DNA of 64,000 nt from the NCBI RefSeq assembly GCF_002157855.1, contig NZ_CP020880.1, positions 1,550,001 to 1,614,000 on the forward strand. Reading direction: 5' to 3'. Position 1 is the stretch's first letter. The number at the start of each line of letters is the position of its first letter. Shown here piece after piece: positions 1 to 64,000 of the stretch. Origin of the DNA: Sutcliffiella horikoshii (GTDB taxonomy: Bacteria; Bacillota; Bacilli; Bacillales; Bacillaceae_I). The notes under the pieces were generated by a model. The model saw only the letters and a program-made list of their open reading frames with translations. It ran no database searches and had not been told where the DNA came from. The translations under genes were made by a program, and so were the position numbers.

Positions 1-1485
1 ATTTGCAATTACTTCTGGATATTCTTGCAGAAGTTTTGTCAGTTCCCATGAATAGTTATCACCTAATCCTTTGTCAATGACCTCACCAGTCCACTTGCCT
101 TTTTTCAAGATGGAGTTAGCACGAGCATAAGTGTATTGAACATAAGGTCCAGTTTCTCCTTCAAACTTCAACATATCTTCGAGGGAAAATTCAACAGAAT
201 TCACACGGTAGTTTTTTAAGTCATGAAAAATGACGGCACCGACACCAACCTGACGGGCCACTTCCTCTTTATCAGGAAGATCAGGGTTTTTGGATTCAAT
301 ATTTCTTTCGGCAAGTTGAATTGCTTCTTTCAAGACTTCTTCTAATAACACGACCTTACCTTTTCGAGTGGACATTTTCTTGCCGTCCTTTAATAAAAGA
401 CCAAATGGGATATGGTGCATTTCTGCTGCCCAATCAAAATTGGCTTTTTTTAACACTTCTTTCACTTGCTGAAAATGAATGGATTGCTCCTGTCCCACGA
501 CATATAGAGCCTTTGAAAATTGATACACCTTCTTTCTATATAGTGCTGCAGCGAGATCACGAGTTGCATAAAGGGTAGCACCATCCGATTTTTTTATAAG
601 GCATGGTGGAAGCGAAGGGTCATCAAGTTCCACTACTTGCGCACCATCTGACTCTTTTAACAAGTCTTGTTCTTCTAACATTTGAACCACTTGGTCCATT
701 TTATCGTTATAAAACGCTTCTCCTTGATAAGAATCAAATGTGACCCCAAGAAGTGCGTAAATTTTATTAAATTCTTTTAAGGATTCTTCCCTGAACCATT
801 TCCATAAAGATACTGCTTCCTCATTTCCTTCTTCCAGCTGCTTAAACCATCTACGCCCTTCCTCATTTAAGTCTGTATTTACTGCTGCTTCTTCGTGAAA
901 TTTGACATAAAGCTTTAACAGTTCAGGTATCGGATTCCGGCGGATTTTTTCTTCTTTTCCCCATTTTAGATAAGCAGCAATCAGCTTCCCGAATTGTGTG
1001 CCCCAGTCTCCTAAGTAGTTAATCCGTACGGTTTCAAATCCGGACTTTTCCAGGATGTTAGCGATGGCATTCCCGATCACTGTCGAGCGTAGATGCCCCA
1101 TGGAAAAAGGTTTAGCGATATTGGGCGAGGACAAATCTAAGACGATGGTTTCTTTGTTTTTGAGATGAATCGTGCCATAGTTTTCTTTTTCTTTCAGAAT
1201 TATGTAAACAACCTTTTGTTGGATCATGTCCTTTCTGAAAAAAATATTAACATAAGGACCTACTGCCTCTGTTTTTTCAATCATGGCGTTTCTTAGTTGT
1301 GTTGCAATGTCTGCAGCTAGGAGGGGCGGGGCGGTTCTTTTCATTTTCGCTAATTCGAAACACGGGAAGGACAGGTCACCGTGTTGGGCATGTTTCGGTT
1401 TTTCTAAAAGTTGTGTAATTTTATCTAGTTGTAGTTCAGGGATCACACTATGCAGTGTTTCTGCTGCAAGAGCTGTCAGTTTCAT
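1..1485 (-). CDS. argS: Arginyl-tRNA synthetase (3' end cut by window edge)
   Basis: This cytosolic class I enzyme charges tRNA-Arg. The reading frame is open from an ATG at 1485 to the window edge, giving 495 residues of the roughly 556 usual for the family, so only the C-terminal anticodon-binding part is missing. The class I HIGH-type motif is visible as PFSMGHLRST and the KMSKS-type motif as KMSTR. The start is set by AGGAG nine bases upstream. The gene sits alone behind a T-box leader, so expression should rise when uncharged tRNA-Arg accumulates. Identity is secure from the motifs and the T-box context. Confidence 0.97.
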   Translation of the reverse strand, partial: MKLTALAAETLHSVIPELQLDKITQLLEKPKHAQHGDLSFPCFELAKMKRTAPPLLAADIATQLRNAMIEKTEAVGPYVNIFFRKDMIQQKVVYIILKEKENYGTIHLKNKETIVLDLSSPNIAKPFSMGHLRSTVIGNAIANILEKSGFETVRINYLGDWGTQFGKLIAAYLKWGKEEKIRRNPIPELLKLYVKFHEEAAVNTDLNEEGRRWFKQLEEGNEEAVSLWKWFREESLKEFNKIYALLGVTFDSYQGEAFYNDKMDQVVQMLEEQDLLKESDGAQVVELDDPSLPPCLIKKSDGATLYATRDLAAALYRKKVYQFSKALYVVGQEQSIHFQQVKEVLKKANFDWAAEMHHIPFGLLLKDGKKMSTRKGKVVLLEEVLKEAIQLAERNIESKNPDLPDKEEVARQVGVGAVIFHDLKNYRVNSVEFSLEDMLKFEGETGPYVQYTYARANSILKKGKWTGEVIDKGLGDNYSWELTKLLQEYPEVIAN

Positions 1486-1513
1486 TTAGATCATCTCCTA
1501 GTAAAATAAATAT

Positions 1514-1740
1514 AAAAAGCCCGCCTCTTCAAGTTGTTGAAGAGACGAGCTTGTTGTCATGTGCCCGCGGTACCACTCTAATTGCTTTTCACATATTTAT
1601 CAGAAAAGCCGCTTATCATCGTTAAAGGGGATGTGCCCATTTCATTTCAAAAGTGCGCTTCATTCTATAGACTTGCATCAGGCTTTCACCGACCCTGATT
1701 CGCTTTATTTGCCATCTATAGACTACTCTCTTTTTCATCA
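1514..1740 (-). promoter_or_regulatory. T-box leader of argS with terminator/antiterminator
   Basis: On the minus strand the conserved T-box core AGAGTGGTACCGCGG lies at 1565-1579. It is followed by a GC-rich terminator stem (1514-1550) with a T-run, then the argS ribosome binding site. Upstream, CTATAGA and TCTATAG can pair to form Stem I. The loop after it contains a CGC triplet at 1655-1657 followed by A, as expected for an arginine specifier codon. Choice of the specifier triplet is inference; the T-box itself is clear. Confidence 0.93.
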
Positions 1741-1767
1741 ATGAATAATTTATAAAAGTTTGATGTA

Positions 1768-1795
1768 ATTATACACAATTTTTAAAATGATGTAA
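1768..1795 (-). promoter_or_regulatory. SigA-type promoter of the argS leader
   Basis: On the minus strand TTACAT (-35, 1790-1795) and TATAAT (-10, 1768-1773) are separated by 16 bases. Transcription would start about 20 bases before T-box Stem I. The promoter overlaps the 3' untranslated side of the Spo0E-like gene. Confidence 0.7.
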
Positions 1796-1981
1796 CTATT
1801 TTTTATCTAGTTTTGGTTGATTATGTTGGTGTTCTTCATGGTGTGGAGGAATAAAGACATTTAACATTTCATCAAGCTCTTGACTTAGCCTAACGGTTTC
1901 TACAGATGTCAGTCCAGTTTTAAACGCTGTTTGCATCATTTGGCTTCGTTTTTTCTCAACGGCAAGTTCTACGAGTCTCAT
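1796..1981 (-). CDS. Spo0E-family aspartyl-phosphate phosphatase
   Basis: This 61-residue protein carries the Spo0E signature SQELDEMLN in the second of two predicted helices. Family members dephosphorylate Spo0A~P and delay sporulation. The chosen ATG at 1981 has AGGAG eight bases upstream; an in-frame GTG nine bases earlier overlaps that site and is less likely. The tail is rich in His, Gln and Lys. It is transcribed in the same direction as argS and directly precedes the argS promoter. Which Spo0E paralogue it is (YisI, YnzD or Spo0E type) cannot be told from the sequence. Confidence 0.85.
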   Translation of the reverse strand: MRLVELAVEKKRSQMMQTAFKTGLTSVETVRLSQELDEMLNVFIPPHHEEHQHNQPKLDKK

Positions 1982-2330
1982 CCTTATCACTCCTTCTTCA
2001 CAATTTCTTATATTATAGTCGAAAAATCTTTGTAAGAAAATAGGTTATGTGTAAAAAGTAGGTATTATCCTGAAAAACTTCGGAAATCGAAAAGTTGTAT
2101 TTTCTTTACTACTTTTATTTCACGGTTTTAGTTTTTTTTCCCACAGATATTTGGCTTTATAAGAGAGGATTAGGTCGAACTTTTTGTGAGTGTGACTTGT
2201 TTTGTCGAAGAGAAGGAATTTCGCAATTATCACAGAATAATATAGTCAAAGGTTGGATTAGGAGTTAACGCATGCTTTATCGCTTTCTCACATAATTATT
2301 AACAAAATGATTCTATAGGAGGAGTGCGTC
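1982..2330. other. Intergenic region between divergent genes
   Basis: No open frame with a ribosome binding site is visible in this 349-base AT-rich gap. TGTCGAA at 2203-2209 matches the Spo0A box core, and a related GGTCGAA lies about 30 bases before it. These could control the neighbouring Spo0E-like gene or the downstream small gene, but single 7-mers are weak evidence. Confidence 0.4.
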
Positions 2331-2618
2331 ATGAATACGAAAGTGGAAGCAGTGGAAAAGATGAATGTCTATGCAAATGAATTGGTGAAAATGATTGTCA
2401 AAGACGGAAAATCCCTCCAAGACGAAAAGCTTCGTATTGCTTTTGAAAATGTTGTGCGGGCGATGGTAGATATGACAAATATCCAATTAGACAAAGAAAA
2501 AGATGCAAGTGATACGCTGAAAACCACGTTAAGCCGCATGAAAATTGCTCACAATTGCATGCAGCCAAACTCCCCTGTTTCTACTAAAAATAAAAACACA
2601 CCATTTACAATCAAATAA
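2331..2618 (+). CDS. Small cytosolic protein of unknown function
   Basis: This 95-residue protein is not recognised. It starts at ATG with AGGAGG about seven bases upstream and is followed by a terminator. It is mostly helical and charged for its first 75 residues, with no membrane segment, signal peptide or metal motif. It then ends in a polar tail rich in Ser, Thr, Asn and Lys that looks disordered. It is transcribed alone. The good ribosome binding site and terminator argue that it is real. Confidence 0.7.
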   Translation: MNTKVEAVEKMNVYANELVKMIVKDGKSLQDEKLRIAFENVVRAMVDMTNIQLDKEKDASDTLKTTLSRMKIAHNCMQPNSPVSTKNKNTPFTIK

Positions 2619-2625
2619 TTCTAGT

Positions 2626-3426
2626 CTAGGGAGTTGATTGACTCCCTTTTGTTTGTTTTTGTTTTTGAATAAATTGTTTTGTAATCGCATTAAGGACCGT
2701 TGAATGTTTGGTTGGGATTTGGTGTTTAGCTCCACTTACATAGATAACCCTAGTATTGTGATGGCGGGTGATGAATTTATACTGATAATGATGAACATAA
2801 TAATCCTTTTGTCCATATACGAGAAGGATGGGGCAAGCAATAGACTGCAGCTTCTTGGTGCAATTGTAATTTAGACCTTCTACATACATTTGATAAAGTG
2901 TGTCTGCATCTGTTTTTAACATATAATCCGCCATGTCCTTTTTAAACTCCTTGGAATAAGAGTGTGCATATGCGATTACATTTGCTATTGGCTTCATCAT
3001 ATTCATTTTGGATGCCATTATGCCCAGTAGAAACTCGCTTCCTAATAATACCGAGTTGACTTCTGAAAATGCCCCAATTAATAATAGCCCTTCCACTAAG
3101 TTCGGGTATCTTAATGCAGTTTCCATAGCAATGGAGGCTCCATTGGAATAGCCGCATATGAATACTTTGTCTATATCTAACTGGTTACATACATCGTGTA
3201 GATCCCTAGCCATAATGGGAAAGTTGATAGGGGCACTCCCTTTCTCACTGTTTCCGTTAGCTCGTAAGTCTATATATAGGAGTCGGAAATCTTTGGACAA
3301 GGGTAGTTGCTGTTTAAACGTGATATGGCCCATGCCAGGTGGATGGATAAATAAAATGGTAGTAGGTCCTTTTCCAATTAATCGGTAGAAAATCCTTACA
3401 TTATCCCTTGTGCGAACATACCCCAT
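2626..3426 (-). CDS. Alpha/beta hydrolase
   Basis: This 266-residue protein belongs to the alpha/beta hydrolase fold. It has an HPPGMG oxyanion-hole segment after the first strands, a GYSNG nucleophile elbow around residue 95, an acid-bearing YGQKDYYV segment and a late histidine in SGAKHQ. The substrate is unknown. The ATG at 3426 is preceded by AGGAGGG at good spacing; a longer in-frame upstream reading would run into the preceding gene. It lies four bases after the stop of the upstream membrane-protein gene, so the two form an operon. It is probably an esterase, lipase or haloperoxidase-like enzyme. Confidence 0.85.
   Translation of the reverse strand: MGYVRTRDNVRIFYRLIGKGPTTILFIHPPGMGHITFKQQLPLSKDFRLLYIDLRANGNSEKGSAPINFPIMARDLHDVCNQLDIDKVFICGYSNGASIAMETALRYPNLVEGLLLIGAFSEVNSVLLGSEFLLGIMASKMNMMKPIANVIAYAHSYSKEFKKDMADYMLKTDADTLYQMYVEGLNYNCTKKLQSIACPILLVYGQKDYYVHHYQYKFITRHHNTRVIYVSGAKHQIPTKHSTVLNAITKQFIQKQKQTKGSQSTP
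2629..2650 (+). terminator. Rho-independent terminator
   Basis: GGGAGT (2629-2634) pairs with ACTCCC (2641-2646), followed by a T-rich run. It ends the upstream small gene and overlaps the last codons of the convergent hydrolase gene. Confidence 0.75.
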
Positions 3427-3430
3427 ATTC

Positions 3431-3982
3431 TCACCCTCCTTGAACTTGTTTATTGGTGAAAAACAATAATATTCTCCGCACCAGAAAACCAACAATTAGA
3501 CCAGGTATAACAAATAACATAGGCGTCCAAACAGGTCCTACAATTACACCCAATAGCTTTATTTTTCCCGATAGCATCAGGCCAACTGTAACAAAATAAG
3601 CACAGCTAACGAAGGGAAGAAAGGAATAAGGTGATCTTCCACCACCCGCATCTTTAAAAGCATCCCACATCGCAAAAAAATACAAGCAAGGATAAAACAT
3701 GAGCCACAAGTAATTTGCTTCTGTTATTGCCCTATCCATTTCTCCATTAAAACTGTACAGGATAATGGAATTGAAATTAGCTTGAACATTAATTAAAAAC
3801 TCCAAGAAGATAAAGGTGAGTCCTTTAATATATCTTTTGTTGAGTAATTGGCCAAATCCAGGAAGCGCAATGCTCCATAGTAAACGCTCAAGGGGATTGT
3901 TCATATATGAAAGGCCTTGTATTAGTATGTATGTCCATATGTTGATCGCATTTTTCTTGCATAGATAGATTCCTCCAGCCAT
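3431..3982 (-). CDS. Multi-pass membrane protein of unknown function
   Basis: This 183-residue protein has four or five hydrophobic segments. Its IALPGFGQLLNKRYIKG stretch resembles the PGxGQ..N motif that opens TM2-type and related small membrane proteins. The chosen start is the ATG at 3982 with AAGGAG six bases upstream rather than the GTG at 4009. It is translationally close to the downstream hydrolase, so the two may work together at the membrane. No catalytic motif is visible. Confidence 0.75.
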   Translation of the reverse strand: MAGGIYLCKKNAINIWTYILIQGLSYMNNPLERLLWSIALPGFGQLLNKRYIKGLTFIFLEFLINVQANFNSIILYSFNGEMDRAITEANYLWLMFYPCLYFFAMWDAFKDAGGGRSPYSFLPFVSCAYFVTVGLMLSGKIKLLGVIVGPVWTPMLFVIPGLIVGFLVRRILLFFTNKQVQGG

Positions 3983-4044
3983 TACTCTCTCCTTAGCTTG
4001 ACCTATCACTTCTGAATTATGTTTATTACACGTATATTCCTCAT

Positions 4045-4080
4045 GAAAAAAACGCAGGGATATTGGCTCCTGCGTTTTAG
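4045..4080 (-). terminator. Terminator of the yjcZ-like gene
   Basis: AAACGCAGG pairs with CCTGCGTTT around a ten-base loop, and a run of seven T follows on the minus strand. It lies directly downstream of the 30-residue gene. Confidence 0.85.
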
Positions 4081-4090
4081 CTCTATAGGG

Positions 4091-4183
4091 TTAATATATA
4101 TAAGCCGCTCCGATGATGATAAGAAGAATAAATAAGATAATGAAAAGTGTGAAGCCTGCTCCACAACCTGCGTCTTTGCCCAT
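4091..4183 (-). CDS. YjcZ-family small sporulation membrane protein
   Basis: This 30-residue protein has a short Gly/Cys-rich head (MGKDAGCGAGF) and one hydrophobic helix ending GAAYIY. That is the layout of the YjcZ/YtzN family found in spore formers. AAGGAG lies about 11 bases upstream and a strong terminator follows at once. The family is sporulation-associated in Bacillus; the molecular role is unknown. Confidence 0.8.
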   Translation of the reverse strand: MGKDAGCGAGFTLFIILFILLIIIGAAYIY

Positions 4184-4357
4184 TTATACATCTCTCCTTT
4201 TGACGTTGATAACATACCTTATGTTGCAAACACCCATAGTGTATAGGCGAATGTCCTGTATCTATGATAAATGCCTCTTGTTTGGTTATAGGACAATTCC
4301 CAGAAATCATACAAGTAAATAGAGCCTTTTTGATTGGATAGAGGAGGGTGAGAGAAG

Positions 4358-5254
4358 ATGTTCTGTCGTACAAATCGATTGCTGATCCCGTTGCCTAAAC
4401 CGAAAAATCCAGATCCCAATGGTGCAGCGGCTGTTCAAGAACTGCTTGGCGGGAAATTTGGTGAAATGTCTACACTCAATAACTATATGTTTCAATCCAT
4501 TAATTTTCGCAATAAAAAGAAGTTAAAACCATTCTTCGATTTGGTGGCAAGTATTACAGCAGAGGAGCTTGGTCATGTTGAGCTGGTAACCACAACAATT
4601 AACCTGATGCTTGAGGGTGTTACATATCCTGCTCCACCGGATGCAACGCCGCTAAGAGACACCAAAGATTTCCGCAACACCTATCAATATATCGCCAATG
4701 CTCAAACGGCTCTCCCTGGAGATTCAATGGGCAGGGCATGGACCGGTGATAATGTCTTCAACAGTGGCAACTTGGTGTTGGATCTATTGCATAACTTTTT
4801 TCTGGAATGCGGAGCAAGAACCCATAAGATGAGGGTATATCAGATGACAGACAATCCAGTGGCCAGAGAAATGATCGGCTACCTCCTCGTTCGGGGTGGG
4901 GTGCATGTGGTAGCATATGCGAAAGCCTTGGAGATAGCAACAGGAGTAGACATTACAAAGCTTGTTCCGATACCGAGCTTGGAAAATAAGGCGTTTGAAA
5001 CGACTAGAAAATTTGAAGCAGAAGGAGCACATAGAAAGCTATACACCTTCAGTCCGACTGATTATAAGGATGTAGCTATGATCTGGAAGGGAAGTCATCC
5101 TGAAGATGGAGGAAAGCTTGAAGTCATACAAGGCTCTCCACCTGGTGCACCAATGCCGGACCTCCAAAGTGTCCCTGAAGAATTTGCACCAGGAATATCC
5201 CAAGAAGACTTCATGGAAATCGCCAAAAGACTCCAACGCTCTGCTGGGATTTAG
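4358..5254 (+). CDS. Manganese catalase
   Basis: This 298-residue protein is a non-haem dimanganese catalase that converts hydrogen peroxide to water and oxygen. The expected ligands are all visible: Glu36 (GEMST), Glu70 and His73 (EELGH), Glu150 (LECGAR) and His183 (GGVHVVAY). Length and the Pro/Gly-rich tail match the YdbD type; the CotJC spore proteins are much shorter. The ATG is preceded by GAGGAGG. It is monocistronic and followed by an intergenic repeat. General-stress or sporulation control is typical of the family, but no clear SigB promoter was recognised here. Confidence 0.95.
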   Translation: MFCRTNRLLIPLPKPKNPDPNGAAAVQELLGGKFGEMSTLNNYMFQSINFRNKKKLKPFFDLVASITAEELGHVELVTTTINLMLEGVTYPAPPDATPLRDTKDFRNTYQYIANAQTALPGDSMGRAWTGDNVFNSGNLVLDLLHNFFLECGARTHKMRVYQMTDNPVAREMIGYLLVRGGVHVVAYAKALEIATGVDITKLVPIPSLENKAFETTRKFEAEGAHRKLYTFSPTDYKDVAMIWKGSHPEDGGKLEVIQGSPPGAPMPDLQSVPEEFAPGISQEDFMEIAKRLQRSAGI

Positions 5255-5290
5255 TTAAAAATTGTATTATTGAAAATAAGCGGATTTTTA

Positions 5291-5425
5291 GCTGTTGATT
5301 GGAGCAAAAGGCGTAGACTCCTGCGGGGGAGTAGCGGCATTGTTGAGACCCCGCAACGAAGTGAGGAGGCTCAAGGTCGCCCCGCGGAAAGCGAAGCCAT
5401 TTGCGGAAATCAACAGCGGTGTTTT
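5291..5425 (+). repeat. ~125-bp intergenic palindromic repeat, copy 1 (orientation A)
   Basis: It begins CTGTTGATTGGAGC, passes through GAGACCCCGCAACGAAG and GAGGAGGCTC, and ends GCGGAAATCAACAGC. The outer ends are inverted repeats, so the whole unit can fold as a long imperfect hairpin. Six more copies occur in the window (6.9, 27.0, 34.1, 34.3, 38.6 and 38.9 kb). It encodes nothing recognisable and lies just after the Mn catalase gene. Confidence 0.9.
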
Positions 5426-5575
5426 ATATGACCATGCTTGTAGAGACTTTCGTTCTACAAGCTTTTTGTCGTTTTTAAGATAAATGTGAAGAAAATTCTA
5501 TATTATTGTTGAAAAATTCGTGCTACTATACAACTATACATAGAAAAAGTGACCAAAGAGGAGAATCGAACAAAA

Positions 5576-6601
5576 ATGAAAAAGAAAGTAATGGCAGGTG
5601 CTCTTGTAACTTCCATCATGTTTTCTGGACAAGCTTATGCTTCTGATTATGTTGTGAAATCTGGTGATTCCTTATGGAAGATAGCTAACAATAATCAAGT
5701 TTCTGTTAGTAATATCAAATCTTGGAACAACCTTAATAGCGATCTTATTTATCCAGGTCAAAAGTTACTATTACAAGCAGGCGGTGCCACATCTCAACCA
5801 GCACCAGCACCAGCTCCGAGCCAACCTACTTCTATTACGTACACGATTAAAGCCGGAGATTCTTTGTCCATCATTGCAAGGAAACATCAAACAACTATAG
5901 CCAATCTTTTGAAACTAAATCCTTCCATTAAGGACGTTAACAGAATCTATATAGGCCAGAAAATAAACGTGGCAGCACCAAGTAGCACGGCACCGAGTCA
6001 ACCTGTCGCACCTGCTCCTAGTCCAAGCAAACCTGCGCCTAAAGCTAGTACTTACATTATCAAGAGTGGGGAAAACCTTTCATCTGTTGCGAACAGACAT
6101 GGTGTAACACTTAATGCCTTGTTGTCTGCCAACCCTTCCATACAAAATGCAAACCGTATTTACGTTGGACAAGTTATTAATATCCCAGGAGATGTAACTG
6201 CTACTCCTGGTAATGATGCTTCATGGGAGGCAAAAGCGGATGCAATTATTGAAACAGGGAAAAAATATTTAGGAGCAAAATACTTGTATGGCGCTTCCAC
6301 AAACCGCACCGATGCATTTGATTGTTCTTCTTATACGGTAAAAGTATTTGCTCAAAACGGAATCAACCTACCAAGAACTTCTGCGCAACAAGCGAATGTA
6401 GGAAACGAAATACCATTGAGTGATATCCGTAAAGGGGACTTGGTATTTTTTGATACAGATGGAGATGGGATCATCAACCACGTTTCCATCGTGACGGATT
6501 CAAACACGCTTCTTCATGCTGCTACTAGTACAGGGGTTGCTTTCTCTTCTTATAATACTTATTGGAAACCGAGAGCGGTGAAAGCGGTTCGTGTTCTTTA
6601 A
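5576..6601 (+). CDS. lytE: Secreted LysM-NlpC/P60 peptidoglycan endopeptidase (LytE-like)
   Basis: This 341-residue exported autolysin hydrolyses D-gamma-glutamyl-meso-DAP bonds. A signal peptide ends at about AYA22. Three LysM domains (about 24-67, 88-132 and 159-203) are separated by Pro/Ala/Ser linkers. A C-terminal NlpC/P60 domain follows, with Cys250 (AFDCSS), His302 (NHVSIV) and His314 (LLHAAT) as the likely triad. Three LysM repeats and this length match LytE better than LytF or CwlS. The start at 5576 gives a clean signal peptide; a GTG 27 bases earlier is possible. The symbol is by architecture only. Confidence 0.9.
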   Translation: MKKKVMAGALVTSIMFSGQAYASDYVVKSGDSLWKIANNNQVSVSNIKSWNNLNSDLIYPGQKLLLQAGGATSQPAPAPAPSQPTSITYTIKAGDSLSIIARKHQTTIANLLKLNPSIKDVNRIYIGQKINVAAPSSTAPSQPVAPAPSPSKPAPKASTYIIKSGENLSSVANRHGVTLNALLSANPSIQNANRIYVGQVINIPGDVTATPGNDASWEAKADAIIETGKKYLGAKYLYGASTNRTDAFDCSSYTVKVFAQNGINLPRTSAQQANVGNEIPLSDIRKGDLVFFDTDGDGIINHVSIVTDSNTLLHAATSTGVAFSSYNTYWKPRAVKAVRVL

Positions 6602-6812
6602 GTTTTACAAAATGTTAATATAACCATCAAACCAGTTTAACAAAGTATGAATATAATGAATCTTGTAAGGTTGTTTCACACTTTTAGCAGAAAGCTGTTG
6701 CTTTGTCTAACATGTCATGAATTACTCCCCTTTTTCATAATGAATAGATGCAACGGAACAACCTTTACCCTTTATCATTAAAATAGGCTACTTTCCCAAA
6801 CTTGATGCCAGG

Positions 6813-6847
6813 AAAAAAGAGATGAATCGGATGCATCTCTTTTTTTC
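6813..6847 (+). terminator. Rho-independent terminator
   Basis: AAAAGAGATG pairs with CATCTCTTTT, followed by T residues. It lies about 210 bases after the autolysin stop, with no gene between. A repeat copy begins just downstream. Confidence 0.7.
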
Positions 6848-6865
6848 GTGGCTTTTTTTTAGAGA

Positions 6866-7022
6866 TAAGAAAGTATATGATTCGGTTGATTTCCGTTCCT
6901 GGCGCTTCGCTTGCCTGCGGGCGGTCCGTGAGCCTCTAGGAAAGCGAAGCCATTTGCGGAAACCCACAGCGGAGCACAACCAAGCAACCAAAAAGGACCG
7001 GGCAGTTTTGCCTGGTTTTTCT
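6866..7022 (+). repeat. ~125-bp repeat, copy 2: B/A deletion chimera
   Basis: The left part (TTGATTTCCGTTCC to GTGAGCCTC) is the start of an orientation-B copy and the right part (TAGGAAAGCGAAGCC onward) is the end of an orientation-A copy. The two are joined without the middle. Its left flank (AGTATATGATTCGG) and right tail (CCGGGCAGTTTTGC) match those of the intact B-plus-A pair at 38.59-39.01 kb, so it looks like an internal deletion of such a pair. Confidence 0.85.
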
Positions 7023-7181
7023 TATCTCCTCCTCAAGACTTAGTATCGTTCGGTATAAAGCTGGAAATGACTGTAGGTAAAAGAATGAAAGAAAACCATT
7101 CTGCAGTATGTTATCGAAAACAGCGTCAAAATCTATACTAAGAGTGAGAACAAAACAAAGGAATGATGGAGGATGAAAACA

Positions 7182-7298
7182 ATGTTAACATTACTATTCG
7201 GAAGAAAAAATGAGGATTTGGCGAAAAGACAGGAAGCGTCGATGGATGAAAAAAGATTAGAGATATACCTAAAAAGTGATATTGTTCGAAGATTCTAG
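7182..7298 (+). CDS. Small basic/acidic protein, 38 aa, unknown
   Basis: ATG at 7182 has GGAGG nine bases upstream and the stop is followed within two bases by a terminator. The product has a short hydrophobic start (MLTLLFG) and then a charged helix rich in Lys, Arg, Glu and Asp. No family recognised. It is below usual ORF cut-offs, but signals on both ends support it. Confidence 0.6.
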   Translation: MLTLLFGRKNEDLAKRQEASMDEKRLEIYLKSDIVRRF

Positions 7299-7299
7299 T

Positions 7300-7331
7300 G
7301 AAGCTGCTGAAAATTGGTGGCTTCTTTTTTT
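7300..7331 (+). terminator. Terminator of the 38-aa gene
   Basis: GAAGC pairs with GCTTC, extended by weaker inner pairing, and is followed by seven T residues. Confidence 0.7.
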
Positions 7332-7424
7332 ATGAACATTAATCAAATAATACATTCATTTTTCTGAAAATAAACCATGTAAATGGTATAATTGTCGATA
7401 TAAGACAAAAGATTCATAAAAAGG

Positions 7425-9578
7425 GTGAAAAAGGATTTGAATGAAGAAAGTCAAGAAATAAAAGAGATATTGTCTGGCAACAAAGATAAATACTCTCATA
7501 TAATTGATCGCAGTAAGGACAAGCTTTTTGCAGTAGCATATCATATGTCTGCAACGGAATCAGAAGCAGAAAAACTAATAGAACAAGGTTTTCTTGAGGT
7601 TTATCAAAACCTAGAAAAATACGAAGAATCAATCTTTTTTTCTGATTGGCTTTACGAACGATTCATTCCCCTATTAGGTAAGAAGAGAGTAAAGGATAAT
7701 ACTAAACAGGCCAAAATGCCATTTCATAATCCACATTATATCGAGATGGAAGAAGCGCTTCATTCCTTGGCACCTGAAGCTAAGTTTCAATTGCTTCTAA
7801 TTAAGCTGATGGATTTTACACCTGCTAAACTTTCGGGATTTATCGGAAAAAGCAAGGAGGAAATAGAAAAGAACTATTCAGCCTCCTTAAAACAAATCCG
7901 CCGTTGCACTTTATCAAGTGAAATCCATGAAGAAGGCGAAGACTGCCATAGTGAGGAAGAGCTTTCTTTGTATTTTGATGGAAAGCTAAGCGATGAAGCG
8001 GAACAGAAGATGAATGATCATTTAGAGTTCTGTCCGGATTGCAGAGAAGTATTACATTTGCTTAAACAAGAAGAAGCTACGTTAGAGAAGGTGTTGGACT
8101 ACCCAAAACTTAATGAATCATTTAACGATCAAGTATTGAGTAAGCTTGACCCTTATGTACCGGCAAAACCAAAGCATCGAACGTGGAAATATCAACTTAG
8201 TGTTGTAGGAATATTAGGCGCAATCTTCTTATTCAGTGTCGTTATTTTACCAACCCTTAAGCCGCTTGCATCCATGGTTTCCACTTATATGGAGCATGGA
8301 ACCATTTATAATGTCTGGACGGAAGGTACATATGCAGTTACTGATGAAGGTATAACTTTAGAGATTACAGATGTGGAAATCGATTCTCTGTATATGGCTG
8401 TCTACTATGAGATTAGTAGAGTAGGTGATGAGCCACCTAAAAAATTTCCAGTTGAAGATGTGGATTTTTATAGCTCGAAGCCATTAAGAATTGTAGATGA
8501 AGCTGGTAGCCATTACCCCGTTGATGCAACGATACCAGATCATCTTCGGCATGCAAGGAGTCTTGCTGAAGAGGAAGGGGAGGAAAAAGAAAGGCCCTAC
8601 TATCTTTTGAAAATGCCTGATAAGCTACCTGACGAGTTTAACCTTGAAATAAATTTCGCTAGGCTCCAGGGACAATATGGAAAATGGAACATAGAAATTC
8701 CGATAAGATATGACAAGGTAGAAGACACAGCTGTGACGGTTAAATTGGATAAAACGATAAACATTGACGATAAAGCAGTCGTTGATATAATGGATGCTAC
8801 CTATAGTAAAAACGGCAGCAGAATAAGGTATAAAGTCAACCATACAAAAGAAGAGGAAGCTAGATTAAGGAAGCTCTTGAAGGAACATGATCAGGAATAT
8901 AGGATGGAAGAAATACTTCAGGGTCGTCATGTTGGACTTCATGTTACAACGGAAGAAGAGCATCTTGTCTTGCCTAATTACTTTCACTTTATGGTTTATG
9001 AACCCAATGAACCGGTAGAATTATATTTTTCGAATTATTACATTGGTAATGAGCAACAACAACAAATGGGCAACCATCAAATACAGGGGAAAATAGAAAA
9101 TCCTGAGGAAGAACTTTATATAAAAATGTTTGGGGCCTCTTTTCAAGAGCCAACATTTTTCTCTCTGGAAGTACCACTTAAAGAGACAGAAACGACTCCT
9201 TTAGAGAGCGAATTCAGTAATTATAAGTTATTGGATTACAGTCTAACCCCTGAAAAGGATGGGGAAGGAAATATCACTAAGTATGCGCTCATCATTAATG
9301 GGGAGAATCAACAGGAGGGAGCACGTGGAGATATTGGCTGGAGCGTGTCGGATCAATCTGGTAATTACATTCCAACAGAAGGCTGGTATCATTACGAAGA
9401 CATGCAAAAGGAAGGTAAGAAAAAGTTGCTGCATGTTGATATCGTCCCACATAACAATGTTTTTCCTGAAACTTTGGTGATAAAAGCGGACTATATTTAT
9501 ACCCATTACGATGAAAAAGAGTGGGAAAAGTTCCCTCTGTTTACTCAAGAGGAAAAAAATGATAGTGAGTCAGAGTAA
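7425..9578 (+). CDS. Sigma-factor-like / zinc-finger anti-sigma fusion membrane protein (first of tandem pair)
   Basis: This 717-residue protein combines modules normally split over two genes. Residues about 20-160 resemble ECF sigma regions 2 and 4 but are degenerate. Residues about 174-215 form an anti-sigma zinc finger with His199-x3-Cys203-x2-Cys206. A transmembrane helix follows at about 257-277, then some 430 extracellular residues of beta-rich sequence resembling DUF4179/DUF5643 domains. The GTG start at 7425 lacks a strong ribosome binding site and is uncertain. Its stop overlaps the next start by one base (TAATG). Target genes, and whether the sigma part still binds RNA polymerase, are unknown. 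Confidence 0.8.
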   Translation: MKKDLNEESQEIKEILSGNKDKYSHIIDRSKDKLFAVAYHMSATESEAEKLIEQGFLEVYQNLEKYEESIFFSDWLYERFIPLLGKKRVKDNTKQAKMPFHNPHYIEMEEALHSLAPEAKFQLLLIKLMDFTPAKLSGFIGKSKEEIEKNYSASLKQIRRCTLSSEIHEEGEDCHSEEELSLYFDGKLSDEAEQKMNDHLEFCPDCREVLHLLKQEEATLEKVLDYPKLNESFNDQVLSKLDPYVPAKPKHRTWKYQLSVVGILGAIFLFSVVILPTLKPLASMVSTYMEHGTIYNVWTEGTYAVTDEGITLEITDVEIDSLYMAVYYEISRVGDEPPKKFPVEDVDFYSSKPLRIVDEAGSHYPVDATIPDHLRHARSLAEEEGEEKERPYYLLKMPDKLPDEFNLEINFARLQGQYGKWNIEIPIRYDKVEDTAVTVKLDKTINIDDKAVVDIMDATYSKNGSRIRYKVNHTKEEEARLRKLLKEHDQEYRMEEILQGRHVGLHVTTEEEHLVLPNYFHFMVYEPNEPVELYFSNYYIGNEQQQQMGNHQIQGKIENPEEELYIKMFGASFQEPTFFSLEVPLKETETTPLESEFSNYKLLDYSLTPEKDGEGNITKYALIINGENQQEGARGDIGWSVSDQSGNYIPTEGWYHYEDMQKEGKKKLLHVDIVPHNNVFPETLVIKADYIYTHYDEKEWEKFPLFTQEEKNDSESE

Positions 9579-11632
9579 TGGAAGAAAGAATATATGTGGG
9601 AAAAGTACTAGCAGGTGACTTGGCAGCTTTTGAACCAATCATTGAAAAATATAAAGACAGTGTTTACAGAATGGGATATTGGTTATCAGGTAGTCAGAAA
9701 GTAGCTGAAAGAGTTACCAATGAGTGCTTTATAAAAGCGTTTAAAAACCTATCAACCTATCAGGAAAAGGAACTGTTCTCGTTTTGGTTGTATCAGGAGG
9801 TATTACCTCTACTGAAAAAGTTGCCGATGCTGGAAAATGGAGATGGCTTTGGGAACTGGCTATATGACAATCCTCATTATATGCAATTGCAGGAAGAGAT
9901 ACTTTCTTTACCAAAGGAAACGAGAGTTCCCCTGTTATTTTCCTATTTTCTCTTAGAGTTAACGGATGAACGGAAAGCGGATTTTTCGGAAAATAGTGTG
10001 AGAGACTTCACTGGGTATCTATTGGAAGCAAAAAAAATAATTCGGCAAAAGTTAGTTTCCCAAATTGATAATTCTACAGAAGCATGTTTGCGAGTGGAGG
10101 AACTAATTGCCTATCAGGATGAATTACTGGGGAGTCCGGAAGAGATCCGTATGGACGACCACTTGGAATTTTGTCCGGGATGCAGAGAGTTGCTTCAACT
10201 AATAGAGCGGGAAGAGAGCATGTTACAGCAGGTGCTTCAATCTCCGTCACTGGAAGTAGATTTTAATGAAAAGGTATTACAACAGTTAACCCCATATTCG
10301 GTCATAAAACCAAAACAACGAACGATGGTTTATCAGTTAGGTGTAATTGGTGTAATGATTGCCTTGATTGTCGGTGGGTTTGTTGTTCTGCCGACTGTTA
10401 CCCCTTGGACCAAAATGGCAAGTAATTATCTAATGTACGGCAGTTTCTATAATGTATGGGCAAAGGGTACTTATACAGCAGAAGACAATGATATTACGGT
10501 AGAAATAACAAACGTGCATGTTGATCCTTTACATATGGTGGTTCACTATGAAGTATCCAGTGAAGAAAAGGGAGCAGGCGGTGGTGGAGTTGACAGGTTT
10601 ACCGTTTATGCCAAGGATGAAGATGGTAAAACGTATGCGATGGAGGCTGCATCCGCAAAGGATAGTCTTATGGTAGAAAACGGAGCTAGCCAGGAAAGTT
10701 TAGTTGACGCGAATTTTTATGTGAGAGCACTGAACGAAGCAGCACTGCCGGAAAACTTCACTCTAATCATTGAATATCATATGTTGAATAGCAGGGGCGG
10801 AGATTGGAAGATTGAGCTTCCGATAGAATATGATAAAGCAATGGAAGATATTGAATTGCTGGAATTAAATGAAATACTAGTTGTTGATGAAAAAATTGAA
10901 GTGGAAATCCTTACTTTAGAGAAGGGCAAGTATGGTACCAGACTGAAATATGATGTAAGGCTGAAGGAAGAGGAAATCGAAAGAATAGAGACAAACCTGA
11001 AACTCACAAATCAGAAATATGATGAACATTTTTTAATGAGTTATCATGATGTGTTTGCCTCTGTGGTATTGGTCAACAATACAAATGAGTACCTGGTTCC
11101 AATCGGTTATCCTTCTTTAAATAATGTGAGCTCCATAAATCAAATTGATTTTTCAAATATTTACACTGATCAGGACTTAATGGAAATCAAACGTGTAGCT
11201 AAAGCGGATGAAAAGCTTTTTGCAGAAATTAAGACCATCTTTTATTTTGAACCGGGGGTTTATTCACTTACCGTTCCACTGGAGGAAACAACGAAGCAAC
11301 CATTGAATATTGATTTAGATGGATACACAATGGACGAGCTGTCTGTAAACAGGCAAGAAGGGGAACTAACGAATGTGCTTATTACAGGGAAGCGAACTCA
11401 AAATTATAAAAAACGTAACTTTCAATGGGAGTTTTTTGATGATAACGGGCAAAGGATGAATGTGTATAATATCCCTGATTATGATTGGTATGATCGACAA
11501 TCAGTAAACGAAAAAGTGGAATTGATTAATGTGGAAGTGGATCCTGAAGAATCACAATTAATGATACAAGCTAGTCAAATATCGAATGATTATTTTTTTG
11601 GAAAAAAGGAATATAGAATTCCACTAAATTAG
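9578..11632 (+). CDS. Sigma-factor-like / zinc-finger anti-sigma fusion membrane protein (second of tandem pair)
   Basis: This 684-residue paralogue of the preceding gene has the same order of parts. A sigma-like N-terminus (about 10-160) is followed by a zinc finger with His195, Cys199 and Cys202 (HLEFCPGC), a membrane helix near 252-273 and a large extracellular region. The sigma-like segment is more eroded than in the first copy: the region-4 helix-turn-helix is hard to see, and an acidic loop replaces part of it. The ATG shares one base with the upstream stop, so translation is probably coupled. The pair most likely arose by duplication and may sense envelope stress, an inference from architecture. 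Confidence 0.8.
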   Translation: MEERIYVGKVLAGDLAAFEPIIEKYKDSVYRMGYWLSGSQKVAERVTNECFIKAFKNLSTYQEKELFSFWLYQEVLPLLKKLPMLENGDGFGNWLYDNPHYMQLQEEILSLPKETRVPLLFSYFLLELTDERKADFSENSVRDFTGYLLEAKKIIRQKLVSQIDNSTEACLRVEELIAYQDELLGSPEEIRMDDHLEFCPGCRELLQLIEREESMLQQVLQSPSLEVDFNEKVLQQLTPYSVIKPKQRTMVYQLGVIGVMIALIVGGFVVLPTVTPWTKMASNYLMYGSFYNVWAKGTYTAEDNDITVEITNVHVDPLHMVVHYEVSSEEKGAGGGGVDRFTVYAKDEDGKTYAMEAASAKDSLMVENGASQESLVDANFYVRALNEAALPENFTLIIEYHMLNSRGGDWKIELPIEYDKAMEDIELLELNEILVVDEKIEVEILTLEKGKYGTRLKYDVRLKEEEIERIETNLKLTNQKYDEHFLMSYHDVFASVVLVNNTNEYLVPIGYPSLNNVSSINQIDFSNIYTDQDLMEIKRVAKADEKLFAEIKTIFYFEPGVYSLTVPLEETTKQPLNIDLDGYTMDELSVNRQEGELTNVLITGKRTQNYKKRNFQWEFFDDNGQRMNVYNIPDYDWYDRQSVNEKVELINVEVDPEESQLMIQASQISNDYFFGKKEYRIPLN

Positions 11633-11717
11633 TGGATTGGCGTTTGCATGTCCCAATTGCAGTACTTTCTTGGTATAATGGAAATCAGATGAAGTGGACG
11701 ATGAAGGAGTATTTTAT

Positions 11718-12020
11718 ATGAATGAAAAAGCGATTCAAACATTTCGCGATTGTATCCCATTATTCCAAGTACTGGCGGATGAAGCAAGACAGGATATTAT
11801 TCTGCTATTGGCTGAAAAAGAAGCATTAACTGTAACTGAGATCGCAGAAACGTCCAGGCTTTCCAGGCCGGCCATTTCCCACCACTTGAAAATTTTACGT
11901 GATAATAAACTTGTGGAAATCGAGCAAAAAGGAACTCAACGTATTTATTCTCTGAGTTTGGAGCCATCTGTTGCCATGCTTAAAGATTTAATTGGAATTG
12001 TGGAGAGTGAGTGTTTATAG
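11718..12020 (+). CDS. ArsR-family winged-helix transcriptional regulator
   Basis: This 100-residue regulator has the ArsR fold, with FQVLADEARQDIILLL as helix 1-2 and the recognition helix in SRPAISHHLKILRDNKLV, followed by a wing ending RIYSLS. The ATG at 11718 has AAGGAG eight bases upstream; the longer GTG reading has none. The ELCVCDL metal site of classic ArsR/SmtB sensors is absent, so it may sense something other than arsenic or zinc. It lies before an SDR gene but is separated from it by a terminator. Confidence 0.9.
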   Translation: MNEKAIQTFRDCIPLFQVLADEARQDIILLLAEKEALTVTEIAETSRLSRPAISHHLKILRDNKLVEIEQKGTQRIYSLSLEPSVAMLKDLIGIVESECL

Positions 12021-12033
12021 TTTGTAGTGGAGG

Positions 12034-12059
12034 CAGCCATGAGAGTGTGGCTGTTTTTT
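12034..12059 (+). terminator. Terminator after the ArsR-family gene
   Basis: CAGCCA (12034-12039) pairs with TGGCTG (12048-12053), followed by six T residues. Confidence 0.85.
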
Positions 12060-12125
12060 CTTAGGTTTCGTTCGTTACAAGTCAAATTGTAAACGTTATA
12101 ATAAAAGTAGTAGAAAAGAAAGGGC

Positions 12126-12920
12126 GTGTTGTTGGTGGAAATGAATCTTAAAGGAAAAACGGCTTTAATTTTGGCTTCTAGCCAAGGTCTTGGAAAGGCA
12201 ATTGCCTCTTCTCTCATTGATGAAGGAGTCAATGTGGTTCTGGCGAGCAGAAACGAGGAAAAATTAGCTAATGTGCAGCGTGAACTAATGGATAATGAAG
12301 GTGGGAGGGCTTCTTATATCCAAACAGACATTACTGACCCTACTCAAATTAAAAGTGCCGTAAATCATGCGGTGGATACATATGGTCGACTTGATATTTT
12401 GGTAAATAACGCCGGGGGTCCTCCTGCCGGTTCATTTGAACAGATAACCGATGAGCAGTGGCAGCAGGCTTTTGAATTAAATCTATTAAGCTATATTAGA
12501 ACCATCAGGGAAGCACTTCCCCACCTTAAGAAAAACGGAGGGAAAATCATCAATATCGCTTCATCCTCCATCAAGGAACCAATTCCTGGCTTACTTCTAT
12601 CCAATACGTTCCGCACAGGCATCGTTGGATTGACTAAGACATTAGCAGGTGAGCTTGCTGGAGATAATATCTTGATCAATACGGTAGCACCTGGAAGAAT
12701 TGCTACAGACAGAGTGGCGTTTTTGGATGAAGTCAATGCCAAGAAACAGGGTATCACCAAAACGGAGATGGAAGAGAAAGTCAAGGCAGGGATACCGCTT
12801 GGTCGTTACGGAGAGCCGGAGGAATTTGCCAAAGTGGTAACGTTTTTAGTATCAGATGCCAACAGCTATATGACTGGCAGCTCGTTCTTAGTTGATGGAG
12901 GCATGGTCAAATCTATTTAA
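12126..12920 (+). CDS. Short-chain dehydrogenase/reductase-like protein lacking the YxxxK pair
   Basis: This protein of about 264 residues has the SDR Rossmann fold with ASSQGLG in place of TGxxxGxG, the structural NNAGGP motif and SSSIKEP at the catalytic serine region. Where SDRs carry Tyr-x3-Lys it has S159-N-T-F-R163, so the normal proton-relay pair is missing. A known SDR subgroup annotated as FabG-like shares this change. The start could be TTG 12126, TTG 12129 or GTG 12132, judged from an AAAGGG site. It may bind NAD(P) without conventional reductase activity, or use other residues. Confidence 0.85.
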   Translation: MLLVEMNLKGKTALILASSQGLGKAIASSLIDEGVNVVLASRNEEKLANVQRELMDNEGGRASYIQTDITDPTQIKSAVNHAVDTYGRLDILVNNAGGPPAGSFEQITDEQWQQAFELNLLSYIRTIREALPHLKKNGGKIINIASSSIKEPIPGLLLSNTFRTGIVGLTKTLAGELAGDNILINTVAPGRIATDRVAFLDEVNAKKQGITKTEMEEKVKAGIPLGRYGEPEEFAKVVTFLVSDANSYMTGSSFLVDGGMVKSI

Positions 12921-12960
12921 ATTTATGGTTATTGTTAGAGAGAAGGGAAGCTAGGAAGTT

Positions 12961-13575
12961 ATGAAGAATTTATTGTTGTTAATACTTGGAGGCTTTGCAA
13001 TAGGCATTATCTTGGGCGTTCTAAATGTTCAATTCAACTTCTGGATATTTGTTGGTCTCCTTGTTTTAGCATTTATTGCCTTATCATACAGGGACGTTAA
13101 ATATATGTTTTTATCCCGGGATGTGGAGAAAATAGAGAAGTATTTAGAAAAAAAGCGTCATGAGCCGTACTATGGGTTTATTTTAGAATTGGCCCATGGA
13201 AACTTGACTGGTGCCAAGAAAGAGTTGGAGGAGCTTGAACGAAAGTGGAAGGGGAAAAAGACTGCAGTTTTTTGGGCTCAGTATTATTTAAGAGTCGGCA
13301 ATTACACAAAGGCAAAAGAGCAAGTTGTAAGAGTCGATCAGCAGGAAATTAAGACGTATATCACAGCTGGGATTGCAGTGGCAGAAAAAGATTATAAGAA
13401 GGCGGAAGAGCTAAAAGGTGAAATGAGAAAAGATTGGATGAAGTTTGCCATCGAAACGGAACTTGCTCTAAGCCGTATAAACTATGTACTTGCAAAAGAA
13501 AAGAAGGAACAGGCTTTAGCGTCCACAAAAGGTTTGCAATATTACATGATGTCCAAGGAGTTTCAAGAAATATAA
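12961..13575 (+). CDS. Membrane-anchored TPR-like protein of unknown function
   Basis: This 204-residue protein has two hydrophobic segments (about 3-24 and 28-45). A cytosolic part follows, made of repeated helix pairs rich in Lys, Glu and Tyr (KKELEELERKW, YTKAKEQVVRV, YKKAEELKGEM) that resemble degenerate tetratricopeptide repeats. A probable role is protein-protein contact at the membrane. It follows the SDR gene by 40 bases and may be cotranscribed. The next gene, hutP, has its own promoter. Confidence 0.7.
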   Translation: MKNLLLLILGGFAIGIILGVLNVQFNFWIFVGLLVLAFIALSYRDVKYMFLSRDVEKIEKYLEKKRHEPYYGFILELAHGNLTGAKKELEELERKWKGKKTAVFWAQYYLRVGNYTKAKEQVVRVDQQEIKTYITAGIAVAEKDYKKAEELKGEMRKDWMKFAIETELALSRINYVLAKEKKEQALASTKGLQYYMMSKEFQEI

Positions 13576-13588
13576 AAGGAGAAACTCC

Positions 13589-13618
13589 TTGACAGGAAGG
13601 CACGGACAAATTTACACT
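13589..13618 (+). promoter_or_regulatory. Putative SigA promoter of the hut operon
   Basis: TTGACA (13589-13594) and TACACT (13613-13618) are spaced by 18 bases. Transcription would begin about 40 bases before the hutP start. A short palindrome, AAGGAG/CTCCTT, overlaps the -35 side. Confidence 0.65.
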
Positions 13619-13642
13619 TGAGGTAGACATTAGTTATTAGAA

Positions 13643-13656
13643 AATTTTCAGTATTG
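13643..13656 (+). promoter_or_regulatory. Possible CodY box upstream of hutP
   Basis: AATTTTCAGTATTG matches the CodY consensus AATTTTCWGAAAAT at 10 of 14 positions, the left half perfectly. CodY represses hut in B. subtilis during amino-acid sufficiency, which makes the site plausible but unproven. Confidence 0.35.
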
Positions 13657-13667
13657 AGGTAATGCAT

Positions 13668-14108
13668 ATGGTACTAGCGATAGATCGACGAATTGGCAAA
13701 TATGCAATACTTCTCGCGATGAACGGCGACCAAGAGGAATTTCCGGTGGTAACACCGTCACAATGGAAAAGCTGTATGGGGAAAGTTGGTTCCATGGATT
13801 CGCAAAAAGTGGTAGCAGCCATTGAAACTGCTGCCAAGCGGGAAGGTATCATCAAATCCGATGGATACAGGGAAACACATGCTCTCTATCATGCCATCAT
13901 GGATGCGCTTAGTGGAGTGACACGCGGTCAAGTGCAGCTTGGTTCTGTCATGAGGACCGTAGGATTGCGTTTTTCCGTTGTAAGGGGAAATCCTTATGAG
14001 GAGTTAGAAGAAGGTGACTGGATTGCAGTTGCACTTTATGGGACGATTGGGGCTCCTGTCAGGGGATCGGAGCATGAAACAATTGGTCTTGGAATAAATC
14101 ACATTTAA
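13668..14108 (+). CDS. hutP: HutP, histidine-dependent antiterminator of the hut operon
   Basis: This 146-residue RNA-binding protein forms a hexamer that, with histidine and Mg2+, prevents termination ahead of hutH. The family core is clearly present: [48 protein letters not shown] and the C-terminal GLGINHI. The second ATG at 13668 is chosen because GAGG then lies eight bases upstream. It is the first gene of hutPHUIG and precedes the hairpin it would regulate. Confidence 0.97.
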
Positions 14109-14120
14109 ATATTTTGCCCA

Positions 14121-14185
14121 TAGTTGCTGATAAATAGGGGGCTGTACTTTGATCATATTACATGGTCGAAGTATGGCCTCTTTTT
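14121..14185 (+). promoter_or_regulatory. hut attenuator: HutP-type RNA site plus terminator hairpin
   Basis: Between hutP and hutH a long stem (left arm about 14137-14153, right arm about 14166-14180 ending GGCCTC) is followed by five T residues. Just before it, two TAG triplets lie at 14121 and 14135, exactly 14 bases apart, fitting the seven-base period of HutP NAG sites but with TGA in the middle position. This matches the known layout in which HutP lifts termination when histidine is present. Confidence 0.85.
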
Positions 14186-14243
14186 GTGTGGGAAAAGGGG
14201 GAAATCGTCTATGGAGAAACAGCGGGAAAAGGGGAGAGTCGCA

Positions 14244-15743
14244 ATGATTACATTAAACGGCGAATCGTTGACGCTTGAAAAATTGAATGGAATTTTATTT
14301 GAAGATGATCAGGTGGAAGCGTGCAAGGACGCAATGGTGAAGGTGGTCGCTAGTCGGGCAGCGGTGGAGAATATTGTGCATAAAGGGGAAGTAGTTTACG
14401 GAATTACAACGGGGTTTGGGAAGTTCAGCGATGTTTTGATTCCATTTGAAGAGACGGCAGACTTGCAACGGAATCTCATTCACTCTCATGCATGTGGAGT
14501 GGGTGAAGCATTTGATGAGGTGATAGGGCGTGCGATGTTGATATTACGTGCAAATGCTCTTTTGAAAGGTTTTTCTGGTGTCCGTCCTATCGTCATTGAA
14601 CGGCTTTTACAATATGTAAATGAGAGAATACATCCTGTTGTTCCGCAGCAAGGTTCGCTAGGAGCAAGCGGAGATCTTGCGCCGTTGTCACATTTGGTCC
14701 TGACCTTGCTTGGTGAGGGTGAAGTTTTTTATGAGGGAAAAAGGCGAGATACGGCAAGTGTGCTAGCTGAAAAAGGAATTACCCCGATCGAATTGAAAGC
14801 GAAAGAAGGTCTTGCCTTAATAAATGGCACACAGGCAATGACGGCTGTAGGGGTAGTCGCATACCTAGAGGCGGAAAAGATGGCTTTCCAAGCGGAGTCG
14901 ATTGCAGCGATGACCTTTGAAGGACTAGAGGGAATTGTGGATGCGTTGGACCATGATGTTCACAGGGTTCGAGGGTACAAGGAGCAAGTGGAAGTTGCGG
15001 AGCGGTTTCGGAAGTTGTTGGATGGAAGCAAGCTTGTGACAAGGCAGGGAGAAAAGCGTGTGCAGGATGCCTATTCACTAAGGTGCATTCCGCAAGTGCA
15101 TGGAGCATCATGGCAGGTATTAGGTTATGTAAAAGAAAAGCTGGAAATAGAAATCAATGCGGCGACAGATAATCCATTGATTTTTGATGATGGAGGCAAA
15201 GTGATTTCTGGAGGTAACTTCCATGGCCAGCCTATTGCCTTTGCGATGGATTTTCTGAAGCTTGGGGTGGCGGAGCTTGCTAATATTTCTGAACGCAGGA
15301 TTGAACGGTTGGTTAATCCACAGTTGAATGACCTGCCTCCTTTCTTAAGTCCGAAGCCAGGACTGCAGTCAGGTGCCATGATCATGCAGTATTGTGCCGC
15401 ATCGCTAGTTTCAGAGAATAAGACGTTGGCACATCCGGCAAGTGTGGACTCCATACCTTCCTCAGCCAACCAAGAGGATCATGTGAGCATGGGTACAATT
15501 GGCGCAAGGCATGCTTATCAGATTGTCGCCAATGTGCGCAGGGTGCTTGCCATCGAATGGATGTGTGCGATGCAAGCCCTTGAATTCCGTGGAGTCTTCC
15601 TATCCGCACCACTCATGCAAAAATGGTACCAAGAAGGACGCACCATCGTCCCAAGCATCACCGAAGACCGCATCTTCTCCAAAGACATCGAAGCACTGGC
15701 CGCATGGATGAAAGATGAGGGTAGCGTTCTATGTAGAGCGTGA
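14244..15743 (+). CDS. hutH: Histidine ammonia-lyase
   Basis: This 499-residue cytosolic enzyme removes ammonia from histidine to give urocanate. The MIO cofactor forms from Ala141-Ser142-Gly143 in [11 protein letters not shown]. Other family blocks are [13 protein letters not shown], the tetramer core [14 protein letters not shown] and [12 protein letters not shown]. The ATG at 14244 with GGGGAG upstream gives the normal N-terminus; longer frames run into the attenuator. The last 50 codons are odd: from 15591 to 15713 nearly every codon ends in A or C, unlike the rest of the gene. This lies beside a GGGGTCTGACCCC hairpin. Confidence 0.98.
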
Positions 15744-15750
15744 AATTCCT

Positions 15751-15769
15751 AGGGGGGTCTGACCCCCCT
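15751..15769 (+). repeat. REP-like hairpin, copy 1 (GGGGTCTGACCCC core)
   Basis: A perfect stem of six G and six C around TCTGA, extended by A/T. It lies inside the hut operon between hutH and hutU. No T-run follows, so it is not a standard terminator, though it could pause transcription or stabilise mRNA ends. The same core occurs at 20698 and 60420. Confidence 0.85.
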
Positions 15770-15845
15770 CAGAAATTTAATACTCCCGCAACAATCCTGT
15801 AACATTATCAAAAACCAAAATATATGAATCTATCAAAGGGGATGA

Positions 15846-17522
15846 ATGGATATGGAAAAGGAAATGGTGAAGGTTATTCGTGCTCCTAGGGGCAGTGAGT
15901 TGAATACGAAGGGATGGGTGCAGGAGGCTGCATTGCGCATGTTGATGAACAATTTAGACCCGGAAGTGGCAGAAATTCCGGAAGAGCTTGTAGTGTATGG
16001 TGGAATCGGTAAAGCTGCGAGAAACTGGGAGAGCTTTGATGCCATTGTGGAATCGCTTAAAAACTTGGAAGATGATGAAACATTACTTGTTCAATCAGGC
16101 AAGCCGGTTGCTGTGTTCCGCAGTCATGCTGATGCGCCGCGTGTCTTGCTAGCAAACTCCAATCTTGTGCCAAAGTGGGCAAATTGGGACCATTTCCATG
16201 AACTAGATCAAAAAGGACTCATGATGTATGGCCAAATGACAGCAGGTTCTTGGATATATATCGGTACTCAAGGAATCCTACAGGGAACATATGAAACATT
16301 TGCGGAAGCGGCCAAGCAATCATTTAACAATACGCTAAAGGGCACGATTACTGTAACCGCTGGACTAGGAGGCATGGGAGGTGCACAGCCGCTTGCTGTT
16401 ACCATGAACGGTGGGGTGTGTATCGCCATTGAAGTGGATGAACACCGTATTGACCGCCGCATTGAAACGAGATATTGCGATGTGAAGGTCAAAAAAGTGG
16501 AGGAAGCCATTCAAAAAGCGGAAGAGTATAAGAAACTAGAAAAACCTTTATCTATCGGACTTTTAGGAAATGCAGCAGAGATTCTTCCGCAACTAGTAGA
16601 AAGAGGATTTACACCAGATCTTTTAACAGATCAAACCTCTGCTCATGATCCATTAAATGGTTATATTCCAATTGGAATGACTTTAGAAGAAGCTGCAAAA
16701 CGAAGAAAAGAAGAACCGGCACAATATGTAAAACTTGCAAAAGAAAGCATGGCTGAGCATGTGAAAGCAATGCTTGATCTGCAACAAAAAGGCGCGATCA
16801 CATTTGATTACGGCAATAATATCCGCCAAGTTGCACTGGACGAGGGAGTGGAAAAAGCTTTTGACTTCCCAGGCTTTGTACCGGCATTCATCCGTCCACA
16901 ATTTTGTGAAGGGAAAGGACCTTTCCGATGGGTGGCACTTTCTGGTGATCCAGAAGATATTTATAAAACAGACGAAGTAATTTTAAGAGAGTTTTCGGAT
17001 AACAAGCATCTTTGCAATTGGATCAAGATGGCAAGAGAAAAAGTAGCGTTCCAAGGGTTGCCTTCAAGAATCTGCTGGCTCGGTTATGGCGAGCGTGCCC
17101 GATTCGGCAAAATCATCAATGAAATGGTTGCAAATGGCGAGCTGTCTGCACCAATCGTCATTGGGCGCGATCACTTGGATTGCGGATCTGTGGCATCCCC
17201 TAATCGTGAGACAGAAGCAATGCTCGATGGCAGTGATGCGGTAGCAGATTGGCCGATATTGAATGCCCTCATTAATGGAGTAAATGGTGCGAGCTGGGTG
17301 TCTGTTCACCACGGTGGCGGTGTGGGCATGGGATACTCCCTTCATGCAGGTATGGTTATCGTGGCCGATGGAACAGAAGCAGCAGGAAAGCGATTGGAGC
17401 GAGTGCTGACTTCAGACCCTGGGATGGGTGTTGTGAGGCACGCGGATGCAGGCTATGATCTTGCGAAAAAAGTGGCCAAAGAAAAAGGCGTGCACATTCC
17501 TTTGCTAAAGGAGCGTGAGTAA
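15846..17522 (+). CDS. hutU: Urocanate hydratase
   Basis: This 558-residue NAD+-dependent enzyme converts urocanate to 4-imidazolone-5-propionate. Family blocks are continuous: [51 protein letters not shown] (NAD site), [56 protein letters not shown] and [15 protein letters not shown]. Either ATG (15846 or 15852) can use AAGGGG. The first 35 or so codons favour T/G third positions more than the rest. It overlaps nothing and is followed four bases later by hutI. Confidence 0.98.
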
Positions 17523-19746
<2,224 letters not shown>

Positions 19747-19752
19747 TGCGAA

Positions 19753-19791
19753 AAAAAGGCGACTGCAGCTTTTGAATGCGGTCGCCTTTTT
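19753..19791 (+). terminator. Bidirectional terminator of hut operon and ykwC
   Basis: AAAAAGGCGAC pairs with GTCGCCTTTTT (one mismatch side loop). A and T runs flank both ends, so it can serve the convergent genes hutG and ykwC. Confidence 0.9.
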
Positions 19792-19794
19792 GAT

Positions 19795-20682
19795 TTAGTT
19801 TGTTGATTTCTTTTGGAAAAGTTTATAAAGTGCCTGTGTACCGCTATTTTCTTCTCCACTTGCAGAAAGCTTCACATACATTTCACGAGCCAAGGAAAGA
19901 CCTGGAACATCAAGTCCCATTTTGTCTGCTTCATCAAGGGCGATTTCCATGTCTTTGATAAAGTGTTTGACGAAAAAGCCAGGCTCATAGTTTCCTGCGA
20001 TAATGCGAGGAGCAAGATTTGATAAAGACCAGCTTCCGGCTGCCCCGCTTGAAATGCTTTTTAGGACATCTTCAGGATCCAGTCCTGCGGTCTCGGCGTA
20101 AGCCAAAGCTTCACAAACACCGATCATGTTCGTGGCAATAGCAATCTGGTTGCACATTTTCGTGTGCTGTCCTGCTCCAGCCTCACCTTGGTGGATGATA
20201 TTTGTACCTAACGCTTGGAAGATAGGCTGGCATGCTGCAAAAGCTTCTTTGTCCCCGCCTACCATGATTGTCAGGCGAGCTTCCCTGGCTCCAATATCTC
20301 CACCGGAAACAGGGGCATCCAAACTATGTAAGCCGCGTTCCTTTGCTAGCAGATATATTTGTTTGGCTAATGTCGGAGTGGAGGTAGTCATATCAATCAG
20401 GTATGCACCTTTTTCGGCATTAGGTAAGATACCGTTGTCTCCTAAATAAATCTCTTCTACATCTTTTGGATAACCGACCATGGTGATCACAACATCCGCA
20501 CCGCGAGCTGCCTCACCAGCACTTGGCTTCCACACCGCACCGTGCGAAACCAAACCCTCAGCCTTCTCCCGCGTCCGCGTAAACACACTAACCTCAAACC
20601 CACGATCCAACAAATGCCTCGCCATACTACTACCCATCACACCCGTACCAACAAAAGCAACCTTATGTAATTCTCTGTTCAT
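19795..20682 (-). CDS. ykwC: 3-hydroxyisobutyrate-dehydrogenase-family oxidoreductase (YkwC-like)
   Basis: This 295-residue NAD(P)-dependent beta-hydroxyacid dehydrogenase has a Rossmann N-terminus (VGTGVMGSSMARHLL). The substrate block DAPVSGGDIGA and the catalytic lysine block GAGQHTKMCNQI follow, and the C-terminus has GAAGSWSLSNLAPR. These match YkwC closely; the physiological substrate is unknown. The 5' part is striking: codons 6-46 end only in T or G, whereas later codons are mixed. A REP-like hairpin lies 16 bases upstream of the start. Confidence 0.92.
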   Translation of the reverse strand: MNRELHKVAFVGTGVMGSSMARHLLDRGFEVSVFTRTREKAEGLVSHGAVWKPSAGEAARGADVVITMVGYPKDVEEIYLGDNGILPNAEKGAYLIDMTTSTPTLAKQIYLLAKERGLHSLDAPVSGGDIGAREARLTIMVGGDKEAFAACQPIFQALGTNIIHQGEAGAGQHTKMCNQIAIATNMIGVCEALAYAETAGLDPEDVLKSISSGAAGSWSLSNLAPRIIAGNYEPGFFVKHFIKDMEIALDEADKMGLDVPGLSLAREMYVKLSASGEENSGTQALYKLFQKKSTN

Positions 20683-20697
20683 GTGTAAATACCTCCT

Positions 20698-20710
20698 GGG
20701 GTCTGACCCC
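20698..20710 (+). repeat. REP-like hairpin, copy 2
   Basis: GGGGTCTGACCCC followed by five T. It overlaps the 5' untranslated region of ykwC. Left of it, 20581-20640 contains about 23 A, 25 C, 9 T and 3 G. Right of it, 20761-20820 contains about 11 A, 1 C, 21 T and 27 G (hand counts). Confidence 0.85.
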
Positions 20711-20963
20711 TTTTTGTCTTTTTTTTTCTAGTTTTTTATTCCCCTATTATACAGGTTTTTTTGGGGTGTTGGTAGATTTGTAGGTGGTGGGGTGGGGATC
20801 TATAATTTTGGGAGGAATGAAGTGGGGTAATTAGTTATAATATTTAGAAAAATAAAGAATTTTGTAGTATAATAGGAGAAATTGATAGTTTAGGACGATG
20901 TGTCTTTTTAAAAGGATTGAACGATAATAAGATCACGATAGATTACGAAGGGAGGAACGTGTA

Positions 20964-22811
20964 ATGAGTACCCCTGACTCTTTATTAAAAAAGGAGAATA
21001 CAAAATCTGTGGAATCCATTTCTAAGGTCCAGCTTATTATTGTCGTTTCCGATGTAGGGGATATACAATATGTCTCTTCTACATGTGAAGCATTATTAGG
21101 ATATGCTAGGGCAGATCTGATAAATACGAGGTTAGAGAACTGGATTAATTCGGAAGACCTATATTTAATAGAGAGCTTAATCTACCAACCCTCCCATCAA
21201 ACTCACTGTTATTTTCGTATGAAAAGGAAGGATGGGACTCTTGTTTGGATGGAAGCGGTACTGTCTGAAGTCAAATCATCTACAGGGGAAGAAAAAGAAA
21301 TCGTTTTAATGCTTTCCCGTACATCGGATTATCAGAATTCCACTATCCAAGATAGAGGTACGAGCATCGCTATGCCCACTAGCCAAAGGAGAAAAAATGA
21401 GGACCTCCAAATAGATGAAGATTATTCTGCATATGACCTTATTGAGTACCTGCCGAACGGAGTATTCATTTTTGTTGATGGGATAATCAAGTATGTGAAT
21501 GAAGCAGGTACGTCCATGCTTGGGGCATGCCATAAAGAACAAATTCTTGAAACCTCTGTTTATGAATACATAGAAGAAAATTATCATGAAATTGTGGAGA
21601 AAAGAATCAAGTCGGTCCAACAAGGATACCGAGTGGGGCAAATGGAACAACGATGGAAGAGGTTTGACGGGCGGGCAATAGATGTGGAGATTACTTCTAA
21701 TCATACTACTTTCAAGGGAAAACCTGCTTCTTTTGTCATGCTGGTGGATATTTCGCACCGGAAGAGCTTTCATAAAATTTTGCAAAACAGTCGAGAACGT
21801 TTTCGAAAGCTTGTGCAGAATTCTATTGATACCATCGGCGTGATTTGTGAAGAAAAATGGACGTTTATTAATGAATCTGGATTAAAAATGCTTGAAGTCG
21901 ATAATTATGGGGAGATATTTGGAAAAAGCATTTATGATAATCTCCCTAAAGAAGACTTTGAAAAGATATGGCAAGAAGTGCATGAACAACATAATGGAAT
22001 GAAGTTGCCGACATTTGAACAAGAATGGAAGACGATGAAAGGAAATGCCATTCATACCGAGCTCGTTGGAATACCCACGACTTATTTGGGAAAAGACGCC
22101 ATGCAAGTTATTATCCGTGACATAACAGAGCGGAAACAAGCCGAAGCATTGATGCTGCAATCGGAAAAGCTTACTGTCGCAGGTCAATTGGCAGCCGGAA
22201 TAGCGCATGAAATCCGTAATCCTCTTACAGCTATCAAGGGATTCTTTAAACTTTTAGAAAGGGAGATGGAAGAAAAGAAAGAATACTTCCACATAATTGA
22301 GTCTGAGCTGAGCAGAATCGAACTTATCCTAAGTGAGTTACTTTTGCTCGCAAAACCGCATCAAGTATATGTGCATCCGGTTTCCGTTCATTCCCTGCTT
22401 AAGGATGTAACAACGCTTTTAGAAACGCAGGCGATCATGAACAATGTATGGTTTGATTTAAAATTGAAGGCAAAGACTCCAACCATAAAATGCGATGAAA
22501 ATCAGATGAAACAGGTGTTTATCAATTTAATTAAAAATGGGATAGAAGCAATGCCAAGTGGAGGAACAATCTATATTGATACAGAGGATGCTGGTGATGA
22601 AGTAGTGGTTACGTTTCGTGATGAGGGGACTGGCATCTCAGAAGATATTATCAAGAGGCTCGGGGAACCATTTTTCACAACCAAAACAACGGGAACTGGC
22701 TTGGGGTTGATGATTACGTTTAATATCATTAAAAATCACCATGGAACGGTAAACGTAACAAGTGAAGTGAATGAAGGAACCCAAATAGAAGTTCGATTTC
22801 AAAAGGCGTGA
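20964..22811 (+). CDS. Cytosolic PAS-domain sensor histidine kinase (sporulation-kinase type)
   Basis: This 615-residue kinase has no membrane segment. Three PAS-like domains (about 20-115, 150-255 and 275-375) precede a HisKA domain with phospho-acceptor His415 in AGIAHEIRNPLTAIKGF. A HATPase domain follows, with QVFINLIKNGIEAM (N box), DEGTGIS (G1) and TGTGLGLMIT (G2). The HisKA motif is that of KinA/KinC/KinE kinases feeding the Spo0F-Spo0A phosphorelay, and no response regulator gene is adjacent, which fits an orphan phosphorelay kinase. The start has GGGAGG at good spacing. Confidence 0.9.
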   Translation: MSTPDSLLKKENTKSVESISKVQLIIVVSDVGDIQYVSSTCEALLGYARADLINTRLENWINSEDLYLIESLIYQPSHQTHCYFRMKRKDGTLVWMEAVLSEVKSSTGEEKEIVLMLSRTSDYQNSTIQDRGTSIAMPTSQRRKNEDLQIDEDYSAYDLIEYLPNGVFIFVDGIIKYVNEAGTSMLGACHKEQILETSVYEYIEENYHEIVEKRIKSVQQGYRVGQMEQRWKRFDGRAIDVEITSNHTTFKGKPASFVMLVDISHRKSFHKILQNSRERFRKLVQNSIDTIGVICEEKWTFINESGLKMLEVDNYGEIFGKSIYDNLPKEDFEKIWQEVHEQHNGMKLPTFEQEWKTMKGNAIHTELVGIPTTYLGKDAMQVIIRDITERKQAEALMLQSEKLTVAGQLAAGIAHEIRNPLTAIKGFFKLLEREMEEKKEYFHIIESELSRIELILSELLLLAKPHQVYVHPVSVHSLLKDVTTLLETQAIMNNVWFDLKLKAKTPTIKCDENQMKQVFINLIKNGIEAMPSGGTIYIDTEDAGDEVVVTFRDEGTGISEDIIKRLGEPFFTTKTTGTGLGLMITFNIIKNHHGTVNVTSEVNEGTQIEVRFQKA

Positions 22812-22973
22812 AATTTTACAATAAATTAAAGTAAAGGAATATCCTGTGCTGAAAGTGAGAATCCTTTCAATGTATAAGGAAAGACAATGTTGTACTTTAC
22901 AGAAAATTCCCTATACATTTTTTAAAAAGGATAGTATTATAGGAGACTAATCTTGAAATAGGAGTTTTAGTAT

Positions 22974-24320
22974 ATGAAACAGCATGAGCAATGGACGTCT
23001 AAGATTGGCTTTATTTTAGCAGCAGCAGGGTCCGCGATCGGCCTCGGTGCGATATGGAAGTTTCCGTATATGGCGGGGACAAATGGTGGAGGAATATTCT
23101 TTTTGTTGTTTATTCTTTTCACGGTCATTATCGCTACACCCATGTTACTGGCTGAGTTTATAATAGGCAGGAGTACACAAAAGGATGCGATTACAGCGTA
23201 TAAGACCTTGGCTAAAGGGTCTAAATGGCATTATATCGGAATTCTTGGAGTAGTTGCCTCCTTTATTTTATTATCCTTTTACAGTGTTGTAGGAGGATGG
23301 ATTGTTACATACTTAGGTAAAAGTTTAACAGGGGGACTTTCTCAATTTTCACTTGAGGAATATGGAGGACTTTTTGAACAGACAATAGCCAATCCAACTC
23401 AAGTGTTGATTGCCCAGTTTATTTTTCTTGCCATTACCATTTGGGTGGTACAGGCTGGAGTGCAAAGTGGAATCGAAAAAGCCAGTAAAGTTTTAATGCC
23501 ATTATTATTTATTATTTTTATGGTGTTGTTGGTTAGATCGCTGACATTAGAAGGTGCATCAGAAGGGATACTTTACTTTTTACAACCGGATATTTCTTTA
23601 ATCACTCCCAACACATTTTTGATGGCACTTGGACAGGCCTTGTTTTCATTGAGTGTTGGTATATCCATCATGGTGACCTATAGTTCTTATCTGGAAAAGG
23701 GAGAAAATCTTGTTCGATCTGCCGGATCTGTAGTTTGGTTGAATATCATTATCTCTCTTTTATCTGGTTTAGTTATTTTTCCGGCTGTGTTTGCTTTAGG
23801 GCTGCAACCTGATGAAGGACCTGGTCTCGTATTTGTCGTATTACCGGCAGTTTTTGATCAGTTGCCACTTGGCGGAATCTTCTTGACTATGTTCTTAGTC
23901 TTGTTATTATTTGCGACTTTGACCTCTGCCTTCTCTATTTTAGAGATAATAGTTGCAGTTATCGTAAAAGACAACCAAGAGAAAAGAAGGAAGATTGCCA
24001 TAATCGGAGGAATGATCATTTTCGTTTTAGGGATACCTTCCGCATTGTCATTTGGTATTCTATCTGGAATAACCATTGGAGAACGTATCATATTTGATGT
24101 AGCTGATTTTCTCGTGAGTAATATTGCCTTGCCTGTAGGTGCATTCTTCATTTCCATTTTTGTTGGATATCGAATACCGAAGAATATCTTGGAAGATGAA
24201 TTTTTCCAAGGATCTACCGTTAAGAAAGGTTTATTCCAAGTTTGGTACTATCTGATCAGATATGTGATCCCGGTAGGAATACTTCTTGTCTTTTTACAGT
24301 CATTTGGACTTTTCGGTTAG
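22974..24320 (+). CDS. SNF-family sodium-dependent transporter
   Basis: This 448-residue, roughly 12-helix inner-membrane protein belongs to the neurotransmitter:sodium symporter (SNF) family, in the YocR/YhdH group. The N-terminal signature [20 protein letters not shown] and [11 protein letters not shown] in helix 1 form the sodium and substrate site. The substrate is probably an amino acid but cannot be named. It is monocistronic with a strong terminator. Confidence 0.92.
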
Positions 24321-24340
24321 TTAAATTAAATTATCTTTTA

Positions 24341-24377
24341 AAACACACTCGACTTTCTTGGTCGGTGTGTTTTTTTT
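24341..24377 (+). terminator. Terminator after the SNF transporter
   Basis: AACACAC pairs with GTGTGTT, with extra pairing of CGAC/GGTCG, followed by eight T residues. Confidence 0.85.
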
Positions 24378-24429
24378 CATTCCACCTACAATTTACAGGG
24401 GAAACAAGGAAGTTATGACAGATATTCCT

Positions 24430-24551
24430 ATTGGGAAAACAACCCTCGTTTTTCTACTTTAAGAGCGACTTCTGCCTAGTGTTTTCCCAATATGAAAACT
24501 AGCTGTCAGGTGATAAACTGTCCTTAATAGTTCTCAATAGTGAGAATTATT
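24430..24551 (+). promoter_or_regulatory. Two nested dyads upstream of the first subtilisin
   Basis: A perfect 12-bp inverted repeat, ATTGGGAAAACA at 24430-24441 and TGTTTTCCCAAT at 24480-24491, brackets a 38-base spacer. A second dyad, AATAGTTCTC/GAGAATTATT, spans 24526-24551 close to the likely transcription start. They may be operators, or an mRNA 5' stem as in aprE. No named regulator site was recognised. Confidence 0.5.
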
Positions 24552-24579
24552 AAAAAACTTTATTAGAGGAGTGAATTTA

Positions 24580-25725
24580 TTGAAAAAGTGGACGAAAGGT
24601 TTATCGGTCATACTTATCGCAATACTTGCTTTCTCTTTAGCTTTTGGATCTGCACAAGCAGCAGCTTCTGGTCCGAGTGCTAATGCAAAGAAAGAGTACT
24701 TAGTGGGATTTGCTAAAGGAAACAAAGCAAATGCTCAGTCTTCCAAAAATTTAATTACAGCTGCTGGTGGCGATATTCAACATACATTCCAGTACATGAA
24801 TGTAGTGGAAGTGAGCTTGCCTGAAAAAGCGGCTGAAGCATTAGCGAAAAATCCTAACATTGCATTTGTAGAGGAAAACGCAGAAGTTCAAGCTACTGCA
24901 CAAACAGTTCCTTGGGGAATTCCTCACATTAAAGCAGACAAAGCGCACGCTTCAGGTGTAACAGGAAGTGGAGTGAAAGTTGCGGTCCTTGATACAGGAA
25001 TTGATGCAAACCATGCGGATTTGAATGTTAAAGGTGGAGCAAGCTTTGTTTCTGGTGAACCAAATGCCCTTCAAGATGGAAACGGGCACGGAACACACGT
25101 AGCAGGAACGGTTGCTGCATTGAATAATTCGACAGGAGTGCTTGGTGTAGCTTATAATGCGGATCTTTATGCAGTTAAAGTTCTTAGCGCTTCCGGAAGC
25201 GGTACATTAAGTGGAATTGCACAAGGAATTGAGTGGTCCATTGCTAATGATATGGACGTTATCAATATGAGCCTTGGTGGTAGTACCGGTTCCACAGCAC
25301 TTCAGCAAGCTTGTGACAATGCTTATGCTAGTGGAATTGTAGTGGTTGCGGCTGCTGGAAACTCCGGTTCTAGAGGTAAGAGAAACACAATGGGTTACCC
25401 TGCTAGATACAGTTCTGTAATTGCAGTTGGTGCGGTCGACAGCAGTAACAACCGTGCATCTTTCTCAAGTGTTGGAAGTGAGCTTGAAGTAATGGCTCCA
25501 GGTGTAAGTATCCTCAGCACGACTCCTGGAAACAACTACTCTTCCTTCAATGGTACGTCTATGGCTTCTCCACATGTTGCAGGAGCAGCTGCACTAATCA
25601 AAGCAAAATACCCTAGCATGACGAATGTACAAATTCGTGAAAAACTAAAAAATACTGCCACTAACCTTGGCGATTCGTTCTATTATGGACATGGTGTAAT
25701 AAACGTGGAAAGTGCTTTGCAATAA
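24580..25725 (+). CDS. Secreted subtilisin-family alkaline serine protease 1
   Basis: This 381-residue prepro-enzyme has a signal peptide ending near SAQA, an inhibitor-I9 propeptide (about 37-110) and a mature S8 domain starting near [10 protein letters not shown]. The catalytic triad is Asp in VLDTGID, His in GHGTHVAGT and Ser in NGTSMASP. Length matches high-alkaline subtilisins of Bacillus. TTG at 24580 is chosen because AGAGGAG is then eight bases away; the GTG at 24571 overlaps that site. It is one of a tandem pair. Confidence 0.95.
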
Positions 25726-25749
25726 CTAAGTTGTTCCCCCTTTGAATAG

Positions 25750-25797
25750 AAGCACCAGGATCAACTCTTAAATAGAGAAGGCACTGGTGCTTTATAA
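25750..25797 (+). terminator. Terminator between the two subtilisin genes
   Basis: AAGCACCAG pairs with CTGGTGCTT around a 25-base loop, then TATAAATTTTTT. Confidence 0.75.
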
Positions 25798-25821
25798 ATT
25801 TTTTATAGGAGAGTGAGTTTT

Positions 25822-26961
25822 ATGAATAGGTCTTTAAGAAAATTAGTTACCTTATTTTTAGCCGTAGTTATGGTTCTATCCTTCTCATTTACGCCATCAG
25901 ATGCAGGTGCACAAGGCAAGCCCTTAATGAAGGAATATCTGATTGGTATAAAAAGTGGTCCGTCTGTAGCCAAAGCGGACAAGCTAGTATCCACTCTCGG
26001 CGGTTCGGTGGAGCATCAGTTTAAACATATGAATGTGTTACATATCACGTTGCCGGAAGTGGCTGCCGCAGCACTTGAAAAAAATCCGTTAGTAGAATAT
26101 GTGGAAGAAAATGTGGAAATGCACACAACAGCACAAACGGTTCCTTATGGGGTACCTCATATTAAAGCGGATGTGGCACATGCACAAGGTGTTACAGGGT
26201 CTGGCGTAAAAGTGGCAGTTCTTGATACAGGAATTGATGCAAGCCATGAGGACTTGAATGTAGTAGGCGGGGCAAGTTTTGTTTCCGAAGAACCGGATGC
26301 TCTGACAGACGGCAATGGTCATGGTACTCACGTGGCAGGAACCATTGCAGCTGTAAATAATAATACGGGAGTACTTGGTGTCGCTTTTGATGTAGATCTT
26401 TATGCGGTAAAAGTATTAAGTGCTGGCGGAAGCGGTACACTTGCAGGCATCGCTCAAGGAATCGAATGGGCAATTAATAATGATATGGATGTTATCAATA
26501 TGAGTTTAGGTGGCAGCACTGGTTCGAGTACGTTGAAGCAGGCAAGCGACAATGCCTATAACAGTGGTATCGTTGTCGTGGCTGCAGCTGGTAACAGCGG
26601 TTCTTTCTTTGGCTTAATAAACACAATCGGATATCCTGCAAGATATGATTCTGTTATTGCGGTTGGTGCCGTAGATTCTAATAATAACCGCGCTTCCTTC
26701 TCAAGTGTGGGAAGTCAACTTGAAGTGATGGCTCCTGGAGTTTCCATCAACAGTACATTGCCAGGCAATCAATATGGGGAATTGAATGGAACATCCATGG
26801 CATCTCCTCATGTGGCAGGTGCTGCGGCATTATTACTGGCGCAAAATCCAGATCTGACAAATGTAGAAGTTCGTGAAAGGTTACGCAGTACGGCAACCAA
26901 CTTGGGATCGTCCTTCAATTACGGCTATGGTGTCATTAACCTTGAAGCGGCATTGCAATAA
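25822..26961 (+). CDS. Secreted subtilisin-family serine protease 2 (tandem paralogue)
   Basis: This 379-residue paralogue has the same prepro layout: a signal peptide ending about residue 29, an I9 propeptide and a mature domain beginning near [10 protein letters not shown]. The triad is in [16 protein letters not shown] and NGTSMASP. The mature domains of the pair are very similar while the propeptides have diverged, and an SFFGLIN insert-like loop replaces SRGKRN of the first. ATG 25822 has AGGAG ten bases upstream. Its own terminator and the one ahead suggest separate or read-through transcripts. Confidence 0.95.
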
Positions 26962-26980
26962 ACTAACAAACCATTAAACT

Positions 26981-27020
26981 AAGACCCTCCCTTGTGAGAT
27001 AAAGGGAGGGTCTTTTTTTT
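26981..27020 (+). terminator. Terminator after the second subtilisin
   Basis: AAGACCCTCCCT pairs with AGGGAGGGTCTT around ten bases, followed by eight T. Confidence 0.93.
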
Positions 27021-27039
27021 AGAATTTTCCATAAACCTT

Positions 27040-27185
27040 TGATTTCCGTTCCAGGCGCTTCGCTTGCCTGCGGGCGGTCCGTAAGCCTCCTCACTCCGTT
27101 GCGGGGTCTTACCTGTCCCTTCCTCCCGCGGGCGTCTACGCGCCTTCCACTACAATCAACCAAGTGACTTCATTCACTTAAATTA
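27040..27185 (-). repeat. ~125-bp repeat, copy 3 (orientation B)
   Basis: TGATTTCCGTTCCAGGCGC at the left and CTACAATCAAC at the right bound a GC-rich imperfect palindrome. As its reverse complement it aligns with copy 1. The right flank carries ACTTCATTCACTTA, also found after the other B copies. Confidence 0.88.
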
Positions 27186-27260
27186 TAAAAACCCACTAGA
27201 CTCCCCAGCTTTATGCTACTTTAATATATATCTACCAAAAAACAATTTTTTTAAAAAAGT

Positions 27261-27290
27261 TGAAACTATTTCATATTAACCTGCATCTTA
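27261..27290 (+). promoter_or_regulatory. Possible ECF-type promoter of the sigma operon
   Basis: TGAAAC at 27261-27266 is the hallmark -35 of ECF sigma factors. CATCTTA at 27284 lies 17 bases further and is only a partial match to the usual CGTC -10. It precedes an ECF sigma gene, as expected for autoregulation. Confidence 0.4.
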
Positions 27291-27327
27291 AGTATAGACC
27301 TCAAAAAGAAAGGAGGGTGAGCGAGCT

Positions 27328-27897
27328 TTGCACCTAGTGGAACAATTAAAAAATAAAGAAGAGTCCGCGCTAAAAGAATTGATGACTATTTATGGAGACT
27401 ATCTTTTACGAACAGCATATTTACTGGTAAAGGACAGTCATCTAGCTGAAGAAGTGGTACAGGATACTTTCATCACAGCCTTTAAAAAGATTCATCAACT
27501 AGATGAAGAAGAAAAACTAAAAAGCTGGCTCACCTCCATTACAGTCAACCGTTGTAAAATGCAAATGCGTAAGTGGAGCTTTAAGAGCATCCTCTTAAAC
27601 TTTGAATTTGCCGAACGAGTTACAGAGGACGAACAGATAGAAGGTCCTGAGGCGCAATTATTACTTGATTTCCAGAATCAATCTTTAAGTGAATCGATAC
27701 AAAAGTTGGATTATAAATACAGAGAAGTAATCATTCTTTATTATTTTAACGAGATGAAAATAAGCGAAATTGCTGTGCTGTTAGCTATTGCAGAAAGTAC
27801 AGTGAAAACAAGGTTAAAACGAGGACGCTCTAATTTAAAGAACATTTTCGAGAAAGGGGAGGATGAAAGTGCAACACAAAGAAAAACTAGCGGTTAA
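27328..27897 (+). CDS. ECF-family RNA polymerase sigma factor
   Basis: This 189-residue protein has sigma region 2 (YGDYLLRTAYLLVKDSHLAEEVVQDTF, -10 recognition WLTSITVNRCK) and region 4 (KYREVIILYYFNEMKISEIA with the helix-turn-helix ending STVKTRLKRGR). It starts at TTG 27328 with AGGAGG upstream. The next gene overlaps its 3' end by 29 bases and is the likely cognate anti-sigma. The regulon is unknown; a self-directed TGAAAC element lies upstream. Confidence 0.92.
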   Translation: MHLVEQLKNKEESALKELMTIYGDYLLRTAYLLVKDSHLAEEVVQDTFITAFKKIHQLDEEEKLKSWLTSITVNRCKMQMRKWSFKSILLNFEFAERVTEDEQIEGPEAQLLLDFQNQSLSESIQKLDYKYREVIILYYFNEMKISEIAVLLAIAESTVKTRLKRGRSNLKNIFEKGEDESATQRKTSG

Positions 27898-28207
27898 AGA
27901 AAGACTTGATCATGAGTTAAAGGACTTCCATTTTACCGGGTCTGAAAAAGTTATACAGAAATCGCATCCGAAAAGTTTTGCGGATAAAATTTCATCCTTC
28001 TGGAATAAGGAAATTGAGTTGCCTGTCCTTCCAATCGTAGTGGCCGCTACCTTAATCTTCTCGACTATCTCCCTAAAGGATGACCTAAATAGTGAGGTCA
28101 CCACAACGCAGGCCGAACGTGAAATAATCCAGATAGCTGGATACACCTATTGGAAGGATGACTATGAAAGAGCGGTGAAGGAACATGAAAATAAAAGTGA
28201 AAATTAA
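27869..28207 (+). CDS. Probable membrane anti-sigma factor
   Basis: This 112-residue protein has a charged N-terminal part of about 55 residues, one transmembrane helix (LPVLPIVVAATLIFSTISL) and a short outer tail. It lacks the zinc-binding H-x3-C-x2-C motif, so any anti-sigma activity would be of a non-zinc type. Function is inferred from its position, overlapping the end of the ECF sigma gene. GTG 27869 is preferred because GGGGAGG lies six bases upstream; the ATG at 27863 abuts that site. It overlaps the next gene by 23 bases. Confidence 0.65.
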   Translation: MQHKEKLAVKERLDHELKDFHFTGSEKVIQKSHPKSFADKISSFWNKEIELPVLPIVVAATLIFSTISLKDDLNSEVTTTQAEREIIQIAGYTYWKDDYERAVKEHENKSEN

Positions 28208-30248
28208 GCACATAGTGTTATCTGGAGTAGCGTTGATTTTATTCCTTCCAATTTTCTTCTATTTAATACAACCACAGTTCACGATATACATGGCTAAGCA
28301 ACAGATGGTAAATGGGGAGCAAATGGGAAAAGAGGGAATACAGGAGGTGCTAGACAATGAGAAAATTTTTACTGAGCAGAGATACGCACTTATCCGGGAG
28401 TTTATGATGGGGGACTCTTATACGATGGAATATGATGTGTATGTCGGCACGACCTCAACTCATTGGTCTGATCCCCAGGAGTCTAAATTGAAATTCTCTA
28501 TTCAAGAGCGCCTACCTTACTTGTTGGAGTATGTGGAAGAAGGACCGACTGATGGATATATGGAATCAGCGGCTGGTGAAGTAGCGGATTATTACAACCA
28601 GAAAGGCGAATGGCAAAAAGGGAATAGAGTGCTGCAAACAGCTTTAGACAGGGGAAATAAAACATATTTCAGATCGGAATTGGCATTCAAACAAATTGAT
28701 TTGGCCGCTCAAAATGAGAAATATGATCTTGCCTTAAAATATATAGAAGATTACACTGCAAATGTGTCAGCAGATGACTATACAAAAGAAAAAGTAGATA
28801 GGATTAAAAATGGGTTAAACTCAGACTCAGTTAATATTGTTCGAGGAAAAGTACTTCTCAAATCCGATGGTGAGACACCTATGGACGGTGTAGGGGTATT
28901 TCTCCGTGATAAGAACAATTTGCATTACAGCATTGGTGCGTATGAACAATACCAATCAGTAACCAACAAAAACGGTGAATACGTATTTAAAAATGTTCCA
29001 ACAGGCAGTTATCAGCTGGGATTTGGGTTTACCTTTGATCAGATAGATGGTTATACACTTGCCATGCCTGCAGATCCTTGGGTTGAAGTGAAAGGTGAGG
29101 ATGTTGTTGCACAAGATTCCGTCATTAATCCTTTGATTGACATCCATCAGCCGGTTAATTCGGAGGAAATTACAGATAATCAGCTTCATTTTTCATGGGA
29201 ACCTGTGGAAGAAGCGGCATACTACAGTATTAGTGTAGGCAGAGAAGTGGAGGGGGGATCCGTATCGCACGGTTTGAAGAGTGGTATTAAAAGCACTGAA
29301 CTCACTGTTCCCGTGGAAGATCTTTACTTTTCGCAAGGAGTCATTCAGTTTACAGAAGAAAGTGACGGGAAGGGGATTGATTATTCTTCTGTACTAGGTT
29401 TCGCAGATCCTAATGGCCGCTTTTTCTGGAATGTGGAGGCATATGATGAAAAAGGTAATTTAATTACGCAAAGCCAAGGTTACAGATTAGGAGCCGACAC
29501 ATTTGGAAACCTGCCGACTTTTTATTTAAAGAACAGAGAATTGACAAAAGCAGATAGAGTTTTGTTAAAGAATAAGCCAGATGAAGCATTGGATATGTAT
29601 AAGCAAAATTATGCTAAGAATCCAAATGACCTGCATAGTTTGCTAATGATTAGCAAGATTATCGGTGTCGAGGAGTCGGTGTTTAACAAATCAACAAAAG
29701 ATTTGGCAATACCTTACTTAGAGGTTTTGGCTGAAAAAGCCCCTAACGAAATCTTGTTCCTTGATATTCTCCAATACTATTATGAAAAAGAAGATTGGCA
29801 AACCTATAAAAAATGGTATGAAAGGTTTGAAGGTATAAAGGGAGATATTTTAAATGAATATATTGAGGGAACTCACGCAATGGCCCTCTTAAATCAAGAA
29901 AAGTATGAAGAGGCAAAATCACAGTTTCGACTGGTAATGGAGCAAGGATATAGCCATGAACATATCGGCGATTGGCTAGCACTAGAACTGTTTTTAGGTG
30001 ATCCTTTTGATTATGTATTAGAATTGGCGCAAGAACATCCAGAGCAAGGGATTTATGATGTGAGGGTTGATTGGGAGCTTTTAATTAAAAATCTCCAAAG
30101 TGAAGAGGGACAGTTTGATGGATATAGGGAAGAACTTGAAGAGGTAATTGGATGGCACTTTAAGGAGGAAAATGAAAGACTAGAAGATTGGTTGAAAACG
30201 ACAACTAAGATAGAATTGAAGCGGTTTATTGAACATTTGAGAAAATAA
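28185..30248 (+). CDS. Membrane-anchored protein with carboxypeptidase-regulatory-like and TPR regions
   Basis: This 687-residue protein has one N-terminal membrane helix (about 10-30). The next region is helical with TPR-like pairs (about 120-210). A beta-sandwich of carboxypeptidase-regulatory type follows (about 220-300, NKNGEYVFKNVPTGSY), then a second beta-rich domain and C-terminal TPR-like helices (about 480-640). It is the third gene of the ECF operon and overlaps the probable anti-sigma gene, so it may be a sensor or effector of that system on the outer face of the membrane. No enzymatic motif is visible. Confidence 0.75.
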   Translation: MKIKVKIKHIVLSGVALILFLPIFFYLIQPQFTIYMAKQQMVNGEQMGKEGIQEVLDNEKIFTEQRYALIREFMMGDSYTMEYDVYVGTTSTHWSDPQESKLKFSIQERLPYLLEYVEEGPTDGYMESAAGEVADYYNQKGEWQKGNRVLQTALDRGNKTYFRSELAFKQIDLAAQNEKYDLALKYIEDYTANVSADDYTKEKVDRIKNGLNSDSVNIVRGKVLLKSDGETPMDGVGVFLRDKNNLHYSIGAYEQYQSVTNKNGEYVFKNVPTGSYQLGFGFTFDQIDGYTLAMPADPWVEVKGEDVVAQDSVINPLIDIHQPVNSEEITDNQLHFSWEPVEEAAYYSISVGREVEGGSVSHGLKSGIKSTELTVPVEDLYFSQGVIQFTEESDGKGIDYSSVLGFADPNGRFFWNVEAYDEKGNLITQSQGYRLGADTFGNLPTFYLKNRELTKADRVLLKNKPDEALDMYKQNYAKNPNDLHSLLMISKIIGVEESVFNKSTKDLAIPYLEVLAEKAPNEILFLDILQYYYEKEDWQTYKKWYERFEGIKGDILNEYIEGTHAMALLNQEKYEEAKSQFRLVMEQGYSHEHIGDWLALELFLGDPFDYVLELAQEHPEQGIYDVRVDWELLIKNLQSEEGQFDGYREELEEVIGWHFKEENERLEDWLKTTTKIELKRFIEHLRK

Positions 30249-30253
30249 AAGGG

Positions 30254-30293
30254 AAAAGGAACGACTACTTGTGCATAGAGTCGTTCCTTTTTT
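30254..30293 (+). terminator. Terminator of the ECF sigma operon
   Basis: AAAGGAACGACT pairs with AGTCGTTCCTTT around 12 bases and is followed by T residues. Confidence 0.9.
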
Positions 30294-30302
30294 CTTTTTT
30301 GC

Positions 30303-31457
30303 TTATAAGTTTTTCAAAAAACGTTCCATACGGTCCATTGCTTTTTCAAGTGTTTGCATGTCATAGGCATAGGAAAGTCTTACATACCCTTCTCCTAGCT
30401 CAGAGAATGCACTACCTGGTACAACCGCGACGCCTGCTTCCTCTACAAGTTTTAACGCAAAATCAAATGATTTCATCTTATACTTCTCAATTGAAGGGAA
30501 CAGGTAAAACGCGCCACTTGGCTTTACTACCTCAAGCCCCATTTCCCCAAGGCGTCCATACACATAGTTCATTCTCTCTTGATACTGTACTTTCATATCC
30601 TCTGCATCATTAATTCCTGTTGTTAAAGCCTGTAATGCGGCGTATTGAGAGACGGAACTCGCGCAGGAAACGTTGTACTGATGTACCTTTAACATCTGTT
30701 TCATCACATATTCAGGACCAAATACAAGCCCTATTCTCCAACCTGTCATGGAATGGGATTTGGATACACCATTGATGACGATGGTTTTCTCTCGCATGCC
30801 GGGGAGGGTGGCAATAGATTGATGCTTGCCCTCAAAAACAAGTTCACTATATATTTCATCTGACAAAATAAAAATATCCTTGTCTTGCAACAGGTCTGCA
30901 ATTTTTCTTAATTCCGTTTCTGGTAATGCTGCACCAGTCGGGTTAGATGGATAAGGTAGAATGATACAACGTGTTTTTTCCGTAATATTTTTTTCTATTA
31001 GATCTGCTGTTAATTGAAAACCAGTCTCTCTCGTATCGATATGAACAGGTATCGCCCCGCAAAGTTTTATAATAGGTTCGTAACCTGGATAGACTGGCCC
31101 AGGTAAAATCACTTCCGTTTCCGGTTCTAAAATGGTACGAAATGCAATATCAATCCCTTGACTGGCACCAATGGAAACAATCAATTCAGTCTCAGGGTCA
31201 TAATCCATCTTGTATTTCTTTGTAACAAACTCAGTGGCAGCCTTCCTAAGTTCAGGGATGCCAGCATTAGGTGTATACACGGTTTTATTCATTTCAATGG
31301 CAGCTTTGCCGGCTTCTTTTACATGTGTTGGAGTAGGAAAATCGGGTTGCCCGATGGTAAGTGAAAGTACATCATCATATTTTGCTACAAGGTTGAAAAA
31401 CTTTCGAATCCCTGAAATTTCTATATCTTTTACATTCGAGTTGATTAGATGTTCCAT
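30303..31457 (-). CDS. patA: PLP-dependent aminotransferase (PatA type)
   Basis: This 384-residue fold-type I aminotransferase is very similar in its blocks to B. subtilis PatA, proposed to act on N-acetyl-L,L-diaminopimelate in lysine synthesis. Visible motifs are SLTIGQPDFPTP, YTPNAGIPELR, YPSNPTGAALPE, the aspartate block FILSDEIYSELVF, the PLP lysine in NGVSKSHSMTGWRIG and the C-terminal GYVRLSYA. It is transcribed convergently with the ECF operon and shares the terminator region. Specificity among class I/II aminotransferases is an inference. Confidence 0.9.
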   Translation of the reverse strand: MEHLINSNVKDIEISGIRKFFNLVAKYDDVLSLTIGQPDFPTPTHVKEAGKAAIEMNKTVYTPNAGIPELRKAATEFVTKKYKMDYDPETELIVSIGASQGIDIAFRTILEPETEVILPGPVYPGYEPIIKLCGAIPVHIDTRETGFQLTADLIEKNITEKTRCIILPYPSNPTGAALPETELRKIADLLQDKDIFILSDEIYSELVFEGKHQSIATLPGMREKTIVINGVSKSHSMTGWRIGLVFGPEYVMKQMLKVHQYNVSCASSVSQYAALQALTTGINDAEDMKVQYQERMNYVYGRLGEMGLEVVKPSGAFYLFPSIEKYKMKSFDFALKLVEEAGVAVVPGSAFSELGEGYVRLSYAYDMQTLEKAMDRMERFLKNL

Positions 31458-31803
31458 ACAAATTGCCCCTTTATGTATTCAAGCTTTTTAAGTTAGTGTA
31501 ACTGACTTTTTTCCCCTTGTCCAAGAGATTATTCTAGTAAAATGTATAGGTAGGAAGAGGGGTTCCTTGATACCTAGAAAGAGAGGGGAAACGTTTGTTT
31601 GGTCTTTGGCGTACTAGGGAAGACCTATAAAAATAAGAAGCTAGTAGGATAGGAAAAAACTTACATAACCTTTATAATAATTATAAACACAGAATATTCA
31701 CATAATTTTAGTTGCCGTCTCCATTGCTTTGGATGCACTCCTTTCACCTTTGTATTACTGGGATTTGGTGTCTGTTGGATTCCGTCTGAAAGGGGATTGT
31801 GTA
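31458..31803. other. Intergenic region, no gene seen
   Basis: This 346-base AT-rich gap lies between the divergent patA and a small membrane-protein gene. No open frame with a ribosome binding site is visible. A TATAATAATTATAA stretch near 31672-31685 could supply a -10 element for the downstream gene, but no convincing -35 was found. Confidence 0.4.
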
Positions 31804-32025
31804 ATGGATATTGTGCTACAAATCTGGGTTACGTTGTTGGAAAGGTACGCAGAGGAGTTGTTTTTTCAGGATTCATCATCAGGGGTCTTTTCGTTTATGA
31901 TTATTGGGGTGCTCGCTTACTTGTACAAGCAGGAAAAAGAGACAAAGAAACAATGTTCTTGCTGCCAAACAGAGGCGAAAACAATAGAGAAAAAGCTCCC
32001 TGAAAAGCAAGAAGAAGCGGAATGA
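31804..32025 (+). CDS. Small single-pass membrane protein, unknown
   Basis: This 73-residue protein begins with an amphipathic segment, has one membrane helix (VFSFMIIGVLAYLY) and then a Lys/Glu-rich tail containing CSCC. The ATG at 31804 is preceded by AAAGGGG at eight bases. The terminator stem starts within the stop region. No family recognised; the cysteine trio in the cytosolic tail may bind metal, which is speculation. Confidence 0.65.
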   Translation: MDIVLQIWVTLLERYAEELFFQDSSSGVFSFMIIGVLAYLYKQEKETKKQCSCCQTEAKTIEKKLPEKQEEAE

Positions 32026-32045
32026 AGTTTCCGCTTCTTTTTTTG
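32013..32045 (+). terminator. Terminator overlapping the end of the small membrane-protein gene
   Basis: AGAAGCGGAA pairs with TTCCGCTTCT, followed by seven T. The stop codon lies in the loop. Confidence 0.9.
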
Positions 32046-32049
32046 CTTT

Positions 32050-32286
32050 TTACTGTAAGTGAGAGAACTGATCTAATAGGGCATTATATTCGTTTGATAG
32101 TGTTTTGAATTTTTGACGGTTGCCTTCACCTAATGCTAGATCTATTTCGTTCATCAGCCTGTTTTTATGGAATTGAAAGACAGAAGAGTCGACAATGATT
32201 TGAGCGACTTTCTCCTCTCTGGTCATATCAAAGCTTTTGAAGTTGGAAACAGATTGTTCAGGTTGAAAAGAAAAATGCTTATTCAT
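32050..32286 (-). CDS. IDEAL-domain small protein
   Basis: This 78-residue protein ends in an IDEAL-type helix pair, NEIDLALGEGNRQKFKTLSNEYN, preceded by a more variable helix. IDEAL domains occur in small Firmicute proteins and at the end of larger ones and are thought to mediate protein-protein contact. The ATG has GGGGG eight bases upstream. Function unknown beyond the domain. Confidence 0.8.
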   Translation of the reverse strand: MNKHFSFQPEQSVSNFKSFDMTREEKVAQIIVDSSVFQFHKNRLMNEIDLALGEGNRQKFKTLSNEYNALLDQFSHLQ

Positions 32287-32336
32287 AATTTCTACCCCCT
32301 GTGCGGAATTTTGGAATGCGTATTAATGGGTGAATC

Positions 32337-32540
32337 ATGAAAAGGATGGAATATATGCTTGCTCATCCTTTTTCCTATTATCTGATATTTTGTCCTGTTT
32401 GTGAAGTATCATTTTTAGAAAATTTAGATATATCAGAAAAAATAGTGGAAACTTTGTTAAAGTGTGACATTTGCTTAAAAGATATTGTTTGGTTACTTAT
32501 TTTTGAATATACCCAAAATAGCAATAGGGAAAACAATTAG
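32337..32540 (+). CDS. Possible small zinc-ribbon protein
   Basis: This 67-residue frame contains CPVC and CDIC about 24 residues apart, the pattern of a small zinc ribbon. The upstream GGGTG is a weak ribosome binding site and there is no terminator, so it may not be expressed. No family recognised. Confidence 0.35.
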   Translation: MKRMEYMLAHPFSYYLIFCPVCEVSFLENLDISEKIVETLLKCDICLKDIVWLLIFEYTQNSNRENN

Positions 32541-32644
32541 AGTGTATTAACCTTAAAAAAGTTGAAGAAAGAATAGTCATCTGTTGAAATCAATGGTGAT
32601 TCGGAAAAATAATAAAGTCGTGGACGAGAATTTTAAATTTACTC

Positions 32645-32702
32645 TTGAAATATCAATAGAAAACGAATATTATTAGTAAGGTTTCAATAATACATTCGTT
32701 TT
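32645..32702 (+). promoter_or_regulatory. Promoter and PurR-like operator of the purine permease
   Basis: TTGAAA (32645-32650) and TATTAT (32668-32673) are 17 bases apart. Over the -10 and downstream lies an inverted repeat with perfect outer arms AAAACGAAT (32660-32668) and ATTCGTTTT (32694-32702), extended by TATTATT/AATAATA. The CGAA cores resemble PurR boxes, which come as inverted pairs, though the 27-base core spacing is slightly long. The short leader leaves no room for a purine riboswitch. Confidence 0.5.
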
Positions 32703-32717
32703 TGGAGGAATTTTAAG

Positions 32718-34013
32718 TTGGAAAACTATTTTGATTTTAAAAAGTTTAATACGTCAATTAAACAAGAGGTATTAGCGGGGATTACGACTTTCCTTACGAT
32801 GGTTTATATAATTTTTGTGAATCCGGCTATTCTTTCAGCAGCAGGTATTCCATTTGAACAAGTGTTTATGGCAACAATCATTGCCGCTGTGATCGGGACG
32901 GTAACCATGGGACTATTTGCAAAGTATCCAATAGCGGTTGCTCCCGGGATGGGCCTTAATGCATATTTCACAAGTGTTGTAGCTACTCAGGGACTTACCT
33001 ATCAAGCAGTGTTGGGAACGGTGTTTTTAGCTGGACTAGTTATCATTATTTTAAGTTTGACCAATTTAAGAAAAGCGCTTATTGAAGCGATACCTGCGCC
33101 ATTAAAGTATGGGATTACAGCGGGTATTGGCTTATTCATAGCGTTTCTTGGATTAAAGATGGCAGGTATTGTAGTTCCGAGTGATGCAACGATGATTACA
33201 CTTGGAGATCTCACAAGTCCTGTTACGGCGCTTGCTATCGGAGGACTGTTCGTCACCCTCATTCTTATGGCAAAACGGGTATCCGGTGCCCTGTTTTATG
33301 GTATGGTTTTGACGGCAATCGCAGGCTATTTCTTTAATATGCTTTCATTTAACGGCATTGTGGATATGCCTCCTGCACCTCAGTTCATCCATATTGGAGA
33401 TGCACTTAGTGGGGTAGTGACAAACGGTTTATATACTGTGGTATTTGCATTCATTTTAGTTACTATTTTTGATTCTACTGGAACGCTTGTAGGAGTGTCA
33501 GAACAAGCTGGATTTATGAAGGATGGCAAATTGGCAAGAACGAAGCCTGCGACACTTTCCGATGCGATAGCAACGACAGCTGGTGCAGCCCTTGGGACAA
33601 GTCCTTCTTGTGCTTATATTGAATCTTCTGCCGGGGTTGCTGCGGGTGGCAGAACAGGATTGACTTCTATTGTGGTAGCTGGATTGTTTCTTTTATCGAT
33701 GTTCTTTTCCCCGGCAATTTCCGCTATATCCAGTTTACCGGCAATCACTGCACCAATATTAATTATTGTGGGATGTTTTATGATGGAAGGTCTTGCAAAG
33801 ATACAATGGAGAAATTTTGATGAAGCATTCCCTGCTTTCGCCATTATTTTGACAATGCCGTTAACTTCAAGCATCGCAACAGGGATAGCGGTTGGTTTTA
33901 TTACGTATCCCATCATGAAAGCTGTAAATGGAAAGTGGAAAGATGTTCATCCGCTCATTTACGTATTTGCAGTTATATTCTTAATACAAATGATTTATTT
34001 TCCGGCACACTAA
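32718..34013 (+). CDS. AzgA-type purine (hypoxanthine/guanine) permease, PbuG/PbuO-like
   Basis: This 431-residue, multi-helix membrane protein belongs to the nucleobase-cation symporter 2 / AzgA group. Diagnostic blocks are TFLTMVYIIFVNP, AVAPGMGLNAYF, FDSTGTLVGVSEQAG, GTSPSCAYIESSAGVAAGGRTGL and the QWRNFDEAFPAF loop. The start is TTG at 32718 after GGAGG. Substrates in the family are hypoxanthine, guanine or adenine. A PurR-like dyad sits over its promoter. Which of the two B. subtilis paralogues (PbuG, PbuO) it matches best cannot be settled by eye. Confidence 0.93.
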   Translation: MENYFDFKKFNTSIKQEVLAGITTFLTMVYIIFVNPAILSAAGIPFEQVFMATIIAAVIGTVTMGLFAKYPIAVAPGMGLNAYFTSVVATQGLTYQAVLGTVFLAGLVIIILSLTNLRKALIEAIPAPLKYGITAGIGLFIAFLGLKMAGIVVPSDATMITLGDLTSPVTALAIGGLFVTLILMAKRVSGALFYGMVLTAIAGYFFNMLSFNGIVDMPPAPQFIHIGDALSGVVTNGLYTVVFAFILVTIFDSTGTLVGVSEQAGFMKDGKLARTKPATLSDAIATTAGAALGTSPSCAYIESSAGVAAGGRTGLTSIVVAGLFLLSMFFSPAISAISSLPAITAPILIIVGCFMMEGLAKIQWRNFDEAFPAFAIILTMPLTSSIATGIAVGFITYPIMKAVNGKWKDVHPLIYVFAVIFLIQMIYFPAH

Positions 34014-34018
34014 CGGAT

Positions 34019-34058
34019 AAAAAACGACGCACCCAACTTTTTCGGGTGCGTCGTTTCT
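34019..34058 (+). terminator. Terminator of the purine permease
   Basis: AAACGACGCACCC pairs with GGGTGCGTCGTTT around nine bases, ending in TTTCTTATTT. Confidence 0.9.
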
Positions 34059-34089
34059 TATTTAAATGTAGGAAAGTATAAATTCCACT

Positions 34090-34228
34090 TGATTTCCGTT
34101 CCACGCGCTTCGCTTGCCTGCGGGCGGTCCGTGAGCCTGCCTGCGGGGTCCACCTGTCCCTTCCTCCCCCGGGCGTCTGCGCGCCTTCCACTACAATCAA
34201 CAAGGTTACTTCATTCAACTTAAGGTTA
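34090..34228 (-). repeat. ~125-bp repeat, copy 4 (orientation B)
   Basis: Left end TTGATTTCCGTTCCACGCGC, right end ACTACAATCAACAAGG, followed by TTACTTCATTCAACTTAA. It pairs head-to-head with copy 5 some 57 bases on, forming an inverted pair between the permease and the PadR gene. Confidence 0.88.
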
Positions 34229-34284
34229 AAAAAGATATTTAACGAGAAACTGACAAACCAATAACAATTCTTTTAACCAATTTC

Positions 34285-34415
34285 TAGCTGTGGATTGGAG
34301 CAAATGGCGTAGACTCCAGCGGGGGAGTAACGGTAGGTTGAGACCCCGCAACGAAGTGAGGAGGCTCAAGCACCGTCCCGCGGAAAGCGAAGCCAATTGC
34401 GGAAAGGAACAGCGG
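34285..34415 (+). repeat. ~125-bp repeat, copy 5 (orientation A)
   Basis: It begins AGCTGTGGATTGGAGC, passes through GAGACCCCGCAACGAAG, and ends GCGGAAAGGAACAGCGG. Point differences in both ends (GTGGATT, AAAGGAAC) suggest decay of the terminal inverted repeat. Confidence 0.88.
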
Positions 34416-34464
34416 ACTAATCAAATAACTTATAAATAAAAGGGGAGAGAGGACCCGCACTTTC

Positions 34465-35010
34465 TTAGCCTTCTTGATTAAATAACCCTTCTTCTGCATC
34501 TTCCTGAAGTCTTTGTAGCCATTTTAATTCTACTTGGCAGAGTTCATGGGCGTTTTCCATGATGGCTTGCGACCCTTTTGGGGCATGGATACCATATTGA
34601 TTATATACTCTTTCCAGCATTTCAAGTTGCATTTTTGTATGGGAGATTCTCGCAGATAAGGCCTCTCTAATCAGGTTTTCATTCCCAAGATGTATAAATG
34701 CAAGGGCTGTGTACATTGGATGAAAGTGCGTGCTTTCTGCTTGTATCTGCTTTTTTAGTAACTGTTGAAAAGCTTCTTTTCCATCAGGAGTGATGCTATA
34801 TATGGTCTTATCAGGACGAGTCTGGTCTGTTACGACTTGCTTGACCTTAATAAGTTTTTTGTTAAGAAGCTGCTCTACGGCATAGTAGAGGGAGCCTTTT
34901 GCCATTTTAATATATTGCTCCATGTTACGGTCATGCATCACTTGTTGGATTTCGTATGGATGCTTGTCTCCTTCCATGAGGAGACCAAGTATTACAAGTT
35001 TTATTGCCAA
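34465..35010 (-). CDS. PadR-family transcriptional regulator
   Basis: This 181-residue protein has the PadR winged helix (LVILGLLMEGDKHPYEIQ, GSLYYAVEQLLNKKLIK, wing with DKTIYSITPDGKEAF). A C-terminal helical dimerisation domain of the longer Vir/AphA subfamily follows. The start is TTG with AAGGTG nine bases upstream. No typical partner such as a multidrug exporter lies next to it, so its target is unclear. Confidence 0.9.
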   Translation of the reverse strand: MAIKLVILGLLMEGDKHPYEIQQVMHDRNMEQYIKMAKGSLYYAVEQLLNKKLIKVKQVVTDQTRPDKTIYSITPDGKEAFQQLLKKQIQAESTHFHPMYTALAFIHLGNENLIREALSARISHTKMQLEMLERVYNQYGIHAPKGSQAIMENAHELCQVELKWLQRLQEDAEEGLFNQEG

Positions 35011-35163
35011 ATTCGATCACACCTTTGTATGTAAAGAGTGGTTTGTCTTTTATTATAAAGGAAAGATGAGATGTCGGATACTAATAATGGGTTTAGCGGT
35101 ATATTCAAACGCAAATTGAAATCCGACTATTGAGGTAAGTTATTGGAAATTGTCATGTATTTC

Positions 35164-35192
35164 TAGACGAACTCATACAAGAAGCCTATAAT
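35164..35192 (+). promoter_or_regulatory. Possible SigA promoter of the KinB-like kinase
   Basis: TAGACG (35164-35169) and TATAAT (35187-35192) are 17 bases apart, about 95 bases before the start codon. The -35 matches four of six consensus bases. Confidence 0.45.
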
Positions 35193-35292
35193 GGATGGGG
35201 TGCTAAATTATAAAATTTAACACTTTACCCATTAAATTGAGTCCGGTGGGTAATATAAGTAATGTTGTTATTAATTGGAGGATTTGTTTTGA

Positions 35293-36552
35293 ATGATTTA
35301 TCTAATTAAACCGCTAATTGTTAATATAACCATCATCTTTTCATTGATGTTCAATGCGAATTTATTCTTTCCCTTCAGCAAAAGAAAACCCCTGAATTTT
35401 AAACAGTCAACCATACTTGGATTGTTTAGTGCATTTTCTGCAACGTTGTGTATGCTTTACCCCATTGAAACACTGGAAGATACTAATTTTGACTTTAGGA
35501 TGATACCAATCATAATTGTTACGTTGTATGGAGGCTGGTATCCTGGCCTGCTTTGTACAGTTATAGTCGTAATGCTGCGATACTTGATTGGTGGAGAGTA
35601 TGTTTACGTTGGTATTGCGGTTTCCATTCTTGCTTTAGGAATAGGTGTCTTGTTCCGTTCTGGCTTTCTTAAGAGCGCCAATAAAGTGTTATATGGAGTT
35701 ATTGTCATATCCTTCTATTATTTGGTATATATTTTCATTTTGTTTAGTACAGTATCTTTTTTAGATATTAATTTTTATATTGTTTATTTTCTTGCATTCA
35801 GCTTAACTTTTACGGCTTTGATATTTACGGTAGAAAAATTAATCATTGCTAATCAACAGTTTGATGAAACTTTGTATCTGGATAAACTTTCAACAGTCAG
35901 TCAAATGGCAGCAGCATTTGCTCACGAAATCAGAAACCCCATTACAACTGTCAGAGGCTTTATTCAATTTATTAACTCCGACACCAAAGACGAAAATTTA
36001 AAGCAATTTGCTCCACTCATTCTTGATGAATTGGATCGGACCAATAAGATTATCACGAATTATCTGACTGTGGCACGGCCGACAAACTTCACTTTATCAT
36101 ATATAGATGTTAATAAAGCCCTGCAAGACTCTGTAGAGTTGCTCAGACCATTCGGGTCATACCGCAATGTTTCCATAGACCTTAACTTAGAGGGGGAGCA
36201 TTATATCTACAGTGATGAACAACATTTAAAGCAGGTATTAATGAACATCATTAAAAATGGAATTGAGGCAGTGGATGAAGAGCAAGGTGGATATGTGAAA
36301 ATCGTGAAAAAGCCTGCAGATGAAAGAGGGCAGGTTGAAATCATCTTTGTGGATAATGGAATAGGAATGAGCGAGGAGCAATTAGAGAAACTCGGGTTAC
36401 CTTATTATACGACAAAAACAAAAGGTACAGGATTAGGAAGCATGATAACAAACAGGTTGATCCATGAAATGAAAGGTAAAATCCATTATGAAAGCAAGGT
36501 TCATAACGGCACATCTGTCACAGTTAAATTACCTATTGTTATCAAAAACTAA
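35293..36552 (+). CDS. KinB-like membrane sensor histidine kinase
   Basis: This 419-residue kinase has five or six N-terminal membrane helices of the 5TM LytS/KinB receptor type (about 5-185, including LYGGWYPGLLCTVIVVMLRYL). A HisKA domain follows with His211 in AAFAHEIRNPITTVRGFI, then a HATPase with QVLMNIIKNGIEAV, DNGIGMS and TGLGSMIT. The arrangement matches sporulation kinase B, which phosphorylates Spo0F. No KapB homologue or response regulator is adjacent. The ATG at 35293 follows GGAGG by 11 bases. Confidence 0.88.
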   Translation: MIYLIKPLIVNITIIFSLMFNANLFFPFSKRKPLNFKQSTILGLFSAFSATLCMLYPIETLEDTNFDFRMIPIIIVTLYGGWYPGLLCTVIVVMLRYLIGGEYVYVGIAVSILALGIGVLFRSGFLKSANKVLYGVIVISFYYLVYIFILFSTVSFLDINFYIVYFLAFSLTFTALIFTVEKLIIANQQFDETLYLDKLSTVSQMAAAFAHEIRNPITTVRGFIQFINSDTKDENLKQFAPLILDELDRTNKIITNYLTVARPTNFTLSYIDVNKALQDSVELLRPFGSYRNVSIDLNLEGEHYIYSDEQHLKQVLMNIIKNGIEAVDEEQGGYVKIVKKPADERGQVEIIFVDNGIGMSEEQLEKLGLPYYTTKTKGTGLGSMITNRLIHEMKGKIHYESKVHNGTSVTVKLPIVIKN

Positions 36553-36558
36553 GTAAAC

Positions 36559-36600
36559 AAAAGAGGCTGATGTTGAAAATCAACGCCAGCCTCTTTTCTA
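36559..36600 (+). terminator. Bidirectional terminator
   Basis: AAAAGAGGCTG pairs with CAGCCTCTTTT. It ends both the kinase gene and the convergent lipoprotein gene. Confidence 0.88.
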
Positions 36601-37020
36601 TTTTTTCCATAAAGAAACTTCACCAGTATTTCGATTTACCTTGTACCATCCGCGTGATAATTTTTCCGGTTGATTATTAAAATGTACAAGATCAGATACA
36701 TGAAATAAGTAAAATTCCCCATCAATGCCCTCGTAAGCAACATCTGTACTATCATGCCTGGTAAGCTCCAAATACTTCATTAGACTTGATCTCGCTTCTT
36801 GTCTAGAGATTTTCCCTTGATCATTATCGCCATTTGTGTTGTCTACGTTTATCAATGCTTCATTCCGTGAATCTCTTATCAGTTCATCATTGGACATCAA
36901 TCCAGGTTGTTTTCTTTCTTCTGTTATCGTTGGTCCCTTTGCACTTTCTTCATCCCTTTGATTGGCACACCCACAGGAAAGAACAAATACTAATGGAATA
37001 ATTAACAGTTTTTGATGCAT
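36598..37020 (-). CDS. Small lipoprotein, unknown
   Basis: This 140-residue protein has a type II signal peptide with lipobox VLSC (lipidated Cys near residue 16) and a second nearby Cys. A polar, probably disordered stretch follows, then a compact C-terminal domain (about 90-140) with repeated beta motifs (YLFHVSDL, GWYKVNRNTGEVSLW). The last block resembles PepSY-like or small beta domains in Bacillus lipoproteins. ATG 37020 has AAGGAGG nine bases upstream. Confidence 0.75.
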   Translation of the reverse strand: MHQKLLIIPLVFVLSCGCANQRDEESAKGPTITEERKQPGLMSNDELIRDSRNEALINVDNTNGDNDQGKISRQEARSSLMKYLELTRHDSTDVAYEGIDGEFYLFHVSDLVHFNNQPEKLSRGWYKVNRNTGEVSLWKK

Positions 37021-37242
37021 GCATGACACCCTCCTTCATATCTTTCACATGTCGATTATTGATAGTATGAAGTAGGAAGAAAGATTTCATGCAAGTTAGC
37101 GTTTTTAGCAGAAATGAACAGCATATAATGGGAAAAGATAGACAGCGTGTAAATATTACGTAAAAAATCATGTAGAAAGGAGGAGTGGGGGGGTTATTAG
37201 AGAATAGTCTTCTTATCACATTAATTGATGGAGGAAGTTTTA

Positions 37243-38571
37243 ATGGCAAATTTGGAACCGAAAGTACAAAACGGAAGCAATCAAGAAAAACCAAAATCTC
37301 CATGGGCCTTATATTTTTCCCTGCCTATTATTTCTTGGGCTCTTTATGATTTTGCCAATACTATTTTTTCATCCAATATCATTACGATATTTTTCCCTTT
37401 TTATTTACAGGAAGTGATAGGGACAAATGAAAGAATGGATCAAATTGCAAGTACATTTCTATCATATGCAAACGCAACGGCCAGTTTTTTTCTGGTTTTG
37501 TTTTCTCCTTTATTCGGGGTAATGATTGACCGGACAGGAAAAAGGAAAAAATTCATCATTCCTTTTACCTTAATAGCCGTTTTTTCCACTATCTTCATGG
37601 GTGTTTTTGCATCTCTTCAAACTTCCCAAACAATGTTTGGATTACCGGTTAGTTTCATATTAGTGCTCCTATTGTTTGTGGTAGCAAAGTTCTTCTTTCA
37701 TTCCTCCCTCATCTTTTATGACACGATGCTTCCAGACCTGGGGACTAAAAAGGAATTGCCGTTAATATCAGGGTTTGGTATCGCAGTAGGGTATATGGGG
37801 ACATTGCTCGGGCTCACGGTATACCTATATGTGGGGGATAGTGATTTTCATCGGGCTTTTATCCCGACCGGAGTACTATTTCTTTTATTTTCTTTGCCTT
37901 TGTTCTTCATTTTTAAGGAAAAGCCTAAGGAAGTTCAAGAGAAAAAATCATTTTTCAGTGGCTATAAAGAGATCTATCAGACGTTTAAAGAGATGCGTTT
38001 GTATCGACCTGTTTTTCTCTTTATGATTGCGTATTTCTTTATCAATGACGCTATTGCTACGGCGATTGCGATGATGGCTATCTATGCAAGGGCAATCGGA
38101 GGCTTTTCAGCAACTGAATTTATATTGCTTTATTTAGTTTCTACTGTTTCGAGTATTATCGGGTCATTTATCTATGGTTATATCTCAAGAAGTATCGGAT
38201 CAAAACTTGCGGTAGCATCCGTAGCTGGGCTCTTGATAGTGGCATTATGTTTTGCTGTCTTTGCCATCGATCCTTGGATGCTTTGGCTTGCAGGAAGTTT
38301 ATTTGGAGTCGCTCTTGGTGCAACATGGGTAACGTCCAGAACGTTTATCATAGAGCTGACACCAGAAGGGAAAAGAGGGCAGTTCTTCGGACTCTTTGCC
38401 TTTTCCGGTAAAGTTTCCTCCATTGTCGGACCGCTGTTATACGGAACCATCACCTTAGTACTTGCAGGCTACGGAAACCTCGCAAGCCGGACAGCACTTG
38501 GCTCCCTAATCATTCTGGCCTTCATCGGCCTAATCATCACCCTGAGAGTACCATACAAAAAAGAAGCGTAA
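37243..38571 (+). CDS. MFS transporter of the UMF1/Atg22-like group (YxiO-like)
   Basis: This 442-residue protein has twelve membrane helices and the UMF1-family opening SWALYDFANTIFSSNIITIFFPFYL. The MFS loop is GVMIDRTGKRKKFI and the N-terminal tail is long and polar. The substrate is unknown. ATG 37243 has GGAGG eight bases upstream, unlike the earlier in-frame start. The last 42 codons before the stop end mostly in A or C (35 of 42, hand count), unlike the body of the gene; an intergenic repeat pair begins just after it. Confidence 0.9.
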   Translation: MANLEPKVQNGSNQEKPKSPWALYFSLPIISWALYDFANTIFSSNIITIFFPFYLQEVIGTNERMDQIASTFLSYANATASFFLVLFSPLFGVMIDRTGKRKKFIIPFTLIAVFSTIFMGVFASLQTSQTMFGLPVSFILVLLLFVVAKFFFHSSLIFYDTMLPDLGTKKELPLISGFGIAVGYMGTLLGLTVYLYVGDSDFHRAFIPTGVLFLLFSLPLFFIFKEKPKEVQEKKSFFSGYKEIYQTFKEMRLYRPVFLFMIAYFFINDAIATAIAMMAIYARAIGGFSATEFILLYLVSTVSSIIGSFIYGYISRSIGSKLAVASVAGLLIVALCFAVFAIDPWMLWLAGSLFGVALGATWVTSRTFIIELTPEGKRGQFFGLFAFSGKVSSIVGPLLYGTITLVLAGYGNLASRTALGSLIILAFIGLIITLRVPYKKEA

Positions 38572-38588
38572 GTAAGCTTCTTTTTTTT
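38561..38588 (+). terminator. Terminator of the UMF1-type MFS gene
   Basis: AAAGAAGC pairs with GCTTCTTT followed by T residues; the left arm includes the last codons. Confidence 0.85.
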
Positions 38589-38591
38589 ATA

Positions 38592-38760
38592 AATAAGAGA
38601 GTATAAAATCCGGTTGATTTCCGTTCCAGGCGCTTCGCTTGCCTGCGGGCGGTCCGTGAGCCTCCTCACTTCGTTGCGGGGTCTCACCTGTCCCTTCCTC
38701 CCGCGGGCGTCTTCGCGCCTTCCACTGCAATCAACAAGATAACTTCATTAACTTTTAGGA
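38592..38760 (-). repeat. ~125-bp repeat, copy 6 (orientation B)
   Basis: Left flank AGAGAGTATAAAATCCGG, body TTGATTTCCGTTCCAGGCGC to CACTGCAATCAACAAG, right flank ATAACTTCATTAACTT. Together with copy 7 it forms the best-preserved inverted pair in the window. Confidence 0.9.
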
Positions 38761-38827
38761 TTTCCTAAGAGGTATGGTATTTCCCTGAGTTAACTGTATA
38801 AGTAATAACGTTTCGTTCTAGTGATCT

Positions 38828-39010
38828 AGAGCTGTTGATTGGAGCAAAAGGCGAAGACTCCTGAGGGAGATAGTGCTAGGTGGAGACCCCGCAGGCGGAG
38901 CCGAGGAGGCTCCAGCAGCGCCCCTAGGAAAGCGAAGCCATTTGCGGAAATCAACAACGGAGCTTAACCAATTATTTTAAAAGGTCCGGGCAGTTTTGCT
39001 TGGTTCTTTT
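38828..39010 (+). repeat. ~125-bp repeat, copy 7 (orientation A) with conserved tail
   Basis: Body from AGCTGTTGATTGGAGC to GCGGAAATCAACAACGG, then a tail AACCAA...CCGGGCAGTTTTGC that recurs after the chimeric copy at 6.9 kb. The shared tail shows that the mobile or duplicated unit is larger than the palindrome. Confidence 0.9.
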
Positions 39011-39149
39011 AGTATTCTATTTTAATTATCTATTTATAATAAATATAATCTGGTTGACAGCAAATAATGATATGAATATAATATAAAATGTATTAAATAA
39101 TAATTATTATAAAAAGATAACTCATATAATAAAAAAGGGAGAGAGTAGA

Positions 39150-39596
39150 ATGAAATTAAGAGAACAAATGCCTGAACTAACAGGCGCAACAGAATGGATC
39201 AATGAAGAAATTACAATGGACGAGCTAAAGGGGAAAGCGACCCTTATCCACTTCTGGTCAGTAAGCTGCCACCTTTGTAAGGAAGCAATGCCTGAAATCA
39301 ATGAACTGCGTGACGAATATGACGACGACTTGAATGTAATCGCAGTACACATGCCACGTTCAGAAGATGACCTTGATATCGGCGTAATTCGTTCCATGGC
39401 AATGGGCCACGACATCACACAACCAATTTTTGTAGATAGTGAACATAAACTAACAGAAGCATTCGAAAACAAATACGTACCAGCTTACTATGTATTTGAC
39501 GAAGAAGGAAAACTCCGCCATTTCCAAGCAGGCGGAAGCGGAATGAAAATGCTAAAAAAACGCATCAACCGCGTTTTAGGCATAGAAGAAAAATAA
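39150..39596 (+). CDS. Cytosolic thioredoxin-like (TlpA/ResA-type) protein
   Basis: This 148-residue protein has the thioredoxin fold with active site SCHLC (Cys-His-Leu-Cys) after FWSVSC, and the cis-proline in YVPAYYVF. It resembles redoxin/TlpA proteins, but no signal peptide or membrane anchor is present, so it is probably cytosolic. Codon third positions are mostly A/C, compatible with high expression or with local mutation bias. It stands alone between a repeat pair and a terminator. Confidence 0.88.
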   Translation: MKLREQMPELTGATEWINEEITMDELKGKATLIHFWSVSCHLCKEAMPEINELRDEYDDDLNVIAVHMPRSEDDLDIGVIRSMAMGHDITQPIFVDSEHKLTEAFENKYVPAYYVFDEEGKLRHFQAGGSGMKMLKKRINRVLGIEEK

Positions 39597-39610
39597 AAGA
39601 TCAACAGTCC

Positions 39611-39644
39611 AAGAGAAACCATAAATACGGTTTCTCTTTTTTTG
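39611..39644 (+). terminator. Terminator of the thioredoxin-like gene
   Basis: AAGAGAAACC pairs with GGTTTCTCTT, followed by T residues. Confidence 0.9.
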
Positions 39645-39720
39645 TCTGAATAAAAGCATGAACTTCCCACATATACATAGCTATAGAGTTTTATCGAGAA
39701 ATTAACTGGGGAGGAGGCTG

Positions 39721-40149
39721 ATGAAAAAAAAGCATACAAACCCATGGGAAACAATGAACGATAAAATTGACGAAGTATTGGGAGATAAGTTTTGGAAAGA
39801 TATGCTTCCTGTCATGCCAAAACGTATCCCTCTTATCGACATCATGGAAACCGAAGACAAAGGACTAATAATAATGGAACTTCCCGGATTGAAATCTGCT
39901 GAAGACATCCAAATCTCCGTCAGAAACAATCAATTATTCATTAAAGGCAGCATTCCATACCCCTACCCCATTCCAAGAGAAAACTTACTACAGGGAGAAA
40001 GATTTTTCGGTGACTTTCAGCGTGTTGTTCAAATCCCTTTTTCGTTTGTACCAGAGAAATTGACCGCACAATACAAACAAGGTTTACTAACGCTCATATT
40101 TCAAAAAAATGCACAAGATGTATCAGTTGAGATAGATTTTATAGAATAA
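39721..40149 (+). CDS. Hsp20/alpha-crystallin-like (CotM-like) protein
   Basis: This 142-residue protein has a compact alpha-crystallin domain (about 37-135): PLIDIMETEDKGLIIMELPGL, DIQISVRNNQLFIKG, GDFQRVVQIPF and YKQGLLTLIF. These are the strand motifs of small heat-shock proteins. Short flanks suggest a coat-associated CotM-type protein rather than a soluble chaperone. It heads a run of GerP-like spore genes (26 bases to the next), so a spore-coat role is the best inference. GAGGAGG precedes the ATG. Confidence 0.85.
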   Translation: MKKKHTNPWETMNDKIDEVLGDKFWKDMLPVMPKRIPLIDIMETEDKGLIIMELPGLKSAEDIQISVRNNQLFIKGSIPYPYPIPRENLLQGERFFGDFQRVVQIPFSFVPEKLTAQYKQGLLTLIFQKNAQDVSVEIDFIE

Positions 40150-40174
40150 TTATATTTTGTAAGGAGGGGGCAGC

Positions 40175-40381
40175 TTGAAGTTTGAGGTGAAGGATTTTAA
40201 AGTGGACATTCTGATGAACTCATCCTCTTTAAATAAAGGGAAAAATGTAAGTTGGAATACGAAGTCAACACAAAAGGAAAATCAAGGTTTTGGAATACTT
40301 TCAGGTGAAAGGAACTCTATCCGACAATCAAGTAATACAGTAAAAAGCCAAAGTGGCGGCAACGAACAAACTTCATCCTAA
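40175..40381 (+). CDS. GerPA/GerPF-like small spore protein 1
   Basis: This 68-residue protein shows a GerPA/GerPF-like layout: a short beta start (KFEVKDFKVDIL), a Ser/Asn-rich middle and a Gly block (ENQGFGILSGERNSI), then a polar tail. The match to canonical GerPA is weak, but the same block order recurs in the three similar genes nearby (40805, 41101, 41356). TTG start with AGGAGG upstream. A role in coat permeability to germinants is inferred from the family. Confidence 0.6.
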   Translation: MKFEVKDFKVDILMNSSSLNKGKNVSWNTKSTQKENQGFGILSGERNSIRQSSNTVKSQSGGNEQTSS

Positions 40382-40397
40382 ATGGTTGTGATTATTT

Positions 40398-40808
40398 ATG
40401 TCTAACAATGATGAAATGGAAAGAAGGATTCAAGATTTAGAAGCAAAAATTGAGCAACTTACCACACAATTTAATAAGATGAATGATACAAAACAGCAGG
40501 TTGTCCACTATCATATCAAAACATTAGAAATACAAAATGCTCAAATTGATAAACTAAATTATCATCTCGATAGTATCGGTATCGAACAACTTAGCGGTAC
40601 GTTAAATATAGGGAACAATTTTGACGCTAAACAGCAAACTCCCATAAAGGAACCTCAAAAAAATAAAGAAACTAACGAAAAAAATAGCCGATCCTATCGT
40701 CCTTTAAAAAAACAAAAAAATAAAAGCGAGGAAAGCCAGCACATAAGTGTGACAAATAGAAAAAACGGATTATCCGTAAAAATCAATGGGAAGGAGGAGA
40801 GTGGATGA
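40398..40808 (+). CDS. GerPC-like coiled-coil spore protein
   Basis: This 136-residue protein has an N-terminal coiled coil (about 4-58) followed by KLNYHLDSIGIEQLSGTLNIG. That segment closely follows the GerPC signature, in which a helix leads into ExLxGTLNIGL. The C-terminal half is Lys/Asn/Glu-rich and probably disordered. It lies between two GerPA-like genes and overlaps the next start (ATGA). The position supports a spore-coat assembly role. Confidence 0.7.
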   Translation: MSNNDEMERRIQDLEAKIEQLTTQFNKMNDTKQQVVHYHIKTLEIQNAQIDKLNYHLDSIGIEQLSGTLNIGNNFDAKQQTPIKEPQKNKETNEKNSRSYRPLKKQKNKSEESQHISVTNRKNGLSVKINGKEESG

Positions 40809-41104
40809 GCGATTATTCGCCTAATTTCTTCATAGGAAGCATCCGGATCGGAGTAGTGGAAAGTGCTTCTTGTATCAACATGGGGAACAATTACCCTTCC
40901 CAGTTTCAAAGTCATAAAAAGCATAACCAAGGGGTGGGAAACATAAGTGGCGATGAAAATGATATTCATGGAACGAAAAGCCAGGTTAGTGACTCTTCCT
41001 TTATTGATATGTTTGAGCAAACAGAAGATCAAGAATTGCCACAATGGCTGCAAAATGTAATAAAAGAAAAGGAGGGCATGCATGCCGAAGAGAAAACCGA
41101 TTAA
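40805..41104 (+). CDS. GerPA/GerPF-like small spore protein 2
   Basis: This 99-residue protein opens with NFFIGSIRIGVVESASCINMGNN, and the Gly block GVGNISGDENDI follows. This is the clearest GerPA/GerPF-like copy in the cluster. An acidic helical tail is added. It shares ATGA with the gene before it and overlaps the 3' end of the convergent gene by four bases. GGAGGAG lies five bases upstream. Confidence 0.65.
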   Translation: MSDYSPNFFIGSIRIGVVESASCINMGNNYPSQFQSHKKHNQGVGNISGDENDIHGTKSQVSDSSFIDMFEQTEDQELPQWLQNVIKEKEGMHAEEKTD

Positions 41105-41343
41105 TTGCTAGATTTATTCTGTACCGGCATATCCACCACATCAGGATCGTGGACGATATTTAGATTGGAATCAGAATCATTAAATTCTCCCGCTACCACA
41201 CCAAACCCCATATTTGTTTTTTGGTAGGTGCTCCAATTGGCCTGCATGTTTTCTCCTGTAAATATCCCGGAACAATTCATAATGGACATGACTTCAATTT
41301 TATCAAGCAGTATGTGAATTTGCGACGAATGATTTCTTGTCAA
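41101..41343 (-). CDS. GerPA/GerPF-like small spore protein 3
   Basis: This 80-residue protein has the segment IHILLDKIEVMSIMNCSG, then FTGEN, WSTYQKTNMGFGVVAGEFND and an acidic tail. That is the same block order as its neighbours. TTG start with AAGGGGG upstream. It is transcribed convergently to the upstream cluster and follows another member on the same strand by 12 bases, so the locus consists of two facing spore operons. Confidence 0.6.
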   Translation of the reverse strand: MTRNHSSQIHILLDKIEVMSIMNCSGIFTGENMQANWSTYQKTNMGFGVVAGEFNDSDSNLNIVHDPDVVDMPVQNKSSN

Positions 41344-41355
41344 AATAACGCCCCC

Positions 41356-41601
41356 TTAAAATTGTGCCGTCGGTTGCGGGTTGTTGATTTCTGGATTCGC
41401 AATGGAAGTATCAACACCGTCTGCATCAAATACTACGTTACAAACATTCGTAACTGCTACTGCTCCTATTTCAATTCCATTCCCCATGTTGATTTTCCCC
41501 TGAGTGCTCCAATCCGGTTGGTTGTTCTGACCTGTGGAAACGGCAGAACTCTGGCTGATGCTGTTGACATTTATTTGATTAAAGATGATGGAAACTGGCA
41601 A
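41356..41601 (-). CDS. GerPA/GerPF-like small spore protein 4
   Basis: This 81-residue protein opens VSIIFNQINVNSISQSSAVS, and TGQNNQ, WSTQGKINMGNGIEIG and a tail with DADGVDTS follow. Block order matches the other three GerPA-like genes. The TTG at 41601 is preferred because GGAGGG lies six bases upstream; an in-frame ATG 63 bases earlier lacks such a site. It is the first gene of the minus-strand pair. Confidence 0.6.
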   Translation of the reverse strand: MPVSIIFNQINVNSISQSSAVSTGQNNQPDWSTQGKINMGNGIEIGAVAVTNVCNVVFDADGVDTSIANPEINNPQPTAQF

Positions 41602-41805
41602 TTTGAACCCTCCAATCGTGGCATTTCGGACTTCTTTAATGTAAGGTATTCCTTTAAAACGCATAACGTGAAGAAAGTGATAAATTAACAGAAAATAAAA
41701 AATGTTTGTTGAAAATAAAAAACAGTATGATACTATGTAATTACGGCATAATTAAGGAATATTTCCTTTATTGGATAATACAACTTGAAAGGACGTGTTA
41801 CATAG

Positions 41806-43008
41806 ATGGATTTAACGATACCAGCAATGGATGAACTCTTGTTTAAACAGCTAATTGAGTTCAGAAGAGATGTACATCAGTTTCCTGAAATCAGCGGCGA
41901 AGAATATGAAACCTCTAAAAAAATACAAGCGCAACTTAGTAAACATGACATCCCTTTTCAAACAGGTTTTGCCAAGACAGGTGTTCTTGGAATAATTAAA
42001 GGTGCAAAACCGGGTCCTACAGTTGCATTAAGGGCGGATATTGATGCTTTGCCTATTACGGAGAAAACGGACCTGCCATTTGCTTCTCTTAAACCAGGAA
42101 GCATGCATGCCTGTGGACATGATGCCCACACGACGATGCTTTTAGGCGCAGGGATTTTATTAAATCAATATAAACATGACCTGGCTGGAACGGTGCTTTT
42201 GGTCTTTCAACCTGCAGAAGAAGCTTCACCAAATGGTGGTGCGAAACCGATGATGGATGACGGAGTGTTTGATGAATATGTCCCGGATGTTATTTTTGGA
42301 CAACATGTTTGGCCCGATCTACCTGTAGGCCAGATTGGTATTCGGTCTAAAGAAATGATGGGGGCAACAGATCGATTTAAAGTGGTGATAAATGGTTCCG
42401 GTGGTCATGCCAGCATGCCGCATCAAACAAATGACGCCATAATTGCAGCTAACCATATGGTGACCATACTACAAACCATCGTGAGCAGGAATGTGAACCC
42501 TATTGATGCAGCCGTTGTAACGGTCGGAAGAATAGAAGGCGGATACAGGTATAATGTGATAGCTGATACCGTAACGCTGGAAGGTTCCATTCGCACCTAC
42601 AAAGAAGAAACAAAAGCCAGAGTAAAAGAAAGATTCTTTGAAGTAGTGGAACTTACTGCAAAAGCAATGGGTGCAACTGCAGATATTGAATATATTGATG
42701 GATATGAAGCAACCATTAATATGCCTGAATGGGCAGAGGTCGTAAAAGAAACGGCCAACAAATTACTGGGATCTGAAGATGCAACCCCAACTGTCGATCC
42801 GTCACTTGGAGGAGAAGACTTTTCCAGATTTCTTAACAGGTATCCAGGAGCCTTCTTCTGGCTGGGTTCAGCCGTTGAAGGTAGAGAAGTTCAAAAACCT
42901 CTCCATGACCCTAAATTTGAATTCAATGAAAAAGCCCTGCCAATAGGTGTGAACATGCTCGTTGAGGTCACATTAAACGCACTGGAAAAACTCCAACATA
43001 AAAACTAG
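41806..43008 (+). CDS. M20-family amidohydrolase 1
   Basis: This 400-residue metallo-amidohydrolase has M20D features: HQFPEISGEEYET, ALRADIDALPI, the metal ligands in MHACGHDAHTTMLLG, FQPAEE (catalytic Glu), GQHVWPDLPVG, and a lid domain with GGHASMPHQTNDAI. Family members cleave N-acyl or aryl-amide bonds of amino acids. It lies 15 bases before an AbgA-like paralogue and in the same cluster as an AbgT transporter, so an aminobenzoyl-glutamate or related amide is a plausible substrate. Confidence 0.92.
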   Translation: MDLTIPAMDELLFKQLIEFRRDVHQFPEISGEEYETSKKIQAQLSKHDIPFQTGFAKTGVLGIIKGAKPGPTVALRADIDALPITEKTDLPFASLKPGSMHACGHDAHTTMLLGAGILLNQYKHDLAGTVLLVFQPAEEASPNGGAKPMMDDGVFDEYVPDVIFGQHVWPDLPVGQIGIRSKEMMGATDRFKVVINGSGGHASMPHQTNDAIIAANHMVTILQTIVSRNVNPIDAAVVTVGRIEGGYRYNVIADTVTLEGSIRTYKEETKARVKERFFEVVELTAKAMGATADIEYIDGYEATINMPEWAEVVKETANKLLGSEDATPTVDPSLGGEDFSRFLNRYPGAFFWLGSAVEGREVQKPLHDPKFEFNEKALPIGVNMLVEVTLNALEKLQHKN

Positions 43009-43023
43009 GAGGCGGATATTAAT

Positions 43024-44328
43024 ATGGCGATAGACGTTTCAGATTTTGTTTCTTCCATATCGGATTCTTTGATCTCTTGGCGCAGACATTTACACAAGTT
43101 TCCCGAACTGGGTTGGACCGAATATGAGACAACCTACCTCATTGCGAAGGAGCTTGATAAGCTTGGCTATCCTCTATCCTTAGGTAAGGATGCCTTAGTG
43201 TCCGAAGAGAGAATGGGCGTTCCGAATCATGATGTTCTTCGTAACGCTGAAAATAAAGCTCTCCAAAACGGTGTACCTGCAGAATGGATGTCAAAAATGA
43301 AGGGTGGTCATACTGGTGTAGTTGCCAGACTTGATACTGGGAGGCCTGGGAAGCATATAGCACTTCGTTTTGATATTGATGCACTTCCGATATTGGAGAA
43401 TAAATGGTCATCTAAAGATCATTTCCCGACTATACATGGATTTTCATCACAATGGCCAAATGTGATGCACGCATGCGGTCATGATGGACATGCGGCAATA
43501 GGACTCGGTTTAGCCACTTTTCTTTCAACCTATCAAGAAAAGTTATCAGGAACCTTTACTCTCCTCTTTCAACCTGCAGAAGAGGGAAGCAGAGGGGCAA
43601 AATCAATGGTCTCAAAAGGTTGGTTGGATGATGTGGATGTATTCTTAAGTGGGCACATCGGGATCGCTCCGATGCAGATTGGTGAGGTAGTTGCTTCTGC
43701 ACATGGATTTCTAGCTACATCTAAACTTGATGTTTTATTCAACGGGAAGTCTGCACACGCAGGTGTGGAACCCCAAGAAGGTAGAAATGCCTTGCTTGCT
43801 GCAGCCTCAGCATCCATACACCTTCATGCTATCCCAAGGCACTCAGGAGGAGAAACGAGAATAAACGTCGGCACACTTCAAGCAGGTAGCGGTAGAAATG
43901 TCATTCCGGATCATGCGGCAATGTCATTGGAAACGCGCGGGGAAACAAGCATCCTCAATCAATATATGGAGGACGAAGCTACTAAGATCATTCAACATTC
44001 CGCTGCAATCTATGGTGTAGATTGTGACATCCAGTTAGTAGGTAAAGGAATAGAAGCTTCCTCAGAGCAAGGATGGAAAGAGTTCTTGGATGATGCAACA
44101 AAGAGCAGCAAGCGGGTGAAGAAGGTAACAGAAACGTTACCACTTAAGGCATCAGAGGATGCAGCGTATATGCTCAATCATGTAAGAGACCGGGGAGGGA
44201 AAGCCACTTATTTTATCTTCGGTACACCACTTGCGGCTGGCCATCATCATCCACTATTTGATTATGATGAAAAGGTTCTTGACGTGGCACTTGACGTATA
44301 CATCTCCTCTATTCTATCTTTATCCTAG
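43024..44328 (+). CDS. M20-family amidohydrolase 2 (AbgA-like)
   Basis: This 434-residue protein has the length and layout of AbgA, one subunit of p-aminobenzoyl-glutamate hydrolase. Its features are WRRHLHKFPELGWTEYET, the insertion with KMKGGHTGVVA, ALRFDIDALPI, MHACGHDGHAAIGLG, FQPAEEGSRGAKSM and SAHAGVEPQEGRNALLAA. The long insertion between the first two blocks is typical of the Abg group. In E. coli AbgA pairs with AbgB; here the preceding M20 protein could be the partner. GGAGG lies before the ATG. Confidence 0.88.
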   Translation: MAIDVSDFVSSISDSLISWRRHLHKFPELGWTEYETTYLIAKELDKLGYPLSLGKDALVSEERMGVPNHDVLRNAENKALQNGVPAEWMSKMKGGHTGVVARLDTGRPGKHIALRFDIDALPILENKWSSKDHFPTIHGFSSQWPNVMHACGHDGHAAIGLGLATFLSTYQEKLSGTFTLLFQPAEEGSRGAKSMVSKGWLDDVDVFLSGHIGIAPMQIGEVVASAHGFLATSKLDVLFNGKSAHAGVEPQEGRNALLAAASASIHLHAIPRHSGGETRINVGTLQAGSGRNVIPDHAAMSLETRGETSILNQYMEDEATKIIQHSAAIYGVDCDIQLVGKGIEASSEQGWKEFLDDATKSSKRVKKVTETLPLKASEDAAYMLNHVRDRGGKATYFIFGTPLAAGHHHPLFDYDEKVLDVALDVYISSILSLS

Positions 44329-44371
44329 AATAGAAAAGTGTGGTATATCTGCTTTATTATGAGGTGAAGAA

Positions 44372-45682
44372 GTGAAAGTTAAAATAGGTATAATCGGTCC
44401 AAGTGATTCCACCGAGAGAATCATGTTAGTCGGAAAAGAATTTAAGAATGTTGAATTGTTTTCTTTTCCATATACAGCACTAGAAGAAATCGATTTAATC
44501 ATCAATAATAACAAGGGATCAGTCGATCAATGGATGTTTTCTGGTCAAGTTCCCTTCACATATGCAATGTCTCGGGATTTGTTGAAAAAGAATGAGGGTG
44601 GATTCGCTGAACTTTATGGCTCTAGTTTTCTTGGGACCCTTTTAGAAGCTCAAGTGAAGGAAGGAAAGATCCTCAAAACAGTTAGCCTTGATACAATCAG
44701 GCAAGACAGAATTGAGATGAACAAAAACTTTTTCTCTCTTCAAGCAATAAACTTCCATTCCTATTCCTATGAAGGAATTGTAGCGGTAGAAGACTTAGTT
44801 TCTTTTCATCAAGAATTATATGAAAAGAAAGAAATCGAAGTTGCCTTTACTTGTATACAGGCCGTCTATAGAAAACTGAGGAAACTAAACATCCCTTGCT
44901 TTCGGGTAATACCGTCCGACCTTGCCATATTGTCTAGCCTGGAAATATTGATTGAACGGGCACATTCATTGCGATATAGAAAATCCCAGATTGCCATTCT
45001 AGGAATTGAAGTCATTCATACAAAAGCTTCGCTTGAAGAAATGCACTACTCTCATAAAATGAAAATTAAGGAGCTTGAGTTAAAAAGATTAATGCTCCGA
45101 TTTGCAGAAGAGGTAAATGGTTCTTTTGTACAATTTGGTGACGGACTTTTCTTTCTCTTCACAACAAGAGGGGAGCTTGAGTGGCATATTGAAGGAGAGT
45201 CACTACTTCAATTGGTAGAGGATATCAAAGTGCAAAGTGGACTGAAAGTAAGGTTAGGACTGGGATTTGGTGAGACGGTACTAGCAGCAGAAGAAAATGT
45301 AAGGCAGGCGTTTCACCATGCACGAGAACAGGATTCCTCTACACTAGTTTGTGTTAACGAAGACCGAGAAGTCACTGAATTCTTTGGTTCGTCCGACAGG
45401 CTTTCTTTTCAATCACGCTCACTTGGGGAAGAGTGGGAAGAAAAGCTCAAAGATCTTACTATTAGTCCGACGATTGTTTCTAGAATAAAGTCATTGGCAC
45501 ATTACTATCAAAAAGATGTCGTCACATCACAAGACCTGGCAAGTTGGCTGAAAAGTACGGAAAGAAATGCAAGGAGAATACTTACTGAAATGGAACGGTC
45601 GGGCCTTATAAAAGTCTCTGGGGAAGAACAATCTGGACATCGTGGCAGACCGAGAAAAATATACAAACTATCTTTTTTGTGA
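44372..45682 (+). CDS. Transcriptional regulator with effector, GGDEF-like and winged-helix parts
   Basis: This 436-residue protein has three parts. An N-terminal alpha/beta region (about 1-190) is reminiscent of ligand-sensing regulator domains. A middle domain (about 200-340) has a degenerate cyclase/GGDEF-like core (KVRLGLGFGETVLAAEENVRQAFHHA). A C-terminal winged helix (about 370-430) carries TSQDLASWLKSTERNARRIL and GHRGRPRKIYKL. Its place between the hydrolases and AbgT suggests that it controls this cluster in response to the substrate. GTG start with GAGGTG upstream. Confidence 0.75.
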   Translation: MKVKIGIIGPSDSTERIMLVGKEFKNVELFSFPYTALEEIDLIINNNKGSVDQWMFSGQVPFTYAMSRDLLKKNEGGFAELYGSSFLGTLLEAQVKEGKILKTVSLDTIRQDRIEMNKNFFSLQAINFHSYSYEGIVAVEDLVSFHQELYEKKEIEVAFTCIQAVYRKLRKLNIPCFRVIPSDLAILSSLEILIERAHSLRYRKSQIAILGIEVIHTKASLEEMHYSHKMKIKELELKRLMLRFAEEVNGSFVQFGDGLFFLFTTRGELEWHIEGESLLQLVEDIKVQSGLKVRLGLGFGETVLAAEENVRQAFHHAREQDSSTLVCVNEDREVTEFFGSSDRLSFQSRSLGEEWEEKLKDLTISPTIVSRIKSLAHYYQKDVVTSQDLASWLKSTERNARRILTEMERSGLIKVSGEEQSGHRGRPRKIYKLSFL

Positions 45683-45728
45683 GTGAAGGGGAAATCGCAG
45701 TTAGATTTCCCATTTCTCAAAAACGGAT

Positions 45729-45797
45729 GAAATAACTGAAAATTTATTATATTATAAATGGAACGAATGTTGCGATTGGAATTTATCAGTTATTTTC
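45729..45797 (+). promoter_or_regulatory. Inverted repeat flanking the abgT promoter region
   Basis: GAAATAACTGA (45729-45739) and TCAGTTATTTTC (45786-45797) are nearly perfect inverted repeats 46 bases apart. They bracket an AT-rich TATATTATAAAT stretch that could hold the promoter. They are candidate operators for the adjacent regulator, which would need DNA looping or two half-sites. Confidence 0.45.
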
Positions 45798-45836
45798 GGA
45801 ACAAAAAAGGAACTATACCTAAAAGGAGTGAGGAAA

Positions 45837-47369
45837 ATGAGTCAATTACAAACACAGCAAGAAAAATCTACCTCCATGCTTGATAGATTCTTAGGAGGCG
45901 TAGAACGGTTAGGGAATAAGCTTCCAGATCCTTTTATGCTATTTGTCTATTTATCTCTTTTTATTATTGGAATTTCCTTTGCAGTTAATCAGTTTGGAGT
46001 AACGGTTGAACATCCCGGAACGGGGGAAGAACTGGCTATTAAGAGCTTATTGTCAGGAGAAGGAATTGAATTCATTCTTACCTCGATGCTTACCAACTTC
46101 ACTGGTTTTGCACCTTTAGGTCTAGTGCTGGCAATGATGCTTGGAATAGGGCTTGCTGATAAAGTGGGATTGATTGAAGCAGGGATCAAGAAGACTATAT
46201 TAAATGCACCAAAAGCTTTGATCACCTATGCGGTCGTTGGTACCGGAATTCTAGGAAACCTTGCATCGGATGCAGCGTTTGTTATAGTACCGCCCCTTGC
46301 TGCCATGATTTTTTATACAGTTGGCAGGCACCCTCTTGCTGGGCTTGCAGCAGGTTTCGCGGGTGTTGGTGCCGGGTTTACAGCAAATGTCATAGTTGCT
46401 GGAACAGATGCATTATTGTCTGGTATTGCGACAGAAGCCATAAAACCTTTTGACGAGTCGTTAATCGTCACACCTGTAGACAATTATTATTTTATGGTGG
46501 TCTCTGTATTCATTCTTGCGGTGGTGGGGGCCTTAATTACGGAAAAAATTATCGAACCGCGACTTGGAACATATAAAGGAAAAGTAGATAAGGAACTAGA
46601 AGAGCCAAATCCTCTTGAAAGCAAAGGATTAAGAAATGCTGTACTGGCTGGACTTGCTTATTTGATCTTGTTGGCAGTTGGAGTATTTTGGCCGGATTCC
46701 ATTTTGAGAAATGAAGACGGTGGACTTGTTCCTTCCCTATTCCTTACTGCCATCGTACCCATCACCCTATTCTTTTTCATCGTAGTAGGTGTTGCTTATG
46801 GGGTGACAGTAGGGAAAATTAAAAACACGGCAGATGTGCCAAAATTGATGACAGAATCCATGAAAGATATGGCAGGATATATTGTCCTTATTTTTGCAGC
46901 AGCACAGTTCATCGCATACTTTAATTGGTCGAATCTTGGAATATGGATTGCTGTTAATGGAGCGGGGTTCTTAGAAAGCATGAACCTGACAGGAATTCCA
47001 GGAATTATTGGTTTTGTTCTACTTGCAGCCGTATTGAACTTGATCATTTTCAGTGGATCTGCACAATGGGCTCTGATGGCACCAATATTTATCCCTATGT
47101 TTTGGATGCTGGATTATCACCCTGCGTTCATTCAGGCGGCATTTCGTATCGCGGATTCCTCCACAAATATTATTACACCATTGAATCCTTATATTATCGT
47201 CGTCTTGGCGTTTATGAAAGATTATGATAAAAAAGCAGGACTGGGGACTTTAATTGCTTTAATGTTGCCATACAGTCTTATTTTCTTAGGTGTCTGGATC
47301 ATATTATTGGTTATTTTTGCACTAGGTGGCATCCCAATTGGGCCAGGTGTAGAAATGATGATTAAATAA
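45837..47369 (+). CDS. abgT: AbgT-family transporter
   Basis: This 510-residue, multi-helix membrane protein is of the AbgT family, whose members import p-aminobenzoyl-glutamate or export sulfonamides. Family blocks include LDRFLGGVERLGNKLPDPFMLF, LVLAMMLGIGLADK, GNLASDAAFVIVPPLAA, GFTANVIVAGTDALLSGI, FSGSAQWALMAPIFIPM and RIADSSTNIITPLNPY. ATG 45837 has AGGAG eight bases upstream. Import of the substrate of the two M20 hydrolases is the natural inference. Confidence 0.93.
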   Translation: MSQLQTQQEKSTSMLDRFLGGVERLGNKLPDPFMLFVYLSLFIIGISFAVNQFGVTVEHPGTGEELAIKSLLSGEGIEFILTSMLTNFTGFAPLGLVLAMMLGIGLADKVGLIEAGIKKTILNAPKALITYAVVGTGILGNLASDAAFVIVPPLAAMIFYTVGRHPLAGLAAGFAGVGAGFTANVIVAGTDALLSGIATEAIKPFDESLIVTPVDNYYFMVVSVFILAVVGALITEKIIEPRLGTYKGKVDKELEEPNPLESKGLRNAVLAGLAYLILLAVGVFWPDSILRNEDGGLVPSLFLTAIVPITLFFFIVVGVAYGVTVGKIKNTADVPKLMTESMKDMAGYIVLIFAAAQFIAYFNWSNLGIWIAVNGAGFLESMNLTGIPGIIGFVLLAAVLNLIIFSGSAQWALMAPIFIPMFWMLDYHPAFIQAAFRIADSSTNIITPLNPYIIVVLAFMKDYDKKAGLGTLIALMLPYSLIFLGVWIILLVIFALGGIPIGPGVEMMIK

Positions 47370-47423
47370 GTTTAGGAGTAGGCAAAAGTACTATTTTACG
47401 AAAATTATTCATGAAGTCATTTA

Positions 47424-47464
47424 CCCTCACATACCATATATAAATTTGGTTATGTGGGGGATTT
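47424..47464 (+). promoter_or_regulatory. Hairpin that holds the ribosome binding site of the HPr-like gene
   Basis: CCCTCACATACC (47424-47435) pairs with GGTTATGTGGGGG (47448-47460), then T residues. It can act as the abgT terminator, and its right arm is also the GGGGGA ribosome binding site of the next gene. Folding would therefore block translation of read-through transcripts. Confidence 0.6.
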
Positions 47465-47468
47465 TTAT

Positions 47469-47735
47469 ATGGTATCGAAGCAAATAACGGTCGCACTCGA
47501 ATACGGACTTCATTCCAAGCCAGCTCACTACTTTGTTGAAAAAGCAAGTAGTTTTGTTTCAGACATACATGTAGTAAGGCACAATAAGATAATTGATGCA
47601 AAGAGTTACCTTGGTTTATTGTCGCTTGGAATTTCTAATGGCAGTGTCGTGACAGTGAAAGCAGAAGGTTCTGATGAAAAGGAAGCAGTAGAATGGTTGA
47701 CCAGGTTTTTAAAAGGGGAAGAAGTGTTGTACTGA
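47469..47735 (+). CDS. HPr-like phosphocarrier paralogue
   Basis: This 88-residue protein has the HPr fold and length. His15 (GLHSKPA, equivalent to the PEP-dependent phosphorylation site) and Ser46 (DAKSYLGLLSLGI, equivalent to the HPr-kinase site) are at the exact canonical positions, but Arg17 is replaced by Lys. Crh proteins lack His15, so this is not Crh. It is far from any ptsI and sits next to transport and membrane genes. It could be a second HPr with PTS or regulatory duty. GGGGGA lies seven bases before the ATG. Confidence 0.82.
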   Translation: MVSKQITVALEYGLHSKPAHYFVEKASSFVSDIHVVRHNKIIDAKSYLGLLSLGISNGSVVTVKAEGSDEKEAVEWLTRFLKGEEVLY

Positions 47736-47741
47736 AGATAG

Positions 47742-47772
47742 CAGGTGGATGCATGAGTCCATCTGTTTTTTT
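47742..47772 (+). terminator. Terminator of the HPr-like gene
   Basis: CAGGTGGA pairs with TCCATCTG, followed by seven T. Confidence 0.8.
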
Positions 47773-47909
47773 CATTTTGAAAGGAAATTTTTACATTCCT
47801 CCAACGGACAAGTTCATGTTATACTCTTCGAATGAATATATGTCCATGTTTATGTATGGCATAAATGTGGGTAAATACCTTCGTATAACTGGAAATGGAG
47901 GAGAACACC

Positions 47910-48899
47910 ATGAAAGCTCGCGATTCCTTCTTTGATAATGCGAAGTTTATCTTAATTTTTCTTGTTGTATTTGGGCATATCATTTCTCCATATCGTGCAA
48001 ATGATGAATGGCTTGTGTCCATCTACCATTTTATCTTTATTTTTCATATGCCAGCATTTATTCTTTTAGCAGGGCATTTCAGTACCAACTTTCATAAAAA
48101 AGGCTATTATGTAAAAATTATTACGAGATTATTAGTGCCATATTTAATTTTACAGACAATCTATACGCTGTTTTACAGTCAGCTTTATGCAGATCCATCT
48201 ATGACCTTGGAATACTTCACCCCAAGATGGGCGATGTGGTTCTTATTGAGTATGATTGCCTGGAAACTGATGTTGCCATTGTTTGGAAAATTACAGGCAA
48301 GATACAGTATTCTGTTGGCAATACTTTTAGGTGTCGTAATTGGATATGTGGATATCCCAGAAAGATTCTTAAGCTTGGATCGAACGTTTTATTTCTTCCC
48401 ATTCTTTTTGATAGGGTATTATTTAACCAAAACAGACCTATTTGAGAAGTTGAAAAACGGTGCGTATCGAGTACATGCTTCTGCATTTCTTGTCATGCTG
48501 TTTGCTGGAATTTACTTTTTGTTAGGTGGAATTGATGGAGCAAGTATCCTTTATGGGACGTACACCTTCTCTTCTGTGATCGATATGTTGATGCGAATTG
48601 GCATATATGCAGGCAGCATGCTTGTAACCATAGCGTTTTTCGCACTTGTGCCAAAAGATAAGTATATCTTTACTGGTATTGGAAGAAGATCGTTTTATGT
48701 GTATATCCTACACGGCTTTATCATTAAGTGGTTCTTTGAAACGAGCTTTGGCCAAGCTGTCAACTCGCCAGCAGGATATATGTTGCTTCTTTTATTGAGT
48801 ATTCTGGTAACGGTGGTAACAGGAAATAAATACGTGGTAAAAGCTATTCAGACACCTTTTGGGTATTTGAAGGAAAGCTTGTCGTTGAAGAATGGTTGA
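47910..48899 (+). CDS. Acyltransferase-3-family membrane protein
   Basis: This 329-residue protein has about ten membrane helices and the acyltransferase-3 (OafA/YrhL-like, fucose/sugar acyltransferase) opening FDNAKFILIFLVVFGHIISP. The FHMPAFILLAGHF and SFYVYILHGFIIKW blocks follow. B. subtilis YkrP and YfiQ are of this kind. It probably acetylates or otherwise modifies a surface polymer; the acceptor is unknown. ATG 47910 has GGAGG eight bases upstream. Confidence 0.88.
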   Translation: MKARDSFFDNAKFILIFLVVFGHIISPYRANDEWLVSIYHFIFIFHMPAFILLAGHFSTNFHKKGYYVKIITRLLVPYLILQTIYTLFYSQLYADPSMTLEYFTPRWAMWFLLSMIAWKLMLPLFGKLQARYSILLAILLGVVIGYVDIPERFLSLDRTFYFFPFFLIGYYLTKTDLFEKLKNGAYRVHASAFLVMLFAGIYFLLGGIDGASILYGTYTFSSVIDMLMRIGIYAGSMLVTIAFFALVPKDKYIFTGIGRRSFYVYILHGFIIKWFFETSFGQAVNSPAGYMLLLLLSILVTVVTGNKYVVKAIQTPFGYLKESLSLKNG

Positions 48900-48907
48900 T
48901 AAGTGAG

Positions 48908-48945
48908 CCGCCCCGGTAACCTTTATGGTTGTCGGGGCGGTTTTT
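48908..48945 (+). terminator. Terminator of the acyltransferase gene
   Basis: CCGCCCCG pairs with CGGGGCGG, followed by five T. Confidence 0.92.
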
Positions 48946-49010
48946 GGTTTTCTGGGGAAAATTGTAAAATAAGCGAATTGTAGAATAGTCTCATGCTTGT
49001 TGTTCATGGT

Positions 49011-49112
49011 TGTGATGAAGACCTGAGTGACGAGGAAAAAGGAGTAGGGAGGTCCTCATAGTGTGATGAAGGCATGAGTGACGAGGAAAAAGGAAGAGAG
49101 AGGTCCTCATCG
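49011..49112 (+). repeat. 51-bp tandem duplication, each unit able to fold as a hairpin
   Basis: Two copies (49011-49061 and 49062-49112) share TGTGATGAAG, TGAGTGACGAGGAAAAAGGA and GAGGTCCTCAT. Within each, ATGAAGACC can pair with GGTCCTCAT. A third start, GGTATGAAGAAAG, follows. No protein-coding sense is evident. Confidence 0.85.
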
Positions 49113-49168
49113 CCGGTATGAAGAAAGAACTTAATGAATACAGCCACTTTTTAAGTGTAGTAAAATGG

Positions 49169-49387
49169 TTCGGTCAAAATTCTCCTTGCTTCGGACATTT
49201 GAACCTTGAAAAACTGGAAGTTCGGTCAATTCACTGTGATGTTTGGTCAACTTTCACCGGGCGTTCGGTCATTTCAATTTTTGGTTCGGTCAATTATTGG
49301 AAAACTTCGGTCAACTTTTCGAAAACTTTGGTCAACTCTGCGAAAACTTCGGTCAACTTTCAAAAATCTTCGGACATTTGCTATGGA
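49169..49387 (+). repeat. 21-bp period array of TTCGGTCAA-type units
   Basis: Ten units start with TTCGGTC, TTTGGTC or TTCGGAC at 49169, 49190, 49221, 49242, 49264, 49285, 49306, 49327, 49348 and 49369. Seven of nine spacings are exactly 21 bases, one is 22 and one 31. The most similar units are at 49285-49368 (TCAACTTT, GAAAAC). All three frames are open over parts of it, because 21 is a multiple of three. Confidence 0.9.
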
Positions 49388-49453
49388 CAGCTCAAAAAAT
49401 AACAAGCAAAATAACCTCAGTATCCTGAGCTGCCCAGTAGCAATAAATCCTTA

Positions 49454-49909
49454 TTACTGAAAAGTCTTTTCCCACTCGCTCAAATGTAAGACACCTAATT
49501 CAGGTTTGGCTTCCTGGTCAAGTAGAGCAAGATACTCCAAGCTATTGCCGTCCGGATCTGCAAAATAATAGCAGGCTGCGGGCATCCATGCGTGGACAAC
49601 GGGTTCGCTTGCGTTCAATCCAAAGCTTGAGGAAAGCTCAATACCTTTTGTAGCTAAAAATGTTGGGACGCTCCGCAACTGTTCGAGCGAAACCTTAAAT
49701 GCAAAATGGGAGCGAACAAACTCATGCTCATTTACTTCCCAAATTCCTAGCATCTGTTGTTTCTTTCCTGAATCACCTAAAAAGAAAAATGCCACTCGCC
49801 GCTCTTCTAAAAAGTAAGCAAGCTCCAATCCCAGGCTTCTATAGAAAGCTACCGCCGACTCCAAACTTATCGTTTTCACATGAGTCTCATATAATTCAGC
49901 ATTTTTCAT
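49454..49909 (-). CDS. VOC (glyoxalase/dioxygenase-fold) family protein
   Basis: This 151-residue protein has the paired beta-alpha-beta-beta-beta modules of the VOC superfamily: ETHVKTISLESAVAFYRSLGLEL, VRSHFAFKVSLEQLRSV and the C-terminal FADPDGNSLEYLAL. Likely metal ligands are His10 and a late Glu. Substrate unknown; fosfomycin-type and glyoxalase-type activities are both possible for the fold. AGGAGG lies upstream of the ATG. Confidence 0.85.
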   Translation of the reverse strand: MKNAELYETHVKTISLESAVAFYRSLGLELAYFLEERRVAFFFLGDSGKKQQMLGIWEVNEHEFVRSHFAFKVSLEQLRSVPTFLATKGIELSSSFGLNASEPVVHAWMPAACYYFADPDGNSLEYLALLDQEAKPELGVLHLSEWEKTFQ

Positions 49910-50011
49910 GGAAAGTTACCTCCTAATGTTTTTTAACTACTTTTATTATAATAGGAGTTCCTAAACCTGACCTCAGGAATAAGTGCGAAGATTCCATACT
50001 ACTTTAGACCG

Positions 50012-50044
50012 AAAAAAAACACACAACCAAATACGGTTATGCGT
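50012..50044 (-). terminator. Terminator of the 93-aa membrane protein gene
   Basis: On the minus strand ACGCATAACC pairs with GGTTGTGTGT (two G-U pairs), followed by eight T. Confidence 0.75.
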
Positions 50045-50059
50045 CTTTATCACATTATA

Positions 50060-50341
50060 TTATGGAGTTTGTTTATTTAAATCTTTTGGAGCCATTTTGA
50101 CACCACGATAGTTGTTCACAACCCAGATCCCTAACAGTGAGAGAACGGTGGACATCGTAATGATAGCGGGCAATAGGTCAGTGATTCTTGCAATTAGACT
50201 ATAAAGGATTCCAAAACTGACCATTGTAAGAATCACACTGACAAAATGAACTTTTTTGTTCAGATAGGCCATTAAACCTCCACCTGAAAAAACAAGCATA
50301 CCTAACAAGAATAGCGCAATCATTGGAAAAAGATATTCCAT
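50060..50341 (-). CDS. Small multi-pass membrane protein, unknown
   Basis: This 93-residue protein has three hydrophobic segments and a short polar tail (NNYRGVKMAPKDLN). No family recognised. Two ATGs compete: 50350 lies only two bases after GGAGG, while 50341 lies eleven bases after it and is preferred. It is divergent from the Nudix gene. Confidence 0.6.
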   Translation of the reverse strand: MEYLFPMIALFLLGMLVFSGGGLMAYLNKKVHFVSVILTMVSFGILYSLIARITDLLPAIITMSTVLSLLGIWVVNNYRGVKMAPKDLNKQTP

Positions 50342-50437
50342 GTCTTGCATAACCTCCGTTATGATGGTTTTTGTTTCTTTATGTATAGTATATCATAAAA
50401 ATGAGAAAAGATTCAGATAACGGAGAGGAGGACGCTT

Positions 50438-50887
50438 ATGAAGATAAGACAAGCGGTAGGAGCGATTGTAACAATAGGCAATGAATACATACTAATACTA
50501 AAAACAAAAATAAATACGACAGAAGGCAAAAAAGAAATCCAGGGTGAATGGGATTTTATCAAGGGCGGGGTAGAGAAAACGGATTCCTCTCTTTGTGAGG
50601 CTGTCCTAAGAGAACTAAAGGAAGAAACAGGAAAGGGAACTTTTTCTGTTATAAAAGAATTTGAAGAAAAAATAAGCTTTGAATTTTCTCAAGAAGTAGC
50701 GGACAGGATAGGATATCATTTCCAAGAAATAACCATGTTTCTTGTTGAGTATACAGGTGAGAACAAAGGCTTTCTGCCACAAGATGACGAGATTAGTGAG
50801 ATTGGTTTTTTCAAAAAAGAAGAGGTGCTAAAAAAGCTAGCTCACTACCAAACCAGGGAATTTTTCAAAAACCATTGTTTGAATTAG
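50438..50887 (+). CDS. Nudix hydrolase
   Basis: This 149-residue protein has a Nudix box reading GGVEKTDSSLCEAVLRELKE followed by ETG. The catalytic RELxEETG helix is intact, while the upstream Glu of the GX5E element is replaced by Ser, with Asp just before it. It probably hydrolyses a nucleoside diphosphate linked to another group; substrate unknown. GGAGG lies seven bases before the ATG. Confidence 0.88.
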   Translation: MKIRQAVGAIVTIGNEYILILKTKINTTEGKKEIQGEWDFIKGGVEKTDSSLCEAVLRELKEETGKGTFSVIKEFEEKISFEFSQEVADRIGYHFQEITMFLVEYTGENKGFLPQDDEISEIGFFKKEEVLKKLAHYQTREFFKNHCLN

Positions 50888-50889
50888 GA

Positions 50890-50918
50890 TTGACAATAAA
50901 TAAAAGGGAAAATATACT
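50890..50918 (+). promoter_or_regulatory. SigA promoter of the ABC-F leader
   Basis: Consensus TTGACA (50890-50895) and TATACT (50913-50918) are separated by 17 bases. It starts a leader of about 325 bases before the ABC-F gene and lies just after the Nudix stop. Confidence 0.85.
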
Positions 50919-50996
50919 AATAGTGTAAGACTATACGAGAAAAGGAAGGTACAAGGTGCGATGTGGAATTAATCTATTTCTTAGGAGTGAACTCAT

Positions 50997-51098
50997 GTGA
51001 TTATTAAAATGAGAAACTTGGAGAATTGGATTAGTCTGCCCATTTTTACCTGCCATAAGTATCGATGTATAGTTTCTTCGCTATCCATAATGGATTAG
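50997..51098 (+). CDS. Putative 33-aa leader peptide of the ABC-F gene
   Basis: GTG at 50997 has AGGAG nine bases upstream and opens a 33-codon frame ending at TAG 51096-51098. The same ribosome binding site also serves ATG-TGA at 50995-51000, a start codon directly followed by a stop, so the true leader could be this minimal ORF. A further short frame (ATG 50961, Met-Trp-Asn) follows GGAAGG. All lie ahead of an attenuator, as expected for ribosome-sensing control. Confidence 0.45.
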   Translation: MIIKMRNLENWISLPIFTCHKYRCIVSSLSIMD

Positions 51099-51162
51099 TG
51101 TTATTTTGTGATACTTACTTGTAGAATAGGCGTTGTTTGCATATGCAATCGACTTTTCTTTT

Positions 51163-51193
51163 AAACCTCTCCAGGATTCTGGGGAGGTTTTTT
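51163..51193 (+). terminator. Attenuator terminator before the ABC-F gene
   Basis: AACCTCTCCAG pairs with CTGGGGAGGTT and is followed by six T. It lies 60 bases upstream of the start codon and inside the transcription unit that begins at the 50890 promoter. Confidence 0.85.
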
Positions 51194-51253
51194 GAGATGA
51201 TTGATACAATGGCTGCTCATTTATAAAAAAAAACAATAATGAGGTGCATATGT

Positions 51254-52978
51254 ATGACAGTGATACTACAAGTGAAACAATTGAATAAAAGTTTTGGGGA
51301 AAGGGATATTTTGAAGGATATCTCTTTTGAGATAAGAAATGGTGAAAAGATAGGTTTGGTTGGTTGGAATGGTGCGGGGAAGACCACGTTGATGAAGTTA
51401 TTGATGGGTTCGATCCAACCGGATTCTGGAAGTATTACTAAATTTCAAGATTCATTAAAGATTGGATACTTGCCGCAAAGCACCGATTATACCATCCATA
51501 CAGATCAAGAAATGATAGAGGAGGCAAAAGATCTCTTACGTACAACAAGTGAGTTGGGTTTGGTTAAATCCATTACAAAAGAGGGAGCATCCTCGGACAC
51601 GTTGAGCGGTGGGGAGAAACTTAAACTAGCTTTGGCAAAAATATGGACGCAAACACCGCAGCTTCTTTGTCTGGATGAGCCGACAAACCATATGGATATG
51701 AAAGGTGTAAACTGGTTAGTATCAGAACTAAATAAGTTTGCTGGTGCAGCAATCATCATCTCTCATGACAGATACTTCTTAGATATGACAGTTTCTAAAA
51801 TTTACGAAATAGAAGACTGTAGGCTATTGGAGTATGAAGGGAATTACACAGCCTATCGCCAAGAGAAAAAGCGTCGTCTCGACCAGCAAACTCGTGACTA
51901 TGGGAAGCAACAACGAAAAATAAAAATGATTGAAGATCAAGTTGCCAATTTGAAACAGTGGTCGGAAAAGGCACATAGAGAAGCGGGGAAAAGGGATAAC
52001 CCTGGAGAACGGAAGCAGATGGGGTTAAAAGAATTTGAACGTGTAAAAGCGAAGAAAAAAGATAATCAAATTAAATCAAAGACAAAAAGGCTGGAGATTG
52101 AACTGTTCAAACATAAAGTGGAAAAGCCGAAGGAAGAAGTACAGGTCAAATTTGAATTTGAAACGGATGGTAAAAGAGGCAAAAGAATTCTGGAGGCGAA
52201 AGGGCTAACCAAGCAATTTGATGCTCGACTCCTATTTGAAAAAAGTCATTTTTATGTGAAGCATGGAGAGAGAATTGGGTTAGTTGGTGAAAATGGGGCA
52301 GGGAAAACCACTTTTATCAAAATGCTGTTGGATCAGGAAGCTATTACAAGAGGTTCCTTATGGAAAAGTTCTTCATTGAAAATTGCCTATTTGAGTCAGG
52401 AAGTCAGTGATTTGCCATCCAATAAAACTGCATTGGAATATTTAGACCTGGTTGGGTGGGAACGAATTTCCAAGGCACGCACCATATTTGCAAATATGGG
52501 AATGCAGGAAGAAAAGCTTACCAAGCCACTTAATACCTTGAGCCTTGGTGAAAAGACCAGGGTCAAGTTGGTTCATATGATTATGCAGGAATATGATGTC
52601 TTAATCCTGGACGAACCGACCAATCATCTGGACTTACCAAGCAGAGAACAGATGGAGGCTACTTTGTGTACGTTCAATGGCACGCTCATTATAATCTCTC
52701 ATGACCGCTATTTTATTGAGAAGCTATGTGACAAACTGCTAGTGATTGAAAATAATAGAATCAAACGGGTGGAAACAGGTATAAAAGAGTATGAAGAGAG
52801 TAAAGGGGTGCAGGTGTCATCTTCTGAAAAAGAAACCAGAGAAAAGCTTGCGATTTTGGAGGCCAGGATTACCGAATTATTGGGTAAAATCAGCATGTTA
52901 AAAAGGGATAGCCAAGAATATTCTGATATTGATAATGAGTTACTCAAGTTAATGCAATTAAAAAAAGAATTGGCATAA
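51254..52978 (+). CDS. ABC-F ribosome protection protein (VmlR/Vga-like)
   Basis: This 574-residue protein has two ABC domains and no membrane part. The first carries Walker A GWNGAGKTT (about 37-45), signature LSGGE and Walker B LLCLDEPTNH. The second carries GENGAGKTT, LSLGE and LILDEPTNHLDLPSREQ. The linker has WSEKAHREAGKRDN and VKAKKKDNQIKSK, close to VmlR-type ARE ABC-F factors that push antibiotics such as virginiamycin M, lincomycin or pleuromutilins off the ribosome. ATG 51254 has GAGGTG seven bases upstream. Resistance spectrum is not deducible. Confidence 0.9.
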   Translation: MTVILQVKQLNKSFGERDILKDISFEIRNGEKIGLVGWNGAGKTTLMKLLMGSIQPDSGSITKFQDSLKIGYLPQSTDYTIHTDQEMIEEAKDLLRTTSELGLVKSITKEGASSDTLSGGEKLKLALAKIWTQTPQLLCLDEPTNHMDMKGVNWLVSELNKFAGAAIIISHDRYFLDMTVSKIYEIEDCRLLEYEGNYTAYRQEKKRRLDQQTRDYGKQQRKIKMIEDQVANLKQWSEKAHREAGKRDNPGERKQMGLKEFERVKAKKKDNQIKSKTKRLEIELFKHKVEKPKEEVQVKFEFETDGKRGKRILEAKGLTKQFDARLLFEKSHFYVKHGERIGLVGENGAGKTTFIKMLLDQEAITRGSLWKSSSLKIAYLSQEVSDLPSNKTALEYLDLVGWERISKARTIFANMGMQEEKLTKPLNTLSLGEKTRVKLVHMIMQEYDVLILDEPTNHLDLPSREQMEATLCTFNGTLIIISHDRYFIEKLCDKLLVIENNRIKRVETGIKEYEESKGVQVSSSEKETREKLAILEARITELLGKISMLKRDSQEYSDIDNELLKLMQLKKELA

Positions 52979-52987
52979 TAAGTGAAG

Positions 52988-53033
52988 AGGCTGACACTAG
53001 GTACAATAATAGCCTAATGTCAGCCTTTTTCAT
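52988..53033 (+). terminator. Terminator of the ABC-F gene
   Basis: AGGCTGACACTAGG pairs imperfectly with CCTAATGTCAGCCT, followed by five T. Confidence 0.88.
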
Positions 53034-53039
53034 TTATCA

Positions 53040-53555
53040 TCATGTAGCTGGAGGCGCAGCGCTGTTTTGTGAACTTCTTCTTTTCTGAATGGCGTTCATT
53101 CCCATTACAACTGCTACTAATTCTTCTGTCTCTAAGGCCGTTGTGTAGTCGGATAATTCAAATGCCGCTGCTTCAAAGAAGCTATCTGTTCTTTTGAATT
53201 CTGCAGCCAACTCATCGTTTTCATCAAAAAGTGTATATTCCCTTGAAAATGCAGGGCACTCCAAGCGATAAATTCCACGACCGTGGGCTTTGTATTCATA
53301 AATGGATTTGAAGAATGCGAAACGTTCGCGAAGTTCTCCTAACTCTTTTTCTTCATGATCCTTTATATACCACTTGTTCGAGAAAAAACCGAAACTTCCG
53401 CTTAAAATAATTTTCCCGTCAGGAGCTTTGATATCTACAGCAGCAGAAAAAGCACTCCTTAAATCTAACTTTCCAATAATTTTTTGATCTTCATTAAATA
53501 TCTCCGTTTCTCCAGAAGAGAAGAAGTTATCTGAAAAATAGACTGTCTTTTCCAT
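53040..53555 (-). CDS. Tubby/LURP-one-like domain protein
   Basis: This 171-residue protein is built of repeated beta hairpins with the pattern of LURP-one-related/Tubby-C-like domains (KIIGKLDLRSAFSAAVDI, DGKIILSGSFGFFSNKWYI, EKELGELRERFAFFKSIYEY). A helical stretch near 150 corresponds to the central helix. The Ala/Pro/Ser tail looks disordered. Function unknown; related Firmicute proteins are uncharacterised. Confidence 0.6.
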   Translation of the reverse strand: MEKTVYFSDNFFSSGETEIFNEDQKIIGKLDLRSAFSAAVDIKAPDGKIILSGSFGFFSNKWYIKDHEEKELGELRERFAFFKSIYEYKAHGRGIYRLECPAFSREYTLFDENDELAAEFKRTDSFFEAAAFELSDYTTALETEELVAVVMGMNAIQKRRSSQNSAAPPAT

Positions 53556-53610
53556 TCGCTGTTCCTCCTTTATTTTATATCTATTTATACGAATAAGAAT
53601 TCCGAAAGTT

Positions 53611-54285
53611 TCAGTTTAGTCTCAATTTCTGTCCAGAATAAATGGTGTTGGAGGAAAGCTCATTGAGTTCCTTTAAGGCAGCAACGGTTGTTCCGTATTT
53701 TTTAGATAACGAATACAAGGTGTCCCCTTTTTTGACTGTGATGGTGAAGCTTTCAGGAGAAGGGGAAAGGTAGAGTTGTTGGCCGATCTTTATGGTGTCA
53801 GAAGTTAGGTTGTTCCAGGCCTTCAATTGTTCTACCGAATTGTTGGACTTTTTGGCTAAAGAGTAAAGAGTATCCCCTTTTTTAACTTCCGTGATGACAG
53901 GAGCTTTCACTAAAAGTTTTTGGCCGGTATAAATATTATTATTGTTTAACAGGTTCCACTCTTTTAACTTCTTTACGGTAGTTGCATGAGTTTTTGCAAG
54001 GGAGTAGAGGGTGTCCCCCTTTTTCACCACAATATCTGTTGCTTCTTTTATAATGAGTTTCTCTCCAGCAATAATCTTGGAACTTGTGAGCTCATTCATC
54101 TTTTTGAGTTCATCGATTGTGACATCGTATTTCTTTGATAGACTGTACAGTGTATCCCCTTTTTGAATGGTGATTACTTCATCAGTACTTGAAGCAAAAG
54201 CAGGTTCATAAGATGAGAACCCAAGTGCACCCGATAGACCAAGGGTAATGGCTAATGCAAGAATGGCTTTTTGATGTTTTTTCAT
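53611..54285 (-). CDS. Secreted protein with four LysM domains
   Basis: This 224-residue exported protein has a signal peptide ending near AFA and four LysM domains in a row (about 38-82, 84-128, 131-175 and 180-223). Each opens with a KGDTLYSL motif and short linkers join them. There is no catalytic domain, so it is either a peptidoglycan-binding coat or wall protein, or a truncated autolysin. ATG 54285 has GGAG eight bases upstream. The LysM sequences differ from those of the 5576 autolysin. Confidence 0.88.
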   Translation of the reverse strand: MKKHQKAILALAITLGLSGALGFSSYEPAFASSTDEVITIQKGDTLYSLSKKYDVTIDELKKMNELTSSKIIAGEKLIIKEATDIVVKKGDTLYSLAKTHATTVKKLKEWNLLNNNNIYTGQKLLVKAPVITEVKKGDTLYSLAKKSNNSVEQLKAWNNLTSDTIKIGQQLYLSPSPESFTITVKKGDTLYSLSKKYGTTVAALKELNELSSNTIYSGQKLRLN

Positions 54286-54406
54286 GTTGAACACTCCAAT
54301 TTAAAATTTTTGATTACACTTACTTTGACGTAGTTGGTTGAATTTTGTCGCTTGTACATGAAAAATAGTTAAGCCCATTTTTAAGAGATGGGTAAAAAAC
54401 ATGAAG

Positions 54407-54434
54407 AAGCCTGCGATGACAACATCGCAGGCTT
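54407..54434 (-). terminator. Terminator-like hairpin after the epimerase gene
   Basis: AAGCCTGCGATG and CATCGCAGGCTT form a perfect 12-bp stem with a four-base loop. On the minus strand it is followed by CTTCATGTTTTTT, an imperfect T-run. Confidence 0.65.
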
Positions 54435-54447
54435 AATAATGCATGGG

Positions 54448-55479
54448 TTAAGTTCTTGTTTTCCAAGCATTCAACACATTTTGTTCTTTTTCTTTATGAA
54501 TTCCAGCTTTTCGTTCTTCGTCTTTTTTTGATGTCATCCAATCTCGGACATCTTTTACTGTTTCTTCTACGGAACGTACTTCCAATCTGTGTTGCAATGC
54601 TTTTTCAATACTTATGGAGCTTGCGCCACACCACGGTTCACTGCCTTCTACTAGGGGATGCTCTTCTGGTATCCAAAGTGGCATTTCTGTCCACGGTGCA
54701 ACTTGTTGTTCCAATAAGAAGCTTTCATCTGCCCAGACAAATTCAGCATCAGATCCACTTACGTTTTTGCATACGGTAAGGAAATCCTCCATGCTCACAG
54801 GTGTTGTCGGTCCAGTTACGTTAAAAGTACCGGTTATTTTTTCATCTGCCATTTTAAGGATCCACAGTGCCATGTCTCTAGCATCAATATATTGGATTTC
54901 TCTTTCCTTTCTGCCTGGTGCCAACACTTCGCCACCTTCAGCTACGCGGTTAACCCAATAGGAGAAACGATCAGAATAGTCATGTGGACCAACCAGCAGT
55001 CCAGAACGGACATGCAAAACCTTATTGGGCATATTCTCCTCTGCGGCGCGTTCACTCTCTGCTTTCAAAGCACCATAATGGGCATTGATTTCCTCTTGTG
55101 TTCCGTAACCGATCTCTTCTATTTGTTTTTCTGTCAGGGATTGAACGGGATAGTCCTCTTTAATGTTAGATGGTATCCAATCTTTGTAAACCGAAATGCT
55201 CGAAACGAAGGTATAATGGTCGACTTTATCCGCAAGCACCCTTGTGGAATCATTTAAAGCTTTTGGGGTAAAACCGCAAGTGTCAATCGCAACATCCCAT
55301 TTCCCAGTTTCAAGTAGAGAAAGGTCTTTGTTGCGATCTCCTACAATACATTCAACCTGCGGAAACAAATCTACATGATTACCGCGATTGAACATCGTCA
55401 CTTCATGACCTTGTTTTAACGCTTCTTCTACGATAAATCTACCTAAAAACCGCGTACCGCCAATCACTAAAATTTTCAT
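54448..55479 (-). CDS. NAD-dependent epimerase/dehydratase-family protein
   Basis: This 343-residue extended SDR has a Rossmann start (ILVIGGTRFLGRFIVEEAL), a central SSISVYKDW serine and the catalytic pair in HYGALKAESE (Tyr-x3-Lys). The C-terminal half carries the sugar-like substrate pocket (GKEREIQYIDARDMALW-type segment). Substrate unknown; mRNA-binding CSP41-like and isoflavone-reductase-like relatives share the GGTRFLGR opening. ATG 55479 has GGGAGG seven bases upstream. Confidence 0.88.
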   Translation of the reverse strand: MKILVIGGTRFLGRFIVEEALKQGHEVTMFNRGNHVDLFPQVECIVGDRNKDLSLLETGKWDVAIDTCGFTPKALNDSTRVLADKVDHYTFVSSISVYKDWIPSNIKEDYPVQSLTEKQIEEIGYGTQEEINAHYGALKAESERAAEENMPNKVLHVRSGLLVGPHDYSDRFSYWVNRVAEGGEVLAPGRKEREIQYIDARDMALWILKMADEKITGTFNVTGPTTPVSMEDFLTVCKNVSGSDAEFVWADESFLLEQQVAPWTEMPLWIPEEHPLVEGSEPWCGASSISIEKALQHRLEVRSVEETVKDVRDWMTSKKDEERKAGIHKEKEQNVLNAWKTRT

Positions 55480-55552
55480 ATGTAGGCCTCCCAAAATAGG
55501 TTATAGTTAGCTAATTCTCTATAACAGACAAAAAATCCTTTTTTCTGCACTT

Positions 55553-56617
55553 TTACGCAATCTTTTCTTTAGGAATTCTCCTGAAATACCACTTAAGAAG
55601 AGGCGGGACAACAATAATAATGAATAGGAGCCTTATTAATTGCAAAGAGCTGACCACAGCAGGATCTCCTCCTACAGAGGTTGCCGTCAACACCATTTCA
55701 ATCAGTCCGCCGGGTGCGACACTCAAAATGGCAGTTGGCAAATCCAAGCTGGTTATCGTTGCGAGAAGCGTTCCAAGTGCAAAAGAGACCATGATCAACG
55801 TTACCGTTAAACCAAAATAAACAACGCAATATTTGCCGCCAAGCTTCAAATCTGCAAAGGCAATTCCTTTTCCCATCCCTATTCCTACAGTTATCTGAGC
55901 GAGTATCAATAATAAAGGTGGAAGAGTGGCCATTTCAATCAGGGTTGTGTTAAATAGAGCAGTCAAGGCAAGTGGAATAATGACAATGCCTGCTGGAATT
56001 TTATTTTTTAAAAGTACCCCGCCAATTATTGCTGGAAGGAACCAAAGATAGTGCCATCCCCCAAATTCATACGTACGCCCCATTACTGCCGAAACATCTT
56101 GCCCAATCCCGTTAGATGAAAAAGCATGGACGACAATAAAAGGAACCATGAACAATACTGTCAGCAACCGTACTGTCTGGAAAATGACGACCAAGGAACT
56201 TTTCGCATTCAATGATTCACTTGCAACCACCATTTCGGAAAGCCCTCCAGGAATCGCACCGAATACACTCGTAATTTTATCTACAGATATCCATCTTGTA
56301 ACTAGAATGCTGTTCATTATACTCACAGCAACCAAAGCAATGGTGGATAGCACATAAGGAAGTATGTAAGGTGCGACTGTCATTAAGGTGTCTTTTGTAA
56401 AATAAAGGCCGAAAAATAATCCGAGAACCAGAAATCCACTCTGTTTTAAAGGATCCGGACAGTACACCTTCCGCTTAGAAAAACCTTGATAAAGCATAAT
56501 GGAAGATAGTGCTCCGAGAACCCAAGGCAGAGGCAGGTTAGCAAGGTAAAATAGATATCCCCCAAGTCCGCCTATTATGTATGCTTCTATTAATCTTAAT
56601 ATAGGTATATTTCGCAT
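55553..56617 (-). CDS. AbrB-family (AmoA-like) membrane transporter
   Basis: This 354-residue protein is an internal duplication of about five helices each. The repeated motif appears as FGAIPGGLSEMVVAS in the first half and LSVAPGGLIEMVLTATS in the second, the hallmark of the AbrB duplication family of putative transporters (not the DNA-binding AbrB). ATG 56617 has AAGGGG nine bases upstream. Substrate unknown. Confidence 0.85.
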   Translation of the reverse strand: MRNIPILRLIEAYIIGGLGGYLFYLANLPLPWVLGALSSIMLYQGFSKRKVYCPDPLKQSGFLVLGLFFGLYFTKDTLMTVAPYILPYVLSTIALVAVSIMNSILVTRWISVDKITSVFGAIPGGLSEMVVASESLNAKSSLVVIFQTVRLLTVLFMVPFIVVHAFSSNGIGQDVSAVMGRTYEFGGWHYLWFLPAIIGGVLLKNKIPAGIVIIPLALTALFNTTLIEMATLPPLLLILAQITVGIGMGKGIAFADLKLGGKYCVVYFGLTVTLIMVSFALGTLLATITSLDLPTAILSVAPGGLIEMVLTATSVGGDPAVVSSLQLIRLLFIIIVVPPLLKWYFRRIPKEKIA

Positions 56618-56822
56618 AGCTAAAGACCCCTTTATTTGAATAAAGCAATTGTAACATATTTTAGGTGTCTGATGATGAAGTGGAAATCCTTCAATCGCCC
56701 GATCCATAATTTTTGGTGAATCCGGGAAAACTTCTTCCATTGACACCGGCCTTCAAAAGTCATAAAATACTAAGGTTGATTTATTAAGAGGCACGAAATA
56801 AATAAAAGAAAGAAGTGACAAA

Positions 56823-58019
56823 ATGGCACCTGAACAACGTAAGAAAATGATTATTTTAATGATAAATATGTTTATTGCAGTAGGGAGTTTCGGGATAATC
56901 ATCCCTATTCTTCCAGCATACTTGGCTTCGATTGGGGAAGGCGGATTGGCTGCTGGGTTAATGATTGCCATTTTTGCTGGTGCGCAGTTTGTCATGTCGC
57001 CATTGGCTGGAAAATGGGCCGATCAATACGGACGCAGAATTATGATTATTTTAGGTTTGGCAGGGTTGACCTTATCCATGTTTGTTTTTTATGGATTTGA
57101 TTCTGTATGGATGCTTTATTTTTCACGTGTTATTGGTGGAATAGGAGCAGCGCTGTTAATACCTGCCCTTTTTGCTTATGTAGCGGATATCACTACAATG
57201 GATCAGCGTGCAAAAGGGAACAGTTACATTTCCGCTGCTATGTCGCTTGGTATCGTTATAGGACCTGGAATTGGCGGGTTCTTAGCTGACTTCGGATTAA
57301 AAACTCCATTGTTGGTATCTGCTTTGATTTCACTAGTGGCAACTGTTTTCTCCATTCTTGTGTTAGAAGAAAGCAGAGAGAAAGAGACGGTTATGGCACA
57401 GGAGGAAAATCCAGAGCCAATGATCAAAAAGCTGGCACTTTCTGTTAACAAACCGTATTTTATACCGCTAATTATAACGCTTGTGATGAGTTTTGGATTG
57501 ATGGCATATGAGTCTGTTCTTGGGTTATTCATAGATAATCAGTTTGGCGCAACACCGCAGGAAATTGCGGTAATGATTACAGCTACGGGTATAATCAGTG
57601 TAATAGTGCAACTCTTTGTAGTAGATCGAATTGTACGTGCGATAGGAGAAGGCAATGTATTAAATATCTTCTTATGCGTAGCAGCAATCGGTTTCTTGGT
57701 ATCGTTATTTGCTTCAAGCTACGGTGTATTCTTTGGGATAACCTTGATTATTTTCTTGGCAACTTCTATTTTGAGACCTGTCATCAATACCTTGATTTCG
57801 AAATTGGCGGGAAATGAGCAGGGATTTGCGATGGGGATGAATAACGCGTACATGAGTATTGGAAATGTATTAGGGCCCACACTTGCAGGGTTATTATATG
57901 ATGTAAATATCATTTACCCATTTGTACTCGGACTATTAGTTTTAAGTGTAACAATACTTGTATCTTTTACATGGCAATCAAAACAAAAGAAAAGATTAGC
58001 TCAAGTGGAAGCAAATTAA
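56823..58019 (+). CDS. MFS multidrug-type exporter (NorA/Bmr-like)
   Basis: This 398-residue, twelve-helix protein has the MFS loop GKWADQYGRRIMI after helix 2 and the antiporter motif in LGIVIGPGIGGFLADFG. These place it in the drug:H+ antiporter-1 group with NorA and Bmr. Substrates are unknown. The ribosome binding site is weak. It precedes a leader-controlled RsgA paralogue but is separated from it by a promoter. Confidence 0.85.
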   Translation: MAPEQRKKMIILMINMFIAVGSFGIIIPILPAYLASIGEGGLAAGLMIAIFAGAQFVMSPLAGKWADQYGRRIMIILGLAGLTLSMFVFYGFDSVWMLYFSRVIGGIGAALLIPALFAYVADITTMDQRAKGNSYISAAMSLGIVIGPGIGGFLADFGLKTPLLVSALISLVATVFSILVLEESREKETVMAQEENPEPMIKKLALSVNKPYFIPLIITLVMSFGLMAYESVLGLFIDNQFGATPQEIAVMITATGIISVIVQLFVVDRIVRAIGEGNVLNIFLCVAAIGFLVSLFASSYGVFFGITLIIFLATSILRPVINTLISKLAGNEQGFAMGMNNAYMSIGNVLGPTLAGLLYDVNIIYPFVLGLLVLSVTILVSFTWQSKQKKRLAQVEAN

Positions 58020-58047
58020 TTTCAATTAAGAAAATTCAGACTGCCTA

Positions 58048-58076
58048 TTTACTTTTAGATAAAAATACCATATTAT
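58048..58076 (+). promoter_or_regulatory. Promoter of the RsgA-paralogue leader
   Basis: TTTACT (58048-58053) and TATTAT (58071-58076) are 17 bases apart, placing the transcript start about 35 bases before the leader peptide. Confidence 0.6.
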
Positions 58077-58116
58077 AAATATTGTAATAAAAACGAATGG
58101 AAGCGAGGGATGTTTT

Positions 58117-58188
58117 ATGAAAAAGTTAATTGTTTTAAATGTTATTCAATTAAATAAAGAAGCACAGCCCTTGCATAGAAATCGTTAA
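58117..58188 (+). CDS. 23-aa leader peptide of the RsgA paralogue
   Basis: ATG 58117 with GAGG eight bases upstream opens a 23-codon frame ending TAA 58186-58188; the peptide ends QPLHRNR. The last codons are complementary to 58220-58237, so a ribosome stalled near the end would alter downstream pairing. The arrangement resembles antibiotic-sensing leaders of erm and related genes. Confidence 0.7.
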   Translation: MKKLIVLNVIQLNKEAQPLHRNR

Positions 58189-58295
58189 ACTAATCTGTTC
58201 TTTTTCTGATGAGATAGTAGATTTCCATGGGGCTGTGACGAAACGTCCCATGGTTAATAAATGTTTTTGCAAAAGACCGTGCGAGCGGTCTTTTT
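58164..58295 (+). promoter_or_regulatory. Attenuator with alternative pairings before the RsgA paralogue
   Basis: CACAGCCC and AAATC in the leader ORF can pair with GATTT and GGGGCTGTG at 58220-58237. Part of that segment, CCATGGG (58225-58231), can instead pair with CCCATGG (58247-58253). Then AAAAGACCG/CGGTCTTTTT (58271-58295) forms a terminator. Mutually exclusive stems followed by a terminator are the mark of ribosome-mediated attenuation. Confidence 0.75.
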
Positions 58296-58340
58296 GTTTT
58301 GCCAAAAAAATTATCTACTTTCCATTAGGAGGAAAACACA

Positions 58341-59402
58341 TTGAAAAGAAATCAATTAGGTTGGAATGAATTTTTAAATAGTGCTTTTACTGAATATGAA
58401 GTGCAAGGATACACAGTGGGCAGAGTGATGCTCGAGCATAAAAGATTGTACAGAGTGGAAACGGACCACGGTGAGTGCCTGGCGGAAGTGGCGGGAAAAT
58501 ACCGGTTTGAAGCGGTAACTCGAGAGGATTACCCTGCTGTTGGAGATTGGGTTGTATTAAGTGAACGTCAAGAGGAAGGCAAAGCAACGATCCATGCTTT
58601 GTTACCAAGGTTTAGTAAATTCTCAAGAAAAGCAGCTGGATTAACGACGGAAGAACAGATTGTAGCAGCTAATGTGGATACTGTTTTTCTAGTGCAATCC
58701 TTAAACTATGATTTTAATCCAAGACGATTGGAAAGATATCTAGTGATGGCATGGGAAAGTGGCTCCAATCCTGTGGTGGTCTTAACAAAGTCAGATTTGT
58801 GTGAAGATATTCCCGAGAAAATTGCCGAGATGGAAGCTGTTGCCTTTGGTGTTCCGATTCATGCGGTAAGTGTGAAGGACGAAACGGGATTAGAGGAACT
58901 GGCATCATATTTTACTGTGGGGAAAACAGTTGCCTTACTTGGTTCATCAGGAGCAGGGAAGTCCACATTGACGAATTATCTTCTTGGGGAAGAGAAGCAA
59001 CTTATTCAAAAAGTTCGTAGTGATGATGATAAAGGAAAACATACGACAACATATCGAGAGTTATATATGTTGCCCACGGGTGGCCTTGTTCTGGATACTC
59101 CTGGTATGAGGGAGCTTCAATTATGGGAAGCAGATGGCGCGATCAGTCATAGTTTCCAAGATATCGAAGAACTGGCAGAGCAGTGCTATTTCAGGGATTG
59201 TAAGCATGGTAATGAGCCAAAGTGTGCGGTTCAAGGTGCTATTAACGAAGGTACTTTGGATGCTGGTAGATACCAGAGCTATGTAAAGTTGCAGCGTGAA
59301 CTTGCATTCTTGGAAAGAAAAAATGATAAACGTGCTCAACTTGCAGAAAAAGAGAAGTGGAAGAAAATTACCTCTGGAGTACGCGGTGGGAAAAAGAAAT
59401 AG
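58341..59402 (+). CDS. RsgA-type circularly permuted GTPase (paralogue)
   Basis: This 353-residue protein has an OB-like N-terminal domain. A permuted GTPase follows, with G4 TKSD at about 149-152 before G1 GSSGAGKS at 201-208 and G3 DTPG at 252-255. A zinc-binding C-terminus carries Cys282, Cys287, His289 and Cys295. RsgA matures the 30S ribosomal subunit. It is longer than the housekeeping Bacillus protein (about 300 aa) and is not in the prkC-rsgA context, so it looks like a second copy. It is expressed from an attenuated leader. TTG start with AGGAGG eight bases upstream. Confidence 0.88.
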   Translation: MKRNQLGWNEFLNSAFTEYEVQGYTVGRVMLEHKRLYRVETDHGECLAEVAGKYRFEAVTREDYPAVGDWVVLSERQEEGKATIHALLPRFSKFSRKAAGLTTEEQIVAANVDTVFLVQSLNYDFNPRRLERYLVMAWESGSNPVVVLTKSDLCEDIPEKIAEMEAVAFGVPIHAVSVKDETGLEELASYFTVGKTVALLGSSGAGKSTLTNYLLGEEKQLIQKVRSDDDKGKHTTTYRELYMLPTGGLVLDTPGMRELQLWEADGAISHSFQDIEELAEQCYFRDCKHGNEPKCAVQGAINEGTLDAGRYQSYVKLQRELAFLERKNDKRAQLAEKEKWKKITSGVRGGKKK

Positions 59403-59408
59403 GGAGGA

Positions 59409-59446
59409 AGCCACAAGGTGCGAGATTGGTGCCTTGTGGTTTTTTT
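59409..59446 (+). terminator. Terminator of the RsgA paralogue
   Basis: CCACAAGG pairs with CCTTGTGG around 13 bases, followed by seven T. Confidence 0.88.
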
Positions 59447-59485
59447 ACATACAAAAAAACCAGAGAGTAGTCACCCTCCAGCTTT

Positions 59486-60274
59486 TTAAGCAGTAATTCT
59501 AATCTTATCGACACGTTTCATAAAAGAAACGGCAAGATCATTAAATTTATCACTTTCCTCAATGTTACATACATGGCCACATTTCTCAATGACTTCTAAT
59601 GTGGAGTTTTCTTCCTGTTTGACATATTCCTTCGTATTGCTTAAAAACATATGATCTTCAGAACCGGAAATATATAGCTTCGGAATTTTGTTCTTTATTG
59701 ATTTCAACCGATCGTAAGTGGTATAACCGTTCAGACCAGAGAGGACCCATCCTAAATAGGTTTCTTTGGAAAGTTTATAGGCCTCTTTAATGAAAGCTTT
59801 TCTTGAATCTGAGTGATTCTTCTTAGGTAGCAGTACCCGTGCAAAGATACGATAAGGTACCATGTGGGGTAGTATTTTTCTCAGAGGGTAGAATACGGAC
59901 AGTCGGCAAAGAAACTCACCCCATTTTTTCAGTTTTGGAGTTGCGCCGCCAAGTACCATCGATTTAATGATAGAAGGCTTACGGAGCGCAATTTCCTGCA
60001 TGATAATGGTTCCAAGTGAAATACCAACAAAGTGAGCGGATTCAATTTTTAATTTGTGCATAATCCCGATTGTCTGTTCAGAGGAATACTCAAAAAGATC
60101 TACGCCACTTGGATATGGAGACTTTCCGTGACCAGGCAGATCTAATAAAAGAATATTATATTCAGTGCGGAAAGCTTTCAGCTGCTTATAAAAAATGGAA
60201 GAATTACCCCCAAACCCATGAAACAGCACAATCCACTCTTTCGATGAAGAATGAGTAAGCGTTTTATAATACAT
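59486..60274 (-). CDS. Alpha/beta hydrolase (lipase/esterase-like)
   Basis: This 262-residue protein has the oxyanion block VLFHGFGGNSS, LDLPGHGKS, the nucleophile elbow GISLG, an acid in SGSEDHMF and the catalytic His in CGHVCNIE. Together these make a complete triad. Substrate unknown. ATG 60274 has GAGG six bases upstream. Its upstream region contains the third GGGGTCTGACCCC hairpin, about 146 bases away. Confidence 0.9.
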   Translation of the reverse strand: MYYKTLTHSSSKEWIVLFHGFGGNSSIFYKQLKAFRTEYNILLLDLPGHGKSPYPSGVDLFEYSSEQTIGIMHKLKIESAHFVGISLGTIIMQEIALRKPSIIKSMVLGGATPKLKKWGEFLCRLSVFYPLRKILPHMVPYRIFARVLLPKKNHSDSRKAFIKEAYKLSKETYLGWVLSGLNGYTTYDRLKSIKNKIPKLYISGSEDHMFLSNTKEYVKQEENSTLEVIEKCGHVCNIEESDKFNDLAVSFMKRVDKIRITA

Positions 60275-60415
60275 AATAGTCCTCACTTATTTTGCATATT
60301 TCAAATCAACAATCAATACCCAAAAAACCAAATAAAAAAACTTGTAATACCAAGTATACACATACCACACCAAGATTCTCAACCTGCAAATTCTTACTAT
60401 TTTGTGAAGAATGAA

Positions 60416-60436
60416 AAAAGGGGTCTGACCCCTTTT
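60416..60436 (+). repeat. REP-like hairpin, copy 3
   Basis: GGGGTCTGACCCC at 60420-60432, with four A before and four T after, giving an eight-base-pair stem. The left block 60301-60380 has about 41 A, 21 C, 15 T and 3 G. The right block 60471-60550 has about 17 A, 1 C, 38 T and 24 G (hand counts). It lies between divergent genes with nothing else recognisable in the gap. Confidence 0.85.
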
Positions 60437-60571
60437 ATTCATTTTTTGCATAAATATTCTTATTCTAGTAAAGTTTTTGTTTTTGTGTTGGTTTTCTGGA
60501 AAGTTATAGAAGTTTTGTGGGTTTGTTTGGTAGAATAGTAGGTAAATTGGTTTTTGATGGAGGTTGGGATA

Positions 60572-61558
60572 ATGATAGTACCAGCAAAACTAAAAATTGG
60601 AGATGAAATTAGGGTTATTGCACCGTCCACTTCTCATTCTATTCTTTCAAAGGAAAATATCGAGTTGTCGACACATAGACTAGAACAATTGGGACTAAAA
60701 GTGACGTTCGGTAAGCATATCAATGAATGTAACAGTTTGATGACATCATCCATTGAATCTCGAATTGAGGATCTTCACGACGCGTTTAAAGATAATAATG
60801 TAAAAGCCATATTAACTTCAATCGGAGGGTACCAGGCAAATCAACTATTATCCTATATTGATTTTGACTTGATTAGAGATAATCCAAAAATCTTTTGTGG
60901 GTACTCTGATATTACCGCGTTGGGCAATGCCATTTATGCTAAAGCAGGACTAGTCACATACTCCGGAGTTCACTTTTCTTCATTTGGCATGATGAACGGC
61001 TTTGAATATTCTCTTGAACACTTTAAGAAGATGTTACTTGAAGATGCTGGTTCTTCTTTTGAAGTAGAAAAGTCTTCTGAATGGAGTAATGATGCGTGGT
61101 ATATGGACCAGGAGAATAGAAAGTTCTACCCTAATGAAGGATATCTTGTTATTAATGAAGGAGAATGCGAAGGCACAATAATTGGCGGAAATCTATGTAC
61201 GTTGAATCTTCTTCAAGGAACCGAATTTATGCCAAACCTTAAAGGTTCTGTACTCTTTCTTGAGGATGATAAATTAACGTGCCCGAAAACGTTTGACCGT
61301 GACTTGCAATCCCTCATCCACCAAACAGGCTTTACTGATGTAAAAGGAATTGTGATAGGTCGTTTTGAGAAAGTGTCCAATGTTACAAATGAATTGATTA
61401 AAACAATCGTTCAAACAAAAAAGGAGCTTTCACATATTCCAGTTGTTGCAAATGCAGATTTCGGCCACACCAGTCCGATGTTCACTTTTCCGATAGGAGG
61501 GAATGTAAAACTACAAGTGAAGAAAAACGACGTGAAAATTACATTGCATACGATATAA
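60572..61558 (+). CDS. S66-family LD-carboxypeptidase / MccF-like peptidase
   Basis: This 328-residue serine peptidase has the S66 layout. The nucleophile Ser is in CGYSDITAL, the Glu in FLEDD and the His in DFGHTSPM. Family members trim the peptidoglycan tetrapeptide (LdcA) or inactivate microcin C-type nucleotide-peptide antibiotics (MccF). The sequence around GIGRF-type segments and the length fit MccF-like members somewhat better, but this is not certain. ATG 60572 has GGAGG eight bases upstream; the start lies just past the skewed block of the REP-like hairpin. Confidence 0.88.
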   Translation: MIVPAKLKIGDEIRVIAPSTSHSILSKENIELSTHRLEQLGLKVTFGKHINECNSLMTSSIESRIEDLHDAFKDNNVKAILTSIGGYQANQLLSYIDFDLIRDNPKIFCGYSDITALGNAIYAKAGLVTYSGVHFSSFGMMNGFEYSLEHFKKMLLEDAGSSFEVEKSSEWSNDAWYMDQENRKFYPNEGYLVINEGECEGTIIGGNLCTLNLLQGTEFMPNLKGSVLFLEDDKLTCPKTFDRDLQSLIHQTGFTDVKGIVIGRFEKVSNVTNELIKTIVQTKKELSHIPVVANADFGHTSPMFTFPIGGNVKLQVKKNDVKITLHTI

Positions 61559-61620
61559 ATGAAACACTTTACTAGGAACATACGTAAACAAAACATCTAC
61601 ATAAAAAGGAGATGATATTT

Positions 61621-61911
61621 TTGGACTTATGGTTAGCGGTTACCATTATTGCCTGTGCATATTTTTTATTTGAGGCAATCAAAGGATTTTCACCACAATC
61701 CAACAGCAGAAATCCGATAGATAAAATATTTGATGAGGAAGAAAATCTTTTAGTGAAAGAGCAGGATTTGCATTCACATATTGGTTTAACGAAAGAAGAA
61801 ACAAGGGCGCTCCTTTACCAATACCCAGAAATCCCTAAACTTGATATTAGCGGAAGATACTATTATTCTCCTGAACAAGTAAAGGGCTGGATCAAGAAGC
61901 AAATTTCATAA
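61621..61911 (+). CDS. Small membrane-anchored protein with a C-terminal helical motif
   Basis: This 96-residue protein has one N-terminal membrane helix (WLAVTIIACAYFLFEAI), an acidic linker and a C-terminal segment resembling a winged-helix/MerR-type helix pair (TKEETRALLYQYPEIPKLDISGRYYYSPEQVKGWI). TTG 61621 is chosen because AAGGAG lies nine bases upstream; the ATG at 61612 abuts it. Function unknown. It is followed 23 bases later by a YwaF-like gene and probably cotranscribed. Confidence 0.65.
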   Translation: MDLWLAVTIIACAYFLFEAIKGFSPQSNSRNPIDKIFDEEENLLVKEQDLHSHIGLTKEETRALLYQYPEIPKLDISGRYYYSPEQVKGWIKKQIS

Positions 61912-61934
61912 GCGTAGACTATAAAGGAGGGCCT

Positions 61935-62681
61935 GTGCAGATGTTTAGTACTTATACCGATCCGGAAGCTTATATGGATGGATCACTCCTTTTTTCAGCT
62001 TCCCACATAATCAGTTTATGCGTAACTTTAGCACTCCTTTTTTATCTGTTTTTATTTAGAAATAAACCATGGATGAAGCGGGTAGGCAGGTGGTTGATCA
62101 TCTTGGGCCTGGCTGGCTCTGAGATATGGCTGAACTATTGGTATTTTTCCACTAACATGTGGGATATCCGATACACATTACCCTTCCAGTTATGTTCTAT
62201 ATGTTTATACCTTTGTGTATGGATGCTTCTGATGAGGCAGAAATGGGTATTTGAAGTGGTATATTTTCTCGGTGTCGGCGGGGCGCTACAGGCTTTGCTT
62301 ACTCCAGAGTTGTTTTATGACTTTCCTCATTTTCGATTCTTACATTTTTTTATAGCACATATATCTATCATTCTAGCTGTATTTTATATGCTATGGGTTG
62401 AAAAATTCCAAGTGAAGTTCAAGTCCGTTTGGAAAGCTTTTGCTGCTTTGAATGTTATTGCGTTAGTGGTGTTTTTGGTAAACCTTTTGACGGGTGGCAA
62501 CTACATGTTCCTGGCTGAAAAGCCTACAAATGCAAGCCTCATAGACTTTTTGGGTCCGTATCCTTGGTATATTCTCTGGCTTGAATTAGTCGTATTAGCT
62601 ATCTTTTTATTGTTATATGCTCCGTTCTTTATTAAAGAAAAATTGAAAGCATATAAGCATGAAAAATCTGGTGTTTTGTAA
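61935..62681 (+). CDS. YwaF-like (TIGR02206-type) membrane protein
   Basis: This 248-residue protein has seven hydrophobic helices with conserved polar residues inside them (GLAGSEIWLNYWYF, LPFQLCSICLYLCVWML, FHFRFLHFFIAHISI-type block). That is the pattern of the YwaF family of integral membrane proteins. The role is unknown. GTG 61935 or ATG 61941 could be the start; both use AGGAGG. Confidence 0.75.
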   Translation: MQMFSTYTDPEAYMDGSLLFSASHIISLCVTLALLFYLFLFRNKPWMKRVGRWLIILGLAGSEIWLNYWYFSTNMWDIRYTLPFQLCSICLYLCVWMLLMRQKWVFEVVYFLGVGGALQALLTPELFYDFPHFRFLHFFIAHISIILAVFYMLWVEKFQVKFKSVWKAFAALNVIALVVFLVNLLTGGNYMFLAEKPTNASLIDFLGPYPWYILWLELVVLAIFLLLYAPFFIKEKLKAYKHEKSGVL

Positions 62682-62868
62682 TAGATATATTGTTGAACAT
62701 ATGCAGGACTACTTTTATTAGACAATTAACGTGCATGTTGAGGTAGTTCGGTCGAATAGAACGTTACAAATAGACATTTTCACTTGATAGGAAAGTATTA
62801 ATGGTTAATGGTATCCTTCATTTTCCAAAATTCAGCTATTTAATCCTTATTGTTTCACACACCAAACA

Positions 62869-62903
62869 AAAACCGCCCCTAATCAATCTAGGGAGCGGTT
62901 CTT
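62869..62903 (-). terminator. Terminator of the 31-aa gene (bidirectional)
   Basis: AACCGCTCCCTA pairs with TAGGGGCGGTT on the minus strand and is followed by five T. T residues also follow on the plus strand, so it may also end the YwaF-like transcript. Confidence 0.85.
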
Positions 62904-62999
62904 TTAATATTTCCTAATCGTTTTCATCACATATTTATATACACCAAAAAAGATAAGAGAAAATGCAACAACAATTATTATATCAATTAAAATTCCCAC
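62904..62999 (-). CDS. 31-aa single-helix membrane peptide
   Basis: GTG at 62999 has GGAGGG ten bases upstream and the stop abuts a strong terminator. The product is one hydrophobic helix (LIDIIIVVAFSLIFFGVY) with a basic tail. It is a candidate small membrane peptide. No toxin-antitoxin partner was found. Confidence 0.55.
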   Translation of the reverse strand: MGILIDIIIVVAFSLIFFGVYKYVMKTIRKY

Positions 63000-63169
63000 C
63001 TAAGCAATACCCTCCAACAAAAGCACTTTTACCACAATTCTATCCACAACTCCTTCAAGTTGCAAACTATAATGTTACAGGATGGTTAATTGTAATTTAT
63101 TATTTGTAATAGTCCTGTCATATTCCCGTATTTCGTCATAGTATGTAGAAAAACGAAGGGAAGATACAG

Positions 63170-63448
63170 ATGGGAAGTATAAAGAGATTTTTATTAATGT
63201 ACGCCGTAATCTTGGGTTTATTTTATGGAATGTTTTCAGCTTTAACCTATAACAGCATACAATTTAAAATAGAGAAACTTGAAGTGTTGGAAGAGCAATA
63301 TCTTGAAAAAGATGCAAAAGGGGAGATTCCGTATGCATTTAAGCAACAGTATGCAAAGGAATATAATGAATATGATCGCCTGCAAAATAGACTTCAATCC
63401 TTTTGGATGAAGTGGGTATTTGACTTTCCTGAATTTAAAAAACCTTAA
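63170..63448 (+). CDS. Small membrane protein with coiled-coil tail, unknown
   Basis: This 92-residue protein has one N-terminal membrane helix (FLLMYAVILGLFYGMFSAL) and then a charged helical region (FKIEKLEVLEEQYLEKDA, YNEYDRLQNRLQSFW). AAGGGAAG upstream is an acceptable but distant ribosome binding site. No family recognised. Confidence 0.6.
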   Translation: MGSIKRFLLMYAVILGLFYGMFSALTYNSIQFKIEKLEVLEEQYLEKDAKGEIPYAFKQQYAKEYNEYDRLQNRLQSFWMKWVFDFPEFKKP

Positions 63449-63594
63449 AAGTTAAAAATGGTACATTATTCCTATCTTTCCTCTGTGAGGCCTGCTATGA
63501 AAGAGTTTAGGGGTAAGCTTGTAAGCATCTAGGAAAAAATTAGTAACGAATGTATGTTACACTGTAGCTAAGTCGAATATTTGGAGGTGTCATC

Positions 63595-63921
63595 TTGAAG
63601 ATTAATGTATTTCTAGATGATAGTCGCACATGTCCTAATGGGTATATACTCGTAGAAGACATTGACCAGTGCCTCACCTTGTTAGAGAGCCATGCAATTG
63701 GGCATCTCTCTTTGGACCATGACTTGTTGAACAGACATCGAAATGGTCTGCTTCTCGTTCATAAAATGGTGGAGAACGAGCTGTATGCGGATAGAATTAC
63801 TATTCATTCTGCAAACTCGGTTGGCAGTAAAGCAATGTATCGATATCTCAAGCAAGCGCAAGAAGATATGAAAATGCCGCCAAACATAAAAGTATTATTA
63901 AGACCTCTTCCGCTTTTTTAG
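63595..63921 (+). CDS. Stand-alone cyclic-phosphate-processing receiver-like domain protein
   Basis: This 108-residue protein begins KINVFLDDSRTCPNGYILV and has LSLDHDL in the middle, followed by GLLLVHKMVE and a terminal ITIHSAN...MYRYL pattern. This is the fingerprint of the cREC receiver domains proposed by comparative genomics to process cyclic-phosphate RNA ends or nucleotides, often encoded alone. It has no kinase partner. TTG start with GGAGG seven bases upstream. Biochemical role is unproven. Confidence 0.75.
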   Translation: MKINVFLDDSRTCPNGYILVEDIDQCLTLLESHAIGHLSLDHDLLNRHRNGLLLVHKMVENELYADRITIHSANSVGSKAMYRYLKQAQEDMKMPPNIKVLLRPLPLF

Positions 63922-64000
63922 GCGTCGCCCCTACACCTACGGTACACTCATTCTCATCAAACCGCAAAAGGGTTCGTACTTCTTCACATAAATCGGATCT

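Follow-up and report, generated by a model that had tools for sequence, protein, structure and literature searches.

Outward-Directed G+T Skew Flanking a Dispersed Hairpin Element in Sutcliffiella horikoshii

Introduction

A stretch of 64,000 nucleotides of the Sutcliffiella horikoshii genome (positions 1,550,001-1,614,000 of the chromosome; genome size 4.3 Mb), henceforth called the window, contains a short palindrome whose two flanks deviate in base composition as mirror images of each other. Does this skew belong to the neighboring genes, or does it depend on the palindrome, and which process would produce it? The initial annotation had interpreted the pattern as strand-asymmetric, outward-directed mutagenesis or repair at a REP-like element. 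In the following, the window genome is labeled G000; other genomes are labeled likewise where they need to be told apart.

Composition at the ykwC Locus

The palindrome GGGGTCTGACCCC at 20698..20710 forms the center of the skew. To its left lies ykwC (19795..20682, minus strand; the gene name is that of the initial annotation), which encodes a 3-hydroxyisobutyrate-dehydrogenase-type oxidoreductase of 295 aa and points away from the hairpin. The gene's ribosome-binding site, AGGAGG on the minus strand, abuts the palindrome (20683-20710), and hence the element may also influence ykwC translation. The zone of skew on the left, at a distance of 40-220 bases, covers codons ~9-69 of ykwC (20477..20657, minus strand); here, the outward (minus) strand is rich in G+T and the plus strand almost free of G. 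The right zone at the same distance (20751..20931, plus strand) is intergenic and has a G+T-rich outward (plus) strand. A gene for a PAS-domain sensor histidine kinase of 615 aa (20964..22811, plus strand) starts beyond it.

A recount reproduced exactly the figures reported initially, i.e., three G among the 60 plus-strand bases at 20581-20640 and a single C among the 60 at 20761-20820. It also agrees that ykwC codons 6-46, 41 in a row, end in G or T and that later codons are mixed, with a third-position G+T of 0.46 from codon 71 on. Among 41,685 control codons, taken from ORFs in eight 20-kb stretches of G000, the longest third-position run of one such class comprises 27 codons.

The Hairpin Element and Its Copies

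A whole-genome pattern count finds 44 exact copies of the palindrome GGGGTC[A/T]GACCCC in the G000 chromosome, while the reversed control pattern has no copy in this genome. Three of the 44 hairpins are located inside the window. The other two have skewed flanks as well: the second (15754..15766; L015) shows an outward G+T of 0.63 and 0.60 at 60-180 bases, the third (60420..60432; L017) 0.62 and 0.63. Besides the palindrome itself, the aligned copies share a TTCGAC box at 27-22 bases ahead of it, AAA-TCCT directly in front, and a T-run that follows. The copy next to ykwC, where the ribosome-binding site adjoins the palindrome, is devoid of TTCGAC. Some copies have other surroundings, e.g., paired hairpins with TTAA between them, and at least one site of this type is strongly skewed (L035 at 2000; 0.89 and 0.86). 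Across 43 sites, skew strength correlates neither with stem length nor with the TTCGAC box. In the aligned copies, the 5' foot of the palindrome carries no conserved GTAG tetranucleotide. The motif GGGGWSAS, which many repeats of TIR-associated tyrosine transposases (TIRYT) contain, is matched by GGGGTCAG within GGGGTCAGACCCC.

The orientation of the copies tracks the chromosome half: GGGGTCTGACCCC is on the plus strand in 13 of 14 copies below 1.67 Mb, and GGGGTCAGACCCC in 11 of 12 copies at 2.97-3.74 Mb. Furthermore, 17 of the 44 hairpins are clustered in 123 kb around a transposase gene (G000 C1 3998138-4121443), three pairs of this cluster being spaced 73-94 bases.

Within the genus, eleven genomes carry 41-63 exact copies each. 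Exact copies number only two each in G003 and G017, where a wider pattern, GGGGYCNGRCCCC, reveals 61 and 67 copies, respectively. Eleven hairpins of the wider pattern are present in G004, and neither exact nor wider pattern occurs in G011 and G013.

Shape of the Skew across the Genome

The flanks of all 44 hairpins of G000 were analyzed, with ORFs called by a simple length rule rather than taken from annotation. In the pooled sites, A and C fall and G and T rise on the outward-reading strand, and they do so on both sides of the hairpin. At 80-120 bases, third-position G+T of this strand amounts to 0.78 in genes reading outward and to 0.84 in genes reading inward, as compared to 0.47-0.50 beyond 320 bases. 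Since the outward strand behaves alike in both gene directions, the skew is not a matter of coding-strand composition, and the strand-asymmetric, outward and mirror-symmetric character ascribed to it from the single locus applies generally to both sides.

Pooling 128 sites of three genomes places the onset of the zone at 40-50 bases, its peak at 80-100 and its end near 220-240. The ~40 bases adjoining the hairpin are spared on each side, as had been noted next to ykwC, and the two sides of the oriented element are alike. Two-sided outward G+T at 60-180 bases, when compared with 4,200 control positions, reaches an empirical P < 0.05 at 38 and P < 0.01 at 28 of the 44 sites, whose P values are not all independent, as some hairpins are only 73-94 bases apart. 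The initial reading would have been refuted by genome-wide copies without skew; the pooled 44 sites show the skew. The flank on the transposase side (left flank of L032) is included in the gene-direction profile, the per-site P values, the divergence, parsimony, G<->T, one-class and two-class analyses, and the pooled zone; it is excluded from the per-flank fits, the state-mixing rate, the word test, the box/stem test, the codon-position counts, the four-state models, and the T/G ratio.

Within the zone, intergenic DNA is less skewed than third codon positions (G+T of 0.62 vs. 0.74), whereas mutation free of any constraint would by itself produce the opposite order. The intergenic part also changes more slowly than third positions, and it may thus be held by other constraints. 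Chi-like or otherwise polar guide motifs were sought in 81 flanks of G000, where no word lies strongly above Markov expectation (largest z 3.6). The neighboring bases of the residual A and C reveal no sharp deaminase-like pattern; the largest context contrast is that of C preceded by T (ratio 0.58) to C preceded by C (0.86), and C followed by C is nearly unaffected (0.93).

Dependence on the Hairpin

The check proposed initially was a comparison of orthologous loci with and without the hairpin. For ykwC, 16 of 18 genomes of the genus were read (all but G001 and G002), and third-position G+T was taken over codons 2-50. An exact hairpin is located 15 bases before the start codon in 11 of the 16, and G+T is 0.82-0.90 in all of them. 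G003 and G017 carry GGGGTCTGGCCCC and show values of 0.80 and 0.76, respectively. In the hairpin-less genomes G011 and G013, with codon numbering off by a few codons, G+T is 0.45 and 0.59. G004 has a degenerate hairpin at this place (locus L058), no close cognate transposase but a protein only 40% identical, and a G+T of still 0.76, its codon numbering likewise being off by a few codons; possibly, its skew is a decaying footprint.

Along the same line, 80 named ykwC loci were compared, a set that apparently overlaps with the genus genomes, as some records look like the same genomes. The named loci nearest to the ykwC of the window are those of Bacillus sp. RO1 and CHD6a and of S. horikoshii, which suggests a place in the Sutcliffiella group. 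Four of them (Bacillus sp. RO1, CHD6a, and two of S. horikoshii) have the exact hairpin and a G+T of 0.89-0.96 over codons 9-55, one (B. tianshenii) has a variant hairpin and 0.79, and the 75 loci without hairpin show a mean of 0.495 (sd 0.075, maximum 0.68). From codon 90 onward, G+T is 0.45-0.50 in the five hairpin-bearing loci.

For 29 gene flanks, some of which belong to neighboring hairpins and are hence not independent, G+T is 0.781 as compared to 0.559 in hairpin-less orthologues (23 higher, 5 tied, 1 lower; Wilcoxon 3e-5). The latter were taken from G013 (28) and G011 (1) at an identity of at least 50%, and the left flank of L032 has no orthologue row. At distances above 320 bases, G+T is slightly lower with the hairpin than without it (0.489 vs. 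0.530). The residual 0.559 may represent an older, decaying skew. The variant hairpins of G003, 35 of 61 of which were examined, show the same zone in weaker form, with third positions at 0.71-0.75 at 80-120 bases vs. ~0.50. In G017, six of the 67 variant hairpins were examined.

Among other hairpins, 31 T-tailed ones from G000 and G009 DNA show nothing comparable (third-position G+T of 0.49-0.56). No such skew was found at E. coli K-12 REPs in 400 kb, where two search motifs yielded 21 and 34 clusters. The same 13-mer as in G000 occurs in two genomes of one other genus with little or no skew in few codons (G086, 15 clusters examined, of 18 copies; G145, 9 clusters, of 110 copies). In a third genus, G185 (26 copies) shows a moderate skew at 40-120 bases, with third positions at 0.62-0.80 vs. 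0.47-0.49 beyond 600, figures that derive from few codons in nine clusters (loci L306-L311). One and the same 13-mer thus goes along with differing skew in these three genomes, which indicates that lineage-specific factors matter. The term REP-like remains appropriate for a dispersed palindrome accompanied by a REP-type tyrosine transposase, but a REP-like hairpin is not sufficient for the skew. Altogether, the footprint is real, strong, and bound to the element.

The Associated Transposase Gene

G000 has a single Y1 transposase gene (L032:1262-1954; G000 C1 4005827-4006519). A hairpin is located 59 bases upstream of it, and the ~1.26 kb downstream contain no GGGGWSAS. The protein matches the Y1_Tnp domain (PF01797, 56.3 bits, cut-off 23), the only domain returned by a Pfam scan at E ≤ 0.001 in which the C-terminal HTH of subclass 2.1 was sought as well. 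It is related to E. coli TnpA-REP (chain 4er8_A, E=1.5e-4) and reaches 77.8 bits, at a cut-off of 80, with NF047646, the equivalog of REP-associated tyrosine transposases. A close cognate accompanies the hairpins in 11 genomes, with two copies in G005, and in 10 of the 11 the upstream hairpin is found 59-178 bases before the aligned transposase start. G003 and G017, the carriers of variant hairpins, encode a transposase of 60-62% identity; of the hairpin-less genomes, G011 has a remnant only, and G013 a protein of 38% identity. Its co-occurrence with exact or variant hairpins, and this only, makes the transposase a candidate participant.

Read outward from its hairpin, the transposase gene is skewed inversely, with a third-position G+T of 0.13-0.21 in 11 genomes, 0.28 in G017 and 0.37 in G003. 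In G000 the inverse skew extends along the whole gene (third positions 57% C, 25% A), and the gene downstream of it is also low in G+T (0.28). The transposase gene beside its own hairpin is hence an exception to the outward rule stated initially, and the model proposed below does not explain it. The G009 copy of the transposase gene contains one stop codon in the aligned stretch.

Substitution Pattern

The direction of change was studied in an alignment of three genomes, in which G009 and G008 are 92% and 89% identical to G000 at the ykwC locus. Of the 44 sites, 40 were aligned; L013, L018, L021, and L025 at 2000 are without a G008 match, and the rate tests are based on sites that bear the hairpin in all three genomes. 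Third-position divergence between G000 and G009 is 0.137 at 80-120 and 0.125 at 120-160 bases, vs. 0.178-0.185 beyond 320, although saturation could hide a raised rate. Divergence at all positions is slightly raised at 0-80 bases (0.087-0.096 vs. 0.077-0.082 beyond 320), where alignments are gap-rich and mostly intergenic, and nothing was drawn from it.

By parsimony, A/C>G/T changes amount to 64 of 457 at 60-200 bases and to 565 of 4265 far from the hairpin, while G/T>A/C changes amount to 113 of 1314 and 581 of 4059, respectively. Correspondingly, a one-class model leaves A/C>G/T unchanged (x0.98; 0.76-1.25) and reduces G/T>A/C (x0.59; 0.48-0.69). At fourfold sites, G<->T differences per G/T site are equal near and far (0.0620 and 0.0619); thus it is the keto state that is kept, and not a particular sequence. 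The lower divergence and the smaller number of G/T>A/C changes are in line with biased mismatch resolution no less than with extra mutation. Of the initial reading as mutagenesis or repair, the direction of change (outward-strand A>G and C>T) is retained; a raised mutation rate is not, as divergence is lower and the polarized counts reveal fewer G/T>A/C rather than more A/C>G/T changes. Whether the process adds mutations or only steers them, both readings fit.

The kind of change is more telling. At fourfold sites, the T/G ratio falls from 1.51 far from the hairpin to 0.89 near it, with little change in the share of purines (0.505 and 0.549, respectively). This is predicted by A>G plus C>T and not by selection for G+T. 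In three classes of likelihood models fitted both ways, transition-only forms beat all-change forms by 5 to 35 log units. Among the four-state models at fourfold sites, the lnL of the transition-only and all-change forms is -1867.7 and -1885.4 with fixation bias, -1859.7 (the best model) and -1894.4 with raised A/C>G/T and a mixture of sites, and -1883.7 and -1888.6 with redistribution. A bias that runs through transitions speaks against selection for composition and favors the view that G-T mispairs are resolved in a strand-polar way.

As to the encoded proteins, amino-acid-changing differences at first codon positions number 74 toward G/T and 33 away from it; at second positions they number 47 and 39, i.e., these are not pushed. 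The initial statement that the protein keeps the amino acids of its family is thus mostly right, with the qualification that first positions are pushed as well, and its corollary that the skew does not reflect selection on the protein is supported.

Discussion

Directly established are the position, extent, polarity and symmetry of the skew, its dependence on the element within the genus, the better fit of transition-only models, and the absence of any strong motif. These observations are best read as the outcome of strand-polar, transition-specific repair or synthesis. Specifically, we consider it somewhat probable that the hairpins are recurrent sites of breaks or nicks, from which the outward strand prevails at G-T mispairs over ~40-220 bases on each side. 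The palindrome would fold in single-stranded or extruded DNA and be cut, either by the REP/TIR-associated HUH transposase that the genome encodes or by a hairpin nuclease, for instance SbcCD. The REP-type HUH transposase is probably the nuclease, and cleavage by HUH enzymes is described to leave a 3'OH able to prime synthesis (PMC8266576). The 3' end at the element would then be extended outward, or a resected outward strand filled in, for up to ~200 bases. Wobble errors in the outward strand (G opposite T, T opposite G) would stay uncorrected, or mismatches would be resolved toward this strand; the same skew would also arise if mismatch repair, directed by a nick, removed the inward strand. 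As a G-T mispair presents a keto base on both strands, favoring the outward strand always yields G or T, so that A>G and C>T would accumulate on it and the mirror image would arise on the other side. Against this explanation stand the lowered third-position divergence, the inverse skew of the transposase gene, the skewless REPs of E. coli, and the little or no skew in G086 and G145.

The outcome of mutation vs. selection, judged by divergence, is model-dependent, and two further accounts compete here. Local hypermutation in the strict sense, one form of the explanation preferred here, would consist of error-prone outward synthesis that raises A>G and C>T ~20-30 fold at sensitive sites; we regard it as possible but lean against it. 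In two-class maximum likelihood fits, raised A/C>G/T alone, rapid at about half of the sites in the mixture, attains the best lnL (-2219.2, vs. -2227.3 for selection and -2227.9 for redistribution). With an empirical background the order of models is the same for all third and for fourfold sites, weaker at twofold sites and reversed there at 80-160 bases, and the best four-state model is likewise of this kind. However, such fits require 15-51% insensitive sites, 156 G<->T differences are expected with the mixture (131 without) where 108 are seen, third-position divergence is lower instead of higher, and states mix, in the flanks with the strongest skew, at just 1.35x the background rate (0.89-1.96). 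Selection on DNA or RNA composition, on the other hand, would act since an outward strand without A and C (and an inward strand without G and T) cannot pair with itself and leaves the hairpin or a transcript end unstructured; weak selection (scaled S about 1-2 per site) would maintain this state. In its favor, G/T>A/C changes are reduced and G<->T changes are not. Homogeneous per-flank fits prefer its fixation-bias form over extra mutation (lnL -2134.1 vs. -2171.4) unless insensitive sites are allowed. Yet selection on the keto state should favor A>T and C>G too, whereas the transition-only form is better by 17.7 log units at fourfold sites, and it would raise T and G in proportion, whereas the T/G ratio shifts as transitions predict. 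The skew moreover invades first codon positions, and the transposase gene is skewed the opposite way. We consider selection a rather unlikely cause.

Far less credit is due to the two remaining accounts. Reverse-transcribed copies of hairpin-ending transcripts, written back in the manner of retrons or DGRs, would, as we infer, account for the outward polarity and also for the transposase gene being skewed inversely, the cDNA strand being G+T-rich. Six genomes of skewed lineages (G003, 80% complete, G008, G010, G012, G016, and G017) contain no RVT_1 match, however; reverse transcription is thus not needed, and we set it aside as very improbable. That the elements insert where a skew pre-exists, or that the skew is ordinary composition of gene starts, terminators or the leading strand, would agree with their position near gene ends. 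We give this hardly any credence, because most of the skew is missing where orthologues of the same genes have no hairpin, other T-tailed hairpins do not exceed a third-position G+T of 0.56, and the skew appears on both sides and whichever way genes read. The coding, terminator and insertion-preference readings are refuted by the hairpin-less orthologues, the control hairpins and the two gene directions.

Returning to strand-polar repair or synthesis, a bolder version can be formulated: a domesticated HUH transposase might keep cutting dozens of fixed hairpins, each cut leading to short, error-prone outward resynthesis both ways, such that the repeats would be standing, strand-polar local mutators that rewrite neighboring gene ends in all descendants. 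We advance this version tentatively and consider it doubtful. We know of no evidence that REP/TIR-associated transposases are active, in living cells, at copies fixed in the chromosome. A mutational footprint with constant polarity and length would naturally document the sites, the frequency and the direction in which such elements were cut and resynthesized. If this holds true, small dispersed repeats can shape the sequence of neighboring genes and, slightly, their proteins. The footprint is directly testable and would offer a cheap screen of other repeat families for activity. In the literature searched, with subscription papers mostly outside the search, no compositional footprint of this kind is reported by title or start of abstract, and no text contains GGGGTCAGACCCC or GGGGTCTGACCCC.

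Comparison with Known Systems

The closest relatives are TIRtrons with their TIRYTs, mostly subclass 2.1 of the TnpA-REP superfamily, which share a Y1 transposase of the RAYT/IS200 kind. According to the sections of PMC3733652 and PMC6006769 at hand, TIRYT repeats are dispersed, some of them self-complementary, and have GGGGWSAS in common, to which GGGGTCAG of the present element fits; a compositional footprint in the flanks is not mentioned in these sections. As in TIRYT and RAYT systems, the repeat occurs in many copies in genomes with a cognate transposase. In the DNA examined here, by contrast, the hairpin is located only 5' of the transposase gene and not on both sides, and in many copies a TTCGAC box precedes the hairpin by 27 bases. 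In E. coli and Pseudomonas, REP/BIME-RAYT systems are portrayed as mostly intergenic dispersed palindromes with a HUH transposase that is usually single-copy (PMC8266576). The present element shares the mostly intergenic palindromes and the HUH transposase, but it has no conserved GTAG, and the E. coli REPs tested are without skew.

With regard to the footprint itself, human meiotic double-strand-break hotspots provide a likeness. There, one strand shows C>N and A>N changes and its complement G>N and T>N, the center of +/-100 bp is without asymmetry, and the asymmetry is ascribed to error-prone filling of resected DNA (PMC7615360). Common to both are a complementary base bias on the two sides and an unaffected center (~40 bases here). 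The hotspots differ in that they are eukaryotic, programmed by SPO11/PRDM9 and of a 2-kb scale, whereas ~200 bases around a fixed bacterial repeat and transitions are concerned here; neither is flank divergence at third positions raised here, though saturation could hide a rise.

The keto skew of replication strands on bacterial chromosomes has the same geometry, in that a G+T-rich strand leads away from a fixed point both ways. It differs in extending over megabases from one origin, whereas the element described here presents 44 miniature copies of 200 bases each.
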